Shown: in pieces, positions 1 to 36,138 of the stretch | Layout of the letters: every line of letters starts with the position of its first letter | Position numbering within the stretch: position 1 is the stretch's first letter | Origin: Eubacteriales bacterium | Lineage (GTDB): Bacteria; Bacillota; Clostridia; Lachnospirales; Lachnospiraceae | Length of the DNA: 36,138 nt | Assembly (NCBI GenBank): GCA_030531555.1 | Contig: JAUNNI010000025.1 | Span: 1-36,138, forward strand | Direction of reading: 5' to 3' | Notes under the pieces: generated by a model | Databases searched by the model: none | What the model saw: only the letters and a program-made list of their open reading frames with translations | What the model was told of the DNA's origin: nothing | Translations under genes and position numbers: made by a program

Positions 1-1699
1 CAAGGGCATTGGCAACCTTGGAGTATTCGGACAAGACTACCTTCGTTCCCAATAATTTACCAACATCACCCAGGAAAACATGGGTAGGAGCACCAACCCC
101 AACCAAGGCAGCAGGTGTATGAATATCCAGACCAAGGAACTGACGAGTTAAACCATTTTTTGCATTCTCATAAGAATGATCAATGAGGAAGCTTAACTGT
201 TTGTCAATTCCATCTCTTCCGATTTCCGGATAGGCATCTTCTATGAGAATACGAACAATATTACAATATAATTTTTTCTTCACGGAATCATAAATCTCGT
301 CACAGATTTCTTCCACAGTCTTGCGGCCACATCTTGCCATGGATTTGATACCATAGAGAGATGCCTGCGCATTATATTTATCAAAATCCCCTTTGACATG
401 CATCACGTCTGTCGGAGTAACGCCACAACGAATAATGACGCCTTCTCGAATCAAACGTTCAATCTGAGAACGAAGAACTGTTTTTCCAAGGGAATCACTG
501 AGATCTCCTAAGGACATTGGATGACGTAGTAAACCAGCTGCCACATCCATTTCCAATTCTGTGAAATTGGAACGGCTGGAAATATCTTTGATTCCAAGGT
601 AAATTTCATCTTTTTGATTGGTGATCAGCTCTGCTTTTCGGTCCACTCTTTCTAAATGCTTTAACAAGTCTGGATAACGGGAAACCGCCATACATAAAGG
701 CATAACCTTCTCATCTTCCAACACAATTTCATGGTCGTCATTTAAAAGGACGCCACTGTCACCGCCAAGACCAAAAGTATCTACGAAAAGACCTTTTACA
801 AATGTGTTCCACTTTCCAATCTTTACGCCACCTTCCACATTCTGAGCAGTTCCATTTTTTACAAAAGCAATATCTGTTGTAGTTCCACCGATGTCGATGA
901 TCATACTATTTTGTTCTTCGGATAACTGTACGGCACCCATCACGCTGGCTACCGGACCACAAAGTAATGTTTCAATTGGATGGATTTTCGCAAATTTTTC
1001 CGTCATTAATGTCCCATCACTTCGAACAATGACAAACGGAATGTGAATATCTAATTCTTTTAATGCTCTTTTTACTGCATGAGTAAATTCTTCAATAATG
1101 GAAATCAGACGAGCATTGAGCAGAGTACTGGCACCACGTTTGATAATATTGTTATCTGCAAACAATTCGTGACCGCAGATAACTGGTATGTCAAATTGTT
1201 TACGAATCAAATCTCTTGCCTGTTTTTCCATTCCAGCACCTGTTTTTTTGGCATACATTTCTACAATACCCACGGCATCTGTCTCATGAAAACGCTTTTC
1301 TATATTCTCTTCAAAGTCTTCCCAGTCCGGTTCTTCTACTACTTTTCCGCTAGGACGGGTTTTACTATCAATAAAAACAAGACTGTCATCAATGGTAAGA
1401 CCATAATCCCTTCCTAATGTTTTTACATTATTCTCATTGGCACCAAAGAAGACAAGCTTTGCTCTTCCGCCTTTATTCTCAACACATGCATTGGTTGCCA
1501 ATGTGGTTGATAATGCGATGACTTCTGCCTGTTCCACCAGATTTCTTGGCAAACGGGATAAGGCCCTCCCGATTCCTCTCGCAAGATCATCTTTTGTTGT
1601 ATGTGTTTTTGCGTATGCTAAAATCTCACTTTTTTCAAAATCATAAATGACAGCATCGGTACAGGTACCGCCTGTGTCAATTCCTATCCCCATTTTCAT
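1..1699 (-). CDS. Hydantoinase/oxoprolinase-family protein, N-terminal 566 residues (partial)
   Basis: The gene starts at 1699 and runs off the left edge of the window, so only the N-terminal part is visible. The translation begins MKMGIGIDTGGTCTDAV, an ASKHA-type phosphate-binding loop typical of the hydantoinase A/5-oxoprolinase family. A second glycine/threonine motif (IDIGGTTTDIAF) lies about 280 residues in. These enzymes hydrolyse cyclic amides with ATP or act as carboxylase subunits; the substrate cannot be told here. The start was chosen because AGAAGG lies about 8 bases upstream. An internal ATG two codons later is also possible. The gene has its own promoter and is separated from the ABC gene by a terminator, so it is not in that operon. 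A purine or hydantoin link is conceivable given the neighbourhood, but nothing in the sequence proves it. Confidence 0.8.
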   Translation of the reverse strand, partial: MKMGIGIDTGGTCTDAVIYDFEKSEILAYAKTHTTKDDLARGIGRALSRLPRNLVEQAEVIALSTTLATNACVENKGGRAKLVFFGANENNVKTLGRDYGLTIDDSLVFIDSKTRPSGKVVEEPDWEDFEENIEKRFHETDAVGIVEMYAKKTGAGMEKQARDLIRKQFDIPVICGHELFADNNIIKRGASTLLNARLISIIEEFTHAVKRALKELDIHIPFVIVRSDGTLMTEKFAKIHPIETLLCGPVASVMGAVQLSEEQNSMIIDIGGTTTDIAFVKNGTAQNVEGGVKIGKWNTFVKGLFVDTFGLGGDSGVLLNDDHEIVLEDEKVMPLCMAVSRYPDLLKHLERVDRKAELITNQKDEIYLGIKDISSRSNFTELEMDVAAGLLRHPMSLGDLSDSLGKTVLRSQIERLIREGVIIRCGVTPTDVMHVKGDFDKYNAQASLYGIKSMARCGRKTVEEICDEIYDSVKKKLYCNIVRILIEDAYPEIGRDGIDKQLSFLIDHSYENAKNGLTRQFLGLDIHTPAALVGVGAPTHVFLGDVGKLLGTKVVLSEYSKVANAL

Positions 1700-1756
1700 A
1701 TGGTTTTCCTTCTTTCTATAAATATTCAGAGAAACCTATTCACTGAAACTAAAAAT

Positions 1757-1785
1757 AGACTAACACATGACTATTTTTTCGTCAA
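1757..1785 (-). promoter_or_regulatory. Sigma-A-type promoter of the hydantoinase-like gene
   Basis: On the minus strand TTGACG (1785-1780) and TAGTCT (1762-1757) are separated by 17 bases, with a TG extension just before the -10. It lies about 60 bases upstream of the start at 1699. Called by hexamer match only. Confidence 0.55.
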
Positions 1786-1793
1786 GATAATAG

Positions 1794-1822
1794 AAAAAGG
1801 AGCCGTTTATTGCAACAGCCCC
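1794..1822 (-). terminator. Rho-independent terminator after the ABC transporter gene
   Basis: On the minus strand GGGGCTGTT and AACGGCTCC pair over 9 bp (two G-U pairs) with a 6-base loop, followed by TTTTT. It begins 21 bases after the ABC gene's stop codon. Confidence 0.8.
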
Positions 1823-1842
1823 CATTTCTTTTTAATCTCTCT

Positions 1843-3621
1843 TTACATAAGTCTTTCTGCCATACGGTAGAATCTCGCATAGATTCCATCTTTAGCAAGA
1901 AGGGTTTCATGATTTCCTTCTTCTTCAATTCCATTTTCTGTAAGAACGAAGATGCGGTCATAATCACGGATGGTGGAAAGTCGGTGAGCAACGGTTATGG
2001 TTGTTCTACCTTCCGCCAGGATATTCATAGCCTTGGCCACTTCGAATTCGCTTTCATTATCAAGAGCAGATGTGGCTTCATCGAGGATGATAATCGCCGG
2101 ATTCTTCAAGAAGACACGGGCAATACTGATTCGCTGTTTTTGTCCTCCGGAAAGCTTGACGCCACGCTCTCCCACGTAGGTATCATATCCGTCTTTTAAT
2201 GATGCAATGAATTCTTCTGCTCCTGCTTTTCTGGCTGCTTCTTTGATTTCTTCCATGGAAGCATCCGGATTGCCATAAAGAATATTCTCCTTAATCGTAC
2301 CGGAGAACAGATAGACATCCTGCTGTACAATACCAATATTTTTACGAAGACTTTCTAAAGTATAATTGCGAATATCCTTTCCATCAATACAGATTTCCCC
2401 TTCGGTTACATCATAAAAACGTGGAATTAAGTTACACATGGTTGTTTTTCCGCTGCCGGAAGGCCCAACCAGAGCAACTTTTTCACCAGGTTTAATATCA
2501 ACGGTAAGATTTTCAAATACCTTGGTATGATCATCCTGATATTCAAAAGATACATCATGGAAAGAAATTTCTCCCTTGGGATCAACCATTTCCTCTGCCC
2601 CATCATGGTTAAAGATGTCGATGTCTGCATCCATAATCTGCAGGAAACGCTCGATTCCGGTCATACCTCTTTGGAACTGTTCTGCAAATTCTACAATTCG
2701 GCGAATGGTGGCGATTAAAGTGCTGACATACATCACATAAGCTACAAGATCAGCAGGATGAATCTTTCCATAAACAAGGAACAATCCTCCCCCTAAAATG
2801 ACGGAAAGATACATAAGGCCATCAAATAAACGAGTAGAAGTCTGGAAAATACCCATATATTTATAAGTTTTTTCTTTAATACCAAGGAATTTCTGATTAT
2901 CTACTTCAAATTTATCAATCTCCACCTGTTCATTGGCAAATGCCTTAACAACTTTTTGTCCCAAGAGGGAATCTTCAATTCGGGCATTCAGCTCACCAAT
3001 CTGGTGTCTTTGTCTTCGAAAAGCCGCTCTCTGCCAATGATTCAGCTTAGCACAGACAACCAGCATAACTGGCACAGTAAGGAAAACAATGATGGTAAGA
3101 GAAAGACTGATTCTTCCAAGAATAATAAAAGCTGCAAGTGCTTTGATCCCTGCAATAAAGAATTCTTCCGGACAATGATGGGAGAACTCTGTAATATCAA
3201 AAAGGTCATTGGTGATACGACCCATAATCTGTCCGACTTTGGTATTGTTATAATACTGATCCGAAAGATGCTGCAGATGATCATAGGCATCTCTACGCAT
3301 ATCTGTCTCAATCCAGACTCCCATAACATGACCAATATATGCCATATAATAGTTTGCCACACCATCGATAATTCGAAGTACAAAATATAGCAGAGCTAAC
3401 TTTAATATCACAGATACTGTAAGTGAGGCCAGATTGGTCATCCCCGTATTTGTAATATAGCGCATGATCATAGGTAAGGTCAGCTCGCACACGGTGGTAA
3501 GGGCTGCACAAGATAAATCCTTGGCTAAGGTACCAAAATATGGACGATAATATGGGACAAAGCGTTTCAACAGATAGGGAGTTTTATACTCTCTTCCTAT
3601 ATTTTCTGTCTGATTTTCCAT
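1843..3621 (-). CDS. ABC exporter half-transporter (fused membrane and ATPase domains)
   Basis: A 592-residue MsbA/LmrA-like half-transporter. The N-terminal half (about residues 30-320) is the six-helix exporter membrane domain. The C-terminal half is the ATPase, with Walker A GPSGSGKTT, Q-loop QQDVYLF, signature LSGGQKQR, Walker B IIILDEATSALD and the switch histidine in VAHRLSTI. All key residues are intact. It should act as a homodimer, or pair with another half-transporter outside the window. The substrate is unknown. The start at 3621 follows the flavodoxin stop by two bases and has GGAGG 12 bases upstream inside that gene, so translation is probably coupled. A longer frame starting at 3657 is less likely because it would overlap the flavodoxin gene. 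Confidence 0.9.
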   Translation of the reverse strand: MENQTENIGREYKTPYLLKRFVPYYRPYFGTLAKDLSCAALTTVCELTLPMIMRYITNTGMTNLASLTVSVILKLALLYFVLRIIDGVANYYMAYIGHVMGVWIETDMRRDAYDHLQHLSDQYYNNTKVGQIMGRITNDLFDITEFSHHCPEEFFIAGIKALAAFIILGRISLSLTIIVFLTVPVMLVVCAKLNHWQRAAFRRQRHQIGELNARIEDSLLGQKVVKAFANEQVEIDKFEVDNQKFLGIKEKTYKYMGIFQTSTRLFDGLMYLSVILGGGLFLVYGKIHPADLVAYVMYVSTLIATIRRIVEFAEQFQRGMTGIERFLQIMDADIDIFNHDGAEEMVDPKGEISFHDVSFEYQDDHTKVFENLTVDIKPGEKVALVGPSGSGKTTMCNLIPRFYDVTEGEICIDGKDIRNYTLESLRKNIGIVQQDVYLFSGTIKENILYGNPDASMEEIKEAARKAGAEEFIASLKDGYDTYVGERGVKLSGGQKQRISIARVFLKNPAIIILDEATSALDNESEFEVAKAMNILAEGRTTITVAHRLSTIRDYDRIFVLTENGIEEEGNHETLLAKDGIYARFYRMAERLM

Positions 3622-3623
3622 AC

Positions 3624-4151
3624 TTATAACTGACCTCCATAAAAGCTTCTTACCCACATTTCAAGGAAATCTTCACAGTCATTTACTTCATGTCCAAGAA
3701 CTGCACAGCCCATATCAAGAACTGCCGTTGGACAAGCCATTAAGATATCCCCTTCACTGCGTCCAAGGCCGCTGCCCTCATGGGTACAGAAAGGACGAAT
3801 CTTTTTTCCTGTAAAATCAAAGGATTCCAGGAAAGATAACACTGGCATTGGTAAAGTTCCACAGTAATTCGGGAAACCAAGGTAAACGATCGTATAATCA
3901 TCAAGGTTTTCCGGCAAATCTACAAGCTTTGGGCGAGCCCCTGCTTCAAGATCTGCTTTCGCCTGTTCTACACATTCTTTATAGTTTTTAGAATATGGAG
4001 TTTCCATTTTGATCTCCAAAAGATCCGCTTTGGTAATCTCCTGTAATTTCTTAGCGGCAATTTTAGTGTTTCCTTCTTCTACAAACTTCATTTCCCCTTT
4101 AAAATAATTTTCATCCGGACGGGAAAAATAAGCAATTAATCGTTTTTTCAT
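3624..4151 (-). CDS. Flavodoxin-family protein
   Basis: A 175-residue flavodoxin-like protein. The start MKKRLIAYFSRPDEN matches the first beta strand and phosphate loop of flavodoxins, and the central VYLGFPNYCGTLPMPV matches the region flanking the FMN ring. Such proteins bind FMN and carry electrons or act as small quinone/NAD(P)H oxidoreductases. It is longer than a minimal flavodoxin (about 140-150 residues), resembling the stand-alone flavodoxin_4 type of clostridia. It sits between a coiled-coil gene (12-base gap) and an ABC exporter (2-base gap), so the three are almost certainly one transcript. The electron partner is not evident. Confidence 0.8.
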   Translation of the reverse strand: MKKRLIAYFSRPDENYFKGEMKFVEEGNTKIAAKKLQEITKADLLEIKMETPYSKNYKECVEQAKADLEAGARPKLVDLPENLDDYTIVYLGFPNYCGTLPMPVLSFLESFDFTGKKIRPFCTHEGSGLGRSEGDILMACPTAVLDMGCAVLGHEVNDCEDFLEMWVRSFYGGQL

Positions 4152-4163
4152 ACTAGATAACTC

Positions 4164-4412
4164 CTATTCTTTTTCTTCTCTTTCACGGATCAGATTTCTC
4201 TTATCCTCTTTCAGTTTTCTCAAAAACTGATCCTTCAGCTGTCCCTGTTCTTGCAGAAAATGAATCTGATCCTGTAAAAATTGTATGTATTCTCTTGTCA
4301 CTTTCACGCCACCTCTGGCCAGGAGATCATCGTGCATTTCCATCTGGGACAGCCAGTCTTCCACGGAACGCCTCTGAATCTCACGAAAGGTACGATCTTC
4401 CTTAAAAAACAT
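4164..4412 (-). CDS. Small coiled-coil protein of unknown function
   Basis: An 82-residue, highly charged protein that I do not recognise. Residues 40-82 are rich in Q, L, K and E with heptad-like spacing (FLQDQIHFLQEQ, QFLRKLKEDKRN), suggesting a long amphipathic or coiled-coil helix. There are no cysteines, signal peptide or membrane segment. AAAGGA lies 9 bases before the ATG, and the gene is closely followed by the flavodoxin and ABC exporter genes, which supports it being real. It may regulate or scaffold its neighbours, but no function can be assigned. Confidence 0.6.
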   Translation of the reverse strand: MFFKEDRTFREIQRRSVEDWLSQMEMHDDLLARGGVKVTREYIQFLQDQIHFLQEQGQLKDQFLRKLKEDKRNLIREREEKE

Positions 4413-4466
4413 AAAATGATCCTTTCATTCTTACCATTTTTTTACAGGTGAAAAGATACCCTAAAG

Positions 4467-4495
4467 AGTTTATCATATTTTCTCTTACTTGTTAA
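4467..4495 (-). promoter_or_regulatory. Promoter for the coiled-coil/flavodoxin/ABC operon
   Basis: Minus-strand TTAACA (4495-4490), 17-base spacer, TAAACT (4472-4467) with a TG extension. It lies at the very end of the WYL regulator gene and about 55 bases upstream of the 82-aa gene, so the operon can be expressed separately from the regulator. Confidence 0.45.
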
Positions 4496-4496
4496 G

Positions 4497-5489
4497 TCAT
4501 AACTCGTATTGCTTGATCAGCCTGCCAATCTCTTTTTTTGCCTCCTCCACCACATCTTCCGGACTGATGATTTTCACGCCATCTCCTAAGGAGAAAATCC
4601 ATCCAATAAACTGTCGGCTAACCTGTACATCCACATTGACAGTAAAATGTTCGGAATCTGCCGGAATCATGAAAATATCTTTACCAAAACGGTCAATCAT
4701 AACACCTGCAAGATAATTTTTCACATGAAGTTTTACGGTTTTTTCTTCTCCCCCAAACATGCCAAAGCTTTTCTTGGCATAGGTAGCCATATTTAGCTCT
4801 TCAAATTGCTCTTTTCCAACTCTCTTTTCCTCAAGAATCTTGATGTGAATCATTTTATCGACGCGGAAATGTTTGATTTTATCTTCTTTCGAATCATGTC
4901 CCACCAGATAATAATTTTCATCATCCCAGGAAAGTCCCAATGGACTGATTTCATAATAAGCACCACCGTGTTTCAATTCCATCTCTTTTTTCAGATTCCA
5001 CTGATAATATTGAAAGGTAATCTTTTGATTTTTGGCCATAGCATTATAGATTTCATCCACATTATAATAGATGCTCTCATTCATGGTTTTAATGCGATCG
5101 GCAATGAAAATCTGGCGGTGTAGCTGTTTTGCCTCGTGTCTGCTGACAAGAGTTTCTAATTTCTTGATCAGCTCATTGGATTTACGCTCTGTGATAAACT
5201 TGGAAGACTGGATTGCATCAACTAAAAGCTTCAGCTCTGCCACTTCAAAAGATTGGGAAATCACATGATAGATGAAGTTTCTACCTTCTTTCAAGCCTTC
5301 AATCTCTAAACCAAATCTTTCCAGATCTTTTAAATCCTGATAGATACTCTTTCTCTCGGCAGAAACCTCATATCCTTCTAATTTCTTTAAGATTTCCGGC
5401 ATGGTGATAAAATGATCCTCATCCGTCTCTTCCATCATAATTTTGGCAAGATAATATAATTTGTACTTCTGATTGTTTCCTTTTGCCAT
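4497..5489 (-). CDS. WYL-domain transcriptional regulator (YafY type)
   Basis: A 330-residue regulator of the helix-turn-helix plus WYL family. Residues 1-80 hold an N-terminal winged-helix region (MPEILKKLEGYEVSAERKSI, then a wing near EGRNFIYHV). A WYL sensor domain lies around residues 145-230, with the characteristic ISPLGLSWDDENYYLVGHD followed by HFRVDKM. The C-terminal domain is of the WCX type. WYL proteins sense small ligands or nucleic acid fragments and usually control nearby genes. The gene has a GAGGGG ribosome site and its own promoter overlapping the permease terminator. The likely target is the downstream flavodoxin/ABC exporter operon, by proximity only. Confidence 0.85.
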   Translation of the reverse strand: MAKGNNQKYKLYYLAKIMMEETDEDHFITMPEILKKLEGYEVSAERKSIYQDLKDLERFGLEIEGLKEGRNFIYHVISQSFEVAELKLLVDAIQSSKFITERKSNELIKKLETLVSRHEAKQLHRQIFIADRIKTMNESIYYNVDEIYNAMAKNQKITFQYYQWNLKKEMELKHGGAYYEISPLGLSWDDENYYLVGHDSKEDKIKHFRVDKMIHIKILEEKRVGKEQFEELNMATYAKKSFGMFGGEEKTVKLHVKNYLAGVMIDRFGKDIFMIPADSEHFTVNVDVQVSRQFIGWIFSLGDGVKIISPEDVVEEAKKEIGRLIKQYEL

Positions 5490-5545
5490 GGGAAGCCCCT
5501 CTCTTTTCGTCGTTTGTTTTACTAAAAAATATAATTCTAAAAACT

Positions 5546-5574
5546 ATTATATAGAAAAAAAGTCCCACTTACAA
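5546..5574 (-). promoter_or_regulatory. Promoter of the WYL regulator, overlapping the preceding terminator
   Basis: Minus-strand TTGTAA (5574-5569), 17-base spacer, perfect TATAAT (5551-5546). The -35 box lies in the loop and 3' arm of the permease terminator hairpin. Confidence 0.55.
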
Positions 5575-5585
5575 TGTAAGTGGGA
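5555..5585 (-). terminator. Rho-independent terminator of the xpt-permease operon
   Basis: A perfect 10-bp stem (TCCCACTTAC / GTAAGTGGGA) with a 3-base loop, followed on the minus strand by a run of seven T. It starts 28 bases after the permease stop. Confidence 0.9.
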
Positions 5586-5612
5586 ACTTTATCACTTTTT
5601 TACCTAAAATAA

Positions 5613-7004
5613 TTATTCTTCTTTCAAAATAATATTAAGAACGATAGCAACCAATGCTGCAGGAACAATACCGGAACCACCGAAGATTAATGCTACAGAA
5701 GCTGGTAAACCAGCGATTGCTGCACTGTTGGCACCAAGACCAAAACCAAGACCAAGTGCTACAGAAACGATGGTAATGTTTCTTGCTGATAATGGCTCTT
5801 TGGTAACAAGCTGAATACCACTCATTACGATGGATGAGAACATGATAATCGCTGCTCCACCAAGAACACTCTGAGGCATGATGGAAATCAATGCAGATAA
5901 TTTTGGACAGAGGCCACAGAGAATTAAGAAGATTGCTCCACATCCAAGAGCAGTACGGTTAACGATCTTTGTCATAGTAACAAGGCCTACGTTCTGGCTG
6001 AAGGATGTGTTAGGAAGTACACCAAAAAGTGCAGCGAAGGAAGAACCAACACCATCACACATAACACCACCGGCTAATTCCTGATCGCTGGCTTCACGAC
6101 CCATACCACCTTCGATACAACCGGAAATATCACCAACAGTTTCAACTGCTGTTACGATGAACATGATACACACTGGAATGATTGCTCTAATATCAAAAAC
6201 AGGTTTTACTGGCATGAACTTAGGAATTGCAACCCAGGAAGCAGATGCCACTTTATCCCAGTTAAGAACCCATGCTTTTGTGTACTCAACACCTTCTGCG
6301 TTGAGTGCAGTGTGTGGAAGCACTGCTCCCATAATAGCACAGATCACATAACCACAGATAATACCAATAAGGATACAGGATGAGCTTGTCATACCCTTTG
6401 TTCCATGTTTTAAAGCAAGGATAATAACAAGAACGGCAAAACCAATGAGAAGGTTTTCTAAAGAACCAAAGTCCGCATTATTATTACCACCTGCAAAAGA
6501 GTTTACACCTACATTGATGAGGGATAAACCAATGGCAAGTACTACAGTACCAGTAACTACTGCAGGGAAATATTTACGAAGAGGTTTTAAGAAAGCTCCA
6601 AGAACGGTTTCAAAAATACCACCAATCATGGAAGCACCCATGATTGCACCATAAGCAACGACGCCGCCGCCCATTACGCCAACAACACTGTTAAATACTC
6701 CGATGAAACCAGAGCTGGTACCCATGATAATTGGAACCTGGCCACCAATTGGTCCTATGGAAAAGAGCTGTACTAAAGTTACGATACCAGCTACGAGCAT
6801 GGCATTCTGTAATAAAGATACCTGGATAGCTGCGAGCTCTTCGCCACCTCCGACAGCAGTACAAGCACCCATGATCACAAGAATTGGTGTGAGGTTACCA
6901 ACGAACATGGCAAGTACATGCTGAAGACCCAGTGGAATCGCCTGTCTTAAAGGAAGCTTCCCTTTAAAGTCATAAGGGGTTACATACTGTTGATCTTTTT
7001 TCAT
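5613..7004 (-). CDS. pbuX: NCS2-family purine (xanthine/uracil-type) permease
   Basis: A 463-residue polytopic membrane protein of the nucleobase:cation symporter-2 family, length normal. Visible features are the N-terminal PLRQAIPLGLQHVLAMFVG segment, a hydrophobic stretch ending in GGQVPIIMGTSSGFIG (the substrate-site region) and the NCS2 signature SQNVGLVTMTKIVNR. Family members import uracil, xanthine, urate or guanine with protons. Placement 36 bases downstream of xanthine phosphoribosyltransferase mirrors the xpt-pbuX pair of Bacillus and argues for xanthine. Urate is an alternative because a xanthine-dehydrogenase-like enzyme lies close by. The start at 7004 is preceded by AGAGGAG. Confidence 0.88.
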   Translation of the reverse strand: MKKDQQYVTPYDFKGKLPLRQAIPLGLQHVLAMFVGNLTPILVIMGACTAVGGGEELAAIQVSLLQNAMLVAGIVTLVQLFSIGPIGGQVPIIMGTSSGFIGVFNSVVGVMGGGVVAYGAIMGASMIGGIFETVLGAFLKPLRKYFPAVVTGTVVLAIGLSLINVGVNSFAGGNNNADFGSLENLLIGFAVLVIILALKHGTKGMTSSSCILIGIICGYVICAIMGAVLPHTALNAEGVEYTKAWVLNWDKVASASWVAIPKFMPVKPVFDIRAIIPVCIMFIVTAVETVGDISGCIEGGMGREASDQELAGGVMCDGVGSSFAALFGVLPNTSFSQNVGLVTMTKIVNRTALGCGAIFLILCGLCPKLSALISIMPQSVLGGAAIIMFSSIVMSGIQLVTKEPLSARNITIVSVALGLGFGLGANSAAIAGLPASVALIFGGSGIVPAALVAIVLNIILKEE

Positions 7005-7040
7005 TACTTTTTCTCCTCTATTAAATTATATTTGTAATAT

Positions 7041-7625
7041 CTATTTATCATCACGGAAGACGATGGTCTGATTTTCTGCATCCATACTCTCGACAATGGC
7101 AAGAGATTCTACTCGAATTCCACGTTCACGGAAGTTCTTTCCACCATCCTGGAATCCTTTCTCAATAACAATACCAATGCCCTGTACCTTTGCTCCAGCA
7201 CTTTCCACAACTTCCATAAGACCTTGTGCTGCACATCCATTTGCAAGGAAATCGTCGATGATCAAAACATTTTCACCCTCGGAGATAAAACGTTTTGCAA
7301 CGATGATCTGGTATTTTTTCTTATGAGTAAATGAAACAACAGAAGCAGTAAGCATCTCACCATCTAAATTGATGGACTGTGCTTTTTTTGCAAATACCAT
7401 AGGTACATCAAAGTACTGTGCAACGATTGCTGCAATACCAATACCGGACGCCTCAATGGTAAGAATCTTATCAATCTGAACATCGGAAAAGATACGCTTA
7501 AATTCTTTGCCGATCTCGTTCATCAGTTTAATATCCATCTGATGATTGATAAAGCTGTCTACCTTTAGTACATTGCCTTCCTTGATGACACCATCCTTAC
7601 GGATTCTTTCTTTTAATAATTCCAT
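7041..7625 (-). CDS. xpt: Xanthine phosphoribosyltransferase
   Basis: A 194-residue type I phosphoribosyltransferase that converts xanthine and PRPP to XMP, the usual length for Xpt. The PRPP-binding signature [17 protein letters not shown] is clear; B. subtilis-type Xpt has Q where this protein has C. The N-terminal [20 protein letters not shown] also matches the family. It is the first gene of a two-gene operon with the purine permease, coupling uptake to trapping. I looked in the 5' leader for the guanine riboswitch that controls this operon in bacilli and did not find its conserved core. Confidence 0.93.
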
Positions 7626-7661
7626 TTTTAAACCCTCTTTTTTGCATAATATCCTGTAAAA

Positions 7662-7683
7662 TGATTCATATTTTCATGAATCA
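7662..7683 (-). other. Short hairpin in the xpt leader
   Basis: TGATTCAT and ATGAATCA form a perfect 8-bp inverted repeat with a 6-base loop, just downstream of the xpt -10 box and about 37 bases before the start codon. It could be an operator or an mRNA stem. It has no T-run, so it is not a terminator. Confidence 0.4.
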
Positions 7684-7698
7684 AGCATTATAATATCT

Positions 7699-7727
7699 AT
7701 AATAATCATATTTTAATAAAAATACAA
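7699..7727 (-). promoter_or_regulatory. Promoter of the xpt-permease operon
   Basis: Minus-strand TTGTAT (7727-7722), 17-base spacer, TATTAT (7704-7699), about 75 bases upstream of xpt. A second TATAAT begins a few bases downstream. Confidence 0.5.
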
Positions 7728-7755
7728 TGACCAAAAAATATTTTGTGAAAATAGA

Positions 7756-7791
7756 TAAAAAGCACGAACAATTAGGAACTTTGTTCGTGCT
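7756..7791 (-). terminator. Terminator of the hydroxylase operon (after mocA)
   Basis: AGCACGAACA and TGTTCGTGCT form a perfect 10-bp stem with an 11-base loop, followed on the minus strand by TTTTTAT. It lies 22 bases past the MocA-like stop and upstream of the xpt promoter. T residues also follow on the plus strand, so it could stop transcription both ways. Confidence 0.85.
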
Positions 7792-7812
7792 TTTGACAAT
7801 CAATTTATCTCA

Positions 7813-8391
7813 TTATTTTATGATTTCAGCTGGTTGATCGATATCCACAATCTCTTCGAAAGAAATCGGATACCAAAACACATTTTCCGGGCTTGCTTTC
7901 ATAATTTTACGGCCACCTTTATCTCCTTTCAGCGAAAGGAGTGCCTGTCGGTAGGAGGAATGAAACATGGTTGGATTTCCAGGCTTGTTCTCGCAATACA
8001 CAGAAGCCATCGTCTTTGGCTGAGAAAGGACCGCTTTGATGAAAGAAATCATGGTTTCTTTAGTAATTCCTGGCTGGTCTGCCGGAAGAAAAAGAAACCA
8101 ATCCGCATCTGGAAATGCCAAAACACCGAGACGAACGGATGCTGCAATCCCTTCTTCTGCCATGGTATTTTGGGTATAGGCAACCTTTCTTCTCCTACAT
8201 TCTTCCATTATTTCGGCATATTGCGTCACAACATGAAGCTTGATTTCCTGACCACTGATTTTTTCCCGGCATAGATCCATTAATATATCAAGTCCAAATC
8301 GATACATTTCTTTTCCTTCAATGGGATAAAAGAGTTTATTACTGCCAAATCGTCTGGCAAATCCCGAGGCCAGATAAATGATACCGATCAA
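7813..8391 (-). CDS. mocA: MocA-type molybdenum-cofactor nucleotidyltransferase
   Basis: A 192-residue NTP-transferase. The N-terminus IYLASGFARRFGSNKLFYP matches the nucleotide-binding LAxGxSxRxGxxK motif, and LPADQPGI supplies the metal-binding Asp. The family includes MocA, which adds CMP to molybdopterin to give the MCD cofactor of xanthine-dehydrogenase-type enzymes; position directly after the hydroxylase subunits supports that role. I placed the start at a TTG (8391) because AGGAG lies 8 bases upstream and the TTG overlaps the TGA stop of the hydroxylase gene in the sequence TTGA, a classical coupling arrangement. The upstream ATG at 8418 would create a 31-base overlap and lacks a good ribosome site. 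Confidence 0.85.
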   Translation of the reverse strand: MIGIIYLASGFARRFGSNKLFYPIEGKEMYRFGLDILMDLCREKISGQEIKLHVVTQYAEIMEECRRRKVAYTQNTMAEEGIAASVRLGVLAFPDADWFLFLPADQPGITKETMISFIKAVLSQPKTMASVYCENKPGNPTMFHSSYRQALLSLKGDKGGRKIMKASPENVFWYPISFEEIVDIDQPAEIIK

Positions 8392-10700
8392 TCTTTTTTC
8401 TCCTGCATGGCTCTCCATACGCGTTCCGGTGTCATTGGAAGTTCATGTAACATGACACCAGTTGCATTAAAAATGGCATCTGCAATGGCTGGAGGTGGAG
8501 TATTGATAACAATTTCCCCAATACTTTTTGCACCAAATGGTCCTGTTGGCTCATAGCTGGCACGGAAATCCACGGAAATCTCCGGAATATCAAGACGGGT
8601 AGGAATTTTGTATTGCATAAAGTTTCTAAGACGATTGTTTCCTTTTTCATTGTAGCTCTGGTTTTCGTACAATGCCATACCAACCCCCTGCATGATTCCG
8701 CCTTCCGTCTGAACAGTTGCAAGGTTTGGATTCACAACGGTACCACAATCGACACAAGTTGCATAATTGAGAGGAATTACTTTTCCTGTCATAGGATCCA
8801 GATCAATTTCTACCATACCCACCATGTATGGAGGTGGAGAAACCGGACTGCCTCCGCCCTCTGTCACACTCTGCCATCCAGAAAGACCTCCCTGCATGTT
8901 ATTGGCAATATCCTTTAAAGTAATCTCTTTGCCATCTTTTACAGAAGTAAATGTTTTTCCATCAAATTCGATTTCTTCTTTGGCACATTCCAGGTCTTTT
9001 GCAGCACGATCGATCAGATTGCTTCTTAATTTTTGGCATGCCTTTACTACAGCATTTCCAGTCAGATAAGTTGTGGAAGATGCATAGGAACCAGAATCAT
9101 ATGGGGAAGTATCAGTATCTACTCCAAAAGTAACAATATCATCCACATCGCATTCTAAGATATCTGCTGCCATCTGGGCAAGGATCGTATCACTTCCGGT
9201 ACCCATATCCGTACTTCCTACCAATAAGCTATAGAATCCATCATCATTGATCTTGATGGTAACATTGGCCTCATCCACAAAGCTGATACAGCTTCCCTGC
9301 ATGGCCATGGCAACACCAACGCTTCGGATATGTCCATCTGGCATGACTTTGGAAGGATATTTTTCGTCCCAACCAATCATTTCTTTACAGCGTTCCATAC
9401 ACTGGTCAAGGGCACAGGCATTGGCTGTTTCATTGAAATAAGCTGGCATCAGCTCTCCTTCATGGAGCATGTTCTTTTCACGAATGGTAACCGGATCGAT
9501 TCCCAAACGTGCAGCCATAAGATTTACGGTACTTTCCAAAGCAAAAATACCCTGTGGCGCACCATATCCACGGAAAGCACCGGCACTTGGCTGATTACTA
9601 TAAACAGTATGGGCAATAAAACGACAGGCTTCGAATTTTCCTCCATAAAGTGGAATGGATTTATGGCCGGCAAGACCAATGGTCGTTGGTCCATGTTCTC
9701 CATAAGCACCTGTGTTCGATAATACATTCATCTCGATGGCACGGATGGTACCATCTTTCATAGCACCAAGCTTCACATCCACGCTCATCTCATGACGGGC
9801 GCTTCCGATTACCATGGTTTCTTCTCTGGTATAAATAATCTTACTTGGTTTTCCAGTCAGCCAGGTAACAACTGCAGGGAAACGTTCACAAACTGCTGTC
9901 TGTTTAGCACCAAATCCTCCGCCAATACGAGGTTTGATGACACGGATTTTACTCTTTGGAATACCAAGGGCATTGGCCATATCTCTTCTGACATGGAATG
10001 GAACCTGTGTGGAAGAAACGATAACAAGTCTTCCATAAGTATCCATGTAGCAGTATGTCTGGAAAGTTTCCATCATAGACTGCTGATTCTGAATGGTATG
10101 ATAAGATTCTTCTATGACTTCATCACACTCTTTGAAAATCTCATCCACATCACCAACAGCCATTTCTTCACTATATATACAATTTCGTTTGTTATCTCCG
10201 TGACTCCAGTCACTTTCACTCCAATCCTCTTCCGGATGGATGATAATTTCATTATCTAGTGCTTCTCGGTAATCTAAGATTGCCGGAAGGATGTCATATT
10301 CTACTTTGATTAATTTCAGGGCTTTTAATGCTGCTTTTTCTGTATCTGCTGCAACGATGGCAACTTCATCACCCACACAGCGAATATGCTGATCTAAAAT
10401 ATAACGGTCATAAGGAGATGCTTCCAGATAAGTCTGACCTGCCTGAGTAAAACGATGCTGTGGAACATCTTTGTAGGTTAAAACACATTCTACACCAGGC
10501 ACAAGCTTCGCTTTGGAAGTATCAATAGAGCGAATCATGGCATGAGCATGTGGGGAACGTAAAATCTTAATAATCAGGCAATCGTCTGGTGCCAGGTCAT
10601 CACAATAAACCGGCTTTCCGGTTACCAATGCTTTGGCATCTTTCTTTACAATCGACTGACCAACATATTTTCCAGGTTCCAGGGAGTCGGGTCTTCTCAT
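8388..10700 (-). CDS. Selenium-dependent molybdenum hydroxylase (xanthine-dehydrogenase-like), molybdopterin subunit
   Basis: A 770-residue large subunit of the xanthine oxidase family, which hydroxylates purines or related heterocycles at an MCD-Mo centre. Family motifs are present in order: the small-domain GKPVYCDDLAP near residue 30, the Moco loop RIGGGFGAKQTA, substrate-site arginine motif GAFRGYGAPQG, Q-rich GSTDMGTGSDTI, and the catalytic glutamate in GPFGAKSIGEIV near the C-terminus. The purine transporter/xpt operon and the yqeB-yqeC-selD genes identify it as the selenium-dependent type, in which a labile Se ligand on Mo is needed; substrate is probably xanthine or hypoxanthine but unproven. 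The start at 10700 overlaps the previous stop as ATGA and has AAAGGAG; an earlier in-frame ATG at 10730 lies inside the upstream gene. Confidence 0.9.
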   Translation of the reverse strand: MRRPDSLEPGKYVGQSIVKKDAKALVTGKPVYCDDLAPDDCLIIKILRSPHAHAMIRSIDTSKAKLVPGVECVLTYKDVPQHRFTQAGQTYLEASPYDRYILDQHIRCVGDEVAIVAADTEKAALKALKLIKVEYDILPAILDYREALDNEIIIHPEEDWSESDWSHGDNKRNCIYSEEMAVGDVDEIFKECDEVIEESYHTIQNQQSMMETFQTYCYMDTYGRLVIVSSTQVPFHVRRDMANALGIPKSKIRVIKPRIGGGFGAKQTAVCERFPAVVTWLTGKPSKIIYTREETMVIGSARHEMSVDVKLGAMKDGTIRAIEMNVLSNTGAYGEHGPTTIGLAGHKSIPLYGGKFEACRFIAHTVYSNQPSAGAFRGYGAPQGIFALESTVNLMAARLGIDPVTIREKNMLHEGELMPAYFNETANACALDQCMERCKEMIGWDEKYPSKVMPDGHIRSVGVAMAMQGSCISFVDEANVTIKINDDGFYSLLVGSTDMGTGSDTILAQMAADILECDVDDIVTFGVDTDTSPYDSGSYASSTTYLTGNAVVKACQKLRSNLIDRAAKDLECAKEEIEFDGKTFTSVKDGKEITLKDIANNMQGGLSGWQSVTEGGGSPVSPPPYMVGMVEIDLDPMTGKVIPLNYATCVDCGTVVNPNLATVQTEGGIMQGVGMALYENQSYNEKGNNRLRNFMQYKIPTRLDIPEISVDFRASYEPTGPFGAKSIGEIVINTPPPAIADAIFNATGVMLHELPMTPERVWRAMQEKKD

Positions 10701-11161
10701 GACTGTTTCTCCTTTCTGTATTCCATCCATTTGTGAATCGCACGCATGTGACTGCTAAAACCAGTACAACGGCATAAATTACCTGCTAAATATTCTTTGA
10801 TCTCATCATCCGATGGATCATTTAATTCTCTCGCCATGGCAAGCAGATTCATAATAAAACCAGGGTTACAGAAACCACATTGTTCTCCACCTTCTCTGGC
10901 AAGGAACATACCGAATTCTTCCGCTTCTTCCTGCAAACCTTCCAATGTAGTAATCTCATGTCCATTTGCTCTTGCCGCAAGAGTGTTGCAGCTAAGAATT
11001 GGTTTTCCATCAAACCATACCGTACAAAGTCCACAGTTTGAAGTCTCACAACCACGTTTTACACTCTTACAATGATGTGCTCTGCAAAAATCAAGAAGGA
11101 GCAGGTCTGGCTCGATGGATTCCATAATCATTTTTCCATTTAATTTAATTTTAACTTCCAT
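10697..11161 (-). CDS. Molybdenum hydroxylase [2Fe-2S] subunit
   Basis: A 154-residue small subunit carrying two [2Fe-2S] clusters that pass electrons from Mo to FAD. The plant-ferredoxin-type cluster uses C38, C43, C46 and C58 (RGCETSNCGLC and C58). The second, helical domain has C95-x2-C98 (QCGFCNPGF) and C130-x-C132 (LCRCTGF). All eight ligands are present and the length is normal. It sits three bases after the FAD subunit stop and overlaps the molybdopterin subunit start by 4 bases, so the three subunits should be made in step. Confidence 0.93.
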   Translation of the reverse strand: MEVKIKLNGKMIMESIEPDLLLLDFCRAHHCKSVKRGCETSNCGLCTVWFDGKPILSCNTLAARANGHEITTLEGLQEEAEEFGMFLAREGGEQCGFCNPGFIMNLLAMARELNDPSDDEIKEYLAGNLCRCTGFSSHMRAIHKWMEYRKEKQS

Positions 11162-11164
11162 AGA

Positions 11165-11932
11165 TTATTTCTCCTCCTCTAATTCTTTTACTGCTCTGCG
11201 AATCAATACATCTGCAAGCATTTTGCGATAATCTGCAGAAGCACGAATGTTGCTGGAATAGTTTAATTCCTGTGCTTTTTTGATCAGTTCCTCCACATTG
11301 TCTGCCTCGATCGCAAGAGCTAAAGCCGGACGGGCACCCACCGCTGCACGGTAGATTCCATCCTTCTTGCTTACGGAAGCTGTCAGTACTGGAAAATCAG
11401 TTTCGGTATTTCGGAAAGACTGATAAGCCACTTTTCTGGCATCCTTTTTCACATGAATGGCAACCAAAATACTGTTATCTCTCTTTTGCTTACAAAAATC
11501 AGCTAGCGGAAGGAAAATAGATTCTTCCTTTCCAACCCACAATTCCACCTGACTGTCCAGGGAAAGAAGGAGGGTTAGCGGATCGGAGAAACCAGGACGC
11601 AGCCATACAGATCCACCCATGGTTGCGCAGTTTCTAAACTGGATTCCCACAATGTGTCTCATACTTTCTTTTGGCGCGTTGCAAAAATACTGGTTCAGTC
11701 CCTCATGGGTTTCAAATTGACGAAGGCTCACCATCGCTCCAATGATGAATTCTTCTTCAGTTTCTTCAATCTTATCTAAGTGTAAATCAGTAAGATCGAT
11801 GACGCTTGCCACATTGGCAGAACTCATCTTCATCCATCCCATGCCACCTAAGACACGATTGCTTCGTTTTTGATTGGCAGTCCATGCTTCCTGCAAAGTC
11901 TTCACTTTCAGGTATTCTCTGATTGTAATCAC
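11165..11932 (-). CDS. Molybdenum hydroxylase FAD-binding subunit
   Basis: A 255-residue FAD subunit of the CoxM/XdhB type, slightly shorter than typical (about 280-290). A family-like glycine-rich FAD segment is seen in NQKRSNRVLGGMGWMKMS near the N-terminus, and FRNCATMGGSVWLRPGFSDP provides the second flavin contact (usual form NxATxGGNxxxxxPxSD). The C-terminal CO_deh_flav_C domain covers about residues 160-250. It would pass electrons to NAD or a ferredoxin. The gene begins with GTG at 11932, preceded by AGGAG. It is the first of the three structural genes and follows yqeB after a 117-base gap with a palindrome. Confidence 0.88.
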   Translation of the reverse strand: MITIREYLKVKTLQEAWTANQKRSNRVLGGMGWMKMSSANVASVIDLTDLHLDKIEETEEEFIIGAMVSLRQFETHEGLNQYFCNAPKESMRHIVGIQFRNCATMGGSVWLRPGFSDPLTLLLSLDSQVELWVGKEESIFLPLADFCKQKRDNSILVAIHVKKDARKVAYQSFRNTETDFPVLTASVSKKDGIYRAAVGARPALALAIEADNVEELIKKAQELNYSSNIRASADYRKMLADVLIRRAVKELEEEK

Positions 11933-11988
11933 GGAATCTGTCTCCTTTTCTTCATAATCATTTTTTCTTAATGTGTTTTTATTATTTT

Positions 11989-12006
11989 ACTTATCTTCAG
12001 ATAAGT
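11989..12006. promoter_or_regulatory. 18-bp palindrome upstream of the hydroxylase structural genes
   Basis: ACTTATCT-TC-AGATAAGT is a perfect 8-bp-arm inverted repeat in the very AT-rich gap between yqeB and the FAD subunit. No T-run follows it, so an operator is more likely than a terminator. A second short repeat (TTCTTT-A-AAAGAA) lies at 12035-12047. No confident -35/-10 pair was found. Confidence 0.4.
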
Positions 12007-12049
12007 ATATATCCTAATTTATATATATATCATATTCTTTAAAAGAAAT

Positions 12050-12838
12050 CTATCCTAACGATAAATGAAGGATGGCTTCCAATACGCCTCCACCAATCGC
12101 TCTGGCCTTATCACTGACCGTATCACAATGCTCCACGGAACATCTTGGATCCACATCACCGGCTTTCATACCTGCGCTAACAGGGACTCCAGCTTGTAAA
12201 AGTCCACGAACAACGCCAGGAATCTGACTGATCATAGGCTCTCCATCCACATAACCGCAGACATCCCCTTTTTTAACTACAGCACCGATTTCTGATGCAG
12301 GCTCAAAAAGACCTGCACAAGGAGCTCGTAATATTCTCTCTTTTGTATATCCGCCAATATCACCCGGTACTCCGGTGTTAGCAATGGCAGATCCCTCATA
12401 GATACATTTTCCAAGATAATGGCCTCGCTTGGTCTCCACCACACAATGGCAATCCTGCCCTGCCGTAAAACCAGGGCCAACTCCAATAACAATTGGAGCA
12501 TCCTCAATCCTTGTTCCAAGATTCTTTTTGGCGATGATGGCATCCACCAGAACATCTGCTTGATATTCCTTTATTATTTTCGCTTCAGGATCCACAAGCA
12601 CCGCAAGATCTCCGTCATGCAAACACTCTTGTATTTCTTTAAAGTTATGACATAATCTGCCGTGAGTCGATTCGACGGTCACTTTATTTTCATAGATGGC
12701 TCTGGAAAATGATACGGTACGTCTTACTGCAGTGGGAACCGGCAAATCTGTCATGACAACAGAAAAACCGCACTGATGAAGTCGGCAGGCAATGCCACTT
12801 GCCAGATCTCCTGCTCCTTTAATTAATACTTTTTTCAT
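12050..12838 (-). CDS. yqeB: Selenium-dependent molybdenum hydroxylase system protein YqeB
   Basis: A 262-residue YqeB/EF2563-family protein, found almost only with selenium-dependent molybdenum hydroxylases. It begins MKKVLIKGAGDLASGIACRL, a Rossmann-type nucleotide-binding start, and contains the family stretch GVGPGFTAGQDCHCVVETKR with a conserved Cys-x-Cys, followed by NTGVPGDIGGYTKERI. The exact reaction is not established; a role in forming or inserting the labile selenium at the Mo centre is inferred from gene context in many genomes. It follows yqeC by 63 bases, with GAAGGA upstream of the ATG. Confidence 0.9.
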   Translation of the reverse strand: MKKVLIKGAGDLASGIACRLHQCGFSVVMTDLPVPTAVRRTVSFSRAIYENKVTVESTHGRLCHNFKEIQECLHDGDLAVLVDPEAKIIKEYQADVLVDAIIAKKNLGTRIEDAPIVIGVGPGFTAGQDCHCVVETKRGHYLGKCIYEGSAIANTGVPGDIGGYTKERILRAPCAGLFEPASEIGAVVKKGDVCGYVDGEPMISQIPGVVRGLLQAGVPVSAGMKAGDVDPRCSVEHCDTVSDKARAIGGGVLEAILHLSLG

Positions 12839-12901
12839 CGATTTTGTCCTTCATTGAATACTTTCTTATTGATTTCTTCCTTATCAAATCTATTTTCCTT
12901 C

Positions 12902-13627
12902 TCATATTTCATAAGAAGTCATAAGGCAAATGATTTCTTCCGGTAGAAAAGATTGAATCTTTTTTCCAATCTCTATCTTTGTTTCATCATCCGCCTGATT
13001 TAAAATCACAGCATATCGACGGTCTCCAACGCCTTTTTTTAAACCCATCTCACTGAGAATGATTTTTGCCGCATCCTCTTCTGTAAAAAAATCTGAAGAT
13101 TTCTTATGCAAAAAATTGCACACAAGCGACCTACGATGTGAAACCTGTCCGATTGGTTTCCCAATGCCAGATAATCCCATAACAGCGATTACAAGGTCCG
13201 TTTTTTCCGTAATTACCGGCTCATGGGAGGCAGGAATTTTCACTGGAAGTCCATGACTACCATCGGCCTCAATGAGCAAGTAATCGCATTGCTTTTTCAG
13301 ATCATCCGGTTTCTCTACAGGACCCAGTTTTCCTTCTTCCTTTTCAAGGCCGATACATTGAACCCCTTTGGGAAGCGTTTCCTCAAATGGTTTGATGCGA
13401 GTCGTCGTTGTCATAATGACTTTATACGCTTCCTGACCTTCCTTCATCGTAACAAGTTCTTTGGCCATTTGAAGCATGGTGGAGGTCTTGCCACCGCCAC
13501 CCACCAGACTGGTAATCTTACCTGGAAGGATATAATCTGTGATTCTATCTATTATTTTATATGTTATTTGATTAGATAACATATTATTTTTATTATCTTT
13601 AACTATCACATATCTCAATCGGCTCAT
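12902..13627 (-). CDS. yqeC: Selenium-dependent hydroxylase accessory protein YqeC
   Basis: A 241-residue YqeC-family protein. It has a P-loop, ITSLVGGGGKTSTMLQMAK, near residue 40 and a DGSHGLPVKIPASHEPVI segment typical of the family, so it probably binds and hydrolyses a nucleotide. Its role in Se-Mo hydroxylase maturation is known only from genomic association. The start at 13627 overlaps the previous stop as ATGA. The first 15 codons are AT-rich and do not resemble the family, so ATG at 13582 is an alternative start, though it has no ribosome site. Confidence 0.88.
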   Translation of the reverse strand: MSRLRYVIVKDNKNNMLSNQITYKIIDRITDYILPGKITSLVGGGGKTSTMLQMAKELVTMKEGQEAYKVIMTTTTRIKPFEETLPKGVQCIGLEKEEGKLGPVEKPDDLKKQCDYLLIEADGSHGLPVKIPASHEPVITEKTDLVIAVMGLSGIGKPIGQVSHRRSLVCNFLHKKSSDFFTEEDAAKIILSEMGLKKGVGDRRYAVILNQADDETKIEIGKKIQSFLPEEIICLMTSYEI

Positions 13628-14535
13628 AAATCCTGAATCAACACTTTCATACTGCCACCACAGATCATACCTTGATCTGCACTATCCTTGTTGGTCATAT
13701 CCACAGAAAGCATTTTCTTTCTACCACTGCCAATCATTGGAAGCGCTTCTTTGATTGCAATATTTTCTGCAAGACCACCTCCGATGGTTCCAGTCGCCAC
13801 ATTGTTCTTATCAAGAGCCATAAAGCAGCCGGATTTGACCGGTGTAGAACCTTTTGTTTCATATACCAATAATAAGGCTTTTGGAATCTCTTTTTCTACC
13901 AGTTCACGCAAGACATTCTCATGGAAGGTTTCTTCTTGAAACAGTCCGGATACTTCTTCTTTTCGCAGATCGATTCTGCGAGTTTTTATCATTTCCGCTA
14001 CGATGGATACGGCAATTTCTTCCACAGTAAGGGCTCCAATCTCTAATCCGATTGGGGTGTGAATCTGCTCTAACAAGCTTGCGTCAAATCCTTCTTCTCT
14101 CATCTGCGAAAGCAAGGCAGTAGTTCTTCGCTTGGAGCCAAGCAGCCCTACATAGGCTGGCATCTCACCTGACAGAATTCCCTGGATGCATTCTTTATCA
14201 TAATGATGACCCCTTGTGATAATTGCCACATAATCCGATGCATGAAGGGAAAGTCCCTTGATGGCATTGGAGAATTCATCACAGATTACCTGAACAGCCT
14301 CTGGAAAACGATCCTCATTGGCGAAAAATGGACGATCATCTATCACGATCACCTGAAAATCTACCATGGTTGCCAAAGTACATAATGCCTTGGCAATGTG
14401 TCCACCACCGAGAAGAATTAAACGCTCTTTTGGTCGAAAAACTCGAGTGTATATCCTATCTTCAATTTCAAAATTCATGGATGCAATTCTGCCTTCTTTC
14501 GTTTCCTGAAAGACTCTTTCCAGTTCTTTTTTCAA
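13624..14535 (-). CDS. XdhC/CoxI-family molybdenum-enzyme maturation protein
   Basis: A 303-residue XdhC-family protein. The first part contains a Rossmann core, RLILLGGGHIAKALC, followed by VIVIDDRPFFANEDRFP, which binds a nucleotide or cofactor. GLEIGALTVEEIAVSIVAEMI is a hallmark of the family. The C-terminal part has GSTPVKSGCFMALDKNNV and TGTIGGGLAE, which is the XdhC/CoxI N-terminal domain placed after the Rossmann domain, as in the EF2563-type arrangement. XdhC binds Moco, promotes its sulfuration and inserts it into xanthine dehydrogenase; here the incoming ligand may be selenium. I chose TTG at 14535 (AAAGGA upstream). A GTG at 14574, directly after the DUF3343 stop, extends the frame but lacks a ribosome site. 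Confidence 0.85.
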   Translation of the reverse strand: MKKELERVFQETKEGRIASMNFEIEDRIYTRVFRPKERLILLGGGHIAKALCTLATMVDFQVIVIDDRPFFANEDRFPEAVQVICDEFSNAIKGLSLHASDYVAIITRGHHYDKECIQGILSGEMPAYVGLLGSKRRTTALLSQMREEGFDASLLEQIHTPIGLEIGALTVEEIAVSIVAEMIKTRRIDLRKEEVSGLFQEETFHENVLRELVEKEIPKALLLVYETKGSTPVKSGCFMALDKNNVATGTIGGGLAENIAIKEALPMIGSGRKKMLSVDMTNKDSADQGMICGGSMKVLIQDL

Positions 14536-14574
14536 AATATCATCCTTTCGCAAGATTTGATTGTTTCTTGTCAC

Positions 14575-14811
14575 TTATATTCTAACAGTTACAACCTTCT
14601 CAAAATTGATTCCCAATTCGTCCAATGCTTCTTTTTGTGCCATATAATCTTCCGGCAGAATCCTCCATGCCAGACCACAGCCTGCTGTAATCTGGGTTGG
14701 CACAGGAATTAATCGTCCAGGAATCTGCTGCTGTTCACATTTATGCTCCATGGACATGGCCTCCGTTGTGGTACGGAAGGTAATTACCACATAATCTCTA
14801 CGTTCTCTCAT
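14575..14811 (-). CDS. DUF3343 protein (putative Se/S carrier)
   Basis: A 78-residue protein of the DUF3343 family, which is repeatedly found beside selD, yedF and selenium hydroxylase genes. The sequence has the family pattern of an N-terminal beta strand (YVVITFRTTTEAM), a central PGRLIPVP and AGCGLAWRI with a conserved cysteine that could carry sulfur or selenium as a persulfide or perselenide. A carrier role is inferred from context. The ATG lies two bases after the yedF stop. Confidence 0.8.
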   Translation of the reverse strand: MRERRDYVVITFRTTTEAMSMEHKCEQQQIPGRLIPVPTQITAGCGLAWRILPEDYMAQKEALDELGINFEKVVTVRI

Positions 14812-14813
14812 AT

Positions 14814-15437
14814 TTATGGTTTGATGATCAGGTCTGCCTGCATCATTTTCTCAACAATCACATACATATTGGTTACGCCACCAACTTTTAGTTCTTCCGA
14901 TAAACCATAGTGGTTAAGGCAAGTACCACAAGTTAAGATTTCAACGCCCTGTGCTTCTAAAGATTTTAAATCTTCCATGATCGGGCCTTCTTTACAGCTT
15001 ACTTTTGCTCCTCCATTATAGAAAAGCATACAAGCTGGAAGCTCATCCTGTTCCGTAAGAGCATAGATAAAGGATTTCATTAAGGCTTCTCCAAGCTTAG
15101 GATCTCCTTCTCCCATACAATCCGATGAGATGACAACTAAAGTATTTTTCTTACGAGCATCTGGAATACATACCACAGGTTCTTCCTTTTCTACGGTTTC
15201 CACAGTTTCTGTACCACCAATTACCATGGTTACTTTATATTTCTGCTCTTCTAATTTTTCAGAAGATACACCATAGCCTTTTTGATTGGCCATCTTGGTA
15301 AGATTCTGTACAGCAATTTCATTATCAACCAGTGTCTCAACACTTCCGCCCTCTGCACCTAATTCTTTAATTGCATTTTTTGTCTTTACCACTGGGATTG
15401 GACAAGCATCTCCCATGGCATCTACGAATTTATTCAT
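14814..15437 (-). CDS. yedF: Selenium metabolism protein YedF
   Basis: A 207-residue two-domain protein. The N-terminal TusA/SirA-like domain has the CPxP motif at C12 ([13 protein letters not shown]), which in TusA relays sulfur as a persulfide. The C-terminal DsrE-like domain contains [16 protein letters not shown] with two cysteines. This fusion is the YedF family, found with SelD, and is thought to pass selenium. The start overlaps the SelD stop by 8 bases and uses AGGAG inside selD. Confidence 0.9.
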
Positions 15438-16491
15438 TGTTTTCTCCTACTTTTACCATAATCTCTTTTTTATCCGGGTCAAAATCCAATAGTTTTCCAA
15501 CCATTGCTGCCGGCAAACCTGCATTTCTTAACTCTTTCACAAGTTCTTTCGCATCTTCTTTCTTTACCGCCATCAAAAGGCCACCGGATGTCTGAGGATC
15601 CAGTAATACTTCTTCCATGGCAAAGGAAATGCCTTGAAAATCCACAAATTCTTCGGTATAGTTTCGATTTCTTTGTCCTGCAGCAGTCAGTAAAAACTCA
15701 TCCGCATGGATCAGTGCTTCCTTCATGATTGGCACCTGATCGGCCCAAACTTCTGCTGCCAGCTTTCCGTCTAACATCTCATGAAGATGTCCCAAAAAAC
15801 TAAAACCGGTAACATCTGTACAGGCATGAATTTCATAGTTATGAGCAATCTCCGCTGCATATTTATTCAATGTGGTCATGGATGCAACGGCCTCCTCCAT
15901 GGCTTCCACGGACGCTTCACCGACACGGTTGGCAGTACAGATAATTCCCACACCCAACTTTTTGGTAAGAATTAAATAATCCCCTGCTTTTCCCTGATTA
16001 TTCGCAAGAACAGATGCCGGATCAACCACACCCATAACAGATAAACCGTATTTTACGCTGTCATCGGCAATGGAGTGACCTCCTACCAGACTTCCACCAG
16101 CCTCGATCACTTTCTCAGAACCGCCTCGCATGATCTCCCCTAAAATGTTCAGATCCATTTTCTCTGGAAAACATACGATATTAAGCGCAGTTTTCACCTG
16201 ACCACCCATGGCATAGATATCGCTTAATGCATTGGTTGCCGCAATCTTACCAAAGGTATAAGGATCGTCTACCATTGGTGGGAAGAAATCCAAAGTCTGC
16301 ACAATGGCCGTATGATCATCAATCTGATAAACCGCTGCATCATCTTTACTGTCATAACCAATCAGCAGCATCGGATCCGGTTCCCCCTTTGGAAGCTTTG
16401 ATAATACCCTACTCAAAACACCTGCTCCAAGCTTGGCGGTACATCCTCCACCTCTACAAAATGTCATAGGACTTTCCACTTGTTTCTCCAT
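15430..16491 (-). CDS. selD: Selenide, water dikinase (selenophosphate synthetase)
   Basis: A 353-residue SelD that makes selenophosphate from selenide and ATP. The N-terminal catalytic loop is [12 protein letters not shown], with C17 and K20 at the positions of the essential Cys and Lys of E. coli SelD; this is a cysteine, not a selenocysteine, form. ATP/Mg motifs include [34 protein letters not shown] and [17 protein letters not shown]. The start at 16491 follows AAAGGAG; an in-frame ATG 29 codons earlier lies within the leader and is rejected. It heads the selenium hydroxylase operon. No selA, selB or tRNA-Sec gene is in the window. Confidence 0.95.
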
Positions 16492-16503
16492 GTTCTCTCC
16501 TTT

Positions 16504-16546
16504 TACATCATTTTTTCTAAATCTACCCCACGATAAAAATGATGTA
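16504..16546 (-). repeat. Long inverted repeat in the selD leader
   Basis: TACATCATTTTT and AAAAATGATGTA are perfect 12-bp arms separated by 19 bases with a G-rich centre (GTGGGGTAG on the minus strand). The 3' arm directly abuts the selD ribosome site (AAAGGAG). As RNA it could form a stem next to, but not covering, the ribosome site. As DNA it could be an operator. No T-run follows. Confidence 0.55.
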
Positions 16547-16559
16547 TTTGCAAAAACGC

Positions 16560-16595
16560 AAAAAGAGACCGAATCCATAAAGAATTCGATCTCTT
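16560..16595 (-). terminator. Terminator between moaC and selD, possibly a selD-leader attenuator
   Basis: On the minus strand AAGAGATCGAATTC and GGATTCGGTCTCTT pair over 14 bp (two G-U pairs) with a 5-base loop, then TTTTT. It ends the riboswitch-controlled Moco operon (88 bases after moaC). Because a strong promoter match lies between moaC and this hairpin, it may also sit in the 5' leader of selD. Confidence 0.8.
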
Positions 16596-16618
16596 ACGCA
16601 GTCACTTCTTTCTATAAT

Positions 16619-16647
16619 ATTATATAGAAGTTTTCCCATAATTTCAA
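16619..16647 (-). promoter_or_regulatory. Putative promoter of the selD operon
   Basis: Minus-strand TTGAAA (16647-16642), 17-base spacer, perfect TATAAT (16624-16619). A transcript from here would start near 16612 and run through the terminator hairpin and inverted repeat before selD. Confidence 0.55.
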
Positions 16648-16683
16648 CTGTAAATTATCATATCATTTTATCAAATATATGAG

Positions 16684-17178
16684 CTAAATTTCTACTTCGC
16701 TCATCTCTCTGGTCCAATGGCCACTCTTTCCTCCAGATTTCTCCATCAGCTTAATATCCGTAAGAACCATGCCTTTGTCCACCGCTTTACACATATCATA
16801 AATGGTTAGCAATGTTACATTCACAGCCGTCAGTGCTTCCATCTCCACCCCGGTTTTACCAGTAGTTTTCACTACACTGACTGCTTCAATGGCATTTGAT
16901 TCATCGTGAAAACGAAAATCAATTTCCACTTTACTGATATTTAAGATATGGCAAAGAGGGATTAGATCCGAAGTTCTTTTTGCTCCCATAATCCCTGCGA
17001 TTCTTGCCACACCAAGAACATCGCCCTTCTTCATATTTCCTGCGCGAACCCGGTCATAGCATTCTTTTGAAAGAATGATTTTACCAGATGCAATGGCTTC
17101 TCTCACAGTATCCGCTTTTTCGCTGACATCCACCATGATCGCATTTCCTTTTTCATTAAAATGTGTGAAATTTTCCAT
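16684..17178 (-). CDS. moaC: Cyclic pyranopterin monophosphate synthase
   Basis: A 164-residue MoaC that, with MoaA, converts GTP to cyclic pyranopterin monophosphate. Family motifs are an N-terminal [32 protein letters not shown] (with the catalytic-site Lys and His), [14 protein letters not shown] and the C-terminal [12 protein letters not shown]. Length is normal. It is the last gene of the Moco operon, 16 bases after modC, with GGAGATG upstream. Confidence 0.96.
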
Positions 17179-17194
17179 TTCATCATCTCCTAAA

Positions 17195-18241
17195 CTATTC
17201 TAACAGAAGTAATTTTTCTTCTGGTATTTTCAAATACTGTGGAATCCCTTTTCTTTCAATCTCTTCCCACTGGTTTCTTGGAACAAACCAGGAGATTTCC
17301 TCTGCTCCCTCCTGTTCTGTTTTCAGATAATATTTTCGTTCAAATGGAAGTTCTTCCATGCGACCATTCAAGATTCGAATTCCATCTTCACAAGAATCCC
17401 ATATTGGAATAAAATCATGGGCACGGACTCCTATGTAGTGACAGGATTCTTCAATCATTTTCTGGTGAGAAAGAGTCAAATTCCAATCCGGAACAAATAG
17501 CTGATGGTCATTTTCTCTTATCACCGGCACGATATTTTTACATCCTGTTAGTCTTGCGGCCTCTACTTTTTGTGGATTGGAAAAAATGTCTCTGGTATTC
17601 CCATAAATAACAGCACTCCCTTGATCCATAACTAACAGTTCTTCACTGAATCGATAGATTTCATCGCGATTGTGCGATACCATTATGACAGTGCCATCAT
17701 AGTCCTCAAGCAGCAAAAAGAGCTCATGCTGCATTCTTTCTTTTAAATATACATCTAAAGCAGAAAATGGTTCATCTAACAGAATGACTTCCGGTTCATT
17801 TGCTAAAATTCTCGCCAAGGCAACTCTTTGTTGCTGGCCTCCTGAAATCTCAGAAGGATAGTGATCTCCTAATCCTCTTAACTGAAAACGTTCCAGATAT
17901 TGATTGACGATTTCTTCTTTCTTCTTTTTATTTCCAGAAACTCCAACCGCAATGTTTTCTCTTACGGTCATGTTAGGAAATAAAGCATAATTTTGAAAAA
18001 GATATCCTACTTTCCTCTTTTGCGCTTTCGGATTGATCTTCTTTTCTGAATCAAACAGAATGCGGTCGTCCAGCAATATTTTACCCTGATCTGGTTTTTC
18101 AATCCCTGCTATGGTTTTTAAAGTCATACTTTTCCCACAGCCGGAAGGACCTAAAATTCCAATTCTTTTGGAAGTTCCATTCATAGAAAGATTCAATGTG
18201 AAATTACCCAGTTTTTTCTTAATCTCAATTGAAATTGCCAT
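17195..18241 (-). CDS. modC: Molybdate ABC transporter ATPase
   Basis: A 348-residue ATPase of the ModC type. Walker A is [10 protein letters not shown], the Q-loop [10 protein letters not shown], signature SGGQQQR, Walker [14 protein letters not shown], and the switch His lies in MVSHNRDE. Residues from about 235 onward form a C-terminal accessory domain that is divergent from the usual TOBE molybdate-binding domain. It energises molybdate (or tungstate) import with ModB, whose stop is 9 bases upstream. GGAGG precedes the ATG. No binding-protein gene (modA) is in the window. Confidence 0.9.
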
Positions 18242-18250
18242 AAAATCCTC

Positions 18251-18943
18251 CTACCAGCGATGATTGTTTTTATGCTGGCCAGATAAAAAATTCATCAGAT
18301 AGATTGCACAAAGAGCAATCAGGATGACTATGACTGCCCAAAAACCAGCCGTTCCATAATCTCCATCCTGTAAAACCATGGCAATTCGCTGTGATATGGT
18401 CCCCGTTTTGCCAGGAATATTCCCAGCCAGCATGGAAGTGGCACCATATTCTCCTAACGCTCTGGCAAAGGTCAGAATAGTCCCCGCCAGTATGCCAGGT
18501 TTGGAACAAGGAATCACCACTTTCCAAAAGATGGAAAACTCACTCATACCAAGGGTTCTTGCTGCATAGATCAGATTCATATCCATCTGCTCAAAAGCAG
18601 CTCTGGCATTTCGATACATCAATGGAAAGGAAATCACAAGAGCTGCAATCACACACCCAAGCCAAGTCTGCACCACGACAATATCCAATTTTTCATATAG
18701 TAAAATCCCTATTGGTCTTCTTTTACTAAAAAGTAAAAGAAGGAAGAAACCAGCAACCGTTGGTGGAAGCACCATGGGCAAGGTTAGGATTCCATCAATC
18801 AAAGCCCTGAGTTTTGGCCCTGCTTTCATCACTTTTCTTGCAGCAAATATTCCAAGAAAAAAGGAAAGAATAGTAGCGACAATTCCTGTTTTTAAGGAGA
18901 TGAACAGTGGGCTCCAATCAAGAGAAGACATGATTTCCAGCAT
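18251..18943 (-). CDS. modB: Molybdate ABC transporter permease
   Basis: A 230-residue inner-membrane permease with about five to six hydrophobic segments. The ABC coupling motif is seen as AARTLGMSEFSIFWKVVIPCSKPGILAGTIL split around residues 125-150, and LGEYGATSMLAGNIPGKT is characteristic of ModB/TupB/CysT-type permeases. It pairs with ModC. Tungstate is an alternative substrate. The gene lies 45 bases after the MOSC-MogA fusion, with GAGG upstream of the ATG at 18943. Confidence 0.92.
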   Translation of the reverse strand: MLEIMSSLDWSPLFISLKTGIVATILSFFLGIFAARKVMKAGPKLRALIDGILTLPMVLPPTVAGFFLLLLFSKRRPIGILLYEKLDIVVVQTWLGCVIAALVISFPLMYRNARAAFEQMDMNLIYAARTLGMSEFSIFWKVVIPCSKPGILAGTILTFARALGEYGATSMLAGNIPGKTGTISQRIAMVLQDGDYGTAGFWAVIVILIALCAIYLMNFLSGQHKNNHRW

Positions 18944-18988
18944 TCTTATGACCTCGATATATCCATAATATAATAAAATTTGTAGTTT

Positions 18989-19939
18989 CTAATTCTCTTT
19001 TTTATCACTACGAGCACATTCTCCTTCGGTGCCTCGTAAGATTCCAAGTCCATGGCCCAAGCTTGGAAGAATGAATTCCAATGCTTCTTTCACCGCTTTT
19101 GGGCTACCAGGAAGATTGATGATTAAAGTCTGCTTTCGGATTCCTGAAACCGCACGACTAAGCATGGCACGAGGTGTGATTGATAAAGAATAATATAAAA
19201 TCGCATTGGCAATTCCAGGCGCCATACGATCACATACTTCTGTTGTTGCTTCCGGAGTGATATCTCTTGGGGAAAAACCAGTTCCACCCGTTGTGAAGAT
19301 AACATTGACCTGACGCTGGTCTGCCAGACGGATCAAAGTATTCTTCAGTGGAAGTTTCTCATCCGGAAGGAGGATGGTTTCTTTTACATCATATCCTGCT
19401 TCTGTGATCATTTCCACGATTTTTGGTCCGCTCTTATCTTCTCGTTCTCCTGCATGTCCTTTATCACTTAAAGTGATGACCGCAGCAGTAAATGGACGAT
19501 CTGCCGGAGGAAGGATCACTTCCATCTCATCCCCCACCTTGATAGGACCTTCGCAGATTACTTCTGCAAAAACGCCTTCTCTAGGCATGATGCAGTCTCC
19601 AACTTTTTTATAAATTTCGCAATGACTATGACATTCTTTTCCGATTTGAGTCATTTCCAAAAGAACATCTCCAACTTTAAAACGAGTTCCTACTGGAAGA
19701 GAACGGAAATCAATATCTTCCACGATAATATTTTCACCAAAAGCACCTAAGGCTACGTCAGCACCTCTTGCACGAAATTCTTCTATTTTATTATAAGATA
19801 ACAAACTGACCTGTCTATGCCATTTTCCTCCGTGGGCATCATTTTCTAAGCCCCAGTCTTTGATAAGATTAACCTCTGGGATCTCATGTTTTTGGGTTCC
19901 TCTTTTTTCACTGATACATATTCCAACAATTTTACCCAT
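18989..19939 (-). CDS. MOSC domain-MogA fusion protein
   Basis: A 316-residue fusion. Residues 1-150 are a MOSC domain (WGLENDAHGGKWHRQVSLLS, GAFGENIIVEDIDF, and IGKECHSHCEIYKK with paired Cys/His), a fold that binds molybdopterin and can carry sulfur. Residues 155-316 are a MogA/MoaB domain (VITLSDKGHAGEREDKSGP, TTGGTGFSPRDITPEAT, LPGSPKAV), which adenylates molybdopterin before Mo insertion by MoeA. Both halves are intact in one frame. The start at 19939 has GGAGG and follows the moaA stop by one base; an earlier ATG at 19951 overlaps moaA. Confidence 0.92.
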   Translation of the reverse strand: MGKIVGICISEKRGTQKHEIPEVNLIKDWGLENDAHGGKWHRQVSLLSYNKIEEFRARGADVALGAFGENIIVEDIDFRSLPVGTRFKVGDVLLEMTQIGKECHSHCEIYKKVGDCIMPREGVFAEVICEGPIKVGDEMEVILPPADRPFTAAVITLSDKGHAGEREDKSGPKIVEMITEAGYDVKETILLPDEKLPLKNTLIRLADQRQVNVIFTTGGTGFSPRDITPEATTEVCDRMAPGIANAILYYSLSITPRAMLSRAVSGIRKQTLIINLPGSPKAVKEALEFILPSLGHGLGILRGTEGECARSDKKEN

Positions 19940-19940
19940 T

Positions 19941-20906
19941 TTATCCTCCAATTTGTACCATTCTTTTTATTTCCGTAATTTCTGCAATTTCTTCAAAACA
20001 GTGCATTTTGGGTTTATCAAGAATCGCTTTTTCAAGCAGATTTTTTACCAAAGAAAGATCTCCCTTCCTTACAGCATCTTTGACAGAAACCTTTGTATCA
20101 AAGCAAAGGCATGGTTTTATATCCCCTGTGGCCGTCATGCGAATTCGGTTACAGCTGCTACAGAATTTTCCATGGATTGCACTGATAAAGCCGACACTTC
20201 CCAAAAATCCAGGAATCTGATAATAGATGGCTGGTCCATTTCCATGAATACATTCATCTCTTACCATATCCGGATAGATTTCCTGTAAGGCCTCTATTAA
20301 AGTGATGTTTGACACCATTTCCTGTGTTTTTCCATCTCCGATTGGCATCAGCTCAATAAATCGAACATCCAATGGCATATCCTTTGCCAAAGCAAGAAGG
20401 TCCAGCCATTCATCGTCATTGCTGCCCTTTTGTAAAACACAATTGATTTTTACACGAAAACCTTCTTCCACTGCTGCATATATTCCATCAAGCACTTGAT
20501 CCAGCTGATCAAATCTTGTGATGGCCTGAAATCTCTCTCTTTTTAAGGTGTCAAGACTAATATTAATTCCATCAAGCTTCGCTTCCTTTAGCTGTGGAAG
20601 GCATTCTTTCAGACGAATTCCATTGGTAGTAAGAGTCACCTGCTCCACCCCCGGAAGCTGTTTAATCTGGCGAATCAAATCCGTACATCCTCTCCGAACC
20701 AGAGGCTCACCACCCGTAATTTTGAATTTTACGATCCCCAACTCTACCACCTGCCTGCAGACATCTAATATTTCCTCATAGCGAAGAATCTCATCCATAG
20801 GAAGCAAATTGATATCATCCGGCATGCAATACCGGCAGCGCAGATTACATCGGTCTGTGATGGAAATTCGCATATAATCTATTTTTCTTTGAAAATGATC
20901 ATACAT
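19941..20906 (-). CDS. moaA: GTP 3',8-cyclase (radical SAM)
   Basis: A 321-residue MoaA that starts Moco synthesis from GTP. The radical SAM cluster motif is C20-x3-C24-x2-C27 (ITDRCNLRCRYCMPD). The C-terminal substrate cluster is FCSSCNRIRMTATGDIKPC, and the protein ends in the conserved double glycine (QIGG), which is needed for activity. GGEPLVRRGC is the SAM-binding GGE motif. It follows moeA by 21 bases, with AAGGAG upstream. Confidence 0.96.
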   Translation of the reverse strand: MYDHFQRKIDYMRISITDRCNLRCRYCMPDDINLLPMDEILRYEEILDVCRQVVELGIVKFKITGGEPLVRRGCTDLIRQIKQLPGVEQVTLTTNGIRLKECLPQLKEAKLDGINISLDTLKRERFQAITRFDQLDQVLDGIYAAVEEGFRVKINCVLQKGSNDDEWLDLLALAKDMPLDVRFIELMPIGDGKTQEMVSNITLIEALQEIYPDMVRDECIHGNGPAIYYQIPGFLGSVGFISAIHGKFCSSCNRIRMTATGDIKPCLCFDTKVSVKDAVRKGDLSLVKNLLEKAILDKPKMHCFEEIAEITEIKRMVQIGG

Positions 20907-20927
20907 TCTGATCCTTCTCCTTTAATC

Positions 20928-22136
20928 CTATAATAAATAAGCCTCTAATCTATCGCCCTCTGCCACACTGCCATGTCCCGCGTCCAAACAAATCAGACAG
21001 TTGGCTCCAATGCCGGCTTTTGTCTGACCATTACTTTGTCCTTTGGAAAAAGTCATCTTTCCATCTTCATAGTATCCTCGCAGGAATCTCATACAGTGAG
21101 ATTTCTTGCCAAAATCATCTTTTGCTACACCATAAACTTTTCTTAAGACTTCCTTATTTCGCTCTGTCATTTTGGCAAGGAGAGGCTGGGTCAATAATTC
21201 AAAGACCGCAGAGGCCGAATATGGATTTCCTGATAAGGAAATCACTGGAATTTTACCATAAAGGGAAAACATGGTTGGCATTCCGGGCTTGATAGCAATT
21301 CCATGGAAGATGGTTTCTGCTCCAAGTTTTTCCATTACCTCTGGCAATAAATCTTTTTGTCCTACAGAAACACCACCAGTTGTGATGATTAAATCACAAG
21401 ATTCTGCAGCTATTTCAATGGCTTCTCTAATCAAGGATAAAGAGTCCCCCGCTGCCACGGCCATTTTCACGTCACATCCTAACTGCATCAGGCGAGTAGA
21501 AAACAAGGCAAGATTGGAATTATAGATCTTTCCTTCTGCCAATTGACTTCCTGGTTTTTGTAATTCATCACCGGTAGTAATTACTGCAGCACACACTCTT
21601 TTTCTTACAAGAAGATGATCAATCCCAGCTGCCACTGCTGCCGCAATCAGATAAGCATCCACCACATCACCAGCTTTCGCAAGGCAATCCCCCAAAGGAA
21701 AATCTTCTCCAATCGGACAATAATTATCAAAAGGATTCACAGTAGCATAAAGCTCTACGGTATCTTCCCCATAGTTACTATCCTCCTGACGGATGACGGC
21801 ATCAGCACCCTCTGGGATGGCGGCACCTGTCATAATTCTGAGGGCTTCCCCTTTTTCCAAAGTTCTAAAATAAGGATTCCCTGCAAACTGACTGCCAACA
21901 ACTTTTAAAACCACTGGATTCTCCTCGCTGGCTCCAATGGTATCCGAAGCTTTTAGGGCATAACCATCCATGGCAGATCTTGGAAATGGAGGTTGTGCGA
22001 TTTTTGTATAAACATCTTCTGCCAAAATACGACCTAAGGATTCCATGATAGGAAGAGATTCTACCCCCATCTGGTAAGCATGTTGACAAACCAAATCTGT
22101 GGCTTCCCATATAGTGATATTGCTTCTTTCTTTCAT
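20928..22136 (-). CDS. moeA: Molybdopterin molybdenumtransferase
   Basis: A 402-residue MoeA that inserts molybdate into adenylated molybdopterin. Domains in order: the N-terminal region with AQPPFPRSAMDGYAL, the insertion with VVGSQFAGNPY and MTGAAIPEGADAVI, the MogA-like domain with TTGDELQKPG, IITTGGVSVGQKDLLP and PVISLSGNPYSASAVFE, and a C-terminal beta domain ending EGDRLEAYLL. The start at 22136 is two bases after the previous stop and has AAAGGGG; an earlier frame start at 22178 lies inside that gene. Confidence 0.95.
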   Translation of the reverse strand: MKERSNITIWEATDLVCQHAYQMGVESLPIMESLGRILAEDVYTKIAQPPFPRSAMDGYALKASDTIGASEENPVVLKVVGSQFAGNPYFRTLEKGEALRIMTGAAIPEGADAVIRQEDSNYGEDTVELYATVNPFDNYCPIGEDFPLGDCLAKAGDVVDAYLIAAAVAAGIDHLLVRKRVCAAVITTGDELQKPGSQLAEGKIYNSNLALFSTRLMQLGCDVKMAVAAGDSLSLIREAIEIAAESCDLIITTGGVSVGQKDLLPEVMEKLGAETIFHGIAIKPGMPTMFSLYGKIPVISLSGNPYSASAVFELLTQPLLAKMTERNKEVLRKVYGVAKDDFGKKSHCMRFLRGYYEDGKMTFSKGQSNGQTKAGIGANCLICLDAGHGSVAEGDRLEAYLL

Positions 22137-22138
22137 AA

Positions 22139-23164
22139 TTAAACCCCTTTGCCAAAAGCACAGTCCGGATAACGACATTCCTTACAGCCTAAACATAAGC
22201 CACCATGTCCCATTTTAATCACATCTTTTTTACTGATTTTGATACCAGCTGCCACACGAGGCATGATGAGATCAAATACGGTTGCTTTTGCATACATAAC
22301 ACAACCCGGCAGTCCCATAACCGGTGTTCCATCCTCATAATATGCCAGACAGAACATGGCACCTGGAAGAGTTGGTGCTCCGTAAGTAACCACTTTTGCA
22401 CCACAATCCGTAATGGCACCTGGAGTACGGTCATCTGGATCCACACTCATTCCACCTGTACAGATAATCAGATCAATTCCTTCTTTTTTCATTTCCTGAA
22501 TATTTGAAATGATACGCTCTTTTTCATCCCCACTTAAGACATGCTTCACCACTTCAATTCCATATGTTTTTAATTTTCTTTCCACCACAGGAGTAAACTG
22601 ATCTTTGATTAGCCCTTTTTCTACCTCACTGCCTGTTGTGATAATTCCAGCTGTTTTTAATTTCCATGGATATACTTTAAGAAGTGGCTCATGTCCCACT
22701 TTTTCTTCTGCTTCCACAATCACCTTCTCATCGATTACCAATGGAATAATACGAGTTCCAGCCAGTTTATCTCCAGGGTGAACCACTGTATTACCATGAC
22801 GGGTAGCAATCATAAGGTCATCAAATTCATTGACATCGTATAAACGGTCCACATCCACCTGAAAAAGTCCTTCTATATCAGAAATCAATTCAATTTTTCC
22901 TTCTTTGACAGGAGTCTGATGCATGCCTTCACTTTGACACATGCCAACTAAACGAAGAGCCGCTTCATCCTCATGGAGCATTCCTTCCTGTTTTTCCCAA
23001 ACATAAAGATGTTCTTTTCCAATCGACAATAAAACCGGAATATCTTCCTCTGTCACAATATGTCCTTTTCGGAATCTGGCATCTTTGATCACTCCAGGGA
23101 TAATCTGTGTCATATCATGGCATAAAATATGTCCTACGGCATCTACTGTATTTACTAATTTCAT
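22139..23164 (-). CDS. Molybdopterin-binding protein with Cys-rich tail (MoeA-related)
   Basis: A 341-residue protein with a C-terminal half of the MoaB/Mog molybdopterin-binding fold (IITTGSEVEKGL, ICTGGMSVDPDDRTPGAI, VMGLPGCVMYAKATVFD) and an N-terminal half unlike MoeA domain II. Many clostridia have such a protein as the first gene of a Moco operon, usually annotated simply as molybdopterin-binding. It ends in a Cys-rich tail, C324-x2-C327-x2-C330-x4-C335, which could bind zinc or an Fe-S cluster. It is the first gene under the Moco riboswitch. Its reaction is not known. It could supply an MPT-handling step missing from the local gene set. Confidence 0.8.
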   Translation of the reverse strand: MKLVNTVDAVGHILCHDMTQIIPGVIKDARFRKGHIVTEEDIPVLLSIGKEHLYVWEKQEGMLHEDEAALRLVGMCQSEGMHQTPVKEGKIELISDIEGLFQVDVDRLYDVNEFDDLMIATRHGNTVVHPGDKLAGTRIIPLVIDEKVIVEAEEKVGHEPLLKVYPWKLKTAGIITTGSEVEKGLIKDQFTPVVERKLKTYGIEVVKHVLSGDEKERIISNIQEMKKEGIDLIICTGGMSVDPDDRTPGAITDCGAKVVTYGAPTLPGAMFCLAYYEDGTPVMGLPGCVMYAKATVFDLIMPRVAAGIKISKKDVIKMGHGGLCLGCKECRYPDCAFGKGV

Positions 23165-23217
23165 TTTTTTCTTTCTCCTTCTAAATATAACGAATCAAGC
23201 ATTCTAATTTTCTTATC

Positions 23218-23281
23218 AAAAGAAAACAGAGTTCTTTTTTTCATGGAAAATGAAACATTTTCCACAAAGAAAAAAACTCTG
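23218..23281 (-). other. Second hairpin downstream of the riboswitch terminator
   Basis: CAGAGTT (the 3' arm of the main terminator) can instead pair with AACTCTG 40 bases later, helped by a U-run/A-run match and an internal perfect 9-bp stem (TGGAAAATG / CATTTTCCA at 23244-23264). TTTTCTTTT follows. It may be a back-up terminator that competes with the first. Confidence 0.4.
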
Positions 23282-23304
23282 CTCCAAAAAAGAGCAGAGT
23301 TTTT
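23266..23304 (-). terminator. Riboswitch expression-platform terminator
   Basis: A 13-bp stem (AAAACTCTGCTC / GAGCAGAGTTTT, 7-base loop) followed by a T-run, about 60 bases after the Moco aptamer. Its 5' arm can alternatively pair with the 3' strand of aptamer helix P1 (13 bp with two G-U pairs), so ligand binding should favour termination. Confidence 0.85.
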
Positions 23305-23362
23305 AGACCATAATCTAAATGTTGGATACGAATGATACAAATCCATCACACCAACGATTCTG

Positions 23363-23484
23363 CTCTCCTTTCCAATGGGGAGGCAGCACCGTTTCCAGTG
23401 TCACCCTGAGAAAACCAAATCATTTACATGATGGTTTTCTGGCTTATGTTTCATAGTTTCCCTTAGAAGCATAAGCTCGGAGAG
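23363..23484 (-). ncRNA. Molybdenum cofactor (Moco) riboswitch aptamer
   Basis: On the minus strand a P1 helix (CTCTCC / GGAGAG) encloses a P2 arm (GCTTATG / CATAAGC), a P3 hairpin (AGAAAACCA / TGGTTTTCT), a hairpin capped by a GAAA tetraloop (CACTG-GAAA-CGGTG, 23387-23400) and the conserved GCTGCCTCCC strand. P2 contains CTAAG and TATG segments (23452-23466) resembling the 11-nt tetraloop receptor. This matches the published moco motif: a GNRA loop docking to a receptor. It precedes a Moco biosynthesis and molybdate uptake operon, the expected targets. The P3 hairpin suggests the Moco rather than the shorter Tuco form. Confidence 0.88.
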
Positions 23485-23496
23485 TTTTTTAAAATT

Positions 23497-23525
23497 ATAA
23501 TATAAGAATTCAAATCCTATGTCAA
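23497..23525 (-). promoter_or_regulatory. Promoter of the riboswitch-controlled Moco operon
   Basis: Minus-strand consensus TTGACA (23525-23520), 17-base spacer, TATTAT (23502-23497), placing the start a few bases before the aptamer. It is the best promoter match in the window. Confidence 0.8.
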
Positions 23526-23570
23526 TCCGATATACTCCTAAACTTACGAAGAGAACGAATCTCTAACGTT

Positions 23571-24500
23571 TTATCGTCTCTCTACACGAAGTAACATAAT
23601 GAGGAACTGAAGAAGTACCCAGCCAATGATCATTGTTGTAAGATAAATCTGAATACCCTGAAGCTGTGTTAAGTAACCAGCAAGCTTTTCATTTCCAGCA
23701 TTTGTTAAGAATCCTGCCATTTTACCTGTTGCAACACATCCGATGGCCATAGGGAAGGTTACACCTGCATATCCAGGAACCCAGTTGAAAGCAAAGAATT
23801 TAGGTAATTTGAAAATAATGAATGCAAGTGAGCATAAAACACATACATAGAGGAAGTACAATAAAGTTGCATTTTTATTTTCAACTACGTTAATATAACT
23901 TACAACACAGAGGGAACATGGTGCTAAAAGAACAGCCATTGTATGATATACAGGCGCTTTTACTTCCACTGTGAATAAACGGTAAAGCATGAATGGTAAA
24001 ATTACAAGATAGATCACGATACCATAATATGTTACAGCATTTAAAACTACCTTTGGAAGGAATCCGGCGCCAGCTACACAGCTAACCATGATTCCGTTAT
24101 AGGTTACATACCAGGATGGTACAAATGTATTGATATCTCTCTTGGAGATTACATTACGGAAGGTAAAGATGCAAATATGAGTTGCATGACATGCAACAGC
24201 AATTAAAAGAATGATTTTACCTACACCTGGAATAAACTCATTATAGTAGCTTCCAAGAATCATAGTCATCATGAAAAGTGCTGCATATAAGCTACAAGGT
24301 ACCACATTGGAGTACTCTGCTTTACATTTATCAAATGCTGTCACAATTTTTACTAAATAGCATAAAAGAACGATTGTTGCTACCCACATTGTGATGTGTC
24401 TTACCCATGCAAAGTTTAACCCACCATAAACATTTGCAAGAGTCAAAGCACCAACGAAAGTTGGTATCACTGGAACTGGCATATTTTTAATTCTTTCCAT
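23571..24500 (-). CDS. TDT-family (TehA/SLAC1-like) anion channel or exporter
   Basis: A 309-residue membrane protein with about ten hydrophobic helices. The pattern NMPVPVIPTFVGALTLANVY, then repeated short helix pairs and TFPMAIGCVATG resembles the tellurite-resistance/dicarboxylate transporter (TDT) fold of TehA, SLAC1 and the yeast sulfite pump SSU1. These move small anions such as nitrate, chloride, sulfite or malate. Position at the end of the nitrate/sirohaem reductase cluster points to nitrate, nitrite or sulfite movement. The start at 24500 has AAGGAG; the longer frame from 24533 overlaps the previous gene. There is no obvious terminator after it. Confidence 0.75.
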   Translation of the reverse strand: MERIKNMPVPVIPTFVGALTLANVYGGLNFAWVRHITMWVATIVLLCYLVKIVTAFDKCKAEYSNVVPCSLYAALFMMTMILGSYYNEFIPGVGKIILLIAVACHATHICIFTFRNVISKRDINTFVPSWYVTYNGIMVSCVAGAGFLPKVVLNAVTYYGIVIYLVILPFMLYRLFTVEVKAPVYHTMAVLLAPCSLCVVSYINVVENKNATLLYFLYVCVLCSLAFIIFKLPKFFAFNWVPGYAGVTFPMAIGCVATGKMAGFLTNAGNEKLAGYLTQLQGIQIYLTTMIIGWVLLQFLIMLLRVERR

Positions 24501-24532
24501 TATATTTTTCTCCTTGAATTTTTCTTCTTCCA

Positions 24533-25768
24533 TTAATCTTCATATAAGAACTCAAAATTGTCGTCCATATGGAAGAAATCAGAATAGTCGATGTCAAATA
24601 GAGGTTTTTTGATTCTGGATACGTCAATCTTACGACGGATCATCTGAGTCAATACACCACTGTAGGATAAATCACCCTGAAGGATGGCACCTGTGATCAC
24701 ACCATCTTTATGAACTACTTTCTTGTAGATACCACGTTTTTCGTCAATAAAGATTTCTTCTTTATGAGTATCATCGTAGCGGTTTGCCTGTCCTAATGAC
24801 ATACTTGCAAGACCAAGGAAGTTCATAGTGGATTTGGATGCAAAGAAATCATCCATGGATTTCTTGATACCGCTCATATTATAAGCAGCTACCATACCTT
24901 CTTTTACAGCAACCGGCCAGATTGGAGCACGACCGGAAACATCACCGGCACCAAATACATTTTCAATATTGGTACGGCCCTGCTCGTCAAATACAAGACC
25001 AAAACGGTCACATTCAATCTTGGAACCTTCTAAGAATTCCACAGTAGCACGTACACCGGCACAGTTAATAACCAGATCGGTTGGAATTTCAGTACCATCG
25101 TTAAGGATAACTTTGTAGCAATTTCCTTCGTCATCAAGAACAAATTCTTTTGCTCCCATGTTGTAATACTGTTTTACCCCTTTTTCTGCAAACATTTTGC
25201 CATATACGCCTGCGGAGTAATCATCAAGCTGAATACCAAGCATATAAGGAGCCATATCTGCAAGTGTGATATTTTTATTATATTTTACAAGTCCGGCAAC
25301 CACGTCGATACCAACGAGACCAGCACCCATAACGAAGATATTTTCTGCTTGATCCAGTCTTTCTTCGATGAATTCTACGTCAGGGAAGTTACGGAAACCT
25401 GTAATATTTTTTCCTTCACGTAATCCAGGGATTGGGAAGAAATTCGGATGAGAACCGGTACAGATACATAATTTATCGTAAGTAACTTCCTCACCGTTAT
25501 CTAAAACTACTACGTTACGATCCGTGTCTACGGATGTTACTTTTACACCCTTCATCCAGTCAAGGTTCATTCTTTCTTCGAAGTTAGGGCCTACGAAGTT
25601 AAGACCTTCCAGATCTCTTTCCCCTTTTAAATGATGATATAAAATACAACGGGAATAGATTGCAGTATCTTCAGAGATCATTACGATCTGAGCTTCTGGA
25701 TTTAATTCTCTTAATTTGCGAACAACGTTTGTTCCTGCTGCACTAGCGCCAATAACTACAAATTTCAT
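24533..25768 (-). CDS. FAD/NAD(P)-dependent oxidoreductase (nitrate-reductase electron donor candidate)
   Basis: A 411-residue pyridine-nucleotide-disulfide-type flavoprotein. FAD is bound by KFVVIGASAAGTNVVRKL; the NAD-binding fold is VMGAGLVGIDVVAGLVKY; the second FAD contact is NVFGAGDVSGRAPIWP. C41 in YSRCILYHHLKG sits where CoA-disulfide reductases and NADH oxidases have their redox cysteine; NirB-type proteins have a related YSR segment. With the four-cluster ferredoxin upstream it probably passes NAD(P)H electrons to the molybdenum reductase. The start (25768) overlaps the ferredoxin stop in TAATG, with GGAGG upstream, so the two are coupled. The longer frame to 25822 is rejected. Confidence 0.85.
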   Translation of the reverse strand: MKFVVIGASAAGTNVVRKLRELNPEAQIVMISEDTAIYSRCILYHHLKGERDLEGLNFVGPNFEERMNLDWMKGVKVTSVDTDRNVVVLDNGEEVTYDKLCICTGSHPNFFPIPGLREGKNITGFRNFPDVEFIEERLDQAENIFVMGAGLVGIDVVAGLVKYNKNITLADMAPYMLGIQLDDYSAGVYGKMFAEKGVKQYYNMGAKEFVLDDEGNCYKVILNDGTEIPTDLVINCAGVRATVEFLEGSKIECDRFGLVFDEQGRTNIENVFGAGDVSGRAPIWPVAVKEGMVAAYNMSGIKKSMDDFFASKSTMNFLGLASMSLGQANRYDDTHKEEIFIDEKRGIYKKVVHKDGVITGAILQGDLSYSGVLTQMIRRKIDVSRIKKPLFDIDYSDFFHMDDNFEFLYED

Positions 25769-26190
25769 TATTTTGTCACCTCCACCAGTGTAATCGCATG
25801 CATAGGACATTTTTCTACGCACATTGGATTTCCGCTTCCGTCTTCGCTTCTATGAACACACATGTCACATTTCATAACTTCATAGTTATAGATTGCATCT
25901 GGTTTTAATACACCATAAGGACAGGCCATAACGCACATGAAGCAATGTGCACAATGTTCTTTATCATAAGTAACATAACCAGTCTTTTCGTCTTTTCTCA
26001 TGGCACCTGTCATACATGTGATAGCACATTCTGGAAGGTCACAATGACGACAGAAAATAGGAGCTGGTCTTGTTTCAGAGTCAATGACAACTCGGTTTCT
26101 TGCATCATGAGTATCATGGGAGATACAGCAAGAAGTAACACACATTAAACAACCAATACAGCGGCTGCGGTCAATTTTAATTCTATACAT
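25768..26190 (-). CDS. Four-cluster [4Fe-4S] ferredoxin-type subunit
   Basis: A 140-residue HycB/NrfC-like iron-sulfur subunit with four cysteine groups: C11-x2-C14-x2-C17-x3-C21, C47-x2-C50-x4-C55-x3-C59, CAHCFMCVMACP, and a CDMC...CVEKCP group, sufficient for four [4Fe-4S] clusters. It would pass electrons between the flavoprotein and the catalytic molybdenum subunit, whose genes flank it. It matches the NarC-type protein known beside clostridial narB. AAAGGAGG precedes the ATG, 7 bases after the previous stop. Confidence 0.9.
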   Translation of the reverse strand: MYRIKIDRSRCIGCLMCVTSCCISHDTHDARNRVVIDSETRPAPIFCRHCDLPECAITCMTGAMRKDEKTGYVTYDKEHCAHCFMCVMACPYGVLKPDAIYNYEVMKCDMCVHRSEDGSGNPMCVEKCPMHAITLVEVTK

Positions 26191-26196
26191 AACGAC

Positions 26197-28278
26197 TTAT
26201 GCCTCCTTTGGTCTGATATTTACAACTGCAGATTTGTAAGATGGCTCTTTGGAATATGGATCATATACGGAAGGAGTCAGCTTATTACATTCTACATAGT
26301 GAATTGGTGCATAGATTTCATCTTCCTGAACATCTGGAGTGATACGTACTGCAAAATCAGCACTCTGACCATTACAGGAATTGATGGTAATCCAGTCTTC
26401 ATGCTTAAGACCAAATTTCTCAGCAACAACCGGATGAATGAAGCAGTATGCATGATGAAGGCTAACACCTTCTACAAACTGTACTTCACGGGTACGGGAC
26501 TGTGTATGCCACTGGCCTACGGTTCCACGTCCTGTATTAAAGATATATGGGAATTCTTCTGTCTGAGGCATTGGATTTTCTGGAACCGGCTCAAACTGGA
26601 AGATTGCCTTGCCGTCTGGATGCCAGAATTTTCCATCTGCATAAAGTCGACGTTCGTCTTCTTCTAATACGTCGCCTTCTTTAAATGGCCACTGAATACC
26701 ATGGGAACCTTCAAGACCACGGAAGGAAACACCTGTGATATCAAATGGACGGTTCTTAGAACATGCTTTCATAAGGTTGAAGCAGTCCTCTGGAGTTTTC
26801 CAGTTGTCAATAATATCCTGGAAGCCCATGGCTTTGGCGATGCCATACATGATCTGATAGTCATTCTTTTCGTCTTCATCTGGAACGATTGCAGGAACGC
26901 AACGGCAGATACGACGTTCTAAGTTGATATAAGAACCTTCTTTTTTGATACCCGGAACTGCTGGTAAGAATACATCGTAGTCTTCACAGCTTTCGATATC
27001 ATCATAGATGTCCTGTACCACATAGAATTCAAGTTTTTCAATGGCACTCTTGAATGTCTCGTTATTTGTCCAGGAATGTCTTGGGTTGGTGCACATGATC
27101 CATAAAGCTTTGATTTCGCCAGCATTGATTCCTTCAATGATCTGGTTGTAAGTCTTTGTAGGACCTTTTGCGAGAATTTCTTCATCACAACCGAAGATGC
27201 CGGCAATTTTCTTTCTTGCATCTGGGTTTGCAAAGTCATGTCCATAAAGGGAGGCCTGGTTAGAGAATAAACGGGATCCCATGGCATTACACTGACCTGT
27301 GATAGAGTTTGCACCGGTACCTGGTTTTCCATAGTTACCAAGAAGTAACTGTAAGTTGATAATAGACTGTGCAGCACGAACTGCATTGTGGGACTGATTG
27401 ATACCCATGGTCCACCACATGGATACTCTCTCACCATTTTTGATGAGCTCAATCAATTCCATAATCTGTTCCATTGGAATGTTTGTAACTTCAGAAACCT
27501 TATCCAATGGGAAGTCTTTTACGAATTCTTTGTATTCTTCGAATTTATTGGTGCTTGCAGCGATGAATTCATGATCAATAAGATCATTTTCGATGAAATA
27601 GTTAGCAAGACCATAGAATAAAGTGGAGTCTGTTTTTGTTTTGATTGCGTAATGATAATCCGCGTTCTTTGCAGTTTCAGAACGTCTAGGATCAATAACG
27701 ATTAATTTTTTATTTGGATTTCTCTTGATACGGTCCCAAACGATTGGATGAGCAACAACAGGGTTTGCTCCTACTAAAATAATAGTGTCAGAAATATCTA
27801 GATCTTTTAAAGTATATCCTGGTGCATCGAAACCGTAGCTCTGTTTGTGCGCAACTACAGCAGATGCCATACAAAGACGTGTGTTACCGTCTACGTTTGT
27901 ATGCATGTGGTCACGTAAAATATGACCATTGATTGCAAATTCTTCTAATGTAAGCTGACCAGTAGAAATACCAGCGATTGCTTCGTATCCATATTTTTCC
28001 TGAATTTCTTTAAAACGTTTTGCAATATAATCAAATGTGTAATCCCAGCCTGGGTAGTGGTAGGTACCATCTTCTTTTCTTACACGTGGAGTATGTGGTT
28101 TATCAACTACTGTCTGCTGTTTGTCAAGGGAAATACCTTTGATACAGCAGAAACCATCATTTACAGGATATCCTGGTGTTGGTTTTACGCTGACAATACG
28201 ATTCGCTTCTTCATCCACATAAAAATCAAGATTACAGTCGATGGCACAATAGTTACAAACTGATTGTACTTTTTTCAT
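26197..28278 (-). CDS. narB: Nitrate reductase-like molybdopterin oxidoreductase, catalytic subunit
   Basis: A 693-residue bis-MGD enzyme. The N-terminal [4Fe-4S] site is C8-x2-C11-x3-C15 and C45-x-K-G. The Mo ligand is C136 in NTRLCMASAV, the CMxSA signature of Nap/Nas nitrate reductases rather than the Cys/Sec-His of formate dehydrogenases. Other shared stretches are GANPVVAHPIVWDRI, GKPGTGANSITGQCNAMG and the C-terminal FNTGRGTVGQWHTQSRT. There is no Tat signal, so it is cytoplasmic like NasA/NarB. With the ferredoxin and flavoprotein it resembles the clostridial narB-narC set. Nitrate is the best substrate guess; another oxyanion is possible. GGGG precedes the start. Confidence 0.85.
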   Translation of the reverse strand: MKKVQSVCNYCAIDCNLDFYVDEEANRIVSVKPTPGYPVNDGFCCIKGISLDKQQTVVDKPHTPRVRKEDGTYHYPGWDYTFDYIAKRFKEIQEKYGYEAIAGISTGQLTLEEFAINGHILRDHMHTNVDGNTRLCMASAVVAHKQSYGFDAPGYTLKDLDISDTIILVGANPVVAHPIVWDRIKRNPNKKLIVIDPRRSETAKNADYHYAIKTKTDSTLFYGLANYFIENDLIDHEFIAASTNKFEEYKEFVKDFPLDKVSEVTNIPMEQIMELIELIKNGERVSMWWTMGINQSHNAVRAAQSIINLQLLLGNYGKPGTGANSITGQCNAMGSRLFSNQASLYGHDFANPDARKKIAGIFGCDEEILAKGPTKTYNQIIEGINAGEIKALWIMCTNPRHSWTNNETFKSAIEKLEFYVVQDIYDDIESCEDYDVFLPAVPGIKKEGSYINLERRICRCVPAIVPDEDEKNDYQIMYGIAKAMGFQDIIDNWKTPEDCFNLMKACSKNRPFDITGVSFRGLEGSHGIQWPFKEGDVLEEDERRLYADGKFWHPDGKAIFQFEPVPENPMPQTEEFPYIFNTGRGTVGQWHTQSRTREVQFVEGVSLHHAYCFIHPVVAEKFGLKHEDWITINSCNGQSADFAVRITPDVQEDEIYAPIHYVECNKLTPSVYDPYSKEPSYKSAVVNIRPKEA

Positions 28279-28306
28279 AAATGTAAATCCCCTTTTTATT
28301 ATTTGC

Positions 28307-28329
28307 AGGGCAGCTTATAAAGCTGCCCT
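28307..28329. other. GC-rich intergenic hairpin between asrC and narB
   Basis: AGGGCAGCTT and AAGCTGCCCT form a perfect 10-bp stem with a 3-base loop. The T-rich tail follows on the plus strand, opposite to the genes; on the minus strand the hairpin is followed by an A-rich stretch. It may stabilise or process the mRNA or give partial termination. Confidence 0.6.
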
Positions 28330-28343
28330 ATTTTTACTTTTTA

Positions 28344-29327
28344 CTATGAGTTCTGATCTGCAAAATGGATTCCACCCCAGTAGAGACGTTTCTTAACGAT
28401 TGTTTCTGGAAGAAGTTCCACATCTTTTAATGCGTATTCTGCAAATGTTTCAAAACCTGCACGGTCAATGATGTAACCGATGTGCTCTTTTCTTCCTGGA
28501 GCTGCAGGATCGATGTATTTTTCACAGAATTCATAGGTGTTTTTGATGATCTTAACGATGTTATCTTCATCAGCCCAGATTAACCAATCCTGTCCAAGAC
28601 GAGGATTTTTCTTACCGGTACGACCCATGATGGAAAGTTTGTAATATTTCTTTTCACTTCTTGTCCATGCACGAGTAGGACATTTTGTAACACAAACACC
28701 ACAACCGATACATTTTTCTGTATTACGTACGATCTTATAGTTTTCAAAGCTTAACGCACCAACGGATAACTGGTTACATCCTTTGATACATGCTTTACAG
28801 CTAACGCAGCGAGTTGCATCGTACTGAGGCATTGTCTGACCAATGATACCAAAGTCATGCATTCTTGCCTTTGCACAGTCGTTGGAACATCCTGTACAAG
28901 CTACTTTGAAATGAAGGTCATTTGGGAAGATTTCTTTATCAATTCTTCTTGCAAGATTAGAAGTGTTGTAGTTGGCAAATGGACAGACATTGTTTCCGAT
29001 ACATGCCTGGATATTACGTGTTCCGGATGCTGGATAACCACTTTCTTTTTCTTCCTGATTTGTGCCTACGATATCGATGATCGGCTGAAGTTTTTTGTTG
29101 ATTGCTTCCATATCTTCCAGACGGATTCCTTCGATTTCGAAGCCCTGTCTTGTTGTGATATGAACCATACCATTTCCATATTCCTGCGCGATATCCTGAA
29201 CCATGCCAAGTACTCTTGCATCACAATAACCACCAGGTACACGGATACGGGAAGCACCGATTCCACGCTGTTTGGATACACGGAAGGCATTCTTTTTCAG
29301 TTTTTTGGTATTAATATCAAGACTCAT
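28344..29327 (-). CDS. asrC: Siroheme sulfite (or nitrite) reductase subunit C, AsrC-like
   Basis: A 327-residue catalytic subunit. N-terminal ferrite-reductase-like half-domain residues include TTRQGFEI. The siroheme-[4Fe-4S] ligands are C109-x5-C115 (ACIGNNVCPF) and C147-x3-C151 (TGCSNDC). An inserted 2[4Fe-4S] ferredoxin domain has C174/177/180/184 and C206/209/212/216. The layout and length are those of AsrC, the dissimilatory-like anaerobic sulfite reductase of Salmonella and clostridia, which makes sulfide with NADH. Because the next genes encode a nitrate reductase, six-electron reduction of nitrite to ammonium is an equally sensible role here. GGAGG precedes the start, 12 bases after asrB. 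Confidence 0.9.
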   Translation of the reverse strand: MSLDINTKKLKKNAFRVSKQRGIGASRIRVPGGYCDARVLGMVQDIAQEYGNGMVHITTRQGFEIEGIRLEDMEAINKKLQPIIDIVGTNQEEKESGYPASGTRNIQACIGNNVCPFANYNTSNLARRIDKEIFPNDLHFKVACTGCSNDCAKARMHDFGIIGQTMPQYDATRCVSCKACIKGCNQLSVGALSFENYKIVRNTEKCIGCGVCVTKCPTRAWTRSEKKYYKLSIMGRTGKKNPRLGQDWLIWADEDNIVKIIKNTYEFCEKYIDPAAPGRKEHIGYIIDRAGFETFAEYALKDVELLPETIVKKRLYWGGIHFADQNS

Positions 29328-29339
29328 TTTATTCCCTCC

Positions 29340-30131
29340 TTAATCCATTAATTCTTTGGCTTCTGTATAATTGAATACAGGTCCATCTAAGCAAACATAT
29401 TTTTCATTTACTTTACAGTGACCACATTTACCAAGACCACAGCACATCTTACGTTCATAGGATGTCCAGATCTGTTCATCTTTCATACCAAGCTTTTTGA
29501 TTTCCATGATTGTAAATTTGATCATGATTGGAGGTCCAACACAGATAAATACTGCATTTTCCGGATTTTCGAATTTGAGGTCTGGAATGTATTTGGTTAC
29601 CATTCCAACTGGTCCTTCGTAATCTTCTGGAGCACGGTCTAAAGTTTTGATTACATTGATCTTATCTTTCCAATCTTCAAAATCAGCTTTGAAAAGAACA
29701 TCATCAAGGCTCTTGAAACCAGCGATCAATGTTGTGCTAACAGAATCCTGTGGATTTGCAGCAAAATGCTGAACAACACCACGAACTGGAGAAACACCTG
29801 TACCACCAGCGATGATAACAATCTCTTTGCCCTTATAGTTGTTAACATCGAAACCATTTCCGTATGGTCCACGGATGAAGAGTTTATCGCCTACATAGTT
29901 TTCGAACACTTCATTGGTAACTTTACCAACACGGCGAATGGTAAAATCAACGGTTCCTTCTCCAATACCACTTACGGAAATAGGAGCTTCCCCGAATTTT
30001 GGGATGGAAATTTCGAAGAACTGCCCTGGTTTAACGTCGCCTTCGAATTCCATGCGGAATGTATATTCTAAATCAGTATGTTTAATAACTTCTTTGATAG
30101 TAGAAAGCTGAGGAATATATAAGTTAGACAT
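29340..30131 (-). CDS. asrB: Anaerobic sulfite reductase subunit B (FAD/NAD, [2Fe-2S])
   Basis: A 263-residue flavoprotein of the ferredoxin-NADP reductase superfamily. The FAD-binding part covers residues 1-100 (IRGPYGNGFD), the nucleotide-binding part has IIAGGTGVSPVRGV, and a C-terminal [2Fe-2S] site is C231-x4-C236-x2-C239-x7-C247, as in dihydroorotate dehydrogenase B electron-transfer subunits and AsrB. It takes electrons from NADH for subunits A and C. It starts one base after the asrA stop with AAGGAGG. Confidence 0.93.
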   Translation of the reverse strand: MSNLYIPQLSTIKEVIKHTDLEYTFRMEFEGDVKPGQFFEISIPKFGEAPISVSGIGEGTVDFTIRRVGKVTNEVFENYVGDKLFIRGPYGNGFDVNNYKGKEIVIIAGGTGVSPVRGVVQHFAANPQDSVSTTLIAGFKSLDDVLFKADFEDWKDKINVIKTLDRAPEDYEGPVGMVTKYIPDLKFENPENAVFICVGPPIMIKFTIMEIKKLGMKDEQIWTSYERKMCCGLGKCGHCKVNEKYVCLDGPVFNYTEAKELMD

Positions 30132-30132
30132 A

Positions 30133-31134
30133 TTACTGTTCCTCCTTTGCTAAACGATTTACAAGTGCAGAATAGGAAATGTATTCTGGACAGATATCAT
30201 CACAACGGCCACAGCCTACACACATAGGATAGCCGAATCTCTTTTCATAATCGTAGATCTTATGCATAACTTTAAAACGCATATTATCTGCTTTTGTTTT
30301 ACGGAATTTAATTCCACCTGCAATCTGGTCATAATCTTCAATCTGGCAGGAAGCCCATACTCTTCTACGTTCTCCAACCTTTGGATTATCATGATAGAAA
30401 ATATCCTGCATAGTGAAGCATGTACATGTAGGACATGCGAAATTACAACGACCACAAGTGATGCAACGTTCTCCGTATTCTTTCCAGATCTCATTGGTGA
30501 AGGATTCGTTGGAAAGTTTTTTAGGAAGTGTTACTTTCTCATAGTTTTCTGTCACAAAAGCAGGAGTTACCTCTACTTCTGTTGTATAACGGCCATAAGT
30601 GATTGTATTTTTAAAAGATTCATCTTTTACATCAATGGAAACGGTATCACCATTTACCGCAACATAAATCGCATATTCATCGGTCTGATTTGTTCCCATG
30701 CTTACACAGAAACCGCTCTTACAGCTTTCAGAACAACCAATTAATGCAAATTTAGCTTTTTCACGAATACGTTTGTAATAGAAATCTTCAAATTTATTGT
30801 CAAGATAAATCTGATCTAATCTTTTTAATGCGTGGAAATCACATGCGCGCATAAAGATTAACAGTTCCTTTTCTGGTCCCTTAGGAACCGTTGTTTCATC
30901 CTCTGTGAAATAAAACAGAGTTTCGTTAATATGAAGTAATGTTTCTTTGAAGGAATAATCAGACTTTTTGTCCCATACGATTTCATCCACAGATTTTACT
31001 TTGTCGTAACGAACGATATCTGTATCAGAAAAACATCCTTCTCCGGTTTTCAGAACTGGTGCCCAAATGTCATACTGTTCGGAAAGATCAGCAAAAAGAG
31101 CATTCGCATCAGCTTTTGATAATTGATAACCCAT
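30133..31134 (-). CDS. asrA: Anaerobic sulfite reductase subunit A (ferredoxin-like)
   Basis: A 333-residue AsrA-type subunit. Two [4Fe-4S] motifs lie in the C-terminal part: C224-x2-C227-x2-C230-x3-C234 (CITCGRCNFACP) and C305-x2-C308-x2-C311-x3-C315 (CVGCGRCDDICP). The N-terminal region resembles the hydrogenase/sulfur reductase subunit family. It relays electrons from AsrB to AsrC. It heads the reductase operon; AAAGGAG lies 6 bases before the ATG, and a Crp-type operator lies about 100 bases upstream. Confidence 0.92.
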   Translation of the reverse strand: MGYQLSKADANALFADLSEQYDIWAPVLKTGEGCFSDTDIVRYDKVKSVDEIVWDKKSDYSFKETLLHINETLFYFTEDETTVPKGPEKELLIFMRACDFHALKRLDQIYLDNKFEDFYYKRIREKAKFALIGCSESCKSGFCVSMGTNQTDEYAIYVAVNGDTVSIDVKDESFKNTITYGRYTTEVEVTPAFVTENYEKVTLPKKLSNESFTNEIWKEYGERCITCGRCNFACPTCTCFTMQDIFYHDNPKVGERRRVWASCQIEDYDQIAGGIKFRKTKADNMRFKVMHKIYDYEKRFGYPMCVGCGRCDDICPEYISYSALVNRLAKEEQ

Positions 31135-31204
31135 AGTAACTCCTTTCTCCTTAAAGCGTTAGTTTTATAGATAGACCTAATAAGAGATCTTATATTTTGT
31201 ATTC

Positions 31205-31251
31205 ATTTTATCAATATATAAAAAAAAATTCTGTGATAGGTATCACAGAAT
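31205..31251 (-). promoter_or_regulatory. asrA promoter with Crp/Fnr-type operator at -41.5
   Basis: A perfect palindrome at 31228-31251, ATTCTGTGATA-GG-TATCACAGAAT, contains TGTGA-N6-TCACA. Downstream on the minus strand is an extended -10, TGATAAAAT (-10 box 31210-31205). If the start is 31198 (an A), the palindrome centre (31239.5) is exactly -41.5, the class II activator position. There is no good -35, as expected for an activator-dependent promoter. The adjacent gene encodes a Crp-family protein with matching recognition residues. Confidence 0.7.
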
Positions 31252-31256
31252 CTTTT
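31220..31256 (-). terminator. Terminator of the mobB-crp gene (same DNA as the asrA operator)
   Basis: On the minus strand the palindrome extends to a stem of about 16 bp, followed by a run of nine T. It lies 73 bases after the fusion gene's stop. The same inverted repeat can therefore work as an RNA terminator and a DNA operator. Confidence 0.75.
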
Positions 31257-31328
31257 AAAAAAAGAAAATATTTACTTTTTTTGCTTATGGTTTCTTTTAT
31301 ATTTCGTTACCATTCACAAGATAGATTG

Positions 31329-32519
31329 TTAAAAAATCTTTTTTTTATGGCTAATCTTATAAAGAGCTGCAAGACGATCCGGATCGAGGATGGTAATTCT
31401 TTTTCGATTGATCGTAATCAAACCCTGATCCTGGAACACTCTGCAGATTCTTGAGGTGGTCTCTCTTGGACATCCCAACATATCGGAAAGGAAAGTGATG
31501 GACAGATTAAAATTAATCTCCACTCCATTTTCTTTTTCTTCTCCAAAATCCCTCGCCAGCTTCCAAAGCTTGGCAGCCAGCTTTCTTTCCATATAGATGC
31601 TTCCGTTGGTATTCTTTAACTGATGACCCATACGCCACATTTTCCATTCCTGCATGTTAAGAACCGCTGTGGTAAGATCAAAGTCTTTTCCCATCCATTT
31701 GATAAATGCCTTTTTGGATATGACAAAAATCTTACTTTTTTCAATGGTTTCACAATAGACCGATGGAGCATGGTTGGTCATCACATGGTCATTTAGTAAA
31801 ATACCTTTTCCAAAAATAAAGATGACTTTTCGATCACCGGAAAGGGTAAGGTTATATATGGCTGATTTGCCAGTCAGCTGAATGAAAACAATCTCAGACA
31901 TCTCACGGGCAGACAAAAGAATCGTACCTTTTTTAAATTCTTCCACTGACCCATCTTTCCAAAGTCCTTCCAGCGTGGAAGGATTTAAATCCTGAAGGAA
32001 TGGAACCTTGTAGAGCATATTTTTACTCTTGCCAACATACCTCTTTTTAAGATAGTGAACGATAAACTCTGCCACACTGGCAGCATCGTTAAGATCAAAC
32101 TGTTCTTTGGCTCCTACAACTGGAACATCACTGACCACTGCGATACAATCCTCTGCAGGAATCGGAAGATCTTTACCGGTTGCTTGTCGATGAAGCATAA
32201 TTTTTGCCCAATTTCCGGTTTTAAATCCTTCCGTAAGAATCAGATCCACATCCGTAATCTTATCAAAAACTTCCTCAACGGCACTTGGACGATTTTCCAT
32301 AATCACCGATTTGGAAGCGGATACCAAACCAGTGACCGAAGCCCCTGCCTTGGTGATGCGGTAACTGTCTTTTCCTTCTTTATCAATCTCAAATTCATGG
32401 GCATCATGCTTAACCACAGCGACACGAAGCCCATTCTTTTTTAATTCTGGTATTAATTTTTCAAGAAATGTTGTTTTTCCAGTACCTGAGTATGCAATGA
32501 CTGAAATAATAGGAATCAT
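31329..32519 (-). CDS. MobB-Crp/Fnr fusion: MGD-synthesis GTPase joined to a transcription regulator
   Basis: One uninterrupted 396-residue frame. Residues 1-165 are MobB: P-loop YSGTGKTTFLEKL (K15), VVKHDAHEFEID, and LILTEGFKTGNWAKI. Residues 168-396 are a complete Crp/Fnr regulator: a cupin-like sensor (about 170-285), long dimerisation helix and a winged helix with GCPRETTSRICRVFQDQGLI, in which R352, E353 and R357 match the DNA-contacting R180, E181 and R185 of E. coli Crp. The sensor lacks the Arg of cAMP-binding cassettes and the N-terminal cysteines of Fnr. M168 could in principle be a separate start but has no ribosome site. ATG overlaps the mobA stop (ATGA). It probably links Mo-bis-MGD supply to expression of the reductases. 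Confidence 0.88.
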   Translation of the reverse strand: MIPIISVIAYSGTGKTTFLEKLIPELKKNGLRVAVVKHDAHEFEIDKEGKDSYRITKAGASVTGLVSASKSVIMENRPSAVEEVFDKITDVDLILTEGFKTGNWAKIMLHRQATGKDLPIPAEDCIAVVSDVPVVGAKEQFDLNDAASVAEFIVHYLKKRYVGKSKNMLYKVPFLQDLNPSTLEGLWKDGSVEEFKKGTILLSAREMSEIVFIQLTGKSAIYNLTLSGDRKVIFIFGKGILLNDHVMTNHAPSVYCETIEKSKIFVISKKAFIKWMGKDFDLTTAVLNMQEWKMWRMGHQLKNTNGSIYMERKLAAKLWKLARDFGEEKENGVEINFNLSITFLSDMLGCPRETTSRICRVFQDQGLITINRKRITILDPDRLAALYKISHKKKIF

Positions 32520-33100
32520 TGTACCATCTCCTTGTAATCCTCTGGTGTATTTACATTACGAAATGCTTTTGTATCATTAAAACATTTTTTCACAGAAAGA
32601 AAAACGGCATGATCCGAATCAAAAATAGATCGAACCCTGTAATTTCCTTCTTTTAGATATTTTTCAATTTTGGGAAGCGTGGATCGATGATAAAGGCCAC
32701 AAAGAACATGAAGTCTCCCATCTTCTTCTTTTGGAATCACAGCAGTGATGTCATCCGAGCAAAATTGCATCATAGTTTCCAGTGTCTCTTTCTTTACAAA
32801 TGGTGTATCGCAGGCGACTATAAAAACCCATGGATTTTTTGCATTTTTTAAGGAACTATGAATCCCTGCCAAAGGACCACATCCTGGAAAATCATCCACA
32901 ATATGTGGCAGTACCACATCCGGAAAATCACCAGCTTCTTTCACAGAAAAAAGAACTTCACCAGCCTCAGAAAAACTCTCTGCCAGATAATCTACAAATC
33001 TTTTTTCACCAATCTGCAAAAGTGCTTTCGGTTGTCCCATCCTGGAGCTTTTCCCTCCACTTAAGATCACCACACTGATGTTAGAAATATCCATGTTCAT
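32516..33100 (-). CDS. mobA: Molybdenum cofactor guanylyltransferase
   Basis: A 194-residue MobA that adds GMP to molybdopterin to form MGD for enzymes such as the nitrate reductase. The nucleotide motif is VVILSGGKSSRMGQPKALL, the metal site VACDTPFV, and the C-terminal NVNTPEDYKEM is typical of the family. The start is uncertain: ATG at 33100 gives a 4-base gap from the preceding stop; 33115 and 33094 are alternatives and none has a strong ribosome site. Translation is probably coupled to the upstream gene and, through ATGA, to mobB-crp. Confidence 0.93.
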   Translation of the reverse strand: MNMDISNISVVILSGGKSSRMGQPKALLQIGEKRFVDYLAESFSEAGEVLFSVKEAGDFPDVVLPHIVDDFPGCGPLAGIHSSLKNAKNPWVFIVACDTPFVKKETLETMMQFCSDDITAVIPKEEDGRLHVLCGLYHRSTLPKIEKYLKEGNYRVRSIFDSDHAVFLSVKKCFNDTKAFRNVNTPEDYKEMVQ

Positions 33101-33104
33101 TCTT

Positions 33105-33617
33105 TTATTGATCATTCATCTCTTCTTCTCGTTTTTTCATATTTTTCATGCGCTGTCCAATCATGTTGAAAGCCTGTTTGGAAGCTTTGCTTTCCTGACT
33201 TTCATCCAGGAATTTTTTCGCTTTTCCAACTGTATCAATACCAAGAAGATCAAACATATCAATAATCAATGTTTTATGAAGCTGTTCTTTGCGATCCTCT
33301 TCCTTTTCTGCAAAAGCAAAACGCAGGCGGTATCTGCGATCATAAGCAATAATATTGGTTTCCATCACTTCTGGATGGAGCTTGATTTTATCTAATAATT
33401 TATTCTGCTGCTCACTGCCGTCACCCATTGGCTCATTGACATCAAAGCCAGGCCCCACGTTGGCAACATAATAAAACTGATTCTCTTTTTTTACCAGTTC
33501 ACCTTTTAATGGACGTACAATCAAGCCGCGATTATTAAAATACAATGCTTCAATGGCAGCTTGTTTCTGTTCATTTTCCAGGCACCAGTTATATAATTCC
33601 TCTGAAGAATATTTCAT
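33105..33617 (-). CDS. Conserved-looking protein of unknown function in the mob operon
   Basis: A 170-residue soluble protein that I do not recognise. It looks like a mixed alpha/beta N-terminal part (residues 1-120, with YYVANVGPGFDVNEPMGDG in the middle) and a charged C-terminal helix rich in Lys, Glu and Met (residues 130-170). It has one cysteine, no signal peptide and no membrane segment. It lies 21 bases after the transposase-fold gene and 4 bases before mobA, so it is in the same transcript. A role in MGD metabolism or in the regulation of this locus is possible from position only. Confidence 0.65.
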   Translation of the reverse strand: MKYSSEELYNWCLENEQKQAAIEALYFNNRGLIVRPLKGELVKKENQFYYVANVGPGFDVNEPMGDGSEQQNKLLDKIKLHPEVMETNIIAYDRRYRLRFAFAEKEEDRKEQLHKTLIIDMFDLLGIDTVGKAKKFLDESQESKASKQAFNMIGQRMKNMKKREEEMNDQ

Positions 33618-33638
33618 GTTTTGTCCCCATTTCTAAAG

Positions 33639-34445
33639 TTATTTTTCGAAATCCGAATTCTCCTCCGACTGGGATAATATGATCTCAAGATTATATTTTA
33701 AAATATAAACCGTCAAATAGTCAATCCCATCTTGAAGATCCGTAAAGACATAACCGTTCATTCGACGTTTTAAAGTAGAGAAAAAAGTACTGACAGGCAT
33801 AATTCCACCATGACTTCCCTTCTCTGTCATGGACATGGTGACCTTAAAATCATTACATATTTTCTTATATTCCTTGGTCTTAAAAATCTCATTTTGACTA
33901 CTGTGTATTAAAAAATGCTGACATGGGGCAAAAGATGCAATGTGATCAATGGCTTCCTGAATCAGCTCTGCATTCTTTTCGGCAGAGAAGGATACGGCCT
34001 GAATACTCCGATCATAAAGATCAATGAGCGTACACATATATAAGGTTCCTTCATCCCTTGTGTCGTAGTTTCCGATGCCAATACAATACTTTTTATAAGG
34101 TCCTTTTGCAGAAAAATCATACTGGATCAGGTCAGTGATCTCTGGTGCCGCTTTCACACCTTCACGCTTTCGAACCCAAGGGTTTCGCGTAGACATCATG
34201 GCATAGTGATCTACTAAAATTGGAATTGGCAATTTCAGTTTGCGACAAATCTTGATGATATCCTTATTCTCACAGCCCGATGCCAGCTGATCCTCATCAA
34301 TATCCCAGAATGGGAAGTTAAGGATTTCTCTTCGATAGTCCTCAATAAATGGAAAAAACATACGATAGTTGTCAGTCAGTTCTTTCAATCTGTCCAAAAA
34401 CTCTATATCATTTGATAGTTCATTCAAATACCAGTTACGAATCAT
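33639..34445 (-). CDS. Transposase-fold (IS3 integrase-core-like) protein lacking the DDE triad
   Basis: A 268-residue intact frame whose second half aligns without gaps to the integrase core of IS3/IS150 OrfB transposases: KKYCIGIGNYD for the first-Asp strand, GTLYMCTLIDLYDRSIQ, then LIHSSQNEIFKTKEY, and SMTEKGSHGG...FFSTLKRRM. Each catalytic acid is replaced: first Asp to G123, second Asp to S183, Glu to S219. There are no stops or frameshifts and no inverted repeats or target duplication. It is therefore unlikely to move DNA and is perhaps domesticated for DNA or protein binding. The start at 34445 has AAAAGG 9 bases upstream; 34478 is an alternative. It lies 21 bases before the next gene of the mob operon. 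Confidence 0.75.
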   Translation of the reverse strand: MIRNWYLNELSNDIEFLDRLKELTDNYRMFFPFIEDYRREILNFPFWDIDEDQLASGCENKDIIKICRKLKLPIPILVDHYAMMSTRNPWVRKREGVKAAPEITDLIQYDFSAKGPYKKYCIGIGNYDTRDEGTLYMCTLIDLYDRSIQAVSFSAEKNAELIQEAIDHIASFAPCQHFLIHSSQNEIFKTKEYKKICNDFKVTMSMTEKGSHGGIMPVSTFFSTLKRRMNGYVFTDLQDGIDYLTVYILKYNLEIILSQSEENSDFEK

Positions 34446-34584
34446 CTTCTTCATCCTTTTATATGCAAGCCCAAACATTATGGTCGTAATTTATCTATTT
34501 TCATTATAATATAATTTCTTTTGAATGAATAATAAAAAATGTATATTTTTGTATAGTAATTCATTAAAAAAAATGATATATTAT

Positions 34585-34613
34585 TTAACTAGTTTCATAA
34601 TTAAAAGTATTAT
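34585..34613 (+). promoter_or_regulatory. Promoter of the MATE exporter gene
   Basis: TTAACT (34585-34590), 17-base spacer, TATTAT (34608-34613) on the plus strand, with GAGAGG (34618-34623) just before the ATG. The leader would be short. The region is extremely AT-rich, so the match could be chance. Confidence 0.4.
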
Positions 34614-34631
34614 ATTAGAGAGGAATTCATT

Positions 34632-36098
34632 ATGAATAAATCTTCAGATATCGATCTGACTGTGGGAAATCCCGGTAAAGTTATTTTGCGCTTTTGTATT
34701 CCCATTCTCCTGACTTCATTATTACAGAATTTATATAGTACCATCGACACCATCGTCATTGGACAATTTGTTGGAAAAGAGGCTTTGGCCGGTGTTGGCT
34801 CCACCGGTGCGGTTAACTTTTTGGTTATTGGATTCTGCATGGGACTTTGTATGGGTTTTGTTATTCCAATCGCACAGTTTTACGGAGCAAAAGACTATTT
34901 ATCTTTAAGAAAAACCTATGCGAACAGTATCTGGGTAAGCCTGGCCTTCGGTCTTACCATAACGGTTATCGTCTGTATTTTCTGTCGACAGATTCTTCTT
35001 ATTATGATGACACCTGTCGAAGTTATGGCCCCGGCCTATGATTACATTTTCCTCATCTTTGCCGGAATTCCAATCACCATTGCCTACAATCTTCTTGCAG
35101 GAACCATTCGTTCTCTGGGAGATTCCAAAAGTCCATTGATTTTTTTAATTTATGCCGCCATCATTAATATTGGGTTTGATATCTTATCTGTGACAGTATT
35201 CCATATGGGAGTGAGAGGACCAGCCGCTGCCACATTACTTGCGCAGCTTTTTTCCTGCATCCTTTGTTACTTCCATATTAAAAAGAACTTCCGGATTCTT
35301 CATATTGAGGATGTTTCTGAATGGAAACTGGATTCTCATTTCATTGGTAAGCTTTGTAAAATGGGTGTTCCCATGGGATTCCAGTTTTCCATCACTGCCA
35401 TCGGATGTGTCATTCTTCAAATTGGTGTAAATACTTTAGGCAGCAGTGCCATTGCAGCGGTAGCTGCCGGATCGAAATTCGGTATGTTTTTACAATGTCC
35501 AACCGATGCTCTCGGTTCCACCATGTCCACCTATGCCGGACAGAATGTGGGAGCTAAAAAAATCGATCGTATTGGTCAGGGATTACGTTTCGCTGTCATC
35601 AGTGGCTGTATTTACTCTATTGTAATTTTTGTTATCATGTTCTTCACAGCCAAATACTGTATGCTGCTCTTTATCAAACCAAATGAAACACAGATCATCG
35701 CTGATGCGGCTCTTTACTGTATCATCTCAGCACTCTTTTATCCATTCCTGGTTTTAGTCAACACGGTTCGTTATACGATTCAGGGTATGGGCTACAGTAC
35801 CTTTGCTGTCATAGCCGGTGTTTTAGAGATGTTTGCAAGATCCTTTGTTGGTGTATCATTAATTCCAATCTTTGGCTATGTGGCAAGCTGTTTTTCCAGT
35901 CCATTTGCATGGATTTTCGCAGATTTATTCTTAGTTCCAGCCTTCTTCCATGTGAAGAAAAAAAACAATGAAACTACTCATGGATCAATCATCGTAACTT
36001 TGGAAAAAACAATGTTTCCTATGATGATAAGAAATCATATCCTTTTAAAACATAAAAAAGGGGCTGTCGCATCAAAAGCGGCCTTCGAATGTCCCTGA
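34632..36098 (+). CDS. MATE-family multidrug/metabolite exporter
   Basis: A 488-residue membrane protein with twelve expected helices, the only plus-strand gene. The N-terminal DLTVGNPGKVILRFCIPIL and LYSTIDTIVIGQFVGKEALAG, and the mid-protein GVPMGFQFSITAIGCVILQ, are typical of the clostridial DinF/NorM-like MATE group. It exports drugs or metabolites with Na+ or H+. The last 40-45 residues after the final helix (from about HVKKKNNE) are hydrophilic and longer than usual. The final stretch coincides with a GGGGCTGTCGCA sequence that looks foreign. It is divergent from the mob operon and functionally unrelated as far as can be seen. Confidence 0.92.
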   Translation: MNKSSDIDLTVGNPGKVILRFCIPILLTSLLQNLYSTIDTIVIGQFVGKEALAGVGSTGAVNFLVIGFCMGLCMGFVIPIAQFYGAKDYLSLRKTYANSIWVSLAFGLTITVIVCIFCRQILLIMMTPVEVMAPAYDYIFLIFAGIPITIAYNLLAGTIRSLGDSKSPLIFLIYAAIINIGFDILSVTVFHMGVRGPAAATLLAQLFSCILCYFHIKKNFRILHIEDVSEWKLDSHFIGKLCKMGVPMGFQFSITAIGCVILQIGVNTLGSSAIAAVAAGSKFGMFLQCPTDALGSTMSTYAGQNVGAKKIDRIGQGLRFAVISGCIYSIVIFVIMFFTAKYCMLLFIKPNETQIIADAALYCIISALFYPFLVLVNTVRYTIQGMGYSTFAVIAGVLEMFARSFVGVSLIPIFGYVASCFSSPFAWIFADLFLVPAFFHVKKKNNETTHGSIIVTLEKTMFPMMIRNHILLKHKKGAVASKAAFECP

Positions 36099-36138
36099 AA
36101 ATCGCTGAAGACTGACCGAAAGGGCAAAGGATTTTTGA

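Follow-up and report, generated by a model that had tools for sequence, protein, structure and literature searches.

A complete MobB and a complete Crp-type transcription regulator are joined in a single protein of a Lachnospiraceae bacterium. The fusion gene, mobB::crp, occupies positions 31329–32519 on the minus strand of the window, i.e., the whole 36,138-nucleotide stretch of DNA analyzed here, and encodes 396 aa in one unbroken frame. The fusion is genuine, and we read MobB::Crp as a new domain architecture. Here we show, from sequence, the fusion, its conservation in three genomes, its intact motifs, and the geometry of a predicted operator and promoter nearby. The explanation that we regard as quite probable is that the protein is bifunctional, being both a cofactor protein and a dedicated class II activator of asrABC-nas, with sensing carried out in the Crp half. 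That is, two complete operon partners would have been fused. The MobB half, the cell's only recognizable MobB, would supply the adaptor/GTPase step of MGD synthesis together with MobA. The Crp-type half would bind the sequence TGTGA-N6-TCACA at a site positioned 41.5 bp upstream in the asrABC-nas promoter and, once bound, would switch on the reductases, among them one whose cofactor is made with the help of MobB.

The mobB::crp fusion gene

The MobB half comprises residues 1–165 (32025–32519, minus strand), of which 1–161 make up the complete MobB, and contains a P-loop, SGTGKTT, along with the GKDSY and TEGFK motifs. The P-loop lysine K15 and TEGFK, picked out in an earlier note on this DNA, are both present. 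The Pfam MobB match spans residues 4–131 and profile positions 1–133 of 133 (E 3.7e-42), and the PF03205 score is 143.8 bits versus a gathering score of 26.6. The Crp-type half, residues 167–396 (31332–32021, minus strand), consists of a beta-roll sensor, a dimer helix, and a winged HTH. Here, cNMP_binding matches residues 193–277 (E 5.1e-7) and HTH_Crp_2 matches residues 313–386 (E 3.2e-16), both over the Pfam gathering score. The earlier note had read the frame as a complete MobB joined to a full Crp/Fnr regulator and had proposed a domain search of the 396-aa protein; that search, returning all three domains over their gathering scores, bears the reading out. In a Foldseek search with the fusion, the 50 rows listed were Crp/Fnr-type chains only; MobB appeared in a second look, and the MobB fold is recognized in the MobB half.

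The junction, residues 161–168 (32016–32039, minus strand), was placed by alignment with unfused orthologues. K166-N167 of the fusion align with the N-terminal KN of unfused regulators, such as those at loci L073 and L074 (MQGKN in L074), so that the join keeps nearly all of both proteins. The linker between the halves is only about 7 residues. A structure model was built from an alignment (A3) in which both halves were aligned correctly; a mixed alignment (A2) of 51 fused, MobB-only, and Crp-only proteins was discarded, as it laid MobB rows on the Crp half.

The same full-length fusion is found in two more genomes of the genus, G010 (397 aa) and G016 (391 aa), in both of which the three Pfam domains (MobB, cNMP_binding, and HTH_Crp_2) are present. 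Identity to the window fusion is 54–55%, being 55% over 1–389 for G010 and 55% over 1–395 for G016, where the match overruns the TAA that ends the 391-aa protein. Invariant in the three fusions are K15, T16, GKDS, T96, E97, G98, and K100 (TEG-x-K), as well as R352, E353, and S356. These proteins bear directly on whether the fusion might be an assembly or frameshift artefact, or might yield two proteins through an internal start at M168, outcomes that the earlier note had itself raised. The window genome is a draft of 165 contigs, and a weak Shine-Dalgarno-like AAGAG lies 7 bases 5′ of the M168 codon, so that some room for these readings exists. Against them, full-length fusions recur in G010 and G016, also draft genomes, which rules out the frameshift; further, the ATG at M168 occurs in the window protein only, the other two fusions reading KNPL there, without a start codon. 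We consider either outcome highly improbable.

Could the MobB half have ceased to be a partner in cofactor synthesis, serving only as a sensor or dimerization domain? As an adaptor that some bacteria can do without, MobB leaves some room for this reading. The invariance of K15, GKDS, and TEG-x-K in all three fusions speaks against it. So does the identity of the MobB halves, which is 62–66% among the three fusions and 64% between that of the window protein and the MobB part of a MobA-MobB protein in G007. In addition, exactly one MobB above the Pfam cut-off, that of the fusion, was found in each of the fused genomes, G000 (96% complete), G010 (84%), and G016 (85%), leaving no second MobB in the genome by that measure. 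Loss of the synthetic role thus appears very unlikely, and the fusion would retain MobB activity.

The asrABC-nas operon and its predicted operator

The genes named in this paragraph all lie on the minus strand. Upstream is mobA (32516–33115), the stop codon of which overlaps the fusion's ATG by 4 bases, preceded by a 170-aa ORF (33105–33617) for which neither Pfam nor NCBIfam gave a match at E values up to 0.001. Downstream, asrA (30133–31134; TIGR02910), asrB (29340–30131; TIGR02911), and asrC (28344–29327; TIGR02912), which encodes a sulfite/nitrite reductase subunit with NIR_SIR and 4Fe-4S domains, all score over cut-off. There follow a nasC-like gene for a Nas/Fdh-type molybdopterin reductase (26197–28278), a 4Fe-4S electron-transfer protein (25768–26190), a flavin oxidoreductase of the pyridine-nucleotide-disulphide type (24533–25822), and a SLAC1-type anion channel (23571–24533). 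The nitrate reductase that the earlier note had placed a few genes away is this Nas/Fdh-type molybdoenzyme; its scores do not reach the NCBIfam cut-offs, and it is separated from the fusion by asrABC.

Several other features of the neighborhood were seen. Just upstream of the mob cluster is an IS3-like transposase ORF (33639–34478) with an rve domain, NCBIfam IS3 being below cut-off. Farther off, a 320-aa ORF (18989–19951) has, by eye, a MOSC-like part and a MoaB/Mog-like part, and in the segment 7813–16578, ORFs that by eye resemble a xanthine-dehydrogenase-type set are accompanied by selD- and SirA/YedF-like genes, which may make this a cluster for a selenium-dependent molybdenum hydroxylase.

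The recognition helix of the Crp half includes residues 352–357, RETTSR (31449–31466, minus strand), of which R352, E353, and S356 are found in 54 of 54 orthologues. In its treatment of site recognition, a published description of Crp-type regulators pairs residues R180 and E181 in the recognition helix with site positions G3 and A6, and gives TGTGA-N6-TCACA as the site of proteins having both residues, such as Desulfovibrio HcpR (PMC1274295). The window protein has both, as R352 (R180) and E353 (E181). The operator was therefore predicted to be TGTGA-N6-TCACA, and such a site was then found before asrA: a perfect TGTGATAGGTATCACA at 31232–31247, between the fusion and asrA, is the sole perfect match in the window. 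It is centered at −41.5 of the predicted asrA promoter, the −10 hexamer of which, TAAAAT, is at 31205–31210 (minus strand), with a predicted transcription start near 31198 on that strand. The genome holds seven perfect palindromes (one for a reversed-pattern control), and only the one at 31232–31247 has a −10 matching at least 5 of 6 positions at −41.5; the other six lack it. The link drawn in the earlier note between the fusion and the reductase stands in part, in that the predicted operator immediately precedes asrABC and the Nas-type reductase. The regulator thus probably controls, as predicted from these sites, an operon whose molybdoenzyme needs the cofactor.

The same arrangement recurs at the loci of orthologous regulators. 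The 54 loci compared are the best-scoring matches returned as loci, out of longer match lists, and are not all independent, L090 and L010 being near-copies. A perfect TGTGA palindrome is present in 18 of the 54, versus 0.10 expected, and operators with at most one mismatch are present in 24. At these 24 sites, the mean −10 match at −41.5 is 5.04 of 6, versus 3.21 for the next best offset, and the best −35 match is 1–4 of 6 in the 20 that were scored. Sites at the remaining loci are mostly CGTGA-N6-TCACG. With the motif widened to YGTGA-N6-TCACR after the data had been seen, a palindrome is found in 47/54 loci (0.23 in shuffles), and a palindrome with a −10 matching at least 4 of 6 exactly at −41.5 in 46/54 (0.00 in shuffles). 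Among control loci, containing other Crp or MobB genes, 2 of 28 have the palindrome. Seven of the 54 lack it, and L004 has a palindrome without a good −10. In the fused genomes, the predicted site precedes asrA (window) or nasC (G010 and G016), as it does in unfused genomes.

An operator centered at −41.5 is the arrangement of class II activators. Operators so placed are seen at the 46 loci, as judged from predicted promoters, none of the 20 operators scored for it has a good −35, and the Crp half is accordingly proposed, by sequence criteria, to bind DNA and activate transcription. The palindrome before asrA also lies inside a terminator-like hairpin with a T-tract (31223–31256, minus strand; 15 pairs), and termination could account for some of its conservation. 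The mobA-mobB::crp transcript may thus end at the very palindrome that is the predicted asrA operator.

Genes of the neighborhood suggest a regulon for the reduction of nitrate, nitrite, or sulfite and for the cofactors that this requires. Either asrA/asrB or nasC lies within the fetched stretch at 49 of the 54 orthologue loci (48 of 53, plus the window), and none of these at the other five; in G049, a formate/nitrite transporter gene sits between crp and asrABC. Two further palindromes do not fit the −41.5 geometry. In G095, a second perfect palindrome (L048:6756–6771) is at −40.5 toward moeA, the other side lacking a good −10; its position, between moeA-mobAB and genes for CbiK-HemC, SUMT-HemD, and HemB, hints that siroheme-type and molybdenum cofactor synthesis share the regulator. 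In G007, a perfect palindrome (L036:2080–2095) precedes asrA with spacings of −40.5 and −45.5, and no orthologous Crp was found in that genome. Even with the fusion set aside, a Crp group is defined that has a precise predicted operator and promoter geometry, and whose proposed regulon, for the reduction of nitrate, nitrite, and sulfite, could be tested in bacteria such as Clostridium tyrobutyricum.

Sensing and the origin of the fusion

At position 253, which we take to be that of the Arg contacting the cAMP phosphate, the window protein has Ser, and Arg occurs in none of the 54 orthologues (S in 40, T in 7, A in 4, V in 2, and G in 1). The earlier observation that the sensor lacks the cAMP-binding Arg thus holds for the whole group. 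The companion claim, that Fnr-type cysteines are missing, is right as to the N-terminal cluster, since the first 40 residues of the window Crp half have fewer than two Cys; it overlooked a Cys in the sensor domain, C256 (31752–31754, minus strand), kept in 52/54 orthologues. At least two Cys in the first 40 residues occur in 9 of the 54 rows, one of these having three. N243 is present in all 54.

Fifty-one of the orthologues are unfused. All 51 keep N243, 49 keep C256, and 43 keep the operator geometry, and they do so without a MobB domain; these regulators therefore do not need MobB. Sensing probably predates the fusion. We suggest that the Crp half senses the signal through its beta-roll, as its unfused orthologues would, and that N243 and C256 are candidates for the sensing residues. 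The idea in the earlier note that the signal comes from the MobB half is not favored by these counts.

Spelled out, that idea is a switch in which the GTP or molybdopterin state of the MobB half alters the DNA affinity of the Crp dimer, such that the supply of molybdenum cofactor or GTP is read into asr/nas transcription. BirA or NadR would be the models for such a switch. Both halves match proteins known as dimers, and their connection by only some 7 residues is in keeping with coupling. So is gene order: in the window, as in G010 and G016, mobA and mobB adjoin the target operon, in C. tyrobutyricum they share a gene run with it, and in G421 and G1062 an unfused crp comes immediately after mobB. 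The retention of N243, C256, and the operator geometry in regulators that have no MobB half argues the other way, and the model, with a pTM of 0.66, does not fix the domain arrangement. On balance we hold such gating to be unlikely. If true, expression of the molybdoenzyme operon would be limited to times at which the cell is able to make the enzyme's cofactor. In any case, MobB::Crp joins in nature a protein of cofactor maturation to the predicted activator of an operon that encodes a user of the same cofactor, and so makes a clean test system for asking whether molybdenum cofactor supply is sensed directly at a promoter.

The fusion is confined, in the genomes compared, to 3 of 24 genomes of the genus; in G012 the contig begins inside the Crp part, so that its fusion status is not readable. 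No fusion was seen outside the genus among samples of 397 genomes of the family, 392 of the order, 391 of the class, and 398 of the phylum, where the samples overlap, scoring was limited to four candidates per genome, and the phylum result holds among the best matches listed. Homologues are thus mostly separate but not always so, and constant separation was what the earlier note would have taken as a refutation. Phylum-wide, one match over both halves, in G1062, was rejected as a second fusion because the ORFs are separate (mobB 1495–1983, crp 2035–2715), with mobB directly before a crp of another Crp lineage. In G377 and G452, Crp lies in a long open frame, which we take to be an upstream extension of the frame and not a fusion. 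Separate mobB and crp genes in one gene run are found in G421, where the mobA-mobB stop overlaps the crp start and nasC follows, and in C. tyrobutyricum, with the order MFS transporter, nasC, moeA, mobB, mobA, crp, asrABC, as well as in G1062.

In a Crp tree of 62 rows, which include 8 Crp rows from outside the group as outgroup in addition to orthologues, the three fused halves group together as a single clade (support 100/98) that falls within the unfused orthologues. Left out of this tree were L018 and L020 (contig-edge fragments from G012 and G006), L091 (a duplicate of L010), and L028. The MobB tree places the three fused halves in one starred clade together with G007, G019, and G021, not as a group of their own (3 changes), and so does not resolve them. 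A single origin of the fusion is therefore supported by the Crp tree. The end branches of the fused Crp halves are 0.42–0.73, versus a median of 0.35, and a changed function of the fused half is possible.

These findings also fit another account, in which two neighboring genes became one frame without functional coupling, the halves working as before. The near-seamless join of two complete proteins, the single origin within one genus, and the other Mob fusions of that genus (MobA-MobB, LtrA-MobA, and MobA-X-MobB) agree with it, while the retention of a single frame through divergence to about 55% identity does not sit easily with neutrality. We give this account roughly an even chance. It overlaps with the bifunctional protein proposed above, for which coupling is not required, so the odds of the two are not to be added to one. 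As to the other Mob fusions, in G016 an LtrA-type membrane domain is in frame with MobA (L035:1816–3537, 574 aa), directly upstream of mobB::crp; in G019 (L040:1903–3498) and G021 (L041:405–2021), MobA and MobB are joined via a middle part of about 170 aa, which in G021 has no Pfam match.

Comparison with known systems

The earlier note did not know this architecture as a described regulator, and no description of a MobB-Crp fusion was found in the literature searched; nor did that literature yield a description of this Crp group as regulator of asr/nas. The window protein differs from MobB as known (PF03205; E. coli MobB, 1p9n and 1np6) in carrying a transcription regulator at its C-terminus. 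In the NCBIfam models of MobB fusions that were matched, MobB is joined with MobA, MoeA, an Fe-S domain, or an unknown domain, and one more model is named molybdopterin synthase. In the gene arrangement given in one report, mobB and arsR are separate genes (PMC7349173).

With the Crp/Fnr family (MtbCRP, GlxR, Fnr, and DNR), the Crp half has in common the beta-roll, the dimer helix, the winged HTH, the R-E-x-x-S-R helix, and the TGTGA-N6-TCACA operator. It differs in having neither the cAMP Arg nor the Fnr Cys cluster, in having N243 and C256, and in its N-terminal MobB. Also close are the HcpR proteins, nitrite/NO-linked Crp-type regulators of anaerobes, for which the account in PMC1274295 gives, in Desulfovibrio, the predicted operator wTGTGAnnnnnnTCACAw and a role connected with nitrogen oxides. 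The predicted operator is the same, whereas the neighbors of the fusion are asrABC, nas, and mob genes. E353, at helix position 181, is kept in 54/54 orthologues, unlike HcpR2, which as characterized there has a residue other than Glu (Pro, Ser, or Gln) at this position (PMC1274295); by this residue the group is set apart from HcpR2.

There is also a likeness in design to BirA and NadR. These are cofactor enzymes with a DNA-binding domain, and in them, as in MobB::Crp, a protein of a cofactor pathway shares one polypeptide with a regulator of related genes. The difference is that here a full Crp-type sensor would bind the DNA, the predicted targets are reductase genes, and control by a ligand of the enzyme half is putative.
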